The notes under the pieces: model-generated
The model's database searches: none
What the model saw: only the letters and a program-made list of their open reading frames with translations
Told to the model about the DNA's origin: nothing
Position numbers and translations under genes: made by a program
Shown here: in pieces, positions 1-54,425 of the stretch
Layout of the letters: the number at the start of each line of letters is the position of its first letter
How positions within the stretch are numbered: position 1 is the first letter of the stretch
NCBI GenBank assembly: GCA_020853845.1
Contig: JADYYD010000266.1
Span: forward strand, 1-54,425
Reading direction: 5' to 3'
DNA: 54,425 nt
Source of the DNA: Candidatus Melainabacteria bacterium
GTDB lineage: Bacteria > Cyanobacteriota > Vampirovibrionia > Obscuribacterales > Obscuribacteraceae

Positions 1-24
1 CTGATTTAATGATGTTGAAAAAAC

Positions 25-210
25 TTACGCAGCTTGGGTGCGGCGAGTCGGACGCCAGTTCAACTGGCAAACACCACCTGGGCAGGACTCGGCGGGCTCA
101 ATCTTATTAGAGAGCAGTTGCTCCAACTCGTTATCCGTAACTTGAGAGGTCAAATCGATGACTGTTTCGTTGGACAGTTCAGACTCGTTATCTACTTCTT
201 GAAACGACAT
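25..210 (-). CDS. Small Cys-containing peptide, possible RiPP precursor
   Basis: Encodes 61 residues. The first 40 or so are acidic and rich in Glu, Asp, Asn and Leu, with a predicted-helical stretch TDNELEQLLSNKIEPAE. This is followed by a short CPGGVC motif and a basic tail (QLNWRPTRRTQAA). An acidic helical leader before a short Cys-containing core is the shape of a ribosomally made, modified peptide precursor. The ATG at 210 has a good Shine-Dalgarno site (AGGTGA, spacing 6), which supports real translation. There is no signal peptide. Any modification enzyme would lie left of the window edge, because the gene reads leftward. No family was recognised, and it could equally be a small regulatory or metal-binding protein. 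Confidence 0.6.
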   Translation of the reverse strand: MSFQEVDNESELSNETVIDLTSQVTDNELEQLLSNKIEPAESCPGGVCQLNWRPTRRTQAA

Positions 211-382
211 TTTCGTTCACCTGCGACTAACTATGACTCCAAACGACACTGAGCACCGTCGAAGAGGATTCTTTCCAGCCATCGACCGGACTCTACAACT
301 TGCGCTTTTGGTTTGCTGAATTGCAAGACAATTTTTGGACGCTATTGTTCCCGGTGCAAATATGAATGTCTTTAACAATGCC

Positions 383-413
383 AAAAGAAGCTGGAAAAAT
401 TCCAGCTTCTTTT
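383..413. terminator. Perfect 14-bp hairpin terminator
   Basis: AAAAGAAGCTGGAA (383-396) and TTCCAGCTTCTTTT (400-413) are exact reverse complements around a 3-nt AAA loop, and T runs form the stem ends on both strands. It lies 22 bases past the stop of the leftward VIT/VWA gene and would terminate it. Confidence 0.85.
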
Positions 414-435
414 TCGGTGCAGGCTTGCAGCCTCT

Positions 436-3180
436 CTAGATGCTGTTCTCCCAGAAGTTGCCGCCGGCGGAGGCAACGGGAGAACGGTCCGCAGCAATCG
501 CTTTTACTTCCTCTTCGAGTTCTGGAAGCATATCTTTCAACCTCTCGACGATATCGCCGGACAAGCCTCCAGCCTTAACTGCCGCAACAATTTCGACCGC
601 CTGCGATCGTAAGAACTGCTGCAATTTCGGAGCGCTGGCAGCAAACTTCGAAGCTTGCAAATGCTTCAAGCACGCCGCTCTTACCTGTTCCAAAACCTTC
701 CAGTCGAAAGTTTCACCGGCAGAGAATTTCGCTTCAATTGCCCCGAAAGAGGTGAGCAAATTCTTTGCAGCTTCTTTTAGTTCGTCACTGACAGGAGTTT
801 GTGCAGCTTTGCATTCGGCCAATTCATCGCGTTCCGGACCGGCGCCCCAGCAACTTTGCGATGCTTGTCTCTCGGAAATTGCCCGGCGAATCGCATTGGC
901 GAGTGTTTCCGGTGCCGCACCGAATCCACCGCTGGGCTGCTGGGGTGTAGGTGGCGCAGCAGGAGAGCCCCATCCGCCGGCACTGGAATTCGCACCCCAG
1001 CTCGAATCGCCACCAGATGGAGGCTGTGGTTGTGACGAGCCTGGAGGAATCGGCGGTGCCATGCCAAAGGTTCCGGTGGATCCAGTGCTTACCCTCTGTG
1101 CCATTTTATATCCACCGCCATACGATGAGCCAAGAGTAGACTGTCCTGCAAAACCTGGTGCAAGGCTGCCGCTATCCAGTTCCTCCCACTCGCTGGGCTG
1201 ATGCACCGGCTGGACAACCGTGCGGCGGCTGCCGTCTTTGTTGACCACCTCTGCGTGGTCGACGGCGATGAAGGCAGTGAATCTGCAGAGAATTGAATGA
1301 GCAAGAGAAATTTCGATGATGCGCTTTTTGAGCTTGCTTCGATCGCGCGTTTCTTCTCTATAGATGTCTTCAAGATCGCGGATCATAGAACGCGCATACA
1401 GTGACGAGATGGCAGGCAGCAAGAGGCTCTTCTCTGTTACTTCCACACTGTATGGCTGCCCGTCGGCACGAGTTCCTTTAACGCAAACTTTCTTTTTGCC
1501 TTTACCCGTAAGCAGGCCGCTGGACATCTTGAAAAAGATTGTCGATGCACGACCGCGAAAAAGATCGGGCAAATGTGCAGGCGTGATAGTCTCTGCTTCG
1601 AGCTTTCCGTGCGTAGCTTCCAGTTTCAGCCCTGTTAAAACAGGCACACCGATTTCTCGTCCGATCTGGCTGAGAGCTTTTTCCAGTTTTGCACCGGGAG
1701 TAACGACTGCAGATGTACCGCCTCCAAGCGTCGCCATGCGGCTGAGGATGCCGCCATTCACGGCGGTGTCGATGCCGACCGTGAAGACTCTTGCATCGCC
1801 TAAGTCAGTTTGCAGGCGACTGTACACGCCCGACTCATTGCCGACCTGACCATCGGTCAAGATGACTATGATACCGGATGCGTCCTTTTTCGTTCTGTTT
1901 TTCAATTCGCCAAGCGACTCAGCCAGAGCCATATCCAATTCGGTGCCGCCACGGGCGGTGACAGTGCGCAAGTAAGCTTTGCCGCTTTCTATGCCTGCCT
2001 CGTCTGCACCGACAAACCGCCCGTCTATGCTGCTAGTCCATTCCTGATGCGGACGCAGCCATTCATTTACATTATCGAACGCACAAATTGCAAATCGATC
2101 TTGAGGTCCAAGAGTGTCCAGAAGAATCGAACAGGATTTAGCGGCAGAAGCCATTTTCGCGCCTTGCATGGAGCCTGATCGATCGAGGACGAAAATCACA
2201 TCTCTCGGCACGCCGAGGAATTTGTCCTGCTTCGGGGAGAAAACGGTCAGCATGCAATAAGTGTCACCTTTTGCATCCGTATACGTTATCAAATTCGGCT
2301 TCACACTCTTTTCAGCAAGGATCCATTTAACGATGAAGTCTCTGTCCATGACTTCGTCTTCTTTAGAAAGCTCGACCTTAACGCCGCCATCAGCCAGAGA
2401 GGTGCTCACAACATGTTGAGTGGAAGCAAGATCTTTGATTTGCAGAGCGCCTTCGCTTGATTGCAATAGTTCGACCGTGACAGACAACTGCACATTATCT
2501 TTGGAGCCCGACACCAGGCGCGGAGGTGAGATGCGCGATGCATCCGGCACTTCGTCCGTATCGACATTCACTCCCCATCCGGTCGCGTTGCCGCTTACCG
2601 GCGTTCCGGAAATATAGCGGGGAGCAACGACGAGCGGCAGGCGAATTTCGCAAGAGCCGTCCTCAAAGTAAGCAAGCCGCTCGGCATACTTCACCTCGAC
2701 CGTTACTTCTTCGCCGGGTGCTATGTTTCCTACCTGCATCGTGAAAACATCATCGCGTTCCTGTTCCATGAGCGCCGAGCGTTTTCCGGCTGACAATGCG
2801 GCTTGATAGTCCTGCCGGGCTTCCTGCCTTTCTTTCACTTCACCTTTAACTGTCCGCGTTCCCACCTTCAATTCAAAAGATGTGACAACGGCCGAATGTG
2901 CAAGCGGAAAAATGTAGACCGCTTCCAAATGATCCGAATAAGTGTTGCGAAACTTTTGCTTGACCGTCACATCGGCAATGCGGTCGGCGACTTTGGCGCT
3001 GATATCGACGCCGGCAAGAGGCAGCTCTTTCTTGCCGCCGGACATTTCCGCGATTAGCATGCCCAGAGCTCTTCGTGCCTGCTCTGAATTAGGGTCGAAT
3101 AAAGGAATAGTCCTTGCGGCTGGATCCTGGCTCATTACCTTAACCTCCATCGTGTCGAGGATGGCGCTTTTCTTCGACAA
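436..3180 (-). CDS. VIT and VWA domain protein
   Basis: Encodes up to 914 residues. A VIT (vault/inter-alpha-trypsin) domain spans about residues 45-180. A von Willebrand A domain at about 325-500 keeps the MIDAS metal site: DRSGS at about 333-337, a Thr in the GGTELD segment and the Asp of ILTDG. A Pro/Gly/Ser-rich linker (about 710-770) precedes a helical C-terminal domain. No signal peptide is visible, so it is probably cytoplasmic or surface-exported by an unknown route. VIT-VWA proteins are usually assigned protein-protein interaction roles, and no enzyme activity is implied. In-frame ATGs at 3180, 3150 and 3135 are all possible starts; the first overlaps the upstream MerR-like gene by 41 bases, which suggests translational coupling. 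Confidence 0.9.
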   Translation of the reverse strand: MSKKSAILDTMEVKVMSQDPAARTIPLFDPNSEQARRALGMLIAEMSGGKKELPLAGVDISAKVADRIADVTVKQKFRNTYSDHLEAVYIFPLAHSAVVTSFELKVGTRTVKGEVKERQEARQDYQAALSAGKRSALMEQERDDVFTMQVGNIAPGEEVTVEVKYAERLAYFEDGSCEIRLPLVVAPRYISGTPVSGNATGWGVNVDTDEVPDASRISPPRLVSGSKDNVQLSVTVELLQSSEGALQIKDLASTQHVVSTSLADGGVKVELSKEDEVMDRDFIVKWILAEKSVKPNLITYTDAKGDTYCMLTVFSPKQDKFLGVPRDVIFVLDRSGSMQGAKMASAAKSCSILLDTLGPQDRFAICAFDNVNEWLRPHQEWTSSIDGRFVGADEAGIESGKAYLRTVTARGGTELDMALAESLGELKNRTKKDASGIIVILTDGQVGNESGVYSRLQTDLGDARVFTVGIDTAVNGGILSRMATLGGGTSAVVTPGAKLEKALSQIGREIGVPVLTGLKLEATHGKLEAETITPAHLPDLFRGRASTIFFKMSSGLLTGKGKKKVCVKGTRADGQPYSVEVTEKSLLLPAISSLYARSMIRDLEDIYREETRDRSKLKKRIIEISLAHSILCRFTAFIAVDHAEVVNKDGSRRTVVQPVHQPSEWEELDSGSLAPGFAGQSTLGSSYGGGYKMAQRVSTGSTGTFGMAPPIPPGSSQPQPPSGGDSSWGANSSAGGWGSPAAPPTPQQPSGGFGAAPETLANAIRRAISERQASQSCWGAGPERDELAECKAAQTPVSDELKEAAKNLLTSFGAIEAKFSAGETFDWKVLEQVRAACLKHLQASKFAASAPKLQQFLRSQAVEIVAAVKAGGLSGDIVERLKDMLPELEEEVKAIAADRSPVASAGGNFWENSI

Positions 3181-3697
3181 CCAAATGCAAAGCAGCGCGC
3201 ATCATGTTCAAAACTGATTCCAAATCGGATTCCGGTGACCACCCGTCTTCGACCATAAGCTTCAGTCCAGGCGCAACAACTATCTCTCTCCAGAGTACAG
3301 GACGAGATTGAAACTCGTCTTTGGGCGCCCTTCTTTGACCGGCAATTGCTGCGGTCAAACCCTCCAGCTCAAGGTCACTGAGCCCATATAGTTTGGCCTG
3401 AATTTCCTGAAGCGGCAGGCTCAGAGTCTGAAGCGCTTTGATTGCCAACAACTGCAGAATGTGCCTGCGTCCGTAAATGCCCTGCCTCCCGACGATTTGA
3501 GGGCGATCGACTAAGCCGAGACTGGTGTAGTAGCGGACTGTCCTCACATCAGGCAGGTCCGATACACGGTTGTCTTTCTGGACACCCAAAAGACCCAGCG
3601 ACGTGGCAAGCTTTCCAACTTCCGCCAGAAGCTCATCCAGGGTGAATGCGTCGTGTCCTTGAACAACCATAACAGTATTGTTGCAAATTACTGTCAT
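3140..3697 (-). CDS. MerR-family-like transcriptional regulator
   Basis: The central part carries a MerR-type winged helix-turn-helix signature (VRTVRYYTSLGLVDRP followed by a Gly/Arg/Tyr-rich wing). Helices after it (QLLAIKALQTLSLPLQEIQAKL) resemble the MerR dimerisation region. About 50 residues precede the HTH, more than in a typical MerR protein. The C-terminus has no obvious Cys-based metal site, so the effector is unknown. ATG starts exist at 3697 and 3670, and the reading frame stays open to a TTG at 3754. The gene overlaps the start of the VIT/VWA gene and is probably in one operon with it. A dyad covers both candidate starts, which suggests autoregulation. Confidence 0.75.
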   Translation of the reverse strand: MTVICNNTVMVVQGHDAFTLDELLAEVGKLATSLGLLGVQKDNRVSDLPDVRTVRYYTSLGLVDRPQIVGRQGIYGRRHILQLLAIKALQTLSLPLQEIQAKLYGLSDLELEGLTAAIAGQRRAPKDEFQSRPVLWREIVVAPGLKLMVEDGWSPESDLESVLNMMRAALHLVVEEKRHPRHDGG

Positions 3698-3698
3698 G
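3668..3698 (-). promoter_or_regulatory. Dyad operator over the MerR-like gene start
   Basis: CATAACAGTA (3668-3677) and TACTGTCATG (3689-3698) form 10-bp inverted arms with one mismatch around an 11-nt spacer. On the minus strand a TTGACA-like -35 (complement of 3700-3705) and AATACT (complement of 3674-3679) flank the dyad with a 20-nt spacer, as in MerR-type promoters with elongated spacers. The dyad also covers both ATG candidates, so either the promoter or the chosen start must be wrong, or the message is nearly leaderless. Confidence 0.45.
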
Positions 3699-3953
3699 CT
3701 GTCAAGGTCGTCAAGCGACGACAATAAGTAACCCAGCCAGGCAGAAATTTTCAACCTTTACAGCATTGCGTAAAACTGGCACAAACCAATTTTTGAAAAC
3801 GACGGCATTTTAAAAAGGAAGAAATATCTTTCCTTATATGGAACCGGCGCCTGTTTCCCAAGTCTCAATGGCTGGCGTAAGCCCAGGAAAGTCATGACCT
3901 CTCCGTTGCTAGAAAGGTCGGGCAGCCCGGAAAACCGATATGGAGAAATAATC

Positions 3954-5000
3954 ATGAACGCAAAAGTAGTACTAGCCGCATTCACAGTGAGCATCTTGGG
4001 CTGCGCTGTCGTGCCTGCTATGGCCGATTGTGAAACAGTCATCCGCACAACGACAATTACTCAGCCGGTAACAACGATCGCAGCTCCAGTAGCAGCAACA
4101 GAATTCACATTGACCGGCTCCGGAGACTATGTAGTGATCGATCCACTGACGGGCGTTGTAAAAGGCGCTTACGATCCTATTAGAGGATTTCTCAGCGGTT
4201 CGCTCAGCCCCGGTTGGATTTTGCTCGACAGAGGCAACAACAAAGTTTTGGCAAGCTTCAACTCGTCGGGCCGATTGGTGGCTCTTTCCAGCATGCCGGC
4301 GTATGACGCCTATGTAAGTTCGATCGACGCTCGTCGCGCCGAATTGGAACGCTTTATCAATGAATCTCTGTCATTGGGCAGAATCACAGCCGATCAAGCC
4401 ATGCATCTGCGCTCGGATCTGGCCACCATTGCCGCTCAAGAAGCCGGTTATACAGCAGGCGGACGGGCGATGACCTACGACGAAGCTTTGCTCATCGCAA
4501 CGAGACTCAATGATTTGCATGCAACGTTGAGCGGATATGTTCCGAGCATTGCATTTAGAAGATTGGTCGGCACGACTTATGTGACCAGCGACGGCTCAGT
4601 AATTACACCGACAACCACTGCAATCGTTCCGGGCACGACAGTTATCACTCCGGCACGCGTCGTTCCGGCGCCTACAACAGTGATTGCACCAGCGCGCGTC
4701 GTTACTGCTCCGGCAGTTATCGTTGCCGGCAATGACATCACCGCCCGCATCGCATTGATGACACAAAAAGTGGATGATGAATACAAAGCCGGACGCCTCA
4801 CCAATCGTGATGTTGCCAGACTTAAAGAGCGTCTGAACGAAGTTTCGACCCGTCAGATCAAATACACGAAGAACGGCTCGATCAGCGACAGCAAGATGAA
4901 ATACTTGACTGAAAAGCTTGATGAAATTCAAACATCATTCGATCGCAGTATCGCCAGCACACAAAGAGCACGCGCTCGCATCGGCATCCGCGTAAATTAA
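3954..5000 (+). CDS. Secreted protein with Thr/Val/Pro repeat region
   Basis: Encodes 348 residues from the ATG at 3954, which has GGAG 8 bases upstream. An N-terminal signal peptide (about residues 1-25, ending AMA) is followed by a Thr-rich stretch. A helical central region and a low-complexity segment at about 200-260 with repeats of TTVITPARVV / TTVIAPARVV precede a Lys/Arg-rich helical C-terminus. No enzymatic motif was recognised. It is probably a periplasmic or surface protein whose repeat segment spans the envelope. A hairpin after the stop suggests it is monocistronic. The related 6109 gene has a similar helical, basic C-terminal style, but no clear homology can be claimed. Confidence 0.8.
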   Translation: MNAKVVLAAFTVSILGCAVVPAMADCETVIRTTTITQPVTTIAAPVAATEFTLTGSGDYVVIDPLTGVVKGAYDPIRGFLSGSLSPGWILLDRGNNKVLASFNSSGRLVALSSMPAYDAYVSSIDARRAELERFINESLSLGRITADQAMHLRSDLATIAAQEAGYTAGGRAMTYDEALLIATRLNDLHATLSGYVPSIAFRRLVGTTYVTSDGSVITPTTTAIVPGTTVITPARVVPAPTTVIAPARVVTAPAVIVAGNDITARIALMTQKVDDEYKAGRLTNRDVARLKERLNEVSTRQIKYTKNGSISDSKMKYLTEKLDEIQTSFDRSIASTQRARARIGIRVN

Positions 5001-5011
5001 GTCCGCAATAG

Positions 5012-5046
5012 GGCAAGAGAGAGGCGGCCTCCGCCGTCTCTCTGCC
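5012..5046 (+). terminator. Hairpin after secreted-protein gene
   Basis: GGCAAGAGAGAGGCGG (5012-5027) pairs with CCGCCGTCTCTCTGCC (5031-5046) with two single-base bulges and a 3-nt loop. It starts 12 bases after the stop. The T tract is weak. Confidence 0.6.
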
Positions 5047-5165
5047 TATTGAGAGCCGACCAAACATTCAATTTTTTCTAAATCTTCCAGACCAATCGAT
5101 TTTTGATACAAACAGGAACGTTTTTCGGCAATAATTCAAACTGAATACCTGAGGTCCAGTAATTA

Positions 5166-6008
5166 ATGAAACCAGCATCCGGCGACTCCATGGCTATGCA
5201 AGGCGATCCACCGCATGTGCTTCTTGTCGAAGACAACTTCGTCAACCAGAAGGTGGCGACAGTTCTTCTGCAACGCCTGGGATTGAAAGTAAAGATCACC
5301 AGCAATGGGCGCGAAGCTGTAGAAGCAGTGTCAAGTCAGAAATTCGACTTGATCTTGATGGATTGTCATATGCCGATTATGGACGGCTTTGAAGCGACTG
5401 TCGCCATTCGCGAAATCGAAGCGCGCACGAATTCATACAGCCCCATTATCGCTGTGACAGCGCTGGCAATGTCCGGCGACAGAGAGCGTTGCATCGCCGC
5501 CGGCATGGACGATTATTTGTCAAAACCTATTGACATTGATCTGCTCAAGGCCAAAGTTACTCACTGGCTGCGCACTGAAGTGGTTTACGAAACGCAGAAA
5601 GCCAGACGAAAAGTTCTCCGCCCGAAAGGCGCATTGACGCTCGTAAAAAATGAGCCGCTCGACATGGTCGAGCTGGAAGAGTTCTATGAACCCGAGCAAC
5701 TGATGGACATGATGGAAATGTTTCTCAATGACACGCAAGACATGCTTGCCAAAGTGAAAAACCATATGGATGAGAAGAATTCCAAATTGGTTGCTGCGCT
5801 GGCGCACGAAATCAAGGCTTCTTGCGCTTCAATCGGCGCCAAGAATCTGGCTCGACTTTGCTTGTATTTGGAGCAAACAGCTTGCAGGCATGATTGGATT
5901 GAGGCTGAGGAAACAGCTACCTCAATCGAGCGCGAATTCTCGACTCTCAGAGAGTACATCAAGAGCCACTTGCCGCAGAATCAAACAACCAGCAACAGCC
6001 CGGCGTAA
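5166..6008 (+). CDS. Response regulator receiver with C-terminal Hpt-like domain
   Basis: Encodes 280 residues. A receiver domain (about 18-140) has the acidic pair in LLVEDN, the phospho-acceptor Asp in LILMDCHMP, the switch Thr in VTALAM and the conserved Lys in YLSKPID. A helical domain at about 180-270 carries AHEIKASCASIGA, which matches the histidine phosphotransfer (Hpt) core with its His and the Lys three residues later. There is no histidine kinase or DNA-binding domain, so it is probably a phosphorelay intermediate for a kinase encoded elsewhere. The gene stands alone, and no partner kinase is in the window. Confidence 0.9.
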   Translation: MKPASGDSMAMQGDPPHVLLVEDNFVNQKVATVLLQRLGLKVKITSNGREAVEAVSSQKFDLILMDCHMPIMDGFEATVAIREIEARTNSYSPIIAVTALAMSGDRERCIAAGMDDYLSKPIDIDLLKAKVTHWLRTEVVYETQKARRKVLRPKGALTLVKNEPLDMVELEEFYEPEQLMDMMEMFLNDTQDMLAKVKNHMDEKNSKLVAALAHEIKASCASIGAKNLARLCLYLEQTACRHDWIEAEETATSIEREFSTLREYIKSHLPQNQTTSNSPA

Positions 6009-6108
6009 TTTAGGCAGTCAGCCGGCATAGCCTATTGCATACCCCCACGCGGGAACCGAAAGCGCCCCAGTGCGTCTCCACAGCACCACTGTGTCGGAGG
6101 TTCCACTA

Positions 6109-6447
6109 ATGATTCGCCAAATACTATCCGCGCTTGCCATACTTGCTGTTCTGCAGGTCGCACCGCAGTCATCCGAAGCCAAAGGGCGCCGTTACACGAT
6201 AACGCAACGCCATGAAATTCTGCAAGCCAAAATCAATCGCATGGAAAAGGCCGGCGAATTGACGATGCGAGAAGCGCGCAGTTTGAGAGATGACAATCAA
6301 GATCTCTGGAACAAAATCGTCAAAATGAAAGCGAAAAACGGCGGAAAACTGAGCTATAAAAACATCGCTGAATGTGAAAAGGACTTGAACAGAATCAGCA
6401 CAAAAATCCACGCTAAAGCACTGGAAAAACGAGTCGAAGACGATTAG
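6109..6447 (+). CDS. Small secreted basic helical protein
   Basis: Encodes 112 residues from the ATG at 6109, which has GGAGG 8 bases upstream. A signal peptide (about 1-24, ending SEA) is followed by about 85 residues of charged helix rich in Lys, Arg and Glu, including HEILQAKINRMEKAGELT. There are no cysteines and no catalytic motif. The family was not recognised. A periplasmic or extracellular structural or binding role is possible. Confidence 0.7.
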   Translation: MIRQILSALAILAVLQVAPQSSEAKGRRYTITQRHEILQAKINRMEKAGELTMREARSLRDDNQDLWNKIVKMKAKNGGKLSYKNIAECEKDLNRISTKIHAKALEKRVEDD

Positions 6448-6560
6448 TGGTTCTGCTTTAAGCACCATATACAATGCCATCCTCAATCGGCTTTCTCGAG
6501 GCACAGAACAAACCTTGAGAACTCTTGTCGTTCTGCTGCAAAACCGGTAGTGTAGTGACC

Positions 6561-7958
6561 ATGAGTTCTGCACCTGCGATTCGCGAAGCGGATTATTGCA
6601 TTGTCGGGGCCGGATTTGCCGGTCTTACAGCCGCTTTGAGACTTACGCAGGCGGGGCATTCAGTGTGGGTGCTGGAAGCGCGAGATCGCATAGGCGGCAA
6701 AGTCCGGACCGAGTATCTCGATGACGGAACGCCAGTCGACATGGGCGGTACGTTTTTAGGACCGACGCAAGAGAGAATTTACGCCCTCCTTGATGAACTG
6801 GGTTTGTGCGTAACGCCCACGCCCATAGACGGCGACAGTCTGCTTGTCTACAACAAAGAGGTGCATCGCTACGGCCACGCAATGCCGGATTTAGATTCTT
6901 CCCAACTTGCCGGCGTGTGGGAAACTCTTCAGGCACTCTCGAAAATGTCCATAGAGGTCAGCAACCAGGCGCCTTGGTCGAGTGCGCGCGCCAAAGAATG
7001 GGACGCAATGACGCTTGCACAATTCATCGACGACCCGTCGCGCGCGCTCAGCGAACCGGCACGTGCAATGCTGAGGACACTTTTTATAGGACTTTTCACT
7101 TGCGAAATGTCGGAAATCTCCCTCCTTTTTGTGTTGTTTCAAATCGCCGCTGCGGGCAATGACATTGAATTGCAAATGCGCGTGGAAGGCGGCGCCGAGC
7201 AAGACATGGTCAAGGGCGGCATGAGCTGCGTGACCCAGAGAATGCAAGAGAAAATTGGTGATTGCATAATTTTTTCATCACCTGTAAGCATGATTGAACA
7301 GGACGACAATTCGGCAACTGTCTATACGCAAAAAGCGGTGGTGAAAACCAGGCGAGTAATTGTGGCTGTTCCACCAGCACTTGCCGACAACATCGAATAC
7401 ACTCCTGCGCTTCCGGCAACAAAAATGGAATTGCTCAGGCATATGCCCGCCGGAAGGTGCATAAAATTCGTCACGGCATACGATCGCCCTTTCTGGAGAA
7501 ATGAGGGTCTGAGCGGCGAGGTAATTGCCCCTGACGAGTTTATCCAAATGACACTTGACACATCGGCACCGGACAAAGGGTCTGGATTGCTGATGTCTTT
7601 TTCCTTCGCCCGAGAAGCTATGCTCATGGCTCAGATGACCGCGGAAGAGCGCAAGGAAACAGTGCTGGACGCGCTAGAGAAGCGATTCGGAAGGGAAGCT
7701 CGAACACCGATTCGCTATTTCGAACATGACTGGTCCGAAGATCGATGGACGCGCGGCTGCCACGTCGCACACCAGGCGCCCGGCGTTATAACTTCATACG
7801 GACACGCCATCCGCGAGCCGTTTGGACGTATCTATTGGGCGACATCCGAAACTTCGCCGTTGTGGAACGGCAATATCGATGGGGCCGTCAGAGCCGGCGA
7901 ATATGTTGCAGAACAAGTGCTGGCACTAGATCGAGAGCCGGCCGCTAAAAACCTTTGA
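6561..7958 (+). CDS. FAD-dependent flavin monoamine oxidase
   Basis: Encodes 465 residues from ATG 6561. An N-terminal Rossmann motif (YCIVGAGFAGLTAALRL) and EARDRIGGKVRT are the dinucleotide-binding signatures of the amine oxidase family. The C-terminal SPLWNGNIDGAVRAGEYVAEQVL is the second FAD-contacting region of monoamine and polyamine oxidases. The family oxidises amines to imines or aldehydes with release of H2O2; the substrate cannot be read from sequence. There is no signal peptide. The 3' end overlaps the convergent gene at 7945 by 14 bases. Confidence 0.92.
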   Translation: MSSAPAIREADYCIVGAGFAGLTAALRLTQAGHSVWVLEARDRIGGKVRTEYLDDGTPVDMGGTFLGPTQERIYALLDELGLCVTPTPIDGDSLLVYNKEVHRYGHAMPDLDSSQLAGVWETLQALSKMSIEVSNQAPWSSARAKEWDAMTLAQFIDDPSRALSEPARAMLRTLFIGLFTCEMSEISLLFVLFQIAAAGNDIELQMRVEGGAEQDMVKGGMSCVTQRMQEKIGDCIIFSSPVSMIEQDDNSATVYTQKAVVKTRRVIVAVPPALADNIEYTPALPATKMELLRHMPAGRCIKFVTAYDRPFWRNEGLSGEVIAPDEFIQMTLDTSAPDKGSGLLMSFSFAREAMLMAQMTAEERKETVLDALEKRFGREARTPIRYFEHDWSEDRWTRGCHVAHQAPGVITSYGHAIREPFGRIYWATSETSPLWNGNIDGAVRAGEYVAEQVLALDREPAAKNL

Positions 7959-8613
7959 TTGAGTTCAGCAAAGCTTTAGTTTGCTCAAATTTATATTCTT
8001 CGGAAGCGAGAGTAACGCCTTGAACAATGATCGCTTGCTTTGTTCCTTTAGGCATAATGCAACCGATCATCTGGGAGAATTTTTCATCGCCACGTTCGCT
8101 GGAACCTAAGGCATAAGCCATTTCTTCACCGCCGACCGCAAGCTTGCCTCGATCCTTGATATCTACTTTTGCAGAAGTTTTTTGAGGGTCGTTTCCACTC
8201 ATGCTGGGAACACCTTTTTCAGCATAACTTTCGATAACCGCATTGGAATCCATATCTTTGTCCGAGCGCGGCAATTTCAAAAGTGTGATGTTCATATTTT
8301 CTTTTTCGTTAGTCAAAACAGCAATGCTTGTGCCCAACATATTCAGTGCCATGGTGAATTTCCACCCGGTCGGCAACGGTTCGGAGAATTTTGCAATGGA
8401 CTCAGCATTAGCTTTTACTTGGGCTGGATCTTGCATCTGTTTCATGGCACCGCCGATGAAATAAACGCCGCCCGCAATCAAAATGATAAATCCGATGGTG
8501 CCGATGATCATCACGCCGATGAGCACTTTCACCCACGTCGCCAGTCCTTTTTGGTTCCGAGATCTGCGATATAGACTCCGCCTGCGATTGCCGACTAGAT
8601 TGCTGAGTGTCAT
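7945..8613 (-). CDS. Membrane-anchored protein of unknown function
   Basis: Encodes 222 residues. A basic N-terminus (about 1-25) and one transmembrane helix (about 27-55, rich in Ile, Gly and Val) anchor a soluble domain of about 165 residues. The topology should be N-in. No family was recognised. It is the last gene of a leftward group (M24 peptidase, Lys-rich protein, PrsW-kinase fusion, this gene), with a 42-base gap after the kinase gene, so it may be a substrate or accessory of that membrane kinase. That link is inferred from position only. Confidence 0.75.
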   Translation of the reverse strand: MTLSNLVGNRRRSLYRRSRNQKGLATWVKVLIGVMIIGTIGFIILIAGGVYFIGGAMKQMQDPAQVKANAESIAKFSEPLPTGWKFTMALNMLGTSIAVLTNEKENMNITLLKLPRSDKDMDSNAVIESYAEKGVPSMSGNDPQKTSAKVDIKDRGKLAVGGEEMAYALGSSERGDEKFSQMIGCIMPKGTKQAIIVQGVTLASEEYKFEQTKALLNSIKGF

Positions 8614-8655
8614 TTCTTTCCTTCTTTCGACGAGGTTTTATCCCGGACGCCTGCT

Positions 8656-10716
8656 CTATTGTACTTGCTGTGGTGCAGCATTGGACGAACCATGAGGATT
8701 TGCTCTGACATTGTGGAGCGCTTCCCTCATCTCGTCCATTGTCTGGTAACGATGATTGGGATTTTTGGACAGAGCCTTCATAACAAAATTGTCGATGCCT
8801 GCAGGTATATTCAGTTCGGGTCGCGCGGCCCGCAGAGATTGAGGTGACTCGTTTACATGCATCATGATTGTCTGTACAGCGGTCGCGCCCATCAATGGCG
8901 GTTTTCCAATGATGCATTCATACATGACGCAACCAACCGAATAGATATCGGAACGCGCGTCGAGCTTTGTGCCCAAACCTTGCTCAGGGCTCATATAAAG
9001 AGGACTGCCGATCAGATCACCTGTTCTGGTCAGCTCCTGGGTGTTTCCGCCTTCTTCCCCTTCGCCCGACATCATCTTGGCGATGCCGAAGTCGACAATT
9101 TTCACGAAGTCTCGACCATCATCGGTCTGAGTCAAAAGAATATTGCTGGGCTTCATGTCGCGGTGTATGACCATGCGTTTATGGGCATGAGACAAAGCAT
9201 CGAGAACTTGATCGAAGACGGAGAAAAAGCGCTGGGGCGGCATTCCATGCTCGCTCTTCAGGAGCTGTTCCAAATTGATTCCAGGAATCAATTCCATTAT
9301 CAGGTAAGGAATTCTGCGCCGCTCCGTAATGCCGAAATCAGTGATACTGACTAGATTTGGATGCATCAACGAGCCGACAGCCTTTGCTTCTTGCTTGAAC
9401 CGTTCGACGGCGGTAGCCTGCCTGGCAAAGGTGGGGTGCAACAGCTTGATCGCCAGCTTTTGCCCGGTGTGAACATGTTCGCCACTATATATGATGCCCA
9501 TGCCGCCTTCGCTCAAGGGAGAGATGAGCTTGTAGTGCTCGGGCAAATCAATTTCGTCAAGGCTGTCCGGATCGCCGCCTCTGCCCATATCGTTGATGCC
9601 GCTGACAAGCGTCAGATCTTCGCGCGTCATTGCATCGAGAGTGCGCAATCGGCGCTCAGGAATGTGGAAATTGATCAGGGTTTGCGCAAGCAAAGACGAT
9701 GTGACTGCGGCGTCTTTCCTGAGTGTTTCAGGCGCGTTTGCGTAGTGATGAAGCGAATAGGCAAGCCGCCTGCGATCGATGATGAAATCCCACATCGCCA
9801 TCAATCCGTCCAGCCCTTCCAGCCCTTTTGGAACTTTGAATTCTGAGAATTGAGGAACTGCTTTGAGCAAAATTCTGAGATCGACAATCAGCGCAATCAG
9901 CAAGGATGCGACCCAGAGACCGAATGCGAGATAGCCGTTCAGGGCACAGAAATTGAGAATGGACGACAACCAGTCCCCACTGACCTGGCTGTAACTGAAG
10001 GCTGCATGATCGAGCATGGAAACTGAAAGTCCGATGATGGCGCCAATCGCCGCAACCTTCACATTGGTTTTGAAGAAAAAGCCGAATCCAATTCCAGCCG
10101 CTGCCAGCGATGACCAGATAAGATGACCGGACACCATTCTTCCATTTAAAATTTCAGCCGTAGGCAGCCAGGCAAGCTGCCCGTAAGCAGCGCTGTGCGG
10201 GTGAGCCGCAGCATATTCAAGACAGGAGAAACCGGCACCAAGGGCGGCACCAGCCAAAATGAAATCTGTCATGCCCATCGTAAATGTGCTGAATTTTCTA
10301 CCTGCGATAAGCAGCACGATGAGCGGCAATAGCTTGATGCCCTCTTCCAAAACCGCCATGATAATTTCAATTATGCCGCTGCCCGTAAAAGCGAAAGCTT
10401 TGACTATGATGCGCGACGCAAGCACAGCGACTCCTGTCATGAATGCGCCCCAGAGGAAGAGAGACAACATCCTTCTCAATACGAGAGTTCGCGTAAAAGT
10501 AGAGAGAATGGCCAGAACGCCGAGCACTGCAAGATTGAAAGCGATTGCCGACAAAATATTCGGACCGACTTGCCACCACGCCATAAAGACGAAGAAGCCT
10601 ACTCCCATGTAAATGAAGAGTAAACGCACCGACCACGGCTTCACTCCCTGTTTTTCAGCTTGCGCTTTCTTGGGAGGGGTTGGCTTGGCTGGTGCTGGTG
10701 TTGCGGCCTCTGTCAC
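8656..10716 (-). CDS. PrsW-like membrane domain fused to Ser/Thr protein kinase
   Basis: Encodes 686 residues. About residues 28-285 form eight or so transmembrane helices. They contain EEGIK (124-128), a helix with FSCLE (Glu167), His198 in SGH and Asp236-His237, in the order expected for PrsW-type intramembrane metalloproteases (EExxK, FxxxE, His). A linker leads to a complete Hanks-type kinase from about 395: Gly loop 404-407, VAIK-type Lys424, HRDMKPSN with catalytic Asp520, DFG Asp542 and SPEQ. All catalytic kinase residues are present. It sits on a 4-base overlap with the Lys-rich gene upstream, so the two are translationally coupled. The kinase call is firm; the protease call rests on motif spacing and could instead be an inactive sensor domain. 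Confidence 0.9.
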   Translation of the reverse strand: MTEAATPAPAKPTPPKKAQAEKQGVKPWSVRLLFIYMGVGFFVFMAWWQVGPNILSAIAFNLAVLGVLAILSTFTRTLVLRRMLSLFLWGAFMTGVAVLASRIIVKAFAFTGSGIIEIIMAVLEEGIKLLPLIVLLIAGRKFSTFTMGMTDFILAGAALGAGFSCLEYAAAHPHSAAYGQLAWLPTAEILNGRMVSGHLIWSSLAAAGIGFGFFFKTNVKVAAIGAIIGLSVSMLDHAAFSYSQVSGDWLSSILNFCALNGYLAFGLWVASLLIALIVDLRILLKAVPQFSEFKVPKGLEGLDGLMAMWDFIIDRRRLAYSLHHYANAPETLRKDAAVTSSLLAQTLINFHIPERRLRTLDAMTREDLTLVSGINDMGRGGDPDSLDEIDLPEHYKLISPLSEGGMGIIYSGEHVHTGQKLAIKLLHPTFARQATAVERFKQEAKAVGSLMHPNLVSITDFGITERRRIPYLIMELIPGINLEQLLKSEHGMPPQRFFSVFDQVLDALSHAHKRMVIHRDMKPSNILLTQTDDGRDFVKIVDFGIAKMMSGEGEEGGNTQELTRTGDLIGSPLYMSPEQGLGTKLDARSDIYSVGCVMYECIIGKPPLMGATAVQTIMMHVNESPQSLRAARPELNIPAGIDNFVMKALSKNPNHRYQTMDEMREALHNVRANPHGSSNAAPQQVQ

Positions 10717-11657
10717 TTGAAGTACTCCAGAGGTGGCGGCTCACGATCGTCACTGGGCGGCTGCTGCCCGCCTTGCAAATTGCTCTTCGGCTCAATCAAT
10801 GTAGCGCGTCCGACTTTCTTGGGATCCTTTTTCGGGTCCAAGATAATCGGAGGAGCGGCTGGTTCACTCCCTTCCTCATCCGGCAAAGATTGAAATTCCG
10901 TCACATCACTCTCGCCGAAAAGAGGCTGCTTTTCTTGCGCAAACTGTTCGGTATCATCAGCAGCAAGCGCAGGCTTAGCCGATTGAGAGAACTCTTCAGC
11001 TAAGCCCTCGATAGAACTTTCGGCAGCGCCCGGCAAGGACGTTTCCTTAGTGGCCTTGGGACCATAAGTAATTTTGCGAACAGCCATGCTTGTTTGAACG
11101 CCGGCTTTCTGGCTTCCTTTCTCTTTCTTGAGATCGCTGCCTTTTCCTTTGGCGTCCGCCTTCGGCTTTGGCTCTACTCTGGTTTTCGACTCAGCTTTCT
11201 TCGCTTCATTCTTCTTGGGCTCGACCCTGGTCTTTTCGACTTTCGTTTTCGTCATTTGTTTTGTCGCAGCCTGACTTCTCTCTGCCAGTCCGGCGCCAAG
11301 CACGCCCAGATCGAACATTGTCAAAGCCAGATCACTGGCCGATTGGGCGCGCGTCACGTCCAGGTTCGTTTCATCAACTGCCGGTGCACTATTCGCTTGC
11401 GAAACTTGTGTTGCGTCCAGCGAGGTATTCTTCACCGTCACCAAATCTTTGTACGCCAATCGGTATCTGGCAGTTTCTCCAGCACCGGGGTCGATAAACG
11501 AAGAGGGATCGACTCCCTCCGTCTTGCCGGTAAGACGCTTGCCTGGGATCAAACTCAAGACCACGGCTGCCAGTCCGGCGCCAAGGCAGGAAATTGCAGC
11601 CAGGTCTGTGACCAAACTGCCGACATGCTTTACAGAAAAATCGGAGGGCAATTTCAA
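10713..11657 (-). CDS. Lys/Glu-rich membrane-anchored protein
   Basis: Encodes 314 residues. One hydrophobic segment (about 15-38, followed by PGKR) could be a membrane anchor. Most of the rest is low-complexity and disordered-looking: Lys/Glu/Ala repeats at about 135-190 (KTRVEPK twice) and an acidic, Pro-rich C-terminus. Family not recognised. It overlaps the PrsW-kinase gene by 4 bases (ATGA) and follows the M24 peptidase stop by 3 bases, so the three are almost certainly one transcript. The abundant Ser/Thr in disordered sequence makes it a plausible substrate of the adjacent kinase, which is inference. Confidence 0.75.
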   Translation of the reverse strand: MKLPSDFSVKHVGSLVTDLAAISCLGAGLAAVVLSLIPGKRLTGKTEGVDPSSFIDPGAGETARYRLAYKDLVTVKNTSLDATQVSQANSAPAVDETNLDVTRAQSASDLALTMFDLGVLGAGLAERSQAATKQMTKTKVEKTRVEPKKNEAKKAESKTRVEPKPKADAKGKGSDLKKEKGSQKAGVQTSMAVRKITYGPKATKETSLPGAAESSIEGLAEEFSQSAKPALAADDTEQFAQEKQPLFGESDVTEFQSLPDEEGSEPAAPPIILDPKKDPKKVGRATLIEPKSNLQGGQQPPSDDREPPPLEYFK

Positions 11658-11660
11658 GTT

Positions 11661-12893
11661 TCACTCCAAAGACAGGATGGCGACGATCTCCGTTTGTATT
11701 GGTTGCCCAAAAACCAGAACCTCATCATCACTTACGTACGCGTCAATCTCACTGCGCACGCCGAATTCGTCCAGGTACACTCCCGGCTCTATGGAAAAGC
11801 CCGTATGGGAGATGATTTCTCTTTCGTCCTTGGTTTCCAAATTGTCTATATTGGCACCATTCGCGTGCACTTCCGTGCAAATCGAATGACCGGTTCTGTG
11901 CACGAATTTGTCGCCATAGCCGCGCTCGGTTATGTAATTGCGAGAGACATCATCGACCTGATAGCCATGAACGACGCACTTGCTGCTCACCTTTTCAGAG
12001 ACGAATGAAAGAGCGGCATCACGCGCTCCTCGCACGACCTCGAAAATGTCCACGTATTTTTGCGGCACGGTGTCGCCGACAAAGCCGGTCCAGGTGATGT
12101 CCGCATAGATTGCATCGGGCGGAGTGCTTTGCTTTGCCCAGATGTCGAGCAAAACAAAATCACCTTTCTTAATTTCGCTGAAAGAGTCTTTGTTCGGCTG
12201 ATAGTGCGGCAATCCGCTATGCGCGTTAACTGCCACTATGGGCGGTGACGACGTAATCATGCCGTTTTCGTCGTACAATTTGCAAATGTATTGCTGCACC
12301 TCGTACTCATTGACCGATTTGCCGCTGTTGATGCGCTCCTTTATGAACTTAAATGCAGCGAAGACAAAGCGGCGCAGATTCTCGGCAGCCTTCACATGGC
12401 TCTTGAGCTGCTCGTCACTCCATACGGCCTCGAACTTTTGCACGAGATTGGCAGACGTGGCAACTGAAGGTCCGCATGATCGCACAAGTTCCACAATGCC
12501 GCTGTCAACACGCGAGACATAAGGAATGTGATTCATCGGCGAATATTGCATCGCCACTTCCTTGAAATTGCCGAGCACTTCTTTAAGGACGCTCTCGAGC
12601 TGTTTCCACCCGAGATAAACACGTTTTTCCCCGGGCAGAGAATCCAGCGCGTCCATCTCGATGCGATGAACAATCTTCACAGGCTCACCGGATTTTGGCA
12701 CGAGATAAAACCAACGTCGAGTGAAATGCCCCTGGGTGAGATTGAGGATGCTCAGCGCCAGAGGATCGTTGTCGTGAAAGAAATAGAACAACCAGCCGTC
12801 GATTTCTTCGTCCTTGATTGCTGCCTGAACAGATTCGAGATCGAAGTGCTTTTCGCTGACTGCTTCGCCTTTGCTGGCTACACTCGCTTTCAT
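11661..12893 (-). CDS. M24-family metallopeptidase (Xaa-Pro aminopeptidase-like)
   Basis: Encodes 410 residues: an N-terminal creatinase/prolidase-like domain and a C-terminal pita-bread domain from about 165. All five metal ligands of the family can be placed: Asp in VLLDIWA, Asp in YADITW, His in HRTGHSI, Glu in SIEPGVY and Glu in VRSEIDAYV. The family removes N-terminal residues next to proline with two metal ions. It is the first gene of the kinase operon and is divergent from pqqA by 95 bases. PQQ maturation needs a protease, but those known are of the M16 family, so a role with PqqA is speculative. Confidence 0.88.
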   Translation of the reverse strand: MKASVASKGEAVSEKHFDLESVQAAIKDEEIDGWLFYFFHDNDPLALSILNLTQGHFTRRWFYLVPKSGEPVKIVHRIEMDALDSLPGEKRVYLGWKQLESVLKEVLGNFKEVAMQYSPMNHIPYVSRVDSGIVELVRSCGPSVATSANLVQKFEAVWSDEQLKSHVKAAENLRRFVFAAFKFIKERINSGKSVNEYEVQQYICKLYDENGMITSSPPIVAVNAHSGLPHYQPNKDSFSEIKKGDFVLLDIWAKQSTPPDAIYADITWTGFVGDTVPQKYVDIFEVVRGARDAALSFVSEKVSSKCVVHGYQVDDVSRNYITERGYGDKFVHRTGHSICTEVHANGANIDNLETKDEREIISHTGFSIEPGVYLDEFGVRSEIDAYVSDDEVLVFGQPIQTEIVAILSLE

Positions 12894-12988
12894 CGCTTCC
12901 CCTTGTTATCCGAAGAAAGTTATTATTGAAAATGGTAATCAAATAAATACAAATGATAGTTTAGTTTGTTCAAAACGGGGAGCGCAAA
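12894..12988. promoter_or_regulatory. Divergent promoter region, M24 operon / pqq operon
   Basis: This AT-rich 95-base gap separates leftward and rightward transcription units and must hold both promoters. TTGAAA near 12927 with A/T-rich hexamers downstream is a candidate for pqq. The ribosome site GGGGAG (12977-12982) sits 6 bases before the pqqA ATG. Exact -10 elements cannot be fixed by eye. Confidence 0.5.
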
Positions 12989-13060
12989 ATGTGGGAAAAA
13001 CCCAGCTATGAAATCATCAGTGCCGGAGCCGAAGTGACAGCTTATCTTCACAAGAGGTAA
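12989..13060 (+). CDS. pqqA: PqqA, precursor peptide of pyrroloquinoline quinone
   Basis: Encodes only 23 residues, which is the usual size for PqqA. The N-terminus (MWEKPSYE) and the E-V-T-A-Y segment with Glu15 and Tyr19 match the family. That Glu-x-x-x-Tyr pair is cross-linked by PqqE and becomes the PQQ skeleton. A strong GGGGAG site lies 6 bases upstream. The pqqB GTG follows 4 bases after the stop. The peptide is cytosolic and is consumed during cofactor synthesis. Confidence 0.95.
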   Translation: MWEKPSYEIISAGAEVTAYLHKR

Positions 13061-13064
13061 GTCC

Positions 13065-14009
13065 GTGCAATTGATTGTTTTGGGGACGGGCGCCGGCGGC
13101 GGGTGTCCTCAATGGAATTGCGGCTGCGCCAATTGCACTTTTGCAAGAGAAAACCCACTAAGCGCGCGCACGACCGATTCTTTAGCTGTTCGGTATAAGA
13201 ACCCAGGCCGGGATAACTGGGCAATTGTCAATCCCGGTGTGGATTTGCGCCACCAGTTGGCAAAACATGCTCAATTGCAACCGCCTGCGGATGGCGCCGT
13301 AAGAAATACCCCCATTCAGTCTGTAATCGTAACGGACGGTGCGCTCGATCACACAATGGGCTTGATTAACCTGCGAGAGGGCGCCGCACTGAAAGTGTTC
13401 GCTACGGGCATCGTCCTGGAGTTAATGGAAACCGCTTTTCCTGTGCGGTCGGTGCTGAAAAACTACGCACGGCTCGAATTCGTGAAAATCATCCCCGGCC
13501 AGCCGTTTTTTCTGGCTGACGACCTCAAAGTCACCGCCTTTGCCTTAAGCGACAAACTGCCCAGGTATGCAAAAGACTCAGAAAGCCTGCTCACTGCCGA
13601 ATTCTCAGGCGCAGTAATCGGTCTCAAATTCGAATCCGCCGACTCGGTCATAGCCTACGCTCCACAGATAGGCGTCTGGGATAGCCGGGTCGACTCTTTG
13701 TTCTCGGGAGCCGAGATAATACTTGCCGATGGAACTTTTTATACAACCGATGAGATGTCATCACTTGGCCTCGAGGCGGGCTCCGCAGAAAGCATGGGAC
13801 ATCTGCCCCTCTCGGGCGAAGGCGGCATCCTGGCTCATTTGCATGAAGCTAAAGCGCCGGTAAAACTACTGACTCATATCAACAACACCAACCCGATTTT
13901 GCGCCATAATTCCCCCGAAAGACAGGCGGTCGAAAACGCCGGCGTCAAAATTGCAGTCGATGGCATGTGCCTGTCGGCAGGCAAAGTCGGGGAAATGCTT
14001 CGTGATTGA
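13065..14009 (+). CDS. pqqB: PqqB, PQQ biosynthesis metallo-hydrolase
   Basis: Encodes 314 residues from a GTG start. It belongs to the metallo-beta-lactamase-fold PqqB family, which hydroxylates the Glu-Tyr intermediate during PQQ formation. The N-terminal LGTGAGGGCPQWNC and GCANC segments give the zinc-binding cysteines typical of PqqB, and TDGALDHTMGL and the late LTHINNTNP supply His/Asp metal ligands. Length matches the family (about 300). The 3' end overlaps pqqC by 8 bases. Confidence 0.96.
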   Translation: MQLIVLGTGAGGGCPQWNCGCANCTFARENPLSARTTDSLAVRYKNPGRDNWAIVNPGVDLRHQLAKHAQLQPPADGAVRNTPIQSVIVTDGALDHTMGLINLREGAALKVFATGIVLELMETAFPVRSVLKNYARLEFVKIIPGQPFFLADDLKVTAFALSDKLPRYAKDSESLLTAEFSGAVIGLKFESADSVIAYAPQIGVWDSRVDSLFSGAEIILADGTFYTTDEMSSLGLEAGSAESMGHLPLSGEGGILAHLHEAKAPVKLLTHINNTNPILRHNSPERQAVENAGVKIAVDGMCLSAGKVGEMLRD

Positions 14010-14703
14010 TGTAAAGTCCAGCTTGGCAATATTGTCGCAGCGAGAATTCGTCGACAGGCTCGAAAAAATCGGCGAGCAAAAATATCACGACAAGCATCCG
14101 TTTCATCAGCGCATGCACGAAGGCACGCTGACCAGACAGGAAATGCAGCGCTGGATTGCCAATCGCTTCTACTATCAGAAGTGCCTTCCCATCAAGGATG
14201 CGCTCGTGCTTTCAAAGCTGCCGGAAAGAAGCGATCGTATTCGCTGGCGTGAACGAATCATCGACCATGACGGGCTGTCTGAAAATGACGGCGGCATAAA
14301 TGCCTGGCTGCAATTGGCGAAAGCAGCGGGAATATCGAGAGAAGAACTCCTGGACGGTCACCATTTTTTGCCGGGGGCGATCTTCGCTGTCGATGCGTAT
14401 GTTAATTACTGCCGGCTCAATCCATGGTGGCTGGCTGTCGCCAGTTCCCTGACCGAAGTCTTCGCGCCCAGGCTCGTCAGTTACAGAATCGAAATTTTGG
14501 AAACTCATTATTCGTGGATAGACAGTGAAGGCCTGAATTATTTTCGAGCCCGGCTCAGTCAAGCGCCTCGAGATTCAGAACATGGACTGGAGCTGGTCAT
14601 GCGCGCCGCCGACACCTACGAAAAACAAATGCAGGCGCTGAAAGCCGTAGAATTCAAATGCGATGTACTCTGGTCTCTTTTGGATGCAATCGAACATGGC
14701 TGA
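14002..14703 (+). CDS. pqqC: PqqC, pyrroloquinoline-quinone synthase
   Basis: Encodes 233 residues from the GTG at 14002. The open frame extends to 13951, but that start would run deep into pqqB. PqqC is a cofactor-free oxidase that performs the final ring closure and eight-electron oxidation to PQQ. HPFHQRMHEGTLTRQEMQRWIANRFYYQ, quoted here in two parts HPFHQRMHEG and RWIANRFYYQ, contains active-site His, Arg and Tyr residues of the TENA-like fold. The 3' end overlaps pqqD by 8 bases. Confidence 0.95.
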   Translation: MIDVKSSLAILSQREFVDRLEKIGEQKYHDKHPFHQRMHEGTLTRQEMQRWIANRFYYQKCLPIKDALVLSKLPERSDRIRWRERIIDHDGLSENDGGINAWLQLAKAAGISREELLDGHHFLPGAIFAVDAYVNYCRLNPWWLAVASSLTEVFAPRLVSYRIEILETHYSWIDSEGLNYFRARLSQAPRDSEHGLELVMRAADTYEKQMQALKAVEFKCDVLWSLLDAIEHG

Positions 14704-14989
14704 TGGATTGGAAGATATAGTCAAAGAGTCGATATTGCAATTGTCGCCGGGCGTGCGCCTGAAGGACGATGAAGAAAGGCAATGCAAACTGCTGCTTATG
14801 CCGGAATGCATCGTTAAATTAAATCGTTCGGCAAGCGAAGTTCTCGAACTGGTGGACGGGCATCGAACAATTGAAGTGATTTACTCCGAACTGGCGGAAC
14901 GTTATGAAGACGACACGCTGCACCGCGATCTGGCTGAATTTATCATGGATGCGCTCAGTCGCGGATGGATCGAAGTGAAGTCGGATTAG
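14696..14989 (+). CDS. pqqD: PqqD, PqqA-binding chaperone
   Basis: Encodes 97 residues from ATG 14696, which overlaps the pqqC stop. It is a RiPP recognition element: PqqD holds the PqqA leader and presents it to the radical SAM enzyme PqqE. The winged-helix pattern of the family is visible (LSPGVRLKDD, then LNRSASEVLELVDGHRTIEVI, quoted in parts LNRSASEVLEL and VDGHRTIEVI). Separate rather than fused to pqqC or pqqE. Confidence 0.93.
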   Translation: MADGLEDIVKESILQLSPGVRLKDDEERQCKLLLMPECIVKLNRSASEVLELVDGHRTIEVIYSELAERYEDDTLHRDLAEFIMDALSRGWIEVKSD

Positions 14990-15005
14990 GCGATGCAAGA
15001 ATGAA

Positions 15006-16097
15006 ATGACAGGCATCGTTAAACAGCGCCCTTTCACGATCACGATGGAACTTACTCATCGCTGCCCGCTTAGCTGCTTGTACTGTTCCAATCCGACTGA
15101 ATTGATTGCAAAAGAAAATGAATTGCCGATCGATGATTGGCTTTCGATTGTCGATCAGGCGGCTGACTTGTCGATTGTGCAAGCTAATCTAACCGGTGGA
15201 GAACCGCTTGCCTACCCGGGACTTGCCATGATTGTTTCTCAACTCAAGAAACGCGACATTTACAGCAATTTGATCACCAGCGCAATCGGGCTTACGGAAA
15301 CGGTTTTGCAAAAATTAATTGCTTGCGGTCTTGAAAGCATTCAAATCAGCCTGCAATCGCTAGATGCATCAACGTCAAAATTGATTGCCGGTTGGAATGC
15401 GCAAGAGCAAAAGTTGTGCGCGCTCAAACTGGCGCTCAGTGAAAAAATTCCGGTGTCACTAAATGTGGTGCTGCATAAGCATAATATCGGCGAAGTAGGA
15501 GCAATTATAGATTTTGCAGCAGCAATGAACGTGAAACGGCTTGAGCTGGCCAGCACACAGTTTTACGGCTTTGCCCTGGCCAATATGGAAAATCTTTTGC
15601 CCTCCGAGCAACAGATGGCAGAGGCCATTTCGGTTTATGACTCAAAGAAAAAAGAGCTTGCCGGAAAGTTGCAAATGAGTTGGGTGATAGGCGACTATCT
15701 GGAAAGGTCTCCGAAACCGTGCATGGGCGGCTGGGCGAGTCAACATATCGTGGTGTCCGCCGATGGTACTGCTTATCCTTGCCTGGCTGCCGGCGCGATA
15801 AAAACGCTGACTTTTCCCTCGATAAAAGAAAGGTCTCTCAAATGGATCTGGGATGATTCACCGGCATTCAATGCTTTCAGAGGATTCGACTGGATGGTTG
15901 AGCCCTGCCGCACATGCGAGTTTCGCGAAAATGATCTGGGCGGCTGCCGCTGCCAGGCATTTCTTTTGACCGGTGATGCCGCCCAAGCTGATCCTGTTTG
16001 CAAACTTTCACCACATCATCAAATTGTGGATGAGAAAATCAAATCTGCAAATGCACCGGATCACCCCCGCAAAGAATTGCTCTACCGGTTACACTGA
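15006..16097 (+). CDS. pqqE: PqqE, radical SAM PqqA cross-linking enzyme
   Basis: Encodes 363 residues. The radical SAM cluster motif CPLSCLYC (CxxxCxxC) lies at about residues 20-27, and TGGEPL binds S-adenosylmethionine. The C-terminal SPASM region has the expected Cys cluster (PCMGGWAS, YPCLAAG, CRTCEF, GGCRCQ, DPVC) for auxiliary Fe-S clusters. It forms the C-C bond between Glu15 and Tyr19 of PqqA. It is last in the pqqABCDE order, 16 bases after pqqD. No pqqF/G peptidase follows. Confidence 0.96.
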   Translation: MTGIVKQRPFTITMELTHRCPLSCLYCSNPTELIAKENELPIDDWLSIVDQAADLSIVQANLTGGEPLAYPGLAMIVSQLKKRDIYSNLITSAIGLTETVLQKLIACGLESIQISLQSLDASTSKLIAGWNAQEQKLCALKLALSEKIPVSLNVVLHKHNIGEVGAIIDFAAAMNVKRLELASTQFYGFALANMENLLPSEQQMAEAISVYDSKKKELAGKLQMSWVIGDYLERSPKPCMGGWASQHIVVSADGTAYPCLAAGAIKTLTFPSIKERSLKWIWDDSPAFNAFRGFDWMVEPCRTCEFRENDLGGCRCQAFLLTGDAAQADPVCKLSPHHQIVDEKIKSANAPDHPRKELLYRLH

Positions 16098-16120
16098 GAC
16101 TTGCAACTGGAGACTTATTG

Positions 16121-16528
16121 ATGGACACCGAAGGCAACAAAATAAAGAAATTTCTCAAAGCCCCTAAATTTGCTGTGTGCGGCGCTTCTTCAAATCGGCA
16201 CAAGTACGGCAACAAAGTATTGCGCTGTTACTTGCAAAACAACCGGCAGGCTGTTCCAATCAATCCCAATGAGGGCGAAGTGGAAGGTCTGATTACTTAT
16301 CCTTCACTCAAAGATTTGCCCGAGGCGATCGAATCTGTTTCCATCATCACACCACCAGCGGTGACAGAGAAAGTCGTCGATGATGCCATAAAGTCAGGTG
16401 TCAAACATTTATGGATGCAGCCCGGGGCAGAAAGCAGAAGCGCAATCGAGCAAGCCGAGTCGGCAGGATTGAACGTTATTTACGGCGGCGCCTGCGTCCT
16501 GGTAGTTTTGGGCTACCACGAGTTTTAA
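16121..16528 (+). CDS. CoA-binding (YccU-type) Rossmann protein
   Basis: Encodes 135 residues from ATG 16121. FAVCGASSNRHKYGNKVLRCY is the nucleotide-binding start of the CoA_binding domain (quoted parts FAVCGASSN and KYGNKVLRCY). NPNEGEVEGL, SIITPPAVTEKVV and LWMQPGAES follow in the usual order. The single domain corresponds to the YccU family, which binds CoA; the biological role is not established. It lies 23 bases after pqqE and may be transcribed with the pqq operon. Confidence 0.85.
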   Translation: MDTEGNKIKKFLKAPKFAVCGASSNRHKYGNKVLRCYLQNNRQAVPINPNEGEVEGLITYPSLKDLPEAIESVSIITPPAVTEKVVDDAIKSGVKHLWMQPGAESRSAIEQAESAGLNVIYGGACVLVVLGYHEF

Positions 16529-16546
16529 TCAGCGAATAAGAACTGA

Positions 16547-17074
16547 CTAGTTGGCTTGGCTTGCTTCATCAAGAACTTGAATGAAGCGCTGGCGGAAAAT
16601 GGAGAGGATGCCGCGCAGGTGTTCTTTCGGACATTCACACACGACGTTGCCGACACCCTTTGCAAAATAGTTGGTCAGTTCCGCCATATCGACGATACAG
16701 GTGTCGTTCGGGTCTTTCAAAGCTTCTTCCAACCACGATACCGGTGCGGAAAGAAATACTCTTTCTCGGCTGGTCATTGGATTATTCAGCTCGGCAAGCG
16801 TGCCCTGCGGAGTGAGCAGCCAAATTTTTCCGGTCACGATTCTGTAAGAGGGGAATTCTTTCAGCGCAGCTTCGTTGCCATGATTTTGAAAGAACTCCAG
16901 CGCGTTGGGATATCCCTGCAACTCAGAGGCCAACCACATCAATTTTTCATCGGTGACCAATCCTCGCAAAAGAGGCAACGCTTTGGCCAGAGCATCAGGA
17001 AGCGCCAGCTCCTTGTTTGTGATTTTTCTCTTCAAGTCTTGCAAGGGATTCTGCTCCACAGTCAGGTGTCTCAT
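16547..17074 (-). CDS. AbiTii-domain-like protein
   Basis: Encodes 175 residues from ATG 17074. The order of a helical N-terminus, LASELQGYP, a PSYRIVTGKI strand and a C-terminal helix ending near RQRFIQVLDEA resembles the AbiTii domain. That domain is named from abortive phage-infection proteins but is widespread. No nuclease or toxin motif is visible, and no antitoxin neighbour exists. It converges on the CoA-binding gene 18 bases away. Assignment is by pattern only. Confidence 0.6.
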   Translation of the reverse strand: MRHLTVEQNPLQDLKRKITNKELALPDALAKALPLLRGLVTDEKLMWLASELQGYPNALEFFQNHGNEAALKEFPSYRIVTGKIWLLTPQGTLAELNNPMTSRERVFLSAPVSWLEEALKDPNDTCIVDMAELTNYFAKGVGNVVCECPKEHLRGILSIFRQRFIQVLDEASQAN

Positions 17075-17151
17075 CAACTAGAGCCCGAAAAGGGCTTCAA
17101 AGAGGAATATTTCGAGGTTCGCACACGAGTATAGATTCTTAGCTAGGTATA

Positions 17152-17167
17152 AGCCAGATCACTGGCT
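17152..17167. repeat. Short hairpin in the gap before the prenyl synthase
   Basis: AGCCAG (17152-17157) and CTGGCT (17162-17167) flank a 4-nt loop. The T tract on either strand is weak, so termination is uncertain. Confidence 0.35.
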
Positions 17168-17258
17168 AAAAACCTAATAAGTTTCTCTTGATTGCTTAGT
17201 AAGGTGTATTTGTTGACGTGTATTGGCCTTATATGAAAAGCTTAGCAAAACCAGATGA

Positions 17259-17314
17259 CATCCGGTAGATGTGCCGGAAGCATCCGGTGGTAGCAACTGC
17301 TGGTATTAAATACC
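17259..17314 (+). promoter_or_regulatory. Direct repeats and palindrome upstream of the cofactor operon
   Basis: CATCCGGT occurs at 17259-17266 and 17281-17288, exactly 22 bases apart (about two helical turns). It is followed by the near-perfect palindrome GGTATTAAATACC (17302-17314), which ends 10 bases before the ATG at 17325. Tandem sites on one face of the helix suggest a regulator binding site, and the palindrome could hold the -10 element. Confidence 0.4.
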
Positions 17315-17324
17315 GGGAAACATC

Positions 17325-18350
17325 ATGACCAGCGCTTCAATCACGACCGCTACACCTCTTCAAGACGACCTCAAAGCCATCATTGCTCCCGTAAAAGAAG
17401 AGCTGGCTATCGTCGAAACATGGCTGACGACCAACCTTATCGACGACAACCCGTTCGTCGGCGAGCTGCTCAGCCAGGTCTTCCAATCGGGTGGCAAACG
17501 AATTCGCGTGGCAATCGCCCTTCTGGGCTCGAAAGCCAGCCTTACGGAAGGCCGCGAACTCGGGCGCCTCAATATCATTCAAGCCGTTCTCACCGAGCTT
17601 ATCCACACAGCCAGCCTGGTACACGACGATGTCCTCGACTCGGCGGCCCTCAGACGTGGAAAGGAAACGGTGAACAAACGCTTCAACGACCGGCTGGCTG
17701 TTCTTTTGGGCGATTTGCTCTTCGCCCAGGCATCAATTTGCCTGGCCCGCATCATGAATCCGGTTGTGGTTGGCATCTACGGGCAGGTATTGGGCGACCT
17801 TTGCGCCGGCGAAATCAAGCAAATGCGCAGCCAGTTCAATGTTGAGGTCAATTGGGAAGGTTACATCAACAAGTCGATTGGCAAGACGGCATCCCTGTTT
17901 GCCGCCGGAGCGCACGCCGGGGCAATTTTGAATGCCGCGCCCGATTCCTCTGTGCAAGCGCTCAAAGACTATGGGGTCAATCTGGGCATCTGCTTCCAAA
18001 TCGTCGATGACCTCCTGGATGTAACAGGCGAGGCCACGGAACTTGGAAAGCAACCGGGCAGCGATTTGCGCGCCGGCGTGGTGACGGCTCCGGCTCTATT
18101 CGTGTTGGAAAAGGACGATGCAGCGGCAAAGCGTCTTTGCGAACTTATCAAAACTCGTGCCATCGCCACGGACGAAGGCTCCCTGGAAGGAATCTCAATT
18201 ATCAAATCCACAGGAGGCGTCGAAGCCACCGTCAATTTGGCCGGTCATTATGCCAATCTTGCCAAAGAGTCGCTGAGCAAAATTGCTCCTTCAGATGCTA
18301 GGAACTCCCTCGAGTCCCTCATTAATTACGTGCTTGTAAGAACGAAATGA
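17325..18350 (+). CDS. Polyprenyl diphosphate synthase
   Basis: Encodes 341 residues of the trans-isoprenyl diphosphate synthase family. GGKRIR binds the diphosphate, the first Asp-rich motif is DDVLD and the second is DDLLD, both complete. It would extend allylic diphosphate with isopentenyl diphosphate to a long chain for quinone or carrier lipid. The small DDxxD insertion typical of long-chain enzymes fits octaprenyl or solanesyl product, but chain length cannot be fixed. It leads an operon with a siroheme-like enzyme and ResB/CcsA, which suggests a respiratory quinone role. Confidence 0.93.
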   Translation: MTSASITTATPLQDDLKAIIAPVKEELAIVETWLTTNLIDDNPFVGELLSQVFQSGGKRIRVAIALLGSKASLTEGRELGRLNIIQAVLTELIHTASLVHDDVLDSAALRRGKETVNKRFNDRLAVLLGDLLFAQASICLARIMNPVVVGIYGQVLGDLCAGEIKQMRSQFNVEVNWEGYINKSIGKTASLFAAGAHAGAILNAAPDSSVQALKDYGVNLGICFQIVDDLLDVTGEATELGKQPGSDLRAGVVTAPALFVLEKDDAAAKRLCELIKTRAIATDEGSLEGISIIKSTGGVEATVNLAGHYANLAKESLSKIAPSDARNSLESLINYVLVRTK

Positions 18351-18351
18351 G

Positions 18352-19095
18352 ATGAGCGCAGCGTACCAAAACAAAGACGCACCGCTGTTCAACCTTCTGC
18401 CCGTCAATTTGAAGGTGGACGGTCGCAATGTTCTTATAACCGGCGGCGGCAAGCAATCCTTGCGCGAAGTTATCAGGTTTATCGATTACGGCGCGCGCGT
18501 CGAAGTGATCGCCTCACATGTTTGCTCTGAAATCGAAGAGTTGAAAATTAGCTATTCCAATCGCCTTGCCGTGAGCCGTCGCGCAGTCGGCGTTCGCGAT
18601 CTGGAGCGCATACATTCAGGCGAATTCTTTCTTGTTGTTCCTTGTTCGCATGACCTGGATGAAAATGAGAGAGTTTATGACGCGGCTCAGCAAGCCAAAA
18701 TACTTTGTGCATCCAACGACTTCAACGTCAATTGCGACATCGTTTTCGGTCAATCGGTGAAGCGAGGTCATTTGAAACTCGCGGTTTCAACCGATGGTGT
18801 CAGCCACGCGCTGGAGCGTGCTTTGATCGGTCGTTTGGAGGGCGCGCTCGTCAACGACATCGATCGTTATGTGCTGTTTCTCAATGCTCTTTCTGAAAAG
18901 CTCAAGAAGACAACACAAGATCCCGCTTTTTCACAAGAACAAAAGCAAGAGTTTCTGCGTCAATTGGCGGAGTCGGAAGAAATTTACCGCGCGGTCAGCC
19001 GCGGAAATTTCGATGAAGCAAGGCGCCTGACCGATCAAATTTTGAGCGGAACGCATATAGTGAATGATGAAGAGGCGCAAGCAAGAAGCTTTTAA
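18352..19095 (+). CDS. Siroheme synthase N-terminal domain-like protein (Met8/CysG type)
   Basis: Encodes 247 residues starting 1 base after the preceding stop. FNLLPVNLKVDGRNVLITGGGKQSLREV (parts: LLPVNLKVDGRNVLI and TGGGKQSLREV) is the NAD-binding start of precorrin-2 dehydrogenase, and FLVVPCSHDLDENERVY and LCASNDFNVNCDIVF match its later blocks. The family oxidises precorrin-2 to sirohydrochlorin and may insert iron. The C-terminal extension of about 90 residues is helical and has no methyltransferase domain. Context with ResB/CcsA points to tetrapyrrole supply. Confidence 0.82.
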   Translation: MSAAYQNKDAPLFNLLPVNLKVDGRNVLITGGGKQSLREVIRFIDYGARVEVIASHVCSEIEELKISYSNRLAVSRRAVGVRDLERIHSGEFFLVVPCSHDLDENERVYDAAQQAKILCASNDFNVNCDIVFGQSVKRGHLKLAVSTDGVSHALERALIGRLEGALVNDIDRYVLFLNALSEKLKKTTQDPAFSQEQKQEFLRQLAESEEIYRAVSRGNFDEARRLTDQILSGTHIVNDEEAQARSF

Positions 19096-19149
19096 ACATC
19101 CGTACATGCGGATTTTGCAACCGCATCACACAAGGAAACCCGGCAGCAA

Positions 19150-20676
19150 GTGAACCAAGAAAGCGAAAAGATCTACGATCCAAAAACGCAATCGAGCCTG
19201 AAAAATGCGCTCGCTTCTGTTCAGTTGACTATTTTTCTGATGTCGCTTACTGCGCTTACCGTGCTTATCGGAGCCTGGTGCCCGCAAGAGTCGGCAAGCG
19301 GCAAAGAAAAGGTGATCGAGCAATTCGGTGCGGATACGGCAAAGTTGCTCACCCAATTTGGAATTACGGACATTTATCACAGCCCGTTTTTCCTGTCGCT
19401 CATCGCCATGCTCACGGTCAACATGATCGCATGCAGCTTCCTGAGAGTATTTCCACGCATCAAATTGCTGCAGAAACCACTGCCATTTCTTTCAGGAAAA
19501 GACATTGGCAAACTGCCGATCAATACATCAGTAGAGCTGAAAGGCAACGATCAATCTGCTCTGACCGCGCTTGCCGTAAGGCTTTCCGCAAGAGGTTTTA
19601 AAGTTGCCACCAGTGGCGACAAGTTGCTTGCCGAATACGGAAGGTTTGGACGCCTTGCTGCAACAGTAACTCACATCGGCTTGCTCACTCTTCTTGTCGG
19701 CGTCACCATCACATCGTGGACAGGCTTTTCAGGCTTTCAGCCCGTCTTGCTCAATTCGCATTTGGATTTCAGCCAGTCCGAACATTCGAAACTCTGGGTA
19801 GGAAAGCTTCCAACCTGGACAGTCAGAGTCGATGCGACGCATCGTGAAGATTATCCAACGGGCGAGCCCAAGCAATGGTTTTCAAAATTGACCGTGCTGG
19901 ATACGCAGGGCAAGGAAATTAAGACACAGGAAATCTCTGTCAACAACCCGCTTTCTTATGACGGCGTAGATATCTACCAGTCGAGCTGGGGACTCGATCA
20001 CATTTTCCTGAATTTCAACGGCAAAGAAAAACGGCTTGATTTGCAACCTATGGGCAAACTCTACGCAGCGTTCTTGCCGCTGGATCAAAACAGCGTAATG
20101 ATTTTCTCGGTAAGAGCGGACGGCATCATAAAAGTTTTCGCTAAACGCCCTGACTGGGAAGCGCCCCGTCAATTGGGCGAGATAACCAAAGACAAACCGG
20201 CAAAGCTCGGACCGGTAACAATTTCGTTGATAAGGGTCATGCCGGTAACCGGCCTTCAATATAAATGCGATCCGGGACTGCCGATTACTTATGTCGCCTT
20301 TGCATTCATCATAGTGGGAGTCCTGATGGCGGCGATTCCGCACCGACACGTTTGGGTAAGTCTTGAAACCGGCTCGAAAAAGGAGGGCGCGACCGGCAAC
20401 GAAAACAAGACCGACGATATGGCGCCGTCCAAAATTCTCTATTTCGGCGGGCGTTCGGTAAAGGCAAAAGTAGGATTCGAGCGTTTGATAAAAACACTGG
20501 AAAGCCAAATGGCAAGCGAGTTTGGTATACCTAAAGTAGAAATATCAGAAGCTCAACCGACAGAAAAGCTTAACGCTGGACACACCAATGAGAGTTCAGC
20601 TCAGAAGAAAAAAGAGCATGTGCTGGCAGGCAGCTCAGCCGACTCTAATGCAAAAGACGCCCAAGGAGATAGTTGA
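19150..20676 (+). CDS. resB: ResB, cytochrome c biogenesis protein
   Basis: Encodes 508 residues from a GTG start. Transmembrane helices lie at about 22-42, 72-95 and 165-190, with a fourth near 375-395. Between them is a large periplasmic domain, as in ResB/Ccs1. With CcsA it forms the system II complex that exports heme and attaches it to apocytochrome c. WCPQES after the first helix is characteristic. A Lys/Ser-rich soluble tail of about 110 residues follows the last helix. It overlaps ccsA by 1 base (TGATG). Confidence 0.9.
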   Translation: MNQESEKIYDPKTQSSLKNALASVQLTIFLMSLTALTVLIGAWCPQESASGKEKVIEQFGADTAKLLTQFGITDIYHSPFFLSLIAMLTVNMIACSFLRVFPRIKLLQKPLPFLSGKDIGKLPINTSVELKGNDQSALTALAVRLSARGFKVATSGDKLLAEYGRFGRLAATVTHIGLLTLLVGVTITSWTGFSGFQPVLLNSHLDFSQSEHSKLWVGKLPTWTVRVDATHREDYPTGEPKQWFSKLTVLDTQGKEIKTQEISVNNPLSYDGVDIYQSSWGLDHIFLNFNGKEKRLDLQPMGKLYAAFLPLDQNSVMIFSVRADGIIKVFAKRPDWEAPRQLGEITKDKPAKLGPVTISLIRVMPVTGLQYKCDPGLPITYVAFAFIIVGVLMAAIPHRHVWVSLETGSKKEGATGNENKTDDMAPSKILYFGGRSVKAKVGFERLIKTLESQMASEFGIPKVEISEAQPTEKLNAGHTNESSAQKKKEHVLAGSSADSNAKDAQGDS

Positions 20677-21668
20677 TGTCCGAAATGCAGATGGCGCTTA
20701 CAAACACGGCGGGCATTACGTCTGTAATGTCTTTCTGGGTTTTTGTCGCCTCCAACGGATTTAAGAACCGAAAAGACTTGCTTGTGAAAATCGGTTCGTG
20801 GACACTGACACTGGCGTTTGTGGCCGTCACGGCAGCGATTATCACGCGCGGCATAGATGCGCAAAGATTCCCGCTCGCCAATCTCTATGAGTCATTGCTC
20901 TGGTTCGCCTGGGCGACAATGGGCGCCTATCTGGCCCTGGCCAAAGCCTATGGTGTGCGCCAATTGGGCTGGTTAGCCAGTTTGACCGCACTTTTGATGT
21001 TCCTCTACGGCAGTTGGCTGCCGCAATCACAACACGACATACAGCCACTGGTGCCCGCTCTGGTCAGCTACTGGCGCTGGATTCACGTTCCGCCTCTAAT
21101 TATTTCCTACGCCCTCTTTTTCCTGGGCGGATTGTCCGGCTTCATACAGCTCTATCAGGCAGGGCGCATCGCCAGTCTTATCACAGCGGCAGCGACAGTA
21201 TCTCTGGCGATACTTGCAGTGGTTCTGGGAACGTTCACATCCGTCGAAACAGCCTGGCTGCAAATTCTCTTTGCCGGAGCCAGCCTTGTGGGCATGATCA
21301 TTTCTTTCAAATTATTGCGGCGAATTGATAAAAATCGAGGCGACTCGAAGCTTGCCGAAACTTACGATGACGTCAGTTACCGCTGCATCGCAATTGGTAT
21401 GCCGGCACTGACTTTCGGGATTATTACCGGCGGTCTGTGGGCGAATCATGCCTGGGGCACTTACTGGTCCTGGGACCCGAAAGAGTCGATGGCGCTGGTA
21501 ACCTGGCTCAGCTATGCCGCATACATTCACTTGAGAGTGCACCGCGAGTGCTCGGCTGAAAAGCTGGCTCTGGTATCCATAGTCGGATTGCTTCTTACGC
21601 TGATGACCTATTTGGGCTTCAATTCCCTGGGACTGGGCGGGCTGCACAGCTACGGGAATTTCAAATAG
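20676..21668 (+). CDS. ccsA: CcsA, cytochrome c biogenesis heme-handling protein
   Basis: Encodes 330 residues from ATG 20676, with about eight transmembrane helices. The conserved tryptophan-rich heme-binding loop is present as WGTYWSWDPKESMALVTW, and nearby His residues can ligate heme (FPLANLYESL, HVPPLI, NHAWG). With ResB it is the core of system II cytochrome c maturation. The c-type cytochrome at 31364 is a possible client. Confidence 0.94.
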   Translation: MSEMQMALTNTAGITSVMSFWVFVASNGFKNRKDLLVKIGSWTLTLAFVAVTAAIITRGIDAQRFPLANLYESLLWFAWATMGAYLALAKAYGVRQLGWLASLTALLMFLYGSWLPQSQHDIQPLVPALVSYWRWIHVPPLIISYALFFLGGLSGFIQLYQAGRIASLITAAATVSLAILAVVLGTFTSVETAWLQILFAGASLVGMIISFKLLRRIDKNRGDSKLAETYDDVSYRCIAIGMPALTFGIITGGLWANHAWGTYWSWDPKESMALVTWLSYAAYIHLRVHRECSAEKLALVSIVGLLLTLMTYLGFNSLGLGGLHSYGNFK

Positions 21669-21722
21669 TCCCGAGTCCCGAAAGGGTCTTAATACGTTGA
21701 CTCTACTTGAGATCTAGGGATA

Positions 21723-21744
21723 ACCCACTTTTCAAGAAGTGGGT
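21723..21744. terminator. Hairpin after ccsA
   Basis: ACCCACTT (21723-21730) and AAGTGGGT (21737-21744) form an 8-bp stem with a 6-nt loop, 55 bases past the ccsA stop. There is no strong T run after it. Termination of the operon or a leader element of rpoD are both possible. Confidence 0.45.
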
Positions 21745-21898
21745 CGGAACATTTTAATAGGGGTATCGTCTCAAGCGTTGGTGGGACAAGTGAATAGATA
21801 TGTAACTGCCTCCAAGGCGGGGCATTTGCATCCCATTTTTTAGAGTTCCAAATTTGGATCTCGGGTATTACCGTACAGCGGCCAAAGCCGTCAGGAAA

Positions 21899-22888
21899 AT
21901 GAACAGGAAGTACGCTCCACCTATTGATGAATACACTCTGGACGATCTGGTGCCGGGATACGCCACTGCATTCAATACGGATGACGAGGTAGATCTAGGT
22001 GCCGTCGGTGACGACTCAGACGACGACGCGTCAGGATACGCGCCGATTGGGCGTCGCACCGGAACTTCAGAGGACCCGGTTCAATTCTATCTGCGTTCGA
22101 TCGGTCGAATTAAACTGTTGACCGCAGCCGAGGAAATCGAGCTGGCAAGGCGCATCGCCGTTGGCGATATGCTGGCGAAAAAGCGCCTCGTACAAGCCAA
22201 CCTCAGACTGGTTGTGTCTGTAGCCAAAAAGTATCAAGGTCGCGGCTTGCCGTTTCTTGATCTGATTCAAGAGGGCAACCTCGGTCTGATCCGTGCCGCG
22301 GAGAAATTCGATGCGGAGCGTGGCTACAAGTTCTCAACCTATGCGACATGGTGGATTCGTCAGGGTATCACTCGTGCTATCGCTGACAAATCACGCACTA
22401 TTCGCGTGCCTGTCCACATGGTCGAGACAATCAACAACCTGAGAAAAGTCACTCGCAAGCTCTCACAAGAGATGGGTCGCAGACCCAATCTCGAGGATCT
22501 CGCGAAGGGAATGGGCGTGTCGGTAGTGAAAATCAAAGAGATTCTGGCAGCCAACCGCTCACCACTGTCACTCGATACTCCTTACGGAGATGACGATGAC
22601 AACTCACTTTCTGAGATTGTCGAGGACGAGAACTCTTCTCGCCCTGAGGACTCGACCGAGGCGAGCCTGATGTCAAACGACATCCGCGGCGTACTGTCCA
22701 TGCTCACACCGCGTGAGCGTGAGGTTCTTATCCTTAGATTCGGACTGAATGACGGTAAACAGCGAACCCTCGAGCAAGTCGGAAAGCTTGTCGGCATCAC
22801 CCGCGAGCGCACTCGACAAATCGAGCTGAAGGCTCTGAGAGCTCTCAGACAGAGCAACGTAACGTTGAAACTGAAAGAGTATCTCTAA
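21899..22888 (+). CDS. rpoD: RpoD/SigA-type primary sigma factor
   Basis: Encodes 329 residues from ATG 21899; an in-frame TTG at 21854 would add 15. Region 1.2 begins at [11 protein letters not shown]. Regions 2.1-2.4 contain [22 protein letters not shown] (parts [12 protein letters not shown] and [10 protein letters not shown]) and the -10-reading helix with TYATWWIRQ. Region 3 follows, and region 4 has [11 protein letters not shown] and [10 protein letters not shown] for -35 recognition. Region 1.1 is short and acidic ([14 protein letters not shown]), as in the smaller sigma factors of cyanobacterial relatives. It directs RNA polymerase to housekeeping promoters. A terminator follows. Confidence 0.95.
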
Positions 22889-22906
22889 ACTGAGAACACA
22901 CATACG

Positions 22907-22936
22907 AAAAGGGCGGCGCCAATGCGTCGCCCTTTT
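22907..22936. terminator. Bidirectional terminator rpoD / ylqD
   Basis: AAAAGGGCG (22907-22915) and CGCCCTTTT (22928-22936) are exact reverse complements with further pairing inside, and T runs lie on both strands. It sits between the convergent rpoD and YlqD genes. Confidence 0.9.
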
Positions 22937-22953
22937 GCCAATAGTAAATTCGC

Positions 22954-23391
22954 TCAGACGCGGATCTCTTGAATAATCCCGTCCTTAACAAGAATCTCGC
23001 CGCCTTCCAGGCGCTGGAAGATATTCTCTCCAATGCGCACCTCGACGGGATTTTCAACGGTGAATTGAGTGACAACGCTTCCCACCGGCAGCTCCGTCAA
23101 TGCCTGACTTTGCCCCTGCATCTCCTCTTTGTATTGAAGAAGGCGCATCTTTTCAGCCTCGATCTGCTGCCTTATCGTTTCAATCTGCACGCGCGCATCG
23201 GCTGTCACAGCACCGCCGCTGCGCTTTTCAATATCGGCGATGGCGCGTTTCCCCTTGAACTCGAGCTGTTGCAATTCAGCATCAATCTGTTGAAGATTAC
23301 GGGCAATCTCGCCGCCGACCTGGCCCTTGAAGTTCTCCGTGACGATTGCTCTTACAGCAATCTGCCTCACGAGTTGAATGGTCTCCGCCAT
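22954..23391 (-). CDS. YlqD family protein
   Basis: Encodes 145 residues. An N-terminal strand-rich segment (IQLVRQIAVRAIVTENFK) is followed by a long coiled coil (about 27-95, with QQIDAELQQLEFKGKR). A C-terminal beta domain (VGSVVTQFTVENPVEVRIGENI) completes the pattern of the YlqD family found in Bacillus and Cyanobacteria. Function is unknown. It is a single gene, convergent with rpoD. Confidence 0.8.
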   Translation of the reverse strand: MAETIQLVRQIAVRAIVTENFKGQVGGEIARNLQQIDAELQQLEFKGKRAIADIEKRSGGAVTADARVQIETIRQQIEAEKMRLLQYKEEMQGQSQALTELPVGSVVTQFTVENPVEVRIGENIFQRLEGGEILVKDGIIQEIRV

Positions 23392-23788
23392 CTAACCAAG
23401 CCTCCTAACCGAGCCTGCCAACGAGCTCTTTCAGCCGAATATTCATCGCTTCAACAGCACTGTTAGATTCTAGCAGAACAGCATATGTGTGATGGCAAAG
23501 GCGTAGTCAAGCGCCCGCGCAGCAAAAAACATGTTTTGCCAATCGGTGGATGTCAACACTTGCGCAAGAAAGTTCCGTCCCGCCGGTGATACCACATATA
23601 GTGCCAAACCGGATATTGGTTTCAAGCAAAATTCGAGCAAGTAAATGCTGGCAAATGACGGCAAAATCAATGTTTCGATCACAATTGAACATTGCCTAAA
23701 CTTCGCTCATGTTGGTGAGCGACTTCTCATTAGGGTTGGCGCACGATTGGCTTTAGTATTGAGGTCGAAAGCATGAGGGAATCTGCCT
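23392..23788. other. Gene-free interval
   Basis: This 397-base stretch lies between the divergent YlqD and pseudokinase genes and should hold both promoters. A 70-codon leftward frame (23470-23682) has no family resemblance and no clear ribosome site. No RNA gene or strong hairpin was seen. Confidence 0.5.
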
Positions 23789-25303
23789 TTGAGTTCCAGC
23801 AGCACGAAGAAAACGAGCTTCGACTTGTCTCGCGCATATCCGATCGGTTGCACGCTGAATACCATCTATACAGTCACCGGCATTATCTGCTCGACCGTCC
23901 GCTACAACCTTTATCGCGCCCGCGACCGGCGCACGGGACGCAGCGTCACTATCAAAGAACTGACCCGGGCGAAAGTTTCCAAAGAATCCCAGGCGGACCT
24001 TTTTCAGTCGGAAATACGAGCGCTCAATCGCGCCCAGCACCCGAACCTTCCCTTAATGCTCGATCATTTTTCCGATCGCGGCAATCTGTACATAGTTTTT
24101 GAACACGTAACTGGCATGTGCCTGGGAGAAATGCTTTCCGCCGAAGGTCCCTTGCCGCACGACCTGGTCTTTCCGATTTTCCTCGAGATAGCGCAAGGGC
24201 TCGCGGCCGCGCACGATGCAGGCGTCGTTCACAACGAACTGACCCCCTCCTCGATTTTCTTGCTGGCTGACACTGACGCGCAACAAATCGCCAAACTCAC
24301 CGATTTCGGCAGCGCCGCCATACTGGATGACAGCGCACCGCCGCAAGGCAGAAGGTCTTCGCGTCCTGAATACGCAAGCCCGGAAGCATTGCGCGGCGAG
24401 GCGACCGACGCTCGCTCAGACATCTATAGTATGGGTGTCATTCTCTACATGGCTTTGACGGGCAGATTGCCCTTCGCATGCGAAGACATGAACGAATTGA
24501 TCGAGTGCCAGATGAAAGGGTTGCCGCGTCGCTTCAACGATGCCGCACCGGAATTGAAGATTCCATTTCACGTCGAAGCAACAGTATTTAAATGCCTGGA
24601 TAAAAACAGAAATGAACGTTTTCAATCGGCGCAAGAATTGTCGCAGTCGTTGCGAACATGGAAGCATGCCACAAAGCCGGTGGAAGCCGAACCGCCCCGA
24701 GAATTCGACTTTGCAGAAAAACCAAAAGCCTATTCGATTCATGAACTCGACAATATCGGCGCTCCCAAAATAGCAGTGGTTCAAGAAAGTGAAATTGCAC
24801 AGAAAGCAGAAGTGAAAGAGATGGAGCGAGAAGCGCCGAAAGTTCGCACTGGAGCATTCAAGAAACTCGAAGTTCCGCTTTATCTGACGGCTGCCGTTAT
24901 GGCAGGCGTCACGGGGTTCGTCGTCACCGTCAATATACGCCACGCCATGAATGCCAAAGAAGCAGAGCGTGAGGCATTCAATTGGACGCAATCAGTTCCG
25001 GAGCGCACGAAAAGATTGATCGCTGCCAAAGAAAGCGTTGCCGCAAAAAAATCAAGCGCAGCGCGAAAACCGAAACAGCTAGCTTCCGAATTGAGCAGCA
25101 GTGATTCCAACGCAGTCAATCAAGAAGCACCGCTGGTGCCTGTCAAACCGGGAGAGCCGGTGCAGTTCGAAGGTGAGCCCGTACACCAGCCAGCGCAATC
25201 GATTAGCGATCCGGGCATGGACAGCAAGACAGAAAGCCGGTATGACAGAGATGAATACGCGCCATCCCGGCCTCGCCGCGCCTACCAAACTTCGTATCAA
25301 TAA
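23789..25303 (+). CDS. Ser/Thr kinase-like protein, predicted pseudokinase, membrane-anchored
   Basis: Encodes 504 residues from a TTG start: GAGGGA lies about 8 bases upstream, and an in-frame stop at 23774 rules out a longer frame. The kinase fold (about 20-290) keeps the ATP Lys56 (VTIK), DFG at 172-174 and YASPEAL. The glycine loop is degenerate, and the catalytic loop reads HNELTPSS where active kinases have HRDxKxxN: the Asp is Glu150, the Lys is Thr152 and the Asn is Ser155. One transmembrane helix near 365-385 leads to a Lys/Ser/Pro-rich extracellular tail. It is probably a scaffold or allosteric partner rather than an enzyme. It converges with an intact kinase one base away. Confidence 0.88.
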   Translation: MSSSSTKKTSFDLSRAYPIGCTLNTIYTVTGIICSTVRYNLYRARDRRTGRSVTIKELTRAKVSKESQADLFQSEIRALNRAQHPNLPLMLDHFSDRGNLYIVFEHVTGMCLGEMLSAEGPLPHDLVFPIFLEIAQGLAAAHDAGVVHNELTPSSIFLLADTDAQQIAKLTDFGSAAILDDSAPPQGRRSSRPEYASPEALRGEATDARSDIYSMGVILYMALTGRLPFACEDMNELIECQMKGLPRRFNDAAPELKIPFHVEATVFKCLDKNRNERFQSAQELSQSLRTWKHATKPVEAEPPREFDFAEKPKAYSIHELDNIGAPKIAVVQESEIAQKAEVKEMEREAPKVRTGAFKKLEVPLYLTAAVMAGVTGFVVTVNIRHAMNAKEAEREAFNWTQSVPERTKRLIAAKESVAAKKSSAARKPKQLASELSSSDSNAVNQEAPLVPVKPGEPVQFEGEPVHQPAQSISDPGMDSKTESRYDRDEYAPSRPRRAYQTSYQ

Positions 25304-25304
25304 G

Positions 25305-26843
25305 TTATCGCCCGACGACGTCGAACTCGTCTTTGTCGTGCTTGCCGCTGTTGACCGGAATTTCAAAAAGTGAGTCTGCGTGCCGGCTACGCTTAGGTTT
25401 TGTCGTTTTGACTTTTACCGGCGCCTCTGATTTCGCTTGTGCCGGTGAATCAGATCCGGTTCTTTCAGCAGAAGCGGATGCATCTTGCTTAGACTGTACT
25501 TTCGCACCGGATTCACTCGGCATTTGATCGGCAAAGTCAGGTCCATGTTTGGCTGGGGCGACCTTCAGCGCATCCTTCGATTTGTCTCGTCTGTGCACGC
25601 CAATCGACTCTTTCGTCAAAGGTTCAGGCGCCACCGCATTTGGTGCCGATTTATTTTTCAAGACAACGAAAACCAATATCATGCAAATAATCAAAACGAC
25701 AAAAAGGACAATCAGTCCTTTCATTTGCGAACCGGATTTCGATTTTGCGCTTTCCTTCACTTGTTCGATATTAGCCGAACTCGGCTGGGCAATGGTTCTT
25801 TGAGATCGAGTAGTGACGTCTCTATCTTGCTTACCTGGTTCAGGCAAAGCAGATTGGAGCGCCGACTTCAAATCGGAAACAGTCTGAAACCTTTTCTCGG
25901 GCGCCTTTTCCAAACATTTGAAAATTACCCGTTCGAGCATATCCGAAACGACAAGATCGGATTTCGTGACCTTGAGCGGCGGCGGCGGCTCGTTCATCTG
26001 CTTGGACACGGTTTCCATGAACCCGCTGCCGCGAAACGGAACTTTGCCGGTAATCATCTGATAGATAAGGATTCCAAACGAGTAAATGTCGGAGCGCCCG
26101 TCGGATTCGGCGCCGTTGCACTGCTCGGGGCTCATGTAGAAAGAACTTCCCCAGAGTTCGCCTGCACGGGTCAGACGCTCGCTGCCTTCTCCCATTTTGG
26201 CCAGACCGAAGTCGACGATTTTTACGACTTCTTCGCCACGATGAGTTTTTTCAATCATGACATTGCCGGGCTTCAAGTCGCGGTGAGTTATGTCCCGTTT
26301 GTGCGCATGGTTCAATGCATCGCAAATCTGCAAAATCAAAGGTGCAGCTCGCTCCAGGGGCAATGCGCCGCACTCGTCTAAAATTTCCTGCAGTGACTTT
26401 CCTGACAATAAGTCCATTGCCAGATACAGATTTCCCAGAGACGTCATACCTGAGTCGAATACTGTGACAATATTCGGATGATTGAGCTTACCGAGCAGAG
26501 AAACCTCTCGCATGAATCGCTGCGAGAATACCGGATCGCTAGATAGTCCCATTTTCAGCATTTTCAGCGCGACAGTGCGATGCATCGCTGTCTGCATGGC
26601 TTTGTAGACGACACTCATGCCGCCCTGCCCGACACTGTCCAGAATCTCGTACTTGCCGTCTATCGTCGTGCCGATAAAAGGATCGACCCCTTCGAAATTT
26701 TCAAAGTCCTGGGCAGGCGCAGAATTGCTGCCCGATTCGCCAGAAGGGACAAAGACTGTTTTCAACTCTGAATCGTCGGTCAAAAAAACCTGAAAGGTGC
26801 AGGGGTTGTCCTTGAATGTTCCCTTTCCTTTCGTGTTTTTCAC
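25305..26843 (-). CDS. Membrane-anchored Ser/Thr protein kinase
   Basis: Encodes 512 residues from GTG 26843. About 60 residues precede a complete Hanks-type kinase domain: glycine loop at 72-77 (GQGGMS), Lys94 (VALK), HRDLKPGN with Asp189, DFG Asp211 and MSPEQ. A linker is followed by one transmembrane helix (about 373-395) and a Lys/Ser/Ala-rich tail. It has no PASTA or other recognisable sensor repeat. It starts 9 bases after the stop of the aldehyde dehydrogenase gene, so the two are probably cotranscribed. Confidence 0.94.
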   Translation of the reverse strand: MKNTKGKGTFKDNPCTFQVFLTDDSELKTVFVPSGESGSNSAPAQDFENFEGVDPFIGTTIDGKYEILDSVGQGGMSVVYKAMQTAMHRTVALKMLKMGLSSDPVFSQRFMREVSLLGKLNHPNIVTVFDSGMTSLGNLYLAMDLLSGKSLQEILDECGALPLERAAPLILQICDALNHAHKRDITHRDLKPGNVMIEKTHRGEEVVKIVDFGLAKMGEGSERLTRAGELWGSSFYMSPEQCNGAESDGRSDIYSFGILIYQMITGKVPFRGSGFMETVSKQMNEPPPPLKVTKSDLVVSDMLERVIFKCLEKAPEKRFQTVSDLKSALQSALPEPGKQDRDVTTRSQRTIAQPSSANIEQVKESAKSKSGSQMKGLIVLFVVLIICMILVFVVLKNKSAPNAVAPEPLTKESIGVHRRDKSKDALKVAPAKHGPDFADQMPSESGAKVQSKQDASASAERTGSDSPAQAKSEAPVKVKTTKPKRSRHADSLFEIPVNSGKHDKDEFDVVGR

Positions 26844-26852
26844 GCCGTCGGC

Positions 26853-28412
26853 TTAATAGCGTTCGGCCACTGATTTTGCTTGCGTGAAGAGCAGCAAATA
26901 ATCTCTGCCGCCGGCTTTGGAATCGGTGCCGCTCATGTTGAACCCGCCAAACGGATGAACACCGACGAGCGCACCGGTGCATTTTCTGTTGATGTACAAA
27001 TTGCCTACGTAGAACTCATTGCGCGCTTGTTCCAAATTGCGGCGGTCGTTCGAATAAACAGCGCCGGTCAAACCGAATTCTGTATTGTTGGCAATCTCGA
27101 GAGCGTGCCTCCAGCCGTCGGCTTTGATCAATGCCAGAACAGGTCCAAAAATTTCTTCCTGAGCAATGCGCGCAGTCGGGCTGATGTCCGCAATCACAGT
27201 CGGCTCAATGAAGAAGCCTTCGGTTCTGTTCTTAATAGCGTTTCCGCCGCAAACCAGCTTTCCTTCATTCTTGCCGATATCGATGTATTCGAGAACGGTT
27301 TTGTACTGGGATTTAGAAGCGACAGGCCCCATGTAATGCTTGCGATCTTCCGGGTTGCCGATGACGAGTTTTTCAGTGCGTTCTTTGATCTTCTTCACCA
27401 TCTCGTCGTAAATGTCTTTGTGAATGACGGCCCGCGAGCAAGCAGAGCACTTCTGCCCGCCGAATCCGAATGCGCTGGCGACGACTCCGTCTGCTGCCTC
27501 ATCGAGATTGGCGCTATCATCAACGATTATCGAATCTTTGCCGCCCATTTCAGCCACCACGCGCTTTATCCACATCTGTCCCGGCTGTGGTTTGGCGGCC
27601 AGCTCATTGATGCGCAATCCGACTTCTTTCGAGCCGGTGAAGGCGATGTAGCGCGTCTTCGGATGCGTGATCAAGAAATCTCCGATGCTGGAACCGGCGC
27701 CGGGCAAGAAGTTCAAAACGCCAGGCGGCAAACCGACTTCTTCCATGAGCGCGAAAAATTCCCAGGCGATTCCGGGTGTTTCACTGGATGGTTTCAAAAC
27801 TACCGTGTTGCCGGCCACAATCGATGCAGTGGTCATGCCGACCAGAATAGCGAGCGGGAAATTCCATGGTGGAATGACAATGCCGACACCAAGAGGAATG
27901 TAATGCAATTCATTCTCTTCGCCGGGATTGGGTGTCAAAGGCTGCGGCGCGCTCAGGCGAATCATTTCGCGCCCGTAGAATTCCATAAAGTCAATGGCTT
28001 CCGCCGTGTCCGCATCAGCTTCCGCCCAACTCTTGCCGATTTCCAGCACCATGAAGGCGGAGAATTCGTGTTTGCGGCGGCGCATAATCGCAGCCGCCCT
28101 GAAAAGATAGCGAGCGCGCTCCACTGCGGGCACGCGCTTCCAATTCTCGAATGCTTCACATGCAACTTTCATCGCTCGCTCAGCCTGGGCTTGCGTTGCT
28201 TTGGCGTAGCGGCCTATGACTTGCTTCGGCTCGGAAGGATTCGTCGACACCAGCCAGTCTTCAGCTTCAATGGCAAGACGCTCGCCTCCCACTACGAGTG
28301 GATGATCTTTCCCCAACTTCTTTTTCACCGTATCAAGAGCGTGGGTGAACGCCTTTTGATTGTCCCCATTAGAAAAATCAGTGAAAGGCTCGTTGCGGTA
28401 CTCGGTAAGCAT
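26853..28412 (-). CDS. rocA: L-glutamate gamma-semialdehyde dehydrogenase (1-pyrroline-5-carboxylate dehydrogenase)
   Basis: Encodes 519 residues of the aldehyde dehydrogenase superfamily, with the RocA/PruA-type N-terminus (TEYRNEPFTDFS). Catalytic Glu lies in VAEMGGKDS and the nucleophile Cys in GGQKCSACSR; NAD-binding blocks (PWNFP, FTGSKEVG) are present. It oxidises glutamate semialdehyde to glutamate in proline and arginine breakdown. No proline dehydrogenase is adjacent. The following kinase gene begins 9 bases later. Confidence 0.92.
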   Translation of the reverse strand: MLTEYRNEPFTDFSNGDNQKAFTHALDTVKKKLGKDHPLVVGGERLAIEAEDWLVSTNPSEPKQVIGRYAKATQAQAERAMKVACEAFENWKRVPAVERARYLFRAAAIMRRRKHEFSAFMVLEIGKSWAEADADTAEAIDFMEFYGREMIRLSAPQPLTPNPGEENELHYIPLGVGIVIPPWNFPLAILVGMTTASIVAGNTVVLKPSSETPGIAWEFFALMEEVGLPPGVLNFLPGAGSSIGDFLITHPKTRYIAFTGSKEVGLRINELAAKPQPGQMWIKRVVAEMGGKDSIIVDDSANLDEAADGVVASAFGFGGQKCSACSRAVIHKDIYDEMVKKIKERTEKLVIGNPEDRKHYMGPVASKSQYKTVLEYIDIGKNEGKLVCGGNAIKNRTEGFFIEPTVIADISPTARIAQEEIFGPVLALIKADGWRHALEIANNTEFGLTGAVYSNDRRNLEQARNEFYVGNLYINRKCTGALVGVHPFGGFNMSGTDSKAGGRDYLLLFTQAKSVAERY

Positions 28413-28655
28413 TGAAAACTCCTGGTAACGGTTTCTTTTAGAACTGAGAACGCACCATAATATGACGAGAGGCGATTAAACCCGCCAGTTTTCAGCTTAG
28501 TTTTACGATGACAGGAAACAGCATTAGAAGCGCGAAAGATATAGATCGCATAAGTCCTGGAGATACAGCAAATCTAGCCAACCATCAGCCTTTCCTGGTA
28601 TCCTTATGGCTGACGGAAGCGGCGCGAAAACGCCGAAAATGAGAGGGGTAGCAGG
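28413..28655 (+). promoter_or_regulatory. Divergent promoter region, rocA / thyA
   Basis: This 243-base gap lies between divergent units. CGGCG/CGCCG arms around CGAAAA (about 28619-28634) form a small hairpin before the thyA ribosome site GAGAGGGG (28641-28648). No promoter boxes stand out. Confidence 0.4.
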
Positions 28656-29471
28656 ATGCGGCAATACCTTGACTTGATTCAAACTGTTCTCGACCAGGGC
28701 GAAAAGCGCGAGGACAGGACTGGAACCGGCACCATTTCTCTTTTCGGAACGCAATCAAAATATGACCTGCGCAAAGGCTTTCCGCTATTGACGACCAAGA
28801 AAGTCAATTTCCAAGCCGTCGTCAGAGAGTTGCTCTGGTTTCTCAAGGGTTCTACCAATATTAATGACGACCTGCACGAGCACACCAATATTTGGGATGC
28901 CTGGGCAGATGAAAACGGCGAGCTCGGTCCGATTTACGGATATCAATGGCGAAGCTGGCCGGCATATGATCTTGATGAAGCAACAGGGCTATATAAAAAA
29001 CGCCACATCGATCAAATTCAAAATGCACTTGATTTGATCAAAAACAATCCGGACTCTCGCCGCATAATCGTCACGGCCTGGAATGTCGCGGATGTTCCGA
29101 AGATGGCGTTGCCGCCTTGCCACATGATGTTTCAGTTCTACGTGATAAACGGCAGGCTCGATTGCCAGCTTTATCAACGCTCGGCCGATCTCGCCGTGGG
29201 CGTTCCCTTTAACATTGCCAGCTATTCGCTCTTGATGATCATGATGGCGCAAGAATGCGGACTTACTCCGGGCGTTTTCACACACACAATCGGCGATGCG
29301 CACATTTATCAAAATCATCTCGAAGGACTGCAAAAGCAATTACTGCGTCAGCCGGGAACGCTGCCTGAAGTTGAGATTCCAGTGAAATCACTGTTCGATC
29401 TCAAATTTGAAGACTTCACCTTGAAGAACTACGATCACCAGGGCTTTATCAAATTCCCTGTTGCTGTTTAA
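28656..29471 (+). CDS. thyA: Thymidylate synthase ThyA
   Basis: Encodes 271 residues. [13 protein letters not shown] is the dUMP/folate-binding start, and [12 protein letters not shown] contains the catalytic Cys. [17 protein letters not shown] and HIYQNH complete the signature. It methylates dUMP to dTMP with methylene-tetrahydrofolate and is folate-dependent, so it needs the DHFR encoded next. Length is typical for the short ThyA type. GAGAGGGG provides the ribosome site. Confidence 0.97.
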
Positions 29472-29483
29472 TCGGAGACATCC

Positions 29484-30017
29484 GTGACGGAAAAGTTGGA
29501 AATCGTTGTAGCTGCCGATCTCGACAATGGAATTGGCAAGGATAACAAGCTGCCGTGGCACATTGCCGGCGACATGAAATTCTTTCAGTCGCTGACAAGC
29601 AATACCACAGGCGGCGGGCGAAACGCCATCATCGTGGGACGGAAAACCTGGCAGTCGATTCCGGAAAAACGACGCCCGCTCAAAAACAGATTGAACATAA
29701 TTTTGACGAAGAATCAATCGTTCGAAGCGCCGCAAGGCGTACTGGTGTGCGACAGTCTTGAAAGTGCGGTGCAAGTATTGGACGGTATCGAACACGAACG
29801 CGCTTTTGTCATTGGCGGCGCGCAAATCTACAAAGAGACATTGCAAAATCCGATGCTCTGCACCATCCACCTGACCAGAATTATGCAAGAATTTGATTGC
29901 GATGCCCACTTTCCACCAATTGACGACCGCTTCGCCTTAGCAGCAGTGTCGGATACGATGGAAGAAAACGACATCGAATTCCGCTTCCAGCGCTACGAAA
30001 GAAAGAGCGCTATGTAA
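29484..30017 (+). CDS. folA: Dihydrofolate reductase
   Basis: Encodes 177 residues from a GTG start, 12 bases after thyA. IVVAADLDNGIGKDNKLPWHIAGDM (parts AADLDNGIGKDN and KLPWHI) is the classical N-terminal signature, IIVGRKTWQSIP is the NADPH-binding block, and FVIGGAQIYKE is the glycine-pair block. The reductase regenerates tetrahydrofolate consumed by ThyA. Confidence 0.96.
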   Translation: MTEKLEIVVAADLDNGIGKDNKLPWHIAGDMKFFQSLTSNTTGGGRNAIIVGRKTWQSIPEKRRPLKNRLNIILTKNQSFEAPQGVLVCDSLESAVQVLDGIEHERAFVIGGAQIYKETLQNPMLCTIHLTRIMQEFDCDAHFPPIDDRFALAAVSDTMEENDIEFRFQRYERKSAM

Positions 30018-30038
30018 AAGGGCGAACCAGGGAAACCC

Positions 30039-30560
30039 ATGATTGGTCGCGGTTTTATATTCATCAATTTCAAACAGGCTGCTCACTTCGGTCATATCGG
30101 CTGGGGCTTCAAGCTGAGCGGCTACGACCGCTATTTGTTCGGTTCTACAGATCACTTGATTCATCACGAAATGCACGACATCATGGCCTGGATCAAGTAT
30201 GCATCCGTACCTGTGGGGGCGGACACCGACTACTGGAGTCAGGAAGGCACTCTCAGCGCGATGATGGATGTGATGAAGGCGGGTAACCATATACGGTATC
30301 ACCACTTCAAATCTTTTGCGGTTCTGGATGCGCATCCGAAAGCTGCTATGCAAGCAGCAGAAGCAAGCGGCGCATGCGGATGGCACGTCTTCGAAAACAA
30401 TTGCGTGCATCAGACGTTTAGTGTTTTGAACGCTTATGGCGCCAAGCTTCCCGCCCCACCGCCTTTAATCCGCGGCATCGGTTTGATCCCGAAAGTCTGG
30501 TTTAAAAACATAGAAGGCGAATTGGGCGAGCTGAGACCGCCCAGCACACCGGGTTTATAA
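30039..30560 (+). CDS. Possible permuted papain-like (NlpC/P60-type) protein
   Basis: Encodes 173 residues. GHIGWGFKLSG supplies a His next to a strand, and FENNCVHQTFSVLNAYG supplies a Cys at the start of a helix. A His strand before a Cys helix is the order in circularly permuted NlpC/P60-like folds (for example the LRAT/YiiX type). A wider family could not be identified, and the assignment rests on these two motifs. It lies 21 bases after folA, so it is probably the third gene of the thyA-folA unit. No signal peptide. Confidence 0.6.
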   Translation: MIGRGFIFINFKQAAHFGHIGWGFKLSGYDRYLFGSTDHLIHHEMHDIMAWIKYASVPVGADTDYWSQEGTLSAMMDVMKAGNHIRYHHFKSFAVLDAHPKAAMQAAEASGACGWHVFENNCVHQTFSVLNAYGAKLPAPPPLIRGIGLIPKVWFKNIEGELGELRPPSTPGL

Positions 30561-30582
30561 AATCGGCAAAAGTCCGGTTGTT

Positions 30583-31032
30583 CTAGGCTGCGACCGGTTG
30601 ACCATTTCTGCGCAAATTATATTCGTCTTTGGCGGCTAAATTGTCGCTGGCCAATATCATTTGGTCGAATCGCGAGTCCTTGACGGCGAGATCAACGGCT
30701 CCTTGCTGATAGTTATCCAGCATTCCCTTAAACAGATCTGCCGTAGGATTTTGCTCAAGCAAATTGGCATAGAGATCTTGGCTAAGATTCAGACCTTTGG
30801 CACCACCTTCCGCGGCATGAGCAAGTTCTGCGCTCGCCACTATCTCAGTGCCTTTTGCGATATTTGCCGAAGCATCCGCTCCCGTTCTTTGAGGCCCGAA
30901 TGCAAGTCCCTCAGGACCGGAAAGCAAATCTACCGCTTGCTGATGCAGACGGCTGCCGGTCTGTCCTTGTTCGCCGATGTCAGCAACCCGGTCGGCGAAT
31001 AGAGATTTCGCTCTTGTTGAATGTATTGACAT
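30583..31032 (-). CDS. Hypothetical Ala/Leu-rich protein
   Basis: Encodes 149 residues from ATG 31032 (MSIHSTRAK); the frame opens at 31080. Helical, Ala/Asn/Asp-rich, with no signal peptide, cysteines or motif that I recognise. It stands alone, convergent with the gene at 30039. Confidence 0.6.
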   Translation of the reverse strand: MSIHSTRAKSLFADRVADIGEQGQTGSRLHQQAVDLLSGPEGLAFGPQRTGADASANIAKGTEIVASAELAHAAEGGAKGLNLSQDLYANLLEQNPTADLFKGMLDNYQQGAVDLAVKDSRFDQMILASDNLAAKDEYNLRRNGQPVAA

Positions 31033-31363
31033 ACACTTGGATCCCCGCTGGAAGGGTCGACAATACTTGCGCATGAACACACAAGGTTAAGCACCGCAGT
31101 GCTCGTCGTAGATATGGTGGAGATGGAGAGGCTATGCCAGCCCTCTTACATTAGTGGCAATCTCATGACTTGGCAATACGTAATTCCCACATACACAGTC
31201 GATTTGGACGATAAAGTCGACACGGACACTATAAGTAGATTTTGTGTCTAAGTTGTAATTGCACATTAACTGCCGCACGAATCAACAGGCATGCCGCCTC
31301 TTGCGGGGCAGGATAGAATTTATAGAATCTATTGAAGGATAAGGCGAAGCGCGTGACGGCAGA

Positions 31364-31798
31364 GTGAAGACAAATCTTTTACACGGATGGAAACTTCCCT
31401 TCGCCATAGGTGTCATGGCGGTTTCTCTGTTCTTAGAACCGGCCTCGGCAGAAAAGACAGTCAAGCTCAAAGCAAAATCCGATTCGAAGCCGACTGCGTC
31501 CTCTAAAAAAGTCGCGGTGGGCAGTTTGACCCAGATCGCCCACGGCAAAAAATTGTTCGAGCGACTCACCTGCGCCGGCTGCCACCCATCGGGCGGCAAT
31601 ACGCTTCATCCTTATCGGCCGCTCAAAGGTCCAGAATTTCTTTCGCGCTATAAAGAGGATGGTCAGATCGAAAAATTGATAAGGGCTGGAGTAGCAAGAG
31701 CCGGCATGCCTGCATTCAGCAAAACTCAAGTGAACGATAAAGATATGAAGGATCTGATCGCCTTCATTCGCAGTATGACTCCAAGCACGAATAAGTAA
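31364..31798 (+). CDS. Secreted monoheme c-type cytochrome
   Basis: Encodes 144 residues from a GTG start. A signal peptide (about 1-29, ending ASA) precedes a Lys/Ser linker and a class I cytochrome c domain. CAGCH at 70-74 binds heme covalently, and Met115 in AGMPAF is the likely distal ligand. It carries electrons in the periplasm or at the membrane surface. It requires the ResB/CcsA system encoded at 19.1-21.7 kb. It ends close to aat. Confidence 0.9.
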   Translation: MKTNLLHGWKLPFAIGVMAVSLFLEPASAEKTVKLKAKSDSKPTASSKKVAVGSLTQIAHGKKLFERLTCAGCHPSGGNTLHPYRPLKGPEFLSRYKEDGQIEKLIRAGVARAGMPAFSKTQVNDKDMKDLIAFIRSMTPSTNK

Positions 31799-31811
31799 AT
31801 TGCAAAAGCCG

Positions 31812-32411
31812 ATGAAGTGGTTGCGCGACAAATTAGAGCCAGAGTTCACCGCCGAACTTGTTTTGCGCGCTTACACCGCCGGTATTTTTCCTATGGGTCA
31901 CGACGATGGAATTATCAGGTGGTATTCACCGGACCCGCGCTGCATTATCCCGCTTGATTCGTTTCACGCATCAAAAAGACTGATGCGAACAATTCGGCAG
32001 GGCAAATTCGAAATGAGGGTGAACCACGATTTTGCCGGCGTCATGAAACTTTGCGCAGATAGAGACAGCACATGGATCACGGACGAAATCTTTCGAGTCT
32101 ACATCGAACTTCACGAACACGGATTTGCCCATTCAGTAGAAGCGTATCAAGACGGCAAAATCGTCGGCGGTCTTTATGGTGTAAGCATAGGCGGCGCCTT
32201 TATGGGCGAGTCGATGTTCCACACCGCCACCGATGCGTCAAAAGTTTGCCTGGTATATCTTGTCGAGCGCATGAAAGAACGCGGATTTGTTTTGCTCGAC
32301 TCTCAATATGTCACAGACCACTTGAGTACGTTCAATGCCGTCAATATTCCCAGACAGGAATATCTGGAGCGATTGCGGCACGCGCTCACTCTCAAATGCG
32401 TCTTCGGCTAA
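31812..32411 (+). CDS. aat: Leucyl/phenylalanyl-tRNA-protein transferase
   Basis: Encodes 199 residues from ATG 31812; a TTG at 31800 would add four. AYTAGIFPMG, IRWYSPDPRCIIPL and GGLYGVSIGGAFMGESMF (parts GGLYGVSIGGAF and MGESMF) are the signature blocks. It transfers Leu or Phe from tRNA to proteins that start with Arg or Lys, marking them for ClpAP/ClpS degradation. Slightly shorter than the E. coli enzyme. Confidence 0.95.
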   Translation: MKWLRDKLEPEFTAELVLRAYTAGIFPMGHDDGIIRWYSPDPRCIIPLDSFHASKRLMRTIRQGKFEMRVNHDFAGVMKLCADRDSTWITDEIFRVYIELHEHGFAHSVEAYQDGKIVGGLYGVSIGGAFMGESMFHTATDASKVCLVYLVERMKERGFVLLDSQYVTDHLSTFNAVNIPRQEYLERLRHALTLKCVFG

Positions 32412-32414
32412 GGT

Positions 32415-33947
32415 CTAGTGTTCGCGACCGAAGACCAGTGTTTTCAAAACCACCGGCAAGGTTCGTGCGATTTCATTGGCGTCGAGACTGACAGGTTTTC
32501 CTACGTCGATAAAATCTCCATCGGCTGTATCGATTCCATCAATCACGATCAGTGCGCCGGTGAAAGCGGATTTTTGTGATGCAGTAGAAGATGAATCGAG
32601 GGCAAAGCGCTCCATGTCTGCCTGAGCTTGCCGGAAAAGCTGTCCCAGCGCCATTCCCAGGTCTTCACGAACGATCAGGATAAATGGTTGCAAGCGCGCC
32701 ACCCTGCTAGCTGCACTGGCCAGACAGGCGGCGATTTTTTTGAGCGACTGGTAGTCATTGACGGAATTGAGCGTTGGCAATTCGAAGGCGATTGTGGCTG
32801 CTCTCATTTCCGGATCGACACGCGCCAGTGCAGCTATCAATCGAGAGTGAACCAGTTCACGATCAAGAAGTTCCTCGGAAGTCTGAAAAGGGCGGACCAA
32901 AGGGACATTTCGGATTGGCAGGCAATTGATATCGAAATCGACGGTGGAACCCGTCACCTGCATGGAAAACATTCCGGCGCCGGTTACTGTTGCGCGAATT
33001 GGCTGATTGGGAATTTTGACATCGAGGCCGGACGATCTCAATTTTGCAACCAATGCATCGCCAAGCAGACCGCCTAGATCGCTGAATTCAAAACGATTCA
33101 TTTTTTCATCGGCGCAAAACTCAGCCACACCGCCACTTAGCCAGATTTCGTCCGGAGCAGCCCAGTCGATTTCCAGGCTTGTAAGGGGAAGTGATTGCAA
33201 AGCCGTTGCGCGGGGATCTTGCTTTATGAAACAGACCACATCTGAGGCGATTGCATCCGCCAATCGCATGAGGTCAGCAAGTTTTACATTCAAAGGTTTC
33301 GAATCTTCAGTCTGCTCGTTGAAAACGCAGTCCCCAAGCGCAAAGTACGCTTTGGCACTGGCGGTCATCGCAATCACTTCGAATTCGCCTCCATTCGTGC
33401 CCTTCAATTGCACGCAACGTCCGCCTATGCCAAGGCAATGGGTCGAAATGAGAGCACCGTTTTTGTGGAGCGCCAGGTTCATCGTTCCACCACCGATGTC
33501 GATATTCAAAATTGTCGATCGCTTCTGCCGAGAAGCCTCCGCTGCGCCCGATCCGCGGGAGGACAACAACGCTTCCAGATGGGCACCGGCACTGACCGCC
33601 ACCAGATCTCCTGAAAGCAGGGAAAGTTTTTCAATCACCTCTTGCGCATTACGCTTCAGCGCCGTCTCACCAGTGATGATGGCAGCACCAACTTTGATGT
33701 CTTCGCATTTGATGGCAGCCTTTTCATATTCTCGAGCAATCAGGTCGTAAACCGCGTCGGCATCAATGTTTCCATCCGCAGTCAGGGGAGTCATATGAAT
33801 TTGACTTTGAAAAACGATTTCGCGCTTTTCGATTTTCGCAAGCGGCGACTGATTGGCAGGCGCGACATTAGCTATTGTCAGGCGCGAAAATGTCAGATGA
33901 GTAGACGTCGTTCCGACATCAATGCCTACGCTGAGAAATGAGGTCAT
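32415..33947 (-). CDS. eutA: EutA, ethanolamine ammonia-lyase reactivating factor
   Basis: Encodes 510 residues. It has the actin/Hsp70-like ATPase pattern of EutA: GIDVGTTSTHLTF at the start, ILNIDIGGGTMNLAL and WLSGGVAEF. It releases damaged cobalamin from the lyase so that fresh adenosylcobalamin can bind. It follows eutC by 11 bases on the same strand and converges with aat, with no terminator between. Confidence 0.93.
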   Translation of the reverse strand: MTSFLSVGIDVGTTSTHLTFSRLTIANVAPANQSPLAKIEKREIVFQSQIHMTPLTADGNIDADAVYDLIAREYEKAAIKCEDIKVGAAIITGETALKRNAQEVIEKLSLLSGDLVAVSAGAHLEALLSSRGSGAAEASRQKRSTILNIDIGGGTMNLALHKNGALISTHCLGIGGRCVQLKGTNGGEFEVIAMTASAKAYFALGDCVFNEQTEDSKPLNVKLADLMRLADAIASDVVCFIKQDPRATALQSLPLTSLEIDWAAPDEIWLSGGVAEFCADEKMNRFEFSDLGGLLGDALVAKLRSSGLDVKIPNQPIRATVTGAGMFSMQVTGSTVDFDINCLPIRNVPLVRPFQTSEELLDRELVHSRLIAALARVDPEMRAATIAFELPTLNSVNDYQSLKKIAACLASAASRVARLQPFILIVREDLGMALGQLFRQAQADMERFALDSSSTASQKSAFTGALIVIDGIDTADGDFIDVGKPVSLDANEIARTLPVVLKTLVFGREH

Positions 33948-33958
33948 AATCCGCCGTC

Positions 33959-34696
33959 TCAGCTAAGTTTTTGCAATTCGACACCGGACACCCGACGCTC
34001 GAGAATTGTTTTTACCAGTCTGACAATGTATGCCCCGGCTTCAACAGCAGGAGTGCCGCGCTCGTGGATGTTGGAAACCACTGTGCGATCCGAGCTGATG
34101 GTTTGAGGAGAGGGATTGTAAGTCAAATATGCCGAAAGTCCTTCTGCAGACGAGAGCCCAGGACGTTCACCGATAAGATTGATGACCAAACGCGCCTGCA
34201 ATGCAAAAGCAATTTGATCGCCCACTGCCACGCGGCCGAATCGAACCACTACCGGTGTTCCTTGAGAAATATCGTTCATCTTCAAGCCGTCGACAATCAT
34301 CGGCAAAAGATCGACAGCATTTTTTTCGACCGCTTTTGCTGAAAGCCCGTCGCTGATGACAATTTGAACATCATTTCCTGACGAGCAAATTGTTTTCAAT
34401 TTCTCAAGCACTATTTTGTCGACGACCTTTCCTCTCGGTGGAAACTGAATGAATTCGTCTCTGGTCGACACGGCCGACTGCAGAAACGGGTAAGAATTGG
34501 CGGCGGCGAATGACTGAATGAATTCTTCGCTCAACTCGCTGCAAACGGCATCCCGAGCCAGCGCATGGTCGACTCGAAACTTCAGCCAGGCTTTGGTTAA
34601 TGGACGCGCGCCCGCTCGTCCAACTGCCACTCGTGCCGGCGTGGCGGAAGAAAAATCTTCAAGCTCATCTTGTTTTGTTTTGGAAATGGAACTCAT
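33959..34696 (-). CDS. eutC: EutC, ethanolamine ammonia-lyase small subunit
   Basis: Encodes 245 residues from ATG 34696; the frame runs on upstream to 34873 but that would overlap eutB. ARVAVGRAGARPLTKAWLKF, RDEFIQFPPRGK, IVISDGLSAKAVEKNA, LIGERPGLSSAEGLSAYL (parts LIGERPGLSS and AEGLSAYL) are the family blocks. It completes the adenosylcobalamin site with EutB. It is divergent from eutB and upstream of eutA. Confidence 0.94.
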   Translation of the reverse strand: MSSISKTKQDELEDFSSATPARVAVGRAGARPLTKAWLKFRVDHALARDAVCSELSEEFIQSFAAANSYPFLQSAVSTRDEFIQFPPRGKVVDKIVLEKLKTICSSGNDVQIVISDGLSAKAVEKNAVDLLPMIVDGLKMNDISQGTPVVVRFGRVAVGDQIAFALQARLVINLIGERPGLSSAEGLSAYLTYNPSPQTISSDRTVVSNIHERGTPAVEAGAYIVRLVKTILERRVSGVELQKLS

Positions 34697-34806
34697 GCAA
34701 CAACGCGCCAATGCATTCGATGAATGGAGAGCATAAAAAACACCAACATAAGGTACACTATTGTGCCCTTTCGTGTATGCGTCCGTATTTATTTGGGATT
34801 TTCTCG
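34697..34806. promoter_or_regulatory. Divergent promoter region eutC-eutA / eutB
   Basis: This 110-base gap is AT-rich and must contain both promoters of the lyase genes. No cobalamin riboswitch is apparent, and none could fit fully. GGGA (34795-34798) precedes the eutB GTG by 8 bases. Confidence 0.5.
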
Positions 34807-36192
34807 GTGAGCCTGTCAATAAAAACGGGTGGCAAGACTTTCGAGTTTGCCGATTTGAAAGACTTGCTGGCAAAGGCCAACGAGGAAAAATCCGGCGATG
34901 TTCTGGCCGGCATTGCCGCTACCTCCGAATTAGAGAGAGTCGCAGCCAAGCAGTTGCTCTCGCACGTAACCTTGCAGCAACTGCGCCAGGAGCCCGTTAT
35001 TTCATATGAGTCGGACGAAGTAACACGTCTTATAGATGACAATCTCGACAAAGAGCAATTCGAAAAAATCAAATCCTGGACAGTTGCTGAGCTTCGAGAA
35101 TTTTTGCTGAGCGAAGACGAAGTTATTCTCGGGCAAAGAAAAATCGGCAATGCTCTGACTGGGGAAATGGTGGCTGCGGTCGCTAAGCTGATGTCGAGTA
35201 TGGACCTCGTTTTGGCGGCTTCGAAACTGCGCGTTACGGCGAAGGCGAAAACTACTTTAGGGCTGAAAGGCCGACTGGCAATAAGATTGCAGCCCAATCA
35301 TCCATCCGATTCAGTAGACGGAATCATGGCATCGATCTACGAAGGACTTTCGTATGGAGTCGGAGATGCAGTCATTGGAATCAATCCGGCCTACGACACG
35401 CCAGACACAGTTGCGAGGCTCTTGGAAGCGACAAATACCTTGATCGAGGAATTATCCCTTCCCACTCAAAATTGCATCCTCAGTCACCTCACAACGCAGT
35501 TAAAAGCGATCGAAAGAGGTGCACCTGCAGGTTTGATTTTTCAGAGCATCGCCGGATGCGAAAAGGGCAACAAGGCATTCGGAATCGACAATGACATGCT
35601 GGCAGAAGGCAGTGCATTGGGCGCAAAAATGGCTCGGGTAGCGGGTGGACAGTACATGTATTTTGAGACGGGGCAGGGCTCCGAACTTTCTTCCGGCACG
35701 CATGAAGGTGCCGATCAGTTAACCATGGAAGCGAGATGCTACGCACTGGCAAGACAATACAATCCATTTCTCGTCAACGACGTGGTCGGGTTTATCGGAC
35801 CTGAATATTTGAAAGACGGGCGTCAAATGATTCGGGCCGGTCTCGAAGATCACTTTATGGGCAAGCTTTTGGGCGTTCCGATGGGAATCGATGCTTGTTA
35901 TACGAATCACATGAACGCCGATCAAAACGATCTGGAAAATCTTTCCATGTTGCTCATTCTTGCCGGTGTGAATTACTTCATGGGCGTGCCGATGGGTGAC
36001 GACGTGATGTTGTCTTATCAATCGACCAGCTTCCACGATGCAGCATCTTTGAGAGCTTTGATGAACCTGAGGCCGGCGCCGGAATTTGAAGCCTGGCTTG
36101 AGGATCGGGATTTGATGCGAGATGGAAAATTGACTTCCAGGGCGGGCGACCCGAACATGATTTCCTCCATGCGTTTGGCAAACGCCCGCTGA
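34807..36192 (+). CDS. eutB: EutB, ethanolamine ammonia-lyase large subunit
   Basis: Encodes 461 residues from GTG 34807, chosen because MSLSIKTGGKTFEFADLKDLL aligns with the usual EutB start (parts MSLSIKTGGK and TFEFADLKDLL); ATG 34777 would add 10. RSGDVLAG-type, NPAYDT, GLIFQSIAGCEKGNKAFG and YFETGQGSELS blocks are present, as are GLEDHFMGK and LRPAPEFE. It forms the catalytic barrel that splits ethanolamine into acetaldehyde and ammonia. Confidence 0.97.
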   Translation: MSLSIKTGGKTFEFADLKDLLAKANEEKSGDVLAGIAATSELERVAAKQLLSHVTLQQLRQEPVISYESDEVTRLIDDNLDKEQFEKIKSWTVAELREFLLSEDEVILGQRKIGNALTGEMVAAVAKLMSSMDLVLAASKLRVTAKAKTTLGLKGRLAIRLQPNHPSDSVDGIMASIYEGLSYGVGDAVIGINPAYDTPDTVARLLEATNTLIEELSLPTQNCILSHLTTQLKAIERGAPAGLIFQSIAGCEKGNKAFGIDNDMLAEGSALGAKMARVAGGQYMYFETGQGSELSSGTHEGADQLTMEARCYALARQYNPFLVNDVVGFIGPEYLKDGRQMIRAGLEDHFMGKLLGVPMGIDACYTNHMNADQNDLENLSMLLILAGVNYFMGVPMGDDVMLSYQSTSFHDAASLRALMNLRPAPEFEAWLEDRDLMRDGKLTSRAGDPNMISSMRLANAR

Positions 36193-36221
36193 GCAGATTG
36201 AAAGTTCTTATCAAAAAATCG

Positions 36222-36252
36222 AAGAAGGTACCTTTGAAAAGGCACCTTCTTT
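36222..36252. terminator. Bidirectional terminator after eutB
   Basis: AAGAAGGT (36222-36229) pairs with ACCTTCTT (36244-36251), continued by CCTTT/AAAGG with one mismatch. T tracts lie on both strands. It separates eutB from the convergent secreted-protein gene. Confidence 0.85.
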
Positions 36253-36274
36253 GATCTGCGTTGCGTTTAAACGG

Positions 36275-37546
36275 TTATTGACCGTTCGTCTTCAAAACCT
36301 GTCCATGAACTTTGCCCTTGCCCGAAGACAGAATACTGGCGTCGGTTTCCGGCTCTCCGCTGAAGTCCTGTTTGAACTCGGCGAGGAATTGATCTCCGGG
36401 TTTCACAACCGCTTCCTGTCCTTTGATAATCGAATCGGCAATCAAAAATCCGCCCGGCATTCCGGCGATTAATCCCATGCCGAAACCTTTGAGTCTTCTG
36501 TGGCGAACATTTTTTCCGACCGGATGCAAGAATGCAAACGACGGATTGACTGCGCCTGCAACACCGTAAGCCAGAGGCACGATGCCGAAACTAAACACGC
36601 CGCCGGCGGACGCGGCTCCACGAATGGCCAGGTGAGCGGCTTGATGTTTGAGCTGAGTAGAAAGCGGGGCCGCCAATTCACCGTTGTGGTTGACACCCAG
36701 AACACGGCCTTCGTTCACGTTTTTGACCACGCGGGCTTGACGTGCCGGTGCGGCTGCGAGCGGCAAATGCTCCCCGTTTTCAGTTACGATTTCGTAAAAA
36801 TTAAGGCCAATCGCGCCATTGGCTCTCATCCATCTTTTTGTAGAAAGTTCCGCGTGAAGAATTCTGCGAGCGGGTTCTGCGGAGCTGACTCGACCGATTA
36901 CTTTGCTTCCAGCTTTGGCTACAACTCTTCCGCCGACTACAAGGTCTTTGTTCAAACGACCCTCTACAGGATCGTTCACCTTGGCGGTATGACTGTTGTG
37001 GCTCGATATGACTGAGATGCTGAAACGAGCGCCGGCGCAGATTTTGGTCGTGCCGTTGGCATCGGTGGTCTCAGTCTGGAATGCTTCATCTTTTAAGACC
37101 TCGGTTTCTTTTTCGAGATCGTTATCGACAATCAAAATATTGGAGTCGGAAAAATCCGAAGTGGCGCAAGGCAGTGTTGCCAGAGCGAGGGTTCTCGGCG
37201 CTGAGGGCGCTTCCACTTTTTTGGGCGCCGAAATCGGCTGATCGACTCGCAATTGGAATCCGGTGCCTGGCACCGGCGCATGCTTCGGCGCAATCGCAGG
37301 TGACGCTTTGCTCACCGATGGCGTCTGGTCCCAACCCTGAGGAGTGTCAACCGCCGACTTCGTTGCACTTTCTTTCTCGGTGCCCTGTGCCGACAAATCA
37401 ATTGGTCCATCAATTGATATAGACAAATTGTTTCCGGGTCCCAGATTCATAGAAGTCGGCTCCATCGCCATAACCGGCACCGATGAAGCGACCAGGGTCT
37501 GAACAAAAAGGCACGAAAGTAGTGCCCGCTTAAAACGGGTCGACAT
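36275..37546 (-). CDS. Secreted protein of unknown function
   Basis: Encodes 423 residues with a signal peptide (about 1-27, ending VMA). A Ser/Pro/Ala-rich region to about 150 is followed by a beta-rich domain (ISVISSHNSHTAKVNDPVEG, then VVGGRVVAKAGSKVIGRVSSAEPARR). This resembles the barrel segment seen in TrbI-like and outer-envelope proteins. A Gly-rich hydrophobic stretch near 350-375 (GLIAGMPGGFLI) may be membrane-active. The function is not recognised. Preceded by a 262-base promoter-bearing gap. Confidence 0.75.
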   Translation of the reverse strand: MSTRFKRALLSCLFVQTLVASSVPVMAMEPTSMNLGPGNNLSISIDGPIDLSAQGTEKESATKSAVDTPQGWDQTPSVSKASPAIAPKHAPVPGTGFQLRVDQPISAPKKVEAPSAPRTLALATLPCATSDFSDSNILIVDNDLEKETEVLKDEAFQTETTDANGTTKICAGARFSISVISSHNSHTAKVNDPVEGRLNKDLVVGGRVVAKAGSKVIGRVSSAEPARRILHAELSTKRWMRANGAIGLNFYEIVTENGEHLPLAAAPARQARVVKNVNEGRVLGVNHNGELAAPLSTQLKHQAAHLAIRGAASAGGVFSFGIVPLAYGVAGAVNPSFAFLHPVGKNVRHRRLKGFGMGLIAGMPGGFLIADSIIKGQEAVVKPGDQFLAEFKQDFSGEPETDASILSSGKGKVHGQVLKTNGQ

Positions 37547-37808
37547 AGAAGCCTCCTAAAAACAAACGGAAGTTTAGAGCGAGTGGTGAAGACCACTCAC
37601 AACATTGGTATAAACGTCAAACGCAATTCGCTGTTTCTTCTATGCACATGAATCACGAACCCAAAACGCTTGGCAAGCCATATTTCATCACTTGACTACA
37701 TCCGGCATTGCCACGTGCTTGCGTCAGTGCGAACGACAATGAACGCGCCCAAAAGTTCCCCATTATTTTTGCCACCATATACAGTGGCGCCATGCGGCCG
37801 GCTTAGTA

Positions 37809-38531
37809 TTAGAAACCGCTGTCGGCAGGCTTACTTTGCGGCACTTGCTGCCCACTGTTCCGTCCGCCGCGCCGGGGGCGAGGCGGCGGTTGCGAAACGG
37901 GTTCTTCCACTTGTTGCTGCGGCGGCGGTGCTTCTTCACCGCTGCTGACTATTTCGGCAGAAAGTATTCCGTCGCCGCGCTGTATGGAATAAACAGTATT
38001 CATCCCCTGCACTACGCCGCCGAATATTGCATAGTTCCCATCAAGAAAACGCGACTGTTTCTTGGTTATGTAGAACTGGCAGCTTGCCGAATTGCGATCC
38101 TGGGTGCGCGCCATAGCCACAACACCGGGACCGCTGTGCGAGAGATTGCGATTGATCTCGAGTCTCAGACGTCTGACCTGGCCGGACTCATGAACGAAAA
38201 CACCATTGGGATTACCACCCGGACCTCCACCCTGAATGCAAAAGTCCTCCACCCGGTGAAAAGCGGAGCCGCTGTAAAATCCGCGCTGAACGAGATCGAG
38301 AAATGCGCCGGCCGTGTTGGGAACCATGTTGACGAAAATCCGAATATAGATAGGACCTTTAGTCGTGTTCAAACAAACCACCGGATCTGCGGCAAATGCA
38401 GGAAGAGCGGTTTGAAAGAAGGAAACCGAAGCAAGCGCCGACGACAGAATTGTCAACTGGAGCGCTCGCGGGAGAAAAGCCGAAATCCCTACCTGGTTCT
38501 GGGTTTGCATAGTTTGAAAAGCCTTTTGCAT
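37809..38531 (-). CDS. Secreted cyclophilin-type peptidyl-prolyl isomerase
   Basis: Encodes 240 residues from ATG 38531; ATG 38510 is an alternative. A signal peptide (ending AFA about residue 48) precedes a cyclophilin domain: FHRVEDFCIQGGGPGGNPNG (active-site Arg, then Gln), VAMARTQDRNSASCQFYI and FAIFGG-type block. A Pro/Arg/Gln-rich tail of about 45 residues follows. It should assist folding of exported proteins. Confidence 0.9.
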   Translation of the reverse strand: MQKAFQTMQTQNQVGISAFLPRALQLTILSSALASVSFFQTALPAFAADPVVCLNTTKGPIYIRIFVNMVPNTAGAFLDLVQRGFYSGSAFHRVEDFCIQGGGPGGNPNGVFVHESGQVRRLRLEINRNLSHSGPGVVAMARTQDRNSASCQFYITKKQSRFLDGNYAIFGGVVQGMNTVYSIQRGDGILSAEIVSSGEEAPPPQQQVEEPVSQPPPRPRRGGRNSGQQVPQSKPADSGF

Positions 38532-38651
38532 GACGTTCCATATATATAGTACTTTGAACTCAAAAAATGAGCAGCAGCCAACGCGAGGTATAAAGTCTAT
38601 AGAATTAGTCAGACAAAAACGGCAACCCCTTCTCAATGAGTTTGAAACCCG

Positions 38652-39635
38652 ATGGCTTTATACGCTGATCTTCACCGGCATCTCGGAGGCGCACTTCATC
38701 CGAGAATCATCTACAAGTTCCTGCAATTGCAAGATCATGCAGTATTGAACTATTTCCCTGATTACGAGGGGTTCTACATGTGGTTTACGCGTCAGTGCAA
38801 AACGCTGACCGAGTTCGTCAAGATCCACACGCTGGTTGAAGAGTTGCAGAGCGCAAAACACTTGCCATACTTCTGCAAACGACTTTGCAGAGGCGCTTAC
38901 ACTTTTGAAAATTTGCAATATTTGGAATTACGATACAACCCATACTTTCGAACAGATCATTCTCAACCTCCCGAACGTCGTGTCGAGTTGATGCAGGAAA
39001 TCATCGAGATCATCTCTGCCAACGTAAGACCCGCTGACTATCCCATTACAGTGAAACAGATCCTCTGTTTGGATCGCCGTCTTCCGCAACATCTCAATGA
39101 AGCAATTCTCAAAGTTGCAAAAGATAACCTGGGACCAGTTGTGGGAATTGATCTCGCAGGTCCGGAGATTGATCCGGAAAAATATGACGTCTGGGTGAAT
39201 CTCTTGCGCAAGGCCAGATCCGACGGTCTGAAAACAACCTGCCACCTTGGCGAAACAAGTGCCGACAATGTCCACCCCGACTACTTTTCCGTCTTGGACA
39301 GAATCGGACACGGAATTCACATTCCTCTCTCGCGTCCCGATTTATTGAAAGAAGTTGCAAAACGACAAATCACTTTGGAGGTTTGCCCGACAAGCTACTT
39401 GCAGACTGGTGTGATAAAGGATCTCAGTGAACTGAAAGTAGTTTTCGAGCGCTGCAAGGAGTATGGAGTAGCGATTGCGATATGCACCGACAACCCAGGA
39501 CGAAATCCTGCGCCCTGCACGCTTCCAGGCGAATACGAAAGATTGATCGATCATGACGTGATCGATTTTGCTGATTTGCCTCAATTGCAAACGGAAGGTT
39601 TCCGATCGGCCTTCGGATTTGTCGGTCAGAGATAA
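38652..39635 (+). CDS. Adenosine/AMP deaminase-family hydrolase
   Basis: Encodes 327 residues of the metal-dependent amidohydrolase fold. Zinc ligands are the HxH of DLHRHLGG, His in TTCHLGET and Asp in CTDNPG; the catalytic Glu is in HLGET and another His in RIGHG. The substrate Asp of the usual TDDP is Asn here, which also occurs in some ADA relatives. Likely purine deamination; the substrate is unknown. The start has no strong ribosome site. Confidence 0.87.
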   Translation: MALYADLHRHLGGALHPRIIYKFLQLQDHAVLNYFPDYEGFYMWFTRQCKTLTEFVKIHTLVEELQSAKHLPYFCKRLCRGAYTFENLQYLELRYNPYFRTDHSQPPERRVELMQEIIEIISANVRPADYPITVKQILCLDRRLPQHLNEAILKVAKDNLGPVVGIDLAGPEIDPEKYDVWVNLLRKARSDGLKTTCHLGETSADNVHPDYFSVLDRIGHGIHIPLSRPDLLKEVAKRQITLEVCPTSYLQTGVIKDLSELKVVFERCKEYGVAIAICTDNPGRNPAPCTLPGEYERLIDHDVIDFADLPQLQTEGFRSAFGFVGQR

Positions 39636-40506
39636 TTTACGGTCAGTTTCTCTTTTTGGAAGCTGTGTTAGCGTTTACAAGAAATCCGCGCGGATCGATC
39701 TTGATCTCGCGGATTTCTCGCGTTTGCGTTTCCAGTTCGAAAACGCCAACCAGTTCATGCTTTTAGAAATTCGATGCGCGATGGAAAAAATCAAAGCAAT
39801 TTTTCCTTTGACCAAATGTTTCTGTTCACTTTCTCAGAATGTGTATATGCATGTTAAATACACCGCAGTTTTTTTCAAAGTCGGAAAAAACCTGATAAGA
39901 CAAACTCAAAAAGTGATCGCGAAGCGGTAATTCGAACTGTCGCAGCAAATGCATTTGGTCCGACTACAGTCAATGGAAAGCAGCTATTCATGCGCTTTTA
40001 TGCACATCGCTATTTGGTGCATGCAGCTATTTTTTTTGCTTGCCGATTTAGTTTTGAAAGAGGTCGAATTTCCAATTTTCGACTTCGATAGATCCGGCTC
40101 CGAAAAAAAATTGTTTCAAAACGCGAAAATTTTTTTTGCCTCCCCCGAACAGGGGGCCATCAGAGGTGGTGCCTATTTATAATTAGCCTGCAATGCGGGT
40201 TTCATTGAAATGAAACGCGGTTTTGTGCGGTGATTTTGTGTAATTCGATCACTTGCACGCGTCGATCCATATATTGCAATTTCGGCCAATAGAAAGTAAT
40301 GTATTAAACGTGTGGTGTGATTGATAGAGTGCAAATTGAAATCGAACTCAAATCAAATCGAAATCGAATTGAACTCTTAGTATCAATGGTGGCATAGGGT
40401 CCGACTCAAATAGAGACAGTGACACGGTTCTAAGCACAAAACTATTACCAGTCCAGTGCAAGGCAACTTTCCTAACCGCCATATCAAATTCTCGGGAGGA
40501 GAAAAA
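39636..40506. other. AT-rich gene-free interval upstream of H1-like gene
   Basis: This is 0.87 kb without a convincing gene. Long A and T runs are frequent. At 40337-40378 a short GAAATCGAAT/GAACTC-like sequence repeats imperfectly. Two open frames (39568-39930, 39949-40182) show unbiased, low-information residues and weak ribosome sites, so are not called. A 10-11 bp hairpin lies near its left end. Confidence 0.6.
39680..39718. terminator. Hairpin after deaminase gene
   Basis: AGAAATCCGCG and CGCGGATTTCT (39680-39690 and 39708-39718) are exact reverse complements with inner GATC pairing. It is 45 bases past the stop; the T tract is weak. Confidence 0.55.
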
Positions 40507-41073
40507 ATGGCAGCTAAACCTAAGAAGAGAAAAGCAGCAGCTAAGAAAGTAAATCCTGCTGCAGCTATGGCCGATGAAGCTGGCGCCGAAACCGCCAAGC
40601 CGAAGAAAGCCGCTAAGAAGAGAACTGCTAAGAAAGCAACAGCTAAGAAAGCAGCTCCTAAGAAAGCAGCTAAGAAGACTACTGCTAAGAAAGCAGCCCC
40701 TAAGAAGGCCGCTGCAAAGAAAGCTGCTCCTAAGAAAGCAGCTGCAAAGAAGCCTGCTAAGAAGGCTGCGCCGAAGAAAGCCGCTAAGAAGGCCGCTCCT
40801 AAGAAAGCAGCCAAAAAAGCAGCTCCTAAAAAAGCAGCAGCTAAGAAAACTACTGCTAAGAAAGCAGCTCCTAAAAAAGCAGCCGCTAAGAAAGCAGCCC
40901 CTAAGAAAAAAGCAGCAGCCAAAAAAGCACCAGCTAAGAAAGCTGCAGCCAAAAAGGCCCCTGCGAAGAAAGCCGGCGCCAAAAAGGCACCAGCAAAGAA
41001 GAAAACCGCCAGAAAGTCGTCAGCGAAAAAGAAAGTAGCTGCTCCGGCATCTACTGATGGTGGTATGGGCTAA
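40507..41073 (+). CDS. Histone H1-like Lys/Ala repeat protein
   Basis: Encodes 188 residues from ATG 40507 with a very strong ribosome site (GGGAGGAG, 40494-40501). After about 40 residues nearly the whole protein is [10 protein letters not shown]-type repeats, about a third lysine. This matches H1-like DNA-compacting proteins (Hc1, AlgP, cyanobacterial H1-like). Repeats are encoded by varied codons, so this is selection on protein and not recent tandem duplication. A strong terminator follows; it is a single-gene transcript. Confidence 0.9.
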
Positions 41074-41103
41074 GCTCAGGCTTCCGAAAGTACCTAATCC
41101 ATT

Positions 41104-41134
41104 GAGGCACTGGTTTTACCGGTGCCTCTTTTTT
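41104..41134 (+). terminator. Strong intrinsic terminator after H1-like gene
   Basis: GAGGCACTGG (41104-41113) and CCGGTGCCTC (41119-41128) form a 10-bp stem with one G-T pair and a TTTTA loop, followed by six T. Confidence 0.95.
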
Positions 41135-41164
41135 ATTACCAGCCGATAATATTTTACGCGAGCA

Positions 41165-41848
41165 TCACGAACGCAAAAGTTCATGCCTGCGCAAAAACTG
41201 CAATGACTCGCTGAGCATGAGATCCAGCGAATTTAAAAGTTGATGATCATCATCGAGCACACGCAGATCAACGCTTTGATTCAGACCTGCAAAACGTTTG
41301 CTTTCTTCAATTGGAACCGTTGTGTCATTCACACCATGAAAAACCAGACATGGAAGATCAACTCTGATATCTTCCGTCTTCATTCGCTCGAGGTCTTGCG
41401 CGAAAGCATATCCCAATGGCATGAACGCATCGTGCGCATGGTGATAGAAAGAATGTTCTCCAGAATTCTTCCAGTTGTCGTATTCCTCCTGGTTGAGAAA
41501 TTCTTTCCAGCGCCTGGCGATACCAAAACCGGGAGCAAGTAGCACCAAAGCTTTGACTCTCTTTATGCGTTCAGACAAAAGCGATGCAAGCAAACCGCCC
41601 ATGCTCGATCCGATGAATACAATTGCAGAATCACCAGGAATTTGATCGATCTGATTCTCAACGAGTTCGATCTGTTTGGAAAGAGTCATTTCTTTGAATG
41701 ACGGAACATTCAAATCAGGCACTTCCACAGATACCCCGATTTCGTTGAGCATATTTTTGAAGCGCACTGCTTTCACCGAGGATGGTGACGAGCAAAATCC
41801 ATGCAGGTAGAAAACATCGAATGAAATTTGATCTGTTTGATTTTGCAT
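41165..41848 (-). CDS. Alpha/beta hydrolase, YqiA-type esterase
   Basis: Encodes 227 residues from ATG 41848. FYLHGFCSSPSS is the oxyanion strand, GSSMGG the nucleophile elbow Ser, VFHGVNDTTVP the Asp and DDHQL the His of the catalytic triad. The family includes YqiA-like short-chain esterases. No signal peptide. Divergent from the small secreted protein gene at 42041. Confidence 0.85.
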   Translation of the reverse strand: MQNQTDQISFDVFYLHGFCSSPSSVKAVRFKNMLNEIGVSVEVPDLNVPSFKEMTLSKQIELVENQIDQIPGDSAIVFIGSSMGGLLASLLSERIKRVKALVLLAPGFGIARRWKEFLNQEEYDNWKNSGEHSFYHHAHDAFMPLGYAFAQDLERMKTEDIRVDLPCLVFHGVNDTTVPIEESKRFAGLNQSVDLRVLDDDHQLLNSLDLMLSESLQFLRRHELLRS

Positions 41849-41968
41849 CGATGCTTCGCTCCCAATCCGGTCCACTGACAACCTTTGCGCTTTTGTACCT
41901 TTATATATGTATTTAGCCAGGCAAAATCGCGCCAGGGAAGTCAAATGTTAACGGTCAATAATAAGTCG

Positions 41969-41998
41969 TTGAATTGGTTAGCGGCTTATTGGTAAATA
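41969..41998 (+). promoter_or_regulatory. Promoter candidate for the RiPP-like locus
   Basis: TTGAAT (41969-41974) and TAAATA (41993-41998) are separated by 18 bases, 43 bases before the first small Cys gene. A CAATAA/TTATTG inverted pair overlaps it. Visual match only. Confidence 0.4.
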
Positions 41999-42040
41999 TT
42001 GAGCTGTTCAGGTGACACACAAGTCCAAAAGGAGTTAAGG

Positions 42041-42412
42041 ATGGAAAAGAAAAACAGAATCGATGCAGCATTGATTGCGGCAGTTGTAAGCCTTGTAGCA
42101 GCAGGTCCGGCCTTGGCAGAGACGAAAGAAGTCTCGAAATCCAGCACTACTACCGAAAAATCCACAAAAGTGACTGATAAAAAAGACTCTACAACCACCA
42201 GCACCAAAGTCAAAACCACGACTAAAGAAGATGGAAAAGAGCCTGTCACTACCGTAAAGGCCACGGAAAAGACCACCAAGAAATCGGGCAAAGAGTCCGC
42301 ATGCGGCAAAGGTTCTTGCGGAACAGACGAGAAAGGAGCCAAAGCGGCTTCCGATGCGCACAAGAAGGTAGAAACCACGACCACTACAAAAACCAAGACC
42401 GAAAAGAAATAG
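42041..42412 (+). CDS. Small secreted protein with ACGKGSCG motif, candidate MNIO RiPP precursor
   Basis: Encodes 123 residues from ATG 42041, with AAGGA upstream. A signal peptide (about 1-26, ending ALA) is followed by about 60 residues dominated by Thr and Lys. A single two-Cys motif, ACGKGSCG, contains Cys88 and Cys93, and a charged tail ends with Thr/Lys repeats. The signal peptide plus Lys/Thr linker matches the other small gene at 42598, so they are probably related. A short Cys/Gly/Lys core is reminiscent of HvfA-like precursors (EGKCG). Modification is inferred, not seen. Confidence 0.75.
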   Translation: MEKKNRIDAALIAAVVSLVAAGPALAETKEVSKSSTTTEKSTKVTDKKDSTTTSTKVKTTTKEDGKEPVTTVKATEKTTKKSGKESACGKGSCGTDEKGAKAASDAHKKVETTTTTKTKTEKK

Positions 42413-42479
42413 CGCTTCAATGTAAAGAAATTTGAAAGCAGTCATCCCGTGGTATTCCGGGGGATTGCGATTTTACACA

Positions 42480-42508
42480 GCCATTACATACAAATGGCAT
42501 TTTATTAA
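42480..42508 (+). terminator. Weak terminator candidate between the two small genes
   Basis: GCCATT (42480-42485) and AATGGC (42493-42498) with a 7-nt loop, followed by ATTTTATTAA. If real, the two precursor genes are separate transcripts. Confidence 0.4.
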
Positions 42509-42532
42509 TCCGTTTGACATAGGATGACCCAC

Positions 42533-42592
42533 ATGTGCCCATAAGCAGGGAGATTGGCTCCCTGGGGCTCATTGTCTAAACGTTCAGGGAGG
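42533..42592 (+). promoter_or_regulatory. Leader hairpin with alternative pairing to ribosome site
   Basis: CAGGGAG (42546-42552) pairs with CTCCCTG (42558-42564) over an ATTGG loop. GCCC (42537-42540) pairs with GGGC (42565-42568) across a 5-nt ATAAG bulge, and ATG/CAT extends it. The same CAGGGAG heptamer recurs at 42585-42591 as the Shine-Dalgarno of the 42598 gene. Thus the CTCCCTG strand can pair with either copy, the arrangement expected of a translational on/off switch. Confidence 0.55.
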
Positions 42593-42597
42593 ACAAC

Positions 42598-42921
42598 ATG
42601 CAAAAAACACAATTGGCAGCTGCTTTGGTAGCAGTACTCGGCCTTACCTTCAACAGCGCTGCACGTGCTGCTGATGAAACCACTACCGAAACCAAAGAAA
42701 CCACCAAGGTAGAAAAGAAGACCGAAAAGAGCACCAAGAAAGCTAAAGGTTCTAAAGGCTCTGAAGCTTCCTGCAAGGGCAAAGAAGGCTCCTGCAAAGG
42801 CAAAGAAGGATCTTGCAAAGGCAAAGAAAGCTCCTGCAAAGGCAAAGAAAGCTCTTGCAAAGGCAAAGAAAGCTCCTGCAAAGGCAAAGAGAGCTCCTGC
42901 AAAAGCAAAGAATCGAAGTAA
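42598..42921 (+). CDS. Secreted heptad-repeat Cys peptide, candidate MNIO RiPP precursor
   Basis: Encodes 107 residues with GGGAGG 5 bases upstream of ATG 42598. A signal peptide (about 1-25, ending ARA) and a Thr/Lys/Glu linker precede a C-terminal core of seven heptads: C-K-G-K-E-G-S twice, then C-K-G-K-E-S-S four times, then C-K-S-K-E-S-K. The cysteines are at 59, 66, 73, 80, 87, 94 and 101. The following genes encode a DUF692 oxidase and a DUF2063 protein, whose known substrates are Cys-rich secreted precursors. The core differs from the EGKCG type of HvfA. Alternatively the seven cysteines could bind metal unmodified. Confidence 0.88.
   Translation: MQKTQLAAALVAVLGLTFNSAARAADETTTETKETTKVEKKTEKSTKKAKGSKGSEASCKGKEGSCKGKEGSCKGKESSCKGKESSCKGKESSCKGKESSCKSKESK
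42772..42918 (+). repeat. Seven 21-bp tandem repeats encoding Cys heptads
   Basis: TGC codons begin at 42772, 42793, 42814, 42835, 42856, 42877 and 42898, exactly 21 bases apart. Units share the AAAGGCAAAGAA core with silent and G-to-S changes, so the array grew by in-frame duplication and is retained as protein. Confidence 0.95.
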
Positions 42922-43005
42922 AACGTAGCGCTCACTATTTGTGCGGCGCTATTTTTTCATCAACTTTTTGCCGGTCGTTTTCAGCTAAGGCTCACCTGAA
43001 AAGTT

Positions 43006-43971
43006 ATGCCTGACTTTCTAGACACGAAAAAGCGGCTACCCAATCTAGGCATTGGGTTAGGCTTGCGCAGAGAGTTAGCATCGCAAACACTGGAGAGCAG
43101 AGGCCGGATCGACTGGCTTGAGTTGGTGCCAGAAAACTATATGGGGCTAGGGGGAGCTTGCCGCGAACGGCTCGAGTCGGCGCGCGAAAAGTTCCCTCTA
43201 GTCACACATGGAATCAATCTATCAATCGGAAGCACGGATGACCTCAACAGTGAGTATTTGAGCAAGCTGAAAAAATTGCTCGATTTCGTTGACGCTCCCT
43301 GGTTTAGCGATCATCTCTGCTTCACGAGTTGCGACGGCATTTACATGCACGATCTCTTGCCTGTTCCCAGATCCAGGGAGGCAATTGATTTGATCGCAGA
43401 AAAAGTAAAACGGATACAAGGAACAATCGAACGTCCATTCTTGCTGGAAAATATTTCCTACTACATGAACGTTCCCGGCTGCGAAATGAATGATTCGCAA
43501 TTCCTGGCGCAAGTCGTTGAAAAAGCTGATTGCGGCTTGCTTCTCGATGTAAATAACGTTTACGTCAACAGCCTTAATCATCATTTCGATCCTTTCCAAT
43601 ATCTCGATCAAATTCCCCTGGAACGCACTGTTCAAATACATGTCGCCGGGCATAAGCAAGGATGCGAACACGTTATCGACACGCACGGTGCACCGGTTGT
43701 GGAACCTGTTTTCGAATTGCTTCAATACGTCCTGGAGCGCATTGATGCCAATGGCGTAATGCTGGAAAGAGACCAGAATTTCCCAGAATTCGAAGAGATT
43801 CTCAGTGAGGTCGATCGAATTCGCGAAATCAGCGCCGCCGCATCCGAATTGAAGGCACAGGGCAAAGCGCCGAAATCAGCATCTGCAATTAAACAGTTGG
43901 AGCGCAAACAACCGACGGTGAGCAGAAAAGAACTGGCGGAGGTAAAACACGCTCGTGTCCTCTCTGCATGA
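43006..43971 (+). CDS. DUF692 multinuclear non-heme iron oxidase (MNIO, BufB/HvfB type)
   Basis: Encodes 321 residues with a TIM-barrel pattern. Candidate iron ligands in order: Glu43 (VPENY), His68 (THGINLSIGS), His103 (SDHLCF), Glu148 (LLENI), Asp181 with Asn183/184 (LLLDVNNVYVN), His212 and His216 (HVAGH), Asp225 and His227 (DTHG), Glu254 (LERD). This is the set of the MNIO family, which includes MbnB, BufB and HvfB and modifies Cys residues of peptides (oxazolone/thioamide or thiooxazole). The gene starts 84 bases after the heptad gene and overlaps its DUF2063 partner. Its substrate is inferred to be the upstream peptides. Confidence 0.95.
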   Translation: MPDFLDTKKRLPNLGIGLGLRRELASQTLESRGRIDWLELVPENYMGLGGACRERLESAREKFPLVTHGINLSIGSTDDLNSEYLSKLKKLLDFVDAPWFSDHLCFTSCDGIYMHDLLPVPRSREAIDLIAEKVKRIQGTIERPFLLENISYYMNVPGCEMNDSQFLAQVVEKADCGLLLDVNNVYVNSLNHHFDPFQYLDQIPLERTVQIHVAGHKQGCEHVIDTHGAPVVEPVFELLQYVLERIDANGVMLERDQNFPEFEEILSEVDRIREISAAASELKAQGKAPKSASAIKQLERKQPTVSRKELAEVKHARVLSA

Positions 43972-44761
43972 AATAGAACGCACTTTAACTTCGATTTGGA
44001 TGGAGAAACAGCCAGTTGAAAGCGCTCAGTCTTTGAGCTGTATCGTTGAAGGCGAACAATTCGATGAAAATGGAGCGCGACTTTACGCTCGCTTGATCGG
44101 CTATGGGCACAGCGATGTCCTCAGTTCAATTTATCCATACTGCCAAAAGGTTCTGAATCGCAGTTGGGAAAAGACTCTCAAACAATACGTGCAGAGTTTT
44201 CCGCCCGATCATTTCCATTTGAACAGCTCAGCAAGAAGATTTCCGCAGTTTCTCAAAGAGCAGTGCAAAGAAATTCTGGACAAACATCCATATCTTGCAG
44301 AATTGGCTGACTATGAATGGCTCGAGATGGAGCTTCTGGAAGCCGATACTAAAATCAGCGTCAGCGAAAAAACACCGCTGCAAGATCCTAGTGTGTTCGT
44401 TTCGCTCGGTCCTATCTTGAATCAAACTCTCCAGATCCGCACTTATGAGTTCCCCATTCAAGAAATTGTCGATTTGATTGAAAGCGGCAAAGGTTTTCGC
44501 AAAAAATTCAAACCGAAACAGTCTCATGTCGCCATGTACAGAGACCCGTTCAGCCATAGAGTAAGAATCGTCGATATCGATGACAATGCCCGCATATTGC
44601 TGTCGGAATCCGGCCATCTTTCGTACGGCGATCTGGCTCGTCGAGCCGTCGAACTCAATCCGGAAAGAGATCCGCAAAAGACCGTTGCGGATGTTATCGA
44701 GCTTGTCGAATATTTCCATGAGATCAATTTATTTGTTGGTGACATAAAAATAGGGGCTTAA
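43955..44761 (+). CDS. DUF2063 RiPP partner protein (BufC/HvfC type)
   Basis: Encodes 268 residues from GTG 43955, overlapping the MNIO gene by 17 bases. The N-terminal region (about 8-100, GARLYARLIGYGHSDVLSSIYP, parts ARLYARLIGYG and HSDVLSSIYP) is the DNA-binding-like DUF2063 domain; the C-terminus (about 170-265) is winged-helix-like and ends near LFVGDIKIGA. In known systems this protein binds the leader and delivers the peptide to the MNIO enzyme. Strict overlap indicates coupled translation. Confidence 0.92.
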   Translation: MSSLHEIERTLTSIWMEKQPVESAQSLSCIVEGEQFDENGARLYARLIGYGHSDVLSSIYPYCQKVLNRSWEKTLKQYVQSFPPDHFHLNSSARRFPQFLKEQCKEILDKHPYLAELADYEWLEMELLEADTKISVSEKTPLQDPSVFVSLGPILNQTLQIRTYEFPIQEIVDLIESGKGFRKKFKPKQSHVAMYRDPFSHRVRIVDIDDNARILLSESGHLSYGDLARRAVELNPERDPQKTVADVIELVEYFHEINLFVGDIKIGA

Positions 44762-44766
44762 ATTTC

Positions 44767-45435
44767 ATGCACAGGAAGAACGTCAAAGTTTATGCGGCTG
44801 TCAGTTTGGCCGCCGTCGCAACTACATTTGTTGCAGCTCAGTTGCCGGCTTTAAGCAAGCAACTTACCTACGTTGTCGATGATCCGAAAAAACGCGATTC
44901 GGTCAGCTTCACTTCCGACGCGCCGATCGAACTCATTGTCGGAAAAACCGGCGGCATCAAAGGAACAATAAAAATCGATGAGACCATGGATCTCTCGAAG
45001 CCCTTCACTGCTGTATTCGACGTCGACCTGGCCTCTATCGATACTGGCATTGCGTTGCGCAACGAGCACATGCGCGATAATTTCCTGGAAACAAAGAAAT
45101 TTCCGAAAGCCACTTTCACAGTAAAGAATCAACCGGGCGTAACCGGCATTTTGAAAGACAGACAGAAGATGACGATCAAAGCAACCGGTGATTTTGCCCT
45201 GCACGGAATTACAGTCAAAAAGTCAGTCCCCGTAGATATCACGTTTTACAAAAGCTGCAAGGACACGCAAGAAAAGTTCGAGCGCTGCGATCTGCTGCAA
45301 ATCAAAAGCACCTTCAATGTTCCCTTCAAGGACCACGGCATCAAGCGACCGGAAGTTGTTTTCCAAAAGCTGGCTGACACGGTGATTGTAACCATTGCCG
45401 CAACAGCTACTCGCGATTTGAGCAAAGCTCAATAA
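44767..45435 (+). CDS. YceI-family periplasmic protein
   Basis: Encodes 222 residues, 5 bases after the DUF2063 gene. A signal peptide (about 1-30) precedes a YceI-type lipocalin-like barrel: FTSDAPIELIVGKTGGIKG, DVDLASIDTGIALRNEHMR and GDFALHGITVKKSVPVDI (cited in short parts elsewhere) are the expected blocks. YceI proteins bind isoprenoid or other lipids in the periplasm. Its linkage to an MNIO operon suggests a carrier or reductant role for the product, which is inference. Confidence 0.9.
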   Translation: MHRKNVKVYAAVSLAAVATTFVAAQLPALSKQLTYVVDDPKKRDSVSFTSDAPIELIVGKTGGIKGTIKIDETMDLSKPFTAVFDVDLASIDTGIALRNEHMRDNFLETKKFPKATFTVKNQPGVTGILKDRQKMTIKATGDFALHGITVKKSVPVDITFYKSCKDTQEKFERCDLLQIKSTFNVPFKDHGIKRPEVVFQKLADTVIVTIAATATRDLSKAQ

Positions 45436-45453
45436 CCTGAAAGTAATTCGGGC

Positions 45454-46314
45454 TCAATCATCGGTGTCGTTCTTGTTTTGAGCGGCCAGTTCTTTATGCG
45501 CATTTTGAACAACCGCCGACAAATCAACCGGCGCGGCATCGTTTCGACTCAGATGCAGCAAAAATTCAATATTCCCTTTCGGTCCTTTGATAGGCGAAAA
45601 ACTGACTGCCTGCGCGAAAAGCCGCAGCCCACCTGCCATTTCAACGGCGCGTTCCAGCACCTCCAGATGCACTGCCGGGTCGCGCACCACGCCGCCATGC
45701 CCCACGGATTGCCGGCCCGCCTCGAATTGAGGCTTGACCAGAACAACAAATTCAGAGCGAGTGTCGCTCATCGATTGCAAAACACCGGGCAAAACCTTGA
45801 ACGCCGAAATAAAAGAAACATCCATGCAGGCAAAATCGGCCCACTCTTCTTTTGCCGTGCCCTGCGCATAAAGCTGGTCAGGTGTGAGATTGCGAGCATT
45901 CACCCGTTCGAGCACTTTAACTCTTTCGTCTTTTCTAAGTGTCCAGTCGAGCTGTCCGTAACCGACATCAATCGAGTAGACGTAAGCTGCACCATGTTTC
46001 AATAGACAATCTGTAAAACCGCCTGTAGACGCGCCGACATCAAGACAGGTGCGGCCGCTCACATCGATCTTGAAGTCTTGCAAGGCTTTTTCCAGTTTCA
46101 ATCCGCCTCTGCTGACATATCTTGGCGGCTGATAGGCGGCAGAAAGCATGACACTGCATTCGGTTTTGACAGCTTGTCCCGGTTTCGTAACCGGCTTGCC
46201 GTCGACCAGGACAAACCCTTCCATGATGGCAGTGCGCGCCGATTCCTTGGTTGCGAAAAGTCCTCTTTCGACAACCACGGTATCTAGCCGTTCACTCTTT
46301 CCTGCTTTTGTCAT
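45454..46314 (-). CDS. tlyA: TlyA, rRNA 2'-O-methyltransferase / hemolysin A family
   Basis: Encodes 286 residues. An S4 RNA-binding domain (about 8-70, VSRGGLKLEKAL) is followed by an FtsJ/RrmJ-type methyltransferase with LDVGASTGGFTDCLL as its SAM-binding motif and a D-V-x-F-I-S motif. It methylates 16S and 23S rRNA at ribose in known members. Converges with the YceI gene. Confidence 0.95.
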   Translation of the reverse strand: MTKAGKSERLDTVVVERGLFATKESARTAIMEGFVLVDGKPVTKPGQAVKTECSVMLSAAYQPPRYVSRGGLKLEKALQDFKIDVSGRTCLDVGASTGGFTDCLLKHGAAYVYSIDVGYGQLDWTLRKDERVKVLERVNARNLTPDQLYAQGTAKEEWADFACMDVSFISAFKVLPGVLQSMSDTRSEFVVLVKPQFEAGRQSVGHGGVVRDPAVHLEVLERAVEMAGGLRLFAQAVSFSPIKGPKGNIEFLLHLSRNDAAPVDLSAVVQNAHKELAAQNKNDTDD

Positions 46315-46492
46315 CTCCTGTTACTTTATCTCACAGCCAAGAGCGAGCACATCAGCAGGTAAGGCTTTTGGCAACATATTGAAAACGACCCGAAACCGGA
46401 AACATAAGCCTGTATTAGGCCATCTATGTTATTAACTGGGGTCATACGATTGAACTCTGGAGCGAAAAAAGTAAAATAGTGTTCTGGGCCAT

Positions 46493-46578
46493 GGAGCAGA
46501 CCTGGCTGGATGAAGACACCGCCTTGAAAGCGGCTGCCCTGAAAGGGGTTGGGGGTTCGAGTCCCTCCTGCTCCGCCA
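46493..46578 (+). tRNA. tRNA-Ser(UGA)
   Basis: Acceptor stem GGAGCAG / CTGCTCC (46493-46499, 46568-46574), discriminator G and encoded CCA (46576-46578). The anticodon loop is CTTGAAA with anticodon TGA, flanked by CCGC/GCGG. The T arm reads GGGGGTTCGAGTCCC, and the long variable arm fits a serine tRNA (86 nt). Serine codons UCA/UCG are read. Confidence 0.97.
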
Positions 46579-46636
46579 CTTTTCAATACTTTGACCTTTT
46601 TGCGCTATTGTTCCTGAACTATCGCGCTGGTTTTTC

Positions 46637-47968
46637 ATGAAGCTAAGGGTTGCCCTAACAACAACCGATCTGTCCAGTCTGGAACATAAGCAGACTCTCA
46701 TTTCCTCGCCGTCCGGCATGGAGATACAGATAGAGAACGAGCAGCGCGTCAAAACAATTGCACTTTTGCCGGGGCAGTCCGTGCGAATTAGTCCGGATGG
46801 CGAAAGCATGAGTGTTTTCATAACCGGTCACGGGCGATTCAAAGCCGCGCGCCTCGTTGCCGGCCCACGAAAGGCGAGTGATTCTTTCTTCATCGATTCA
46901 GTAAAACGGGCTCGCGCAAACGGTCAGCAGCGTGCCGAATATCGTGGACACGAGCTTGATGTCAATGCCGCTGGTGGCAAGCTGAGGCTAATTCTCGTGC
47001 TCGATCTCGAGCATTATTTGACGGGTGTTCTGGAAAGCGAAGTTCCTGCCAGCTACCACATCGAAGCACTGAAGGCGCAAGCCGTTGCTGCTCGTACATA
47101 CGCGCTCAATCCCCGCATCAGTCACGAAAAAGACAATGCCGACGTATGCGATTCCTATTTGTGCTGCCAATATTTTGCCGGTCATAAATCAGTGACTTCT
47201 GCCAGGCATCAACAAGCGATCGAAGCCACGTCAGGCGAAATTCTCAAATACGGAACACGAGCGATACTGGCACTCTTCAGCTCGAATGCCGGTGGCTATA
47301 CATCTAATTACGAAGATTGCTTTTCCGATCCGAAAACCAATATCTTTCCGCCGGCATCTATTCCTTATCTGAAGGCGGTCCCGGAAAAACTTTCACCGGC
47401 GGAGAAAAACTCTGCGGGCGAAACAGAAGCACGTTTGAAAGAAGTCTGGCACAGCAATAACCATGCCACTTTCGACAGTTGGTCGCCGCATTTCAAATGG
47501 AGCGTGCACATTCCAGCACACTCGCTTGAGGCGCATATGCACCATGAGCTGTCGTTGCTTCTCAAGGACCAGGAGACCGCACCATTTGTGATACCAGCGG
47601 AAAGCGGGAAATTCGGTCATATCAACAAATTTTCTGTTACCAAAAGGGGGGTCTCGGGAGTAGCTATAGAGCTGACGATCCACACTTCGACGGGTGAATG
47701 GCAGATAAGAAAAGAGCTGGTGATCAGGAACGCATTTAAGAACTCGGACATAAAATTGGCGCGTTTGAAAAGCGCTAAGATTTTTTTCGAGCATCAGCAT
47801 GACCATCTTGGACTTCTGAGCAGTCTTACTGTCAAAGGACTCGGCTGGGGACATGGCGTCGGGCTGCAACAGACCGGCGCGCAAGGCATGGCATTAGCCG
47901 GAAAGCACTATCGCGATATACTTTCTCACTACTTTACAAATGCTCAGATCTATAGAATTGGTTCCTAA
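46637..47968 (+). CDS. SpoIID/LytB domain protein
   Basis: Encodes 443 residues. The SpoIID domain spans about 120-430: YLTGVLESEVPASYHIEALKAQAVAARTYAL (parts LTGVLESEVP and ALKAQAVAARTYAL), SSNAGGYTSNYE and GLGWGHGVGLQQTGAQGMA (parts GLGWGHGVGL and QTGAQGMA). In sporulating Firmicutes SpoIID is a lytic transglycosylase; in Cyanobacteria and relatives the role is less clear but probably peptidoglycan remodelling. No signal peptide is obvious. ATG 46637 is the first start. Confidence 0.88.
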   Translation: MKLRVALTTTDLSSLEHKQTLISSPSGMEIQIENEQRVKTIALLPGQSVRISPDGESMSVFITGHGRFKAARLVAGPRKASDSFFIDSVKRARANGQQRAEYRGHELDVNAAGGKLRLILVLDLEHYLTGVLESEVPASYHIEALKAQAVAARTYALNPRISHEKDNADVCDSYLCCQYFAGHKSVTSARHQQAIEATSGEILKYGTRAILALFSSNAGGYTSNYEDCFSDPKTNIFPPASIPYLKAVPEKLSPAEKNSAGETEARLKEVWHSNNHATFDSWSPHFKWSVHIPAHSLEAHMHHELSLLLKDQETAPFVIPAESGKFGHINKFSVTKRGVSGVAIELTIHTSTGEWQIRKELVIRNAFKNSDIKLARLKSAKIFFEHQHDHLGLLSSLTVKGLGWGHGVGLQQTGAQGMALAGKHYRDILSHYFTNAQIYRIGS

Positions 47969-48064
47969 TCGCCGCTTGCCACTATATAATCGCGAAAGGG
48001 ACAAAGCATGGCTCTTGATAAGCCGTCTCCAATTTCTCGCCATCGAAGGGAACACTGAGCAAAA

Positions 48065-48643
48065 ATGCAAAAAGATCTAAATTGCTTGATAGATCGTTCA
48101 ATCCAATCCAAGGCAATTCACGCCGAGCCTGGACGCATAAGCAGAGGCTTTCAGCGTATCAAAGGCAATCGCCCGATCGCCTTTGCTTTTGTTGTAGCTC
48201 TTTCGCTGGTGCTGGGAGCGTGCGGTGGAGAACAAAAGCAAAGTTACATTGGCTGGATCCAAATGGCCAATGATCAAAAGAAAAACAACGACTACGTCGG
48301 AGCAGTTGACTCCTACAGCAAAGCCGTCAGCGAAGCAGAGAAAAAATATGGTGCTGAGAGCGGTCAAGTAGCAACGGCTCTGGGATATCTTGGTCAAATT
48401 TATCGCGCTCAAGGCGAGTGGAGATTGGCTTATATGACCTATAAGCGTCTCGTGCCCATCAAAGAGAAAATGGAGCCGAACACACGCGAAACAAAAGATT
48501 TGAAATCAGATTTCGAGTTTGTAAAACAGAAAATCATCGAATACGGCATCAAGACCGATGACAATTATGGTGCCGACCAAATGAAGAAAAATGCGGCGGC
48601 GGCAGCGAAAAAGCCGAAGAAAAAACACAAGTCGTCGGACTAG
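48065..48643 (+). CDS. TPR lipoprotein
   Basis: Encodes 192 residues. A hydrophobic segment ends in LVLGACGG, a lipobox Cys at about residue 56, preceded by an unusually long N-terminal extension; a later start is possible. Two or three TPR-like helices follow (KKNNDYVGAVDSYSKAVSEAE, AESGQVATALGYLGQIYRAQ, WRLAYMTYKRLVP). The tail is Lys-rich. Likely an outer-envelope scaffold. Confidence 0.8.
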   Translation: MQKDLNCLIDRSIQSKAIHAEPGRISRGFQRIKGNRPIAFAFVVALSLVLGACGGEQKQSYIGWIQMANDQKKNNDYVGAVDSYSKAVSEAEKKYGAESGQVATALGYLGQIYRAQGEWRLAYMTYKRLVPIKEKMEPNTRETKDLKSDFEFVKQKIIEYGIKTDDNYGADQMKKNAAAAAKKPKKKHKSSD

Positions 48644-48670
48644 TTTGATCGATCCAAAAGAAACAGATTA

Positions 48671-48698
48671 TGCAGGAGTTTCATGCGAAACTCCTGCA
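48671..48698. terminator. Perfect 12-bp hairpin between convergent genes
   Basis: TGCAGGAGTTTC (48671-48682) and GAAACTCCTGCA (48687-48698) around an ATGC loop. The T tract is poor on the plus side and T-rich on the minus side. Confidence 0.8.
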
Positions 48699-48721
48699 AC
48701 ACCATAGATTTACTCGCCGAC

Positions 48722-51331
48722 CTAGATTTGCTCTACGGTTATCTTTTCCATATCCAGATTGACCCTGAGAGTCAATTTGTTGTCCCTGGTCTTCGGCAAG
48801 TTTTCGAACGGTGTCGAATCTTTGATAGCTTTGACCACCGCATTAGTCACGGATTCCAGCTCTGACGGTTCGGCAATTTCGATTTTGGTCAAATTGCCTA
48901 CTTCATCAACGCCGATAACAACCCGGACTTTGAGTTTTTTGGATTTCTTCTTCTTGAGCTCATCTGCTGCTTCAGCAGGCAACGTCAAGCCGCCTTGAAT
49001 TTTCTCCGATGTCTTGGTGAGAAATTCGCTGATCTGCTCAGGAGTTGAAACTTCGGCCGCATCAGTGGTACTAGCTGTGGTGCTGGCATCTTCACCGCCC
49101 TTGGCCTTCTCGAGAATCTCTTTGTTGCCGCGCTTGGTCCTCTCGGATCCCATTTGATCGACCAACCATACGCCTGATTTATAGTCGTACTGAGTCTTCT
49201 CTTTGAGCGAAGTGCCGATCATAAGAATGCACTTCGTCGGATCGACAGCCGGGAATGAGCCAATCAAAGCCGTCGTAGCCGCTTCTCCCAGACCATAGCG
49301 CATCGCATAGTAGTGGAAATCGCCTTCGCCTTCTCCGAATTTTTGATGGTTCTCTTCAAGAACCTTCGGATCGACTCCCGGCGGCACGACTACGTGGGGA
49401 GGCTTGCCGGTGAAATTCGACAAATTCTTGCAGGGGGCTACGTCGTCATAGATGATGAAAATCACTTTTTGATTGGCGCGTTCCGAATAAAGTCCGAAAG
49501 ACTTTGTGTCTTCACCCGTAACGGAAGAAGTGTCTTCGAACCAATATCCAGGCGGCGGAGTAGCCTTGAAGCCCGCGTACTCAACGGCATTCTGCATGGC
49601 TTTGTCGGAATTTTGATGGACTACCGGCGCAGCAGTTTCGGTTCCAGGCACCACCGCTGTAGGCGGAGGCGACGGCGAGCTGCACATCATCATCATGACC
49701 AGGGGCAGCGCTATTACAGCGCCGGCGATAGCCAACTGTTTATTGGTGATGTTGTACTGCTCTTGCAGCTTCTTAGCTTTGTAAATGACAAACTCGACTT
49801 TATTCTCCGGAACGACTTCCTCGGGCGGAGCCTCGATTTCCGTTCCGCAAGTAATGCAAGGGCCGGGTTTGGCATTGAAGGACATGCAATTCGGGCATTG
49901 CAGAGCTGCTTTCTCAGCCGCAGCCGCCGGTGTATCGCTCTCCAACTTCGTGCGCAGACCGGCAATGCCGTCGGTTTCATCCTCGGCGCCTTCCTGAGCG
50001 GTTCTCAGTTTGCGAGCGCTCATGTCCAGCAAAGCGCCGATCCACATCATCTGGAAGAGACGCTGATTCTCTTGCCCGGCCTTGGGCGCAATGGCACCGC
50101 CGTGAACACCTACCAACTTGTAATTCTTCAAGATCAGCGCGCCGGACGCTCCGGGCAAAATCGGAATCGTATGCAAAAGGTTCTTCGGCTGAAGAACACT
50201 GGACACTCCAAAAAATGTGCCTTGCTGCCAGGTCGCCGCGCCGGAAAGCGGATCGAGATAGAAAGCGGTAACCGAGTCACCGGGATTGATATCGAAATCC
50301 GTGTGCGAAACGAGCGGTGTGCCAAGCTGCCCGTTGCACGGGAATGGCGAAGCTCGATTGAGAAGGGAGACGTAGCCCTTATTTACCAGTTCGCGCAAGG
50401 CCTGAAGGATAGTATATGTATCCACGCCCAGGCGCTCCGGCAAGCGATCGACAGTAATGTAACCGTCCAGAGCCGACCACAAAATCTCAACGAACCAGCG
50501 AATGTTTTCGGAAACGTTTTCCGGATTCATTTCGCCGACACTGCGCTGGAAGCGCGCTTCCATGCCGGTAGAACTCAAATAATTGATGATTTGAGGCACT
50601 TCATTGGCGCGACGAACCGCTTCTTGAATGAGCTGCTCTGTAGGAACGGTTATATCGCGGACACCACCCCAGTTGAAGGAAGCCATCGGCTGAAATGAAT
50701 ATCCTTCGGCTGGTTTTCTGTAGACCAGCTCGGCAAATGCCATTTCTCCGATCATGGCTCGGTAGTGAGCCTTAAGAATGGTCCCTTGACCCAATTGCAA
50801 ACGAGCAAGAGGAATATTTCTCTTGTCGTACAAAGTCAAGAGACCTTCGCGTCTGGACTCGAGGACGGAATTGATTACAGAGAAAAGCTCCGTGCCGCGA
50901 ACGTTGCCGGAAGCCTCGACTCCTTGATTGGAGAAAGGAATCGAGAGAGCACGGTTCAGTTCAGCGACCTTGTCCGCTTGCAATTCGGACAACTGACTGT
51001 CCATGACAATCGTTGCCAGGTCATTGAGCAACACAGGCGGCACATCCAGAGGCGAGCCCGTCTGTTGCAGATAATAGTTACGCGCTTCCCGACGGTCGAA
51101 ATCGTTGTGAATCGCTATCGACTTGACGCCGATAGTGATGTCCGGATGCGGGAAATAAATTTCGAGCGCCCAAGGCGCTTCCGAGTAGTTGTAGAGATTA
51201 TTGGCTGTCGATACAGCTCGGCTCTTGGATACGATAAAGCACTGCCCCAACATCTTGCGAGGGGAGATTGTGCGGTCGTAAATAAATCCAGTTGCGTGCG
51301 CGAAGTTTTGTTGGAGGCTGTCAAAGCTCAT
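48722..51331 (-). CDS. Multidomain protein: trypsin-like fold, DUF4388-like insert, zinc ribbon, membrane helix
   Basis: Encodes 869 residues. An N-terminal protease-like fold begins with GQCFIVSKSRAVST and resumes after an insert with FFGVSSVL..GASGALIL..VGVHGG; classical catalytic residues are not all obvious, so it may be inactive. The insert (about 150-230, GTELFSVINSVLESRREGLLTLYD) resembles DUF4388/PatA-type domains. A CPNC..CITCG zinc ribbon lies near 480-500, a membrane segment (GAVIALPLVMMMMC) at about 545, then a soluble domain and a C-terminal TonB-like beta segment. Likely an envelope-linked sensor. Confidence 0.85.
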   Translation of the reverse strand: MSFDSLQQNFAHATGFIYDRTISPRKMLGQCFIVSKSRAVSTANNLYNYSEAPWALEIYFPHPDITIGVKSIAIHNDFDRREARNYYLQQTGSPLDVPPVLLNDLATIVMDSQLSELQADKVAELNRALSIPFSNQGVEASGNVRGTELFSVINSVLESRREGLLTLYDKRNIPLARLQLGQGTILKAHYRAMIGEMAFAELVYRKPAEGYSFQPMASFNWGGVRDITVPTEQLIQEAVRRANEVPQIINYLSSTGMEARFQRSVGEMNPENVSENIRWFVEILWSALDGYITVDRLPERLGVDTYTILQALRELVNKGYVSLLNRASPFPCNGQLGTPLVSHTDFDINPGDSVTAFYLDPLSGAATWQQGTFFGVSSVLQPKNLLHTIPILPGASGALILKNYKLVGVHGGAIAPKAGQENQRLFQMMWIGALLDMSARKLRTAQEGAEDETDGIAGLRTKLESDTPAAAAEKAALQCPNCMSFNAKPGPCITCGTEIEAPPEEVVPENKVEFVIYKAKKLQEQYNITNKQLAIAGAVIALPLVMMMMCSSPSPPPTAVVPGTETAAPVVHQNSDKAMQNAVEYAGFKATPPPGYWFEDTSSVTGEDTKSFGLYSERANQKVIFIIYDDVAPCKNLSNFTGKPPHVVVPPGVDPKVLEENHQKFGEGEGDFHYYAMRYGLGEAATTALIGSFPAVDPTKCILMIGTSLKEKTQYDYKSGVWLVDQMGSERTKRGNKEILEKAKGGEDASTTASTTDAAEVSTPEQISEFLTKTSEKIQGGLTLPAEAADELKKKKSKKLKVRVVIGVDEVGNLTKIEIAEPSELESVTNAVVKAIKDSTPFENLPKTRDNKLTLRVNLDMEKITVEQI

Positions 51332-51477
51332 TGTTTAAGTCGCAATTCCGATGGAAGGTGCCTTCTCGAGTCGTTATACCATACTAAGAATAGCAAGATA
51401 ATCGAGGCAGGAGCATAGGAGATTTCCTATATATCCCTTGGCTTTGAAGGATCGCCCGAAGCCAAGAGACGCGAGAT

Positions 51478-51879
51478 TTAAGGGGGATCGGCCGCAGCCG
51501 ACCCCTCTTCCACATCCGCTTGCTTGGACGGCATTAGCAGGCGACCTCTTACTGTCCTCCAGACAGGCGGCAAACAATAACGACACGGTCGATGACCGCA
51601 GGCGACCGCCTGGCTCCGGTAGTAAAACTCAACTCTCTTGCTGTAAGCCATAATTCTGGCGAACGGACAGGATGGTCTGTGAAACTTGTGGCTTTCTTCG
51701 TTGCCTATGTACTTCACAGGCAAGCCTTCCGCCTCGCGGGCGGTTGGAACGCTTGCTTCATCCGCCGCACAAGGCAATGCCAGAAAGGCGAATGCAGCCG
51801 GCCAGACCAGCTTTGCGAAGCAATGCTTTCGGCAATCTTTTCCGGAGATTCTGATTGATTTGTATGTACCGATACCCAT
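51478..51879 (-). CDS. Secreted protein with Ada-like zinc-binding domain
   Basis: Encodes 133 residues from ATG 51879; the frame opens at 51942 with TTG. A signal peptide (about 20-40, ending CAADEA) precedes YIGNEESHKFHRPSCPFARIM...CGHRPCRYC. The His/Cys pattern (SHKFHRPSC, then GHRPCRYC) matches the Ada N-terminal metal-binding module, here as a stand-alone exported domain. Function unknown. Confidence 0.7.
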   Translation of the reverse strand: MGIGTYKSIRISGKDCRKHCFAKLVWPAAFAFLALPCAADEASVPTAREAEGLPVKYIGNEESHKFHRPSCPFARIMAYSKRVEFYYRSQAVACGHRPCRYCLPPVWRTVRGRLLMPSKQADVEEGSAAADPP

Positions 51880-52008
51880 ACAGATCAATACGTCGCCAGC
51901 GACAAAAAAGTTCAATTTCAACGAAAAAAAATCGGCGTTCAATGCAGACTCGAACGACTGGTCGTTTAATAAGTTCGAGAAAATTCTGCCGTTATAAAAG
52001 CGGCAAAG

Positions 52009-52347
52009 CTACCTTCTGCTGCGAGACATCGCCACCACGCGATTGTCTATGGACGGCGCTTTCATACGGTCTTCAATGGACTCGACCCAACCTCTGAGCA
52101 GATTCAAATGCTCGAGTCCTTTTTCACCAAGCCGCGTTTTATATGTTCTGAGCTGGCGATAATACTTAAGCAGCGATGTGAAAAGTCGAAAAACCGCTTC
52201 CGGCTCCGTCGCACCATAACAGTGCAAACCCAACTCGGGCACGCCGACTACGACACGTCCGCGCGATCTCCAGAGCCTTGCTGAAAGCGTGCCGTCGCTC
52301 CAAGGCAAGGCCACTTCTCTGAATCCATCAATTGTCGATTGGTTCAT
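52009..52347 (-). CDS. Hypothetical small protein
   Basis: Encodes 112 residues. A beta-rich front (DGTLSARLWRSRGRVVVGVPELGLHCYG) with ATEPEAVFRLFTSLLKYY suggests a HicB-like fold but without a toxin partner. Basic C-terminus. Not otherwise recognised. Confidence 0.55.
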   Translation of the reverse strand: MNQSTIDGFREVALPWSDGTLSARLWRSRGRVVVGVPELGLHCYGATEPEAVFRLFTSLLKYYRQLRTYKTRLGEKGLEHLNLLRGWVESIEDRMKAPSIDNRVVAMSRSRR

Positions 52348-52710
52348 CCCAGAATGCCGCCTTGTACTTGCTTTTTATTCTTTGCTCAACTGAAATTGAT
52401 CGAAAACTTCTAATTGAGCCGATCTGGGCTGGAAAAACTTTTACCAGTATAACCCCAAATCCAATCTCGTCTAGATTGAAGATGAGGAAAATGAGCATTG
52501 CATGCGGCAAAAAGTGAACGCGATCGTTCGACAAGAGTAATTGATGAGCGGCCGCAGAAAATTACCGAAGCGTCAAAACCATCTCCAATTGGCAGTTTCC
52601 GGCATTAGCACGGGTCGTCTCGGCAAACGATTTTTACACGATTGCCAAATCCGCATTCCAGATAATTGTGTGTAAATGTGTTGCGGAAAGCCGAAAAATG
52701 ACGTGCTGCT
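52348..52710. other. Gene-free interval
   Basis: A 363-base stretch between two leftward genes. No RNA gene or strong hairpin seen, and the leftward frame 52605-52907 mostly overlaps miaA. It may hold the 3' end of the miaA transcript and the promoter of the gene at 52347. Confidence 0.5.
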
Positions 52711-53670
52711 TCAACTCGACAATTTTCTATCAATAAGCTCGCAGACTTGCGAAAAAATTTGCTCGCGATCTTCCACATCAACATTGAACCAGTGGGTATT
52801 TTCATTAGCGCGAAACCACATGATTTGCCGCCTAGCCAACTGGTAATTGTGTTTGAGCGCATCCTGCCGTGCCTGATCCAGTGTGCAATTCCCATCCAAA
52901 TATGCAATTACTTCTTTGTACGGAACTGCATTCAAAAGCGCGCGAGTGGGACCAAAATCCGCAAGCAGAGAACTTACCTCTTCAAGCAATCCGGCCGCGA
53001 TTTGCTCGTCCAACCGTGTCTCGATCAAATCCTTTATATACTGTCGATTGCTCACCCCCATTCCAATCCAGATGGTCGGGTAGGGCGCCGGCTTGAGGGT
53101 TGCAGCCTCCGAAAACGGCTTGCCCAGCGCGAGCGTCACTTCCAAAGCTCGGACCACCCGGAAGCGATCATTTGCATTCAATCGGAGGGCGGTCACTGAA
53201 TCACTTTCTTTCAGGCGCTCCAGGAGTTTTTCATTGCCGTTTTTATCGGCAAAATCATTCAGCTCTTTGCGCAATTGAAGATTGGGAGGCACTTCCGGAA
53301 TGGAAAGCCCCTCTAACAGCGCCCTCGCGTAAAAGCCAGTTCCTCCGCAAACAATCGGAATTTTGTCTCGACGATGAATTTCGGCAATGGCTCTTTCGGC
53401 ATCTTCCTTATATCTCGCCACTGTGTAAGTTTCACTAACGTCAGCGACGTCCAAAAGATGATGCGACACCTTCGCTTGCTCTTCCTTTGAAGGTTTTGCC
53501 GTGCCAATATCCATTCTTCTGTATATTGTCCGCGAATCGCAAGCCACAATCTCGACCGGCAATTTTTCAGACAAACGCAAGCTGAGAGCGGTTTTTCCCG
53601 AAGCCGTCGGACCGACTATTGCAATCACGGGTTTGGTTTTTCCGGCAGCGCTCTTTTCGTTCGTGGGCAT
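52711..53670 (-). CDS. miaA: tRNA dimethylallyltransferase MiaA
   Basis: Encodes 319 residues. P-loop IAIVGPTASGKTALS, then CDSRTIYRRMDIGTAKP (parts CDSRTIYRRM and DIGTAKP), VCGGTGFYARALLEG and YQLARRQIMWFRAN (tRNA contact). It adds a dimethylallyl group to A37 of tRNAs that read UNN codons, including the tRNA-Ser here. Confidence 0.96.
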   Translation of the reverse strand: MPTNEKSAAGKTKPVIAIVGPTASGKTALSLRLSEKLPVEIVACDSRTIYRRMDIGTAKPSKEEQAKVSHHLLDVADVSETYTVARYKEDAERAIAEIHRRDKIPIVCGGTGFYARALLEGLSIPEVPPNLQLRKELNDFADKNGNEKLLERLKESDSVTALRLNANDRFRVVRALEVTLALGKPFSEAATLKPAPYPTIWIGMGVSNRQYIKDLIETRLDEQIAAGLLEEVSSLLADFGPTRALLNAVPYKEVIAYLDGNCTLDQARQDALKHNYQLARRQIMWFRANENTHWFNVDVEDREQIFSQVCELIDRKLSS

Positions 53671-53684
53671 TTCAGCAAATCAAA

Positions 53685-54299
53685 TCAAAAAATCAAGGCT
53701 GCCACGAAAATCAGTCCGGACAAAATCGAAAGTTTGTACAGAGCAGGAACAGCAACAGCTAGCGCCAACATCTTTCTATGGCTGAGATTCAAAACCGACT
53801 TGTAGGACGCAAACTCGAGGAAAAGTATCCAGGCGCCAATCGCACAAAAGGTGAGAATGCCGATTAGAGGAACATTGAGCAAACATTTTGCCGGGCTGAC
53901 AAAATAGAAGGGCAGAAACGACCAGCCTGTGACCACGAACGCTGAACCAAGACTGCAATGAGGCGAAGAGAAAACGCGCGCGATCGCATACAGAAGCAGC
54001 GACAGCAACGCCCATGCTTGCAGTGCGATCAATAAACATATTGCCAGACACATTTGGGATGTGGCGCTAAAGTCACCGCCGGCAGAACCGAACAAAGCGA
54101 TCAGGCTGCTGCTGAAGACCGTGAACCCGGCCATAAGAAGAGCTGCGCCATTGGATTTATACTGGGCATTGTCGGCCAGCACCGCCATTGTTTGTTGGGG
54201 AGCGACCAGCACGCCATAGAAAACATCAGCCCACTGCTGAACACCGGAATTGCTGCCGGCGGTGTTTTTCAATTCTATTTCGCTGCTTGCGTCGCTCAT
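53685..54299 (-). CDS. Yip1-family membrane protein
   Basis: Encodes 204 residues. QQWADVFYGVLVAPQQTMAVLAD is the characteristic cytoplasmic start of Yip1-like proteins (parts QQWADVFYGVL and VAPQQTMAVL), followed by five hydrophobic segments (about 50-75, 80-110, 125-145, 150-165, 175-200). The role is unknown. It starts 13 bases after the truncated gene and 14 bases before miaA, so the three form a leftward unit. Confidence 0.85.
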   Translation of the reverse strand: MSDASSEIELKNTAGSNSGVQQWADVFYGVLVAPQQTMAVLADNAQYKSNGAALLMAGFTVFSSSLIALFGSAGGDFSATSQMCLAICLLIALQAWALLSLLLYAIARVFSSPHCSLGSAFVVTGWSFLPFYFVSPAKCLLNVPLIGILTFCAIGAWILFLEFASYKSVLNLSHRKMLALAVAVPALYKLSILSGLIFVAALIF

Positions 54300-54312
54300 C
54301 TTCTCTTGCCTG

Positions 54313-54425
54313 CTATTGCATCATCCACAAAGGCTGCTTATAGAGCTTATTCATCAGATAATCGGAAACAATCTCATCAGCGGAAAATCCCGCATTGATC
54401 CCATTGATCCCACTGGTTCCATTGA
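54313..54425 (-). CDS. C-terminal fragment of a gene cut by the window edge
   Basis: An open leftward frame runs from the right edge to a TAG at 54313-54315 and ends SADEIVSDYLMNKLYKQPLWMMQ (parts SADEIVSDYLMN and KLYKQPLWMMQ). It precedes the Yip1-family gene by 13 bases. The product cannot be identified from about 36 residues. Near the edge GGGATCAAT is repeated in frame (Gly-Ile-Asn). Confidence 0.55.
   Translation of the reverse strand, partial: NGTSGINGINAGFSADEIVSDYLMNKLYKQPLWMMQ

Follow-up and report, generated by a model that had tools for sequence, protein, structure and literature searches.

The closest described relatives of the locus analysed here are the captophorin (MNIO-PME1) clusters, namely the oxazolins and fontiphorins (HvfABC, FonABC; the 'Lys-Cys' captophorins), bufferin 2 (Buf_6/12Cys; the 'Cys-Lys' captophorins) and bufferin 1 (DUF2282). 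All MNIO-PME1 pairs characterised so far install 5-thiooxazoles, and FonB, an enzyme of the EGKCG type, left motifs unprocessed when a charged residue followed the Cys, NACKG among them (PMC13097082). Thiooxazole-type metal-binding RiPPs have so far come mostly from Pseudomonadota. We analysed a window of 54,425 nucleotides from a Candidatus Melainabacteria contig, and consider it probable that it encodes a 'captophorin' pathway, similar to those for bufferins and oxazolin, that has a new family of precursors and is a two-precursor YceI variant. Such an assignment would extend these RiPPs to the Obscuribacterales, an order of uncultured, non-photosynthetic cyanobacteria within which the pathway is near-universal.

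Gene content and layout of the locus

Five consecutive genes, encoding the precursors A1 and A2, an MNIO, a DUF2063 protein and a YceI-family protein, lie on the plus strand (Table 1), and their coordinates, strand and profile matches agreed with the gene set and rightward order originally predicted. A2 lies upstream of the MNIO gene, from which it is separated by 85 bp. As in captophorin clusters, a Cys-rich precursor that looks secreted by eye adjoins the MNIO, and a DUF2063 partner with a predicted RRE-like fold is found beside the enzyme. This arrangement recurs across the Obscuribacterales, where A2 adjoins the MNIO and DUF2063 partner in nearly all main-clade loci. Neither copper genes nor known copper operators turned up in the locus.

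Table 1. Features of the precursor-MNIO locus, with positions in the window
Feature	Coordinates	Strand	Remarks
Precursor A1	42041..42412	+	123 aa, 2 Cys; signal-peptide-like N-terminus, Thr/Lys-rich linker, Cys-Gly-type core KESACGKGSCGTDEKGAKAA
A1 putative Sec signal peptide	42041..42118	+	MEKKNRIDAALIAAVVSLVAAGPALA; read by eye
A2 promoter-like element	42471..42525	+	TTTTACAC-N3-CATTACAT ... ATTAATCC ... TAGGAT; 11-bp-phased repeats plus -10-like box
Precursor A2 with Cys heptad array	42598..42921	+	107 aa, 7 Cys; stand-alone copies also occur
A2 putative signal peptide/leader	42598..42669	+	MQKTQLAAALVAVLGLTFNSAARA; leader profile and by eye
Heptad array	42772..42918	+	CKGKEGS x2, CKGKESS x4, CKSKESK; Cys codons at 42772, 42793, 42814, 42835, 42856, 42877, 42898
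MNIO (DUF692/MbnB_TglH_ChrH)	43006..43971	+	321 aa; PF05114 E 8.9e-100; 3BWW by sequence and fold
DUF2063/PME-type-1 partner	43955..44761	+	268 aa; GTG start; overlaps MNIO end by 17 bp; PF09836 E 2.9e-7
YceI-family protein	44767..45435	+	222 aa, secreted-looking; PF04264 E 2.2e-20; equal position in 19 MNIO loci, all with A1

The MNIO enzyme and its partner

The MNIO scored 333.7 bits against PF05114 (cut-off 25). Its ligand-type residues (H68, H103, E148, D181, N184, H212, D225, H227 and E254) and the base D256 are invariant among seven homologues and align with those of 3BWW and MbnB; the equivalents of HvfB N175, D242 and H244 are also present, as is an Arg pair (R21/R22). Gln257 occupies the position at which HvfB-type enzymes carry Phe. 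A fold search with the AlphaFold model of the enzyme returned 3BWW, an MNIO reported to be 72% identical to HvfB, as the best match (E 6e-18), with TglH and MbnB also matching; the AlphaFold models of both the MNIO and its partner were of low to modest confidence. Scores fell below the curated cut-offs of two equivalog models, those for BufB (NF050167; 306.2 bits, cut-off 310) and HvfB (NF003818; 300.8 bits, cut-off 360). A DUF692 tree had been named in the original prediction as a possible source of refutation, and in the tree that we ran the MNIO grouped with HvfB/EGKCG-type enzymes, in a single clade (100/100) with the EGKCG-type references and apart from Buf1 and Buf2.

The partner scored 31.1 bits against PF09836, above the cut-off of 27.2, and 66.6 bits on the HvfC model, below its cut-off of 142. 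Since no significant match to the PDB was obtained with its sequence, a fold search was needed, and the best match to its model (pLDDT 59.5) was TglI of TglHI, a known MNIO partner (E 5e-4). With the ligand set and catalytic Asp complete, and 3BWW and TglI as best structural matches, the prediction of an MNIO-DUF2063 RiPP operon whose precursor is of a new Cys-heptad type held up.

Precursor A2 and its heptad array

A2 had been predicted to end in seven exact C-K-G-K-E-[GS]-S heptads; seven Cys are indeed present, but six of the heptads are exact and the terminal one is degenerate. The six units comprise five variants at the DNA level and two at the protein level, with mostly synonymous differences, and the 13 units of another array of the order (L172) comprise seven DNA variants and a single protein variant. 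Because the heptad frame is kept in more than 30 genomes and the DNA copies differ mostly synonymously, the array is not a product of chance. In the order-wide A2 set, neighbouring Cys are spaced by 7 in 102 of 151 intervals, Glu or Asp is found at -3 of the Cys in 173 of 187 cases, and Lys at +1 in 177 of 187. A sample of 385 further genomes from the phylum did not contain the heptad DNA pattern, and profile searches with A1 and A2 matched no NCBIfam or Pfam family. Near-identical repeat arrays, which reach 14 Cys in L172, could serve as natural metal-binding polymers.

The precursor had also been described as unlike the EGKCG core. This was half right: Lys follows the Cys and the repeat reads E-G-S-C-K, but A2 keeps the acidic residue at -3, a Glu as in E-G-K-C-G, and the enzyme, which groups with those of the HvfB type, retains the two Arg by which this residue is proposed to be read. 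Having E[GSA]SCK units rather than the EGKCG repeats of the HvfA family, A2 would work alike but is not a member.

On an A2 leader profile from which the window's genus was left out, the window A2 scored 58 bits and the top ORF other than a heptad precursor scored 9 (n = 4358, this background being ORFs from about 1.2 Mb of loci). The A2 signal peptide is conserved far above the N-termini of other ORFs, in line with the suggestion, made for Buf1, that the leader is recognised (PMC12452194).

A conserved promoter-like element precedes A2, and was detected in 29 of 36 A2 upstream regions. Since A2 has a promoter-like element of its own, the locus may be more complex than a single transcription unit. 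The element shares its position with a terminator-like hairpin (42480-42498) that overlaps it. The repeats recall a PhoB/OmpR-type site, and a Pho-box reading was considered and rejected: the exact pattern occurs once in its own genome, at A2, and a looser form was not found at the pstS loci of the genus. A search for a conserved RNA leader gave neither a consensus fold nor an Rfam match.

Precursor A1 and the YceI protein

A1 holds one ESACGKGSCG unit and, judged from its sequence, resembles precursors of the EGSCG/EGKCG type, a likeness absent from the original reading. A DNA pattern for the A1 core matched 17 of 53 Obscuribacterales genomes, and a protein motif added one more (G030); the core lies either next to an MNIO and YceI or at the edge of a contig. 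YceI is confined to part of the MNIO loci, and A1 is present in all 19 YceI loci and in none elsewhere. The two genes change jointly on the enzyme tree, with only two independent A1/YceI changes forced on strongly supported branches. At two loci (L096 and L097), a single peptide that combines A1-like with A2-like Cys motifs is encoded beside the MNIO and YceI. A leader common to A1 and A2 was not clearly supported, as A1 leaders ranked 48-1260 of 4358 on the A2 profile, and maturation of A1 by the MNIO is less certain for this reason.

We tentatively suggest that one MNIO with a broadened pocket, in which the Arg pair is kept and Phe is replaced by Gln, may mature both A1 (Cys-Gly) and A2 (Cys-Lys heptad), with YceI as the dedicated periplasmic partner of matured A1. 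If true, this MNIO pathway would yield two products and employ a new carrier protein. For the YceI family, which is widespread and poorly understood, the strict A1-YceI pairing provides a concrete candidate for a ligand.

Proposed mechanism and alternatives

We propose that in the cytoplasm the DUF2063 partner would bind the A2 leader (signal peptide) and hand every E-[GS]-S-C-K unit to the diiron MNIO, in which R21 and R22 would grip the Glu at -3. The enzyme would carry out a four-electron oxidation (-4 Da) of every Cys, a 5-thiooxazole being the most likely product. Exported through Sec, A2 would then provide, in the periplasm, regularly spaced ligands for a soft metal (probably Cu+) and/or thiols sensitive to oxidants. 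In some lineages, including that of the window, the same MNIO may also mature A1, and the secreted YceI protein may be dedicated to the A1 product as a carrier, shield or partner. Since FonB rejects a charged residue after the Cys, Cys-Lys units would need a changed pocket, for which Q257 is a candidate residue. In this natural enzyme set one specificity position (Phe to Gln) varies with the residue after the Cys, and substrate choice by the MNIO is thus testable.

The same RiPP pathway may have defence against methionine- and thiol-oxidising stress as its main job in place of copper buffering, metal binding being secondary, which we hold to be possible, though not the likelier role. All but one of the eight stand-alone heptad genes have an ECF sigma factor and a zf-HC2 anti-sigma factor nearby; MsrBA immediately adjoins six of these seven, and the seventh has a weaker MsrBA-like match. 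A promoter-like motif, GGAATAAA-N13/14-CGTTT, stands just upstream of five of the eight (7 matches in 1.34 Mb, 0.2 expected), and the hybrid-precursor loci sit in the same type of ECF sigma/MsrBA island. The window operon, however, has neither this motif nor ECF sigma/MsrBA neighbours, and the thiooxazole peptides tested in other systems bind copper (PMC13097082, PMC12452194). The copper and oxidant readings overlap, because copper stress oxidises proteins too. The motif has three matches elsewhere in the window's own genome, one of them near an ECF/zf-HC2 pair (L181), and no Cys peptide was recognised at these matches.

The chemistry could also differ, with the MNIO installing on A2 an oxazolone-thioamide or another four-electron product. 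Several Cys products are known from the MbnB, TglH, ChrH and HvfB families, and the combination of Gln257 with Lys at +1 is unlike the characterised EGKCG pairs; nevertheless, the PME1-type MNIOs characterised to date all yield 5-thiooxazoles, and oxazolin has been reassigned to a 5-thiooxazole (PMC13097082, PMC13419390), so that we regard a different product as unlikely. A further reading, in which A2 stays unmodified as a Cys/Lys peptide of the metallothionein-like or thiol-buffer kind and the MNIO modifies A1 or something else, would accord with the stand-alone heptad genes that have no adjoining MNIO and with the rejection of charged +1 residues by FonB (PMC13097082). Yet A2 is the sole recognised Cys precursor by the MNIO in about half of the loci, which do not contain A1, genomes with stand-alone copies mostly have an MNIO elsewhere, and the -3 Glu is retained along with the Arg pair of the enzyme. 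We consider an unmodified A2 very unlikely.

Comparison with known systems

Bufferin 1 shares with the window an MNIO-DUF2063 pair and a signal peptide, but its enzymes, which have E-W-D, make up a clade of their own, and the DUF2282 profile matched neither A1 nor A2. MelA/MelH, a ChrH-type system of Melainabacteria (PMC12636315), is likewise an MNIO RiPP and comes from the same bacterial group, but has a large precursor ending in CPACGMG and a distant MNIO (97 against 334 bits on PF05114). The window's own genome holds one system of this type (L183), unrelated to the locus described here.

Bufferin 2 is closer, with a secreted precursor, repeated S-C-K-G and an MNIO with a DUF2063 partner. 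Its precursor differs from A2 in the CKGxNxCKGxG layout (spacing 6), in its six conserved Cys and in the absence of Glu at -3. Its enzymes, which fall outside the clade of the window MNIO, have no second Arg and carry G or D where the window enzyme has Q257. Peptides like those of bufferin 2 occur in the Obscuribacterales alongside another MNIO clade.

No description of the heptad peptides, the second partner peptide or the strict YceI link was found in the searchable literature. Oxazolin and fontiphorin share with the window a Sec signal peptide, repeated Glu(-3)-x-x-Cys, the MNIO Arg pair, a DUF2063/RRE partner and a common enzyme clade. The window differs from them in having Lys and not Gly after the Cys, Ser before it, heptad spacing and Gln257 in place of Phe, and its operon carries YceI and a second precursor instead of a DoxX gene. 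The kind of system is therefore already known, and what is new is the precursor family together with the two-precursor YceI variant.

The operon and its heptad precursor

Gene calls bore out the predicted rightward order of two Cys peptides, a DUF692 enzyme (MNIO), a DUF2063 protein and YceI. The N-termini of both peptides, A1 and A2, were judged by eye to be putative signal peptides.

Features of the window and of two compared loci
Feature	Coordinates	Direction	Length	Description
Operon, five genes	42041-45435	rightward		A1, A2, MNIO, DUF2063 protein, YceI
A1			123 aa	first gene; core KESACGKGSCGTDEKGAKAA
A2			107 aa	second gene; Cys heptad array
MNIO			321 aa	third gene; PF05114, E 8.9e-100
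DUF2063 protein			268 aa	fourth gene; GTG start; 17-bp overlap with MNIO end
YceI				fifth gene; secreted-looking protein
A2 promoter-like element	42471-42525			between A1 and A2; TTTTACAC-N3-C[AT]TAACCT, further in-phase repeat, TAGSAT box
A1-upstream dyad	41948-41973			genus-conserved, TTAACGG-N11-CCGTTGAA-like, then CTTATTGGTAAATATT
HC2 protein	40456-41073			Lys/Ala-rich, histone H1-like; upstream of operon
PQQ biosynthesis-like genes	13065-16097			PqqB-, PqqC- and PqqE-like ORFs, by eye
Fusion, locus L106	8222-10669			MNIO-DUF2063-SAM-methyltransferase fusion; TehB-like domain confirmed
Second MNIO locus, L183	3277-6366			own genome, contig C159; MelH/ChrH-like MNIO; two large secreted-looking precursors with C-terminal PACGMG and VACGMG

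Seven exact heptads had been claimed for A2; six are exact (CKGKEGS twice, CKGKESS four times), and the terminal seventh is a degenerate CKSKESK. Across the A2 peptides the Cys-to-Cys spacing was 7 in 102 of 151 intervals, and around 187 Cys residues we found Glu or Asp at -3 (173), Ser at -1 (146) and Lys at +1 (177); the unit is therefore E-G-S-C-K. The original prediction had set the array apart from EGKCG cores, which holds for the Lys at +1, but the Glu keeps its E-G-K-C-G register, which was missed because the unit was cut as C-K-G-K-E-G-S. Comparison of the units as DNA and as protein indicates that the A2 repeat is under selection as protein, because its copies differ mostly or solely by synonymous changes. 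The array of L172, a stand-alone heptad gene, has 13 units in seven DNA variants and one protein variant, and the repeats of L169 and L170 follow a similar pattern.

The enzyme and its substrate-reading pocket

The ligand positions and catalytic Asp of 3BWW, TglH and MbnB are conserved in the window MNIO, as are the equivalents of HvfB N175, D242 and H244, which are required for activity (PMC13419390). Modelled with AlphaFold at modest confidence (pLDDT 61.8), the enzyme best matched 3BWW (E 6e-18), followed by TglH and MbnB, and the DUF2063 model (pLDDT 59.5) matched the MNIO partner TglI (E 5e-4). In the enzyme tree, the window MNIO fell into one clade (100/100) with four EGKCG-type references, its exact place therein not being fixed owing to long reference branches, and the Buf1 and Buf2 bufferin references lay outside.

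An Arg pair has been proposed to read the Glu at -3, and FonB Phe250, replaced by Asp in Cys-Lys enzymes, to contact the residue after Cys, where FonB refuses charged residues (PMC13097082). The window MNIO has the Arg pair (R21, R22), and Gln257 at the Phe position. Nearly all heptad-associated enzymes likewise combine the Arg pair with this Gln (ERDQN); the EGKCG references read ERDFN and the Buf2 references ERDG or ERDD. We infer that the change from Phe to Gln may fit the enzyme to a Cys-Lys substrate.

Distribution in the order

PF05114 enzymes occur in 48 of 53 Obscuribacterales genomes, and the named relatives of the window locus are Candidatus Melainabacteria/Obscuribacterales MAGs (58-86% identity). 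We retrieved and tabulated 80 PF05114 loci with flanks from the order. In the main enzyme clade, 36 loci, the window included, carry a heptad precursor immediately ahead of the MNIO gene; in several of the remaining loci it is lost to a contig end or looser in form (L051, L064, L074, L094). The heptad DNA pattern was present in 33 of the 53 genomes; outside the order, 385 genomes of the phylum were scanned with a tighter form, and none matched. A text search of a literature collection for the heptad or A1 core returned no publication, though the supplements of two landscape papers may list them.

Other MNIO arrangements were also observed. At five loci (L043, L046, L049, L057, L066), Buf2-like precursors (CKGxNSCKGKGGC) adjoin MNIOs of a separate clade, some with LEWDxN; a DUF2063 partner was not detected for this clade. 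Several Obscuribacterales encode MNIO-DUF2063 fusions (~600 aa) or MNIO-DUF2063-SAM-methyltransferase fusions (~810-850 aa), at L103-L108, L098, L101 and L102; these are possibly whole RiPP maturases in a single chain.

A1 is coupled to YceI

Where YceI follows the MNIO, A1 is present at 18 of 19 loci; where YceI is lacking, no MNIO locus has A1. The nineteenth (L079) begins at a contig end, and A1 with a cut-off A2 ends another contig of that genome (L176). Genome-wide, the A1 pattern matched only at MNIO-YceI loci or contig edges. On the enzyme tree the A1/YceI label changes about six times; strongly supported branches force just two changes, and A1 and YceI shift together in both. No publication naming YceI together with DUF692 was found in the literature collection searched.

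At the first Cys of A1, all 20 units read [ED]-x-x-C-G, and A1 is closer than A2 to EGKCG-type precursors, such as that of a Pseudomonas plasmid (KEGSCGEAKCGADK). Two loci (L096, L097) encode a single peptide combining an A1-like unit with KESSCK, adjoining MNIO, DUF2063 and YceI genes. This hybrid supports maturation of both precursor kinds by one MNIO, although the A1 leader has no clear match to the A2 leader, which makes a shared enzyme less certain. The MNIO of L096/L097 has ERDDN, and the island also holds a DUF1223-like gene, ECF/zf-HC2 and MsrBA.

Regulation and stress context

Of the 36 regions upstream of A2, 29 share the promoter-like element, its conservation spanning genera, and it is unique within the window's own genome. 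Its repeats are phased at 11 bp, which suggests a PhoB/OmpR-family activator. A general Pho box was rejected, as pstS loci lack the element, and no RNA structure was found. The dyad upstream of A1 is a possible operator or promoter.

Obscuribacterales contain eight stand-alone heptad genes (L168-L175), L172 having 14 Cys. In seven, genes for an ECF sigma factor, a zf-HC2 anti-sigma factor and MsrBA are found close by, the same island type as at L096/L097; at L171 the MsrBA match is weak and the arrangement different. An ECF-like motif, GGAATAAA-N13/14-CGTTT, lies just upstream of five of the eight. These surroundings tie the heptad family to oxidative or metal stress. DUF1223 is also present at L168.

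Proposed pathway

In the favoured reading, the leader would guide the MNIO as it converts each Cys to a 5-thiooxazole while the peptide is still in the cytoplasm, and the product, exported by Sec, may buffer metal or oxidant in the periplasm; some lineages would add a second, YceI-dependent peptide. The pathway type is already known, and the window operon varies it: the Arg pair, Gln257 and the motif E-G-S-C-K would join the -3 Glu reading of the EGKCG-type group to the +1 Lys of the Buf2/Cys-Lys group.
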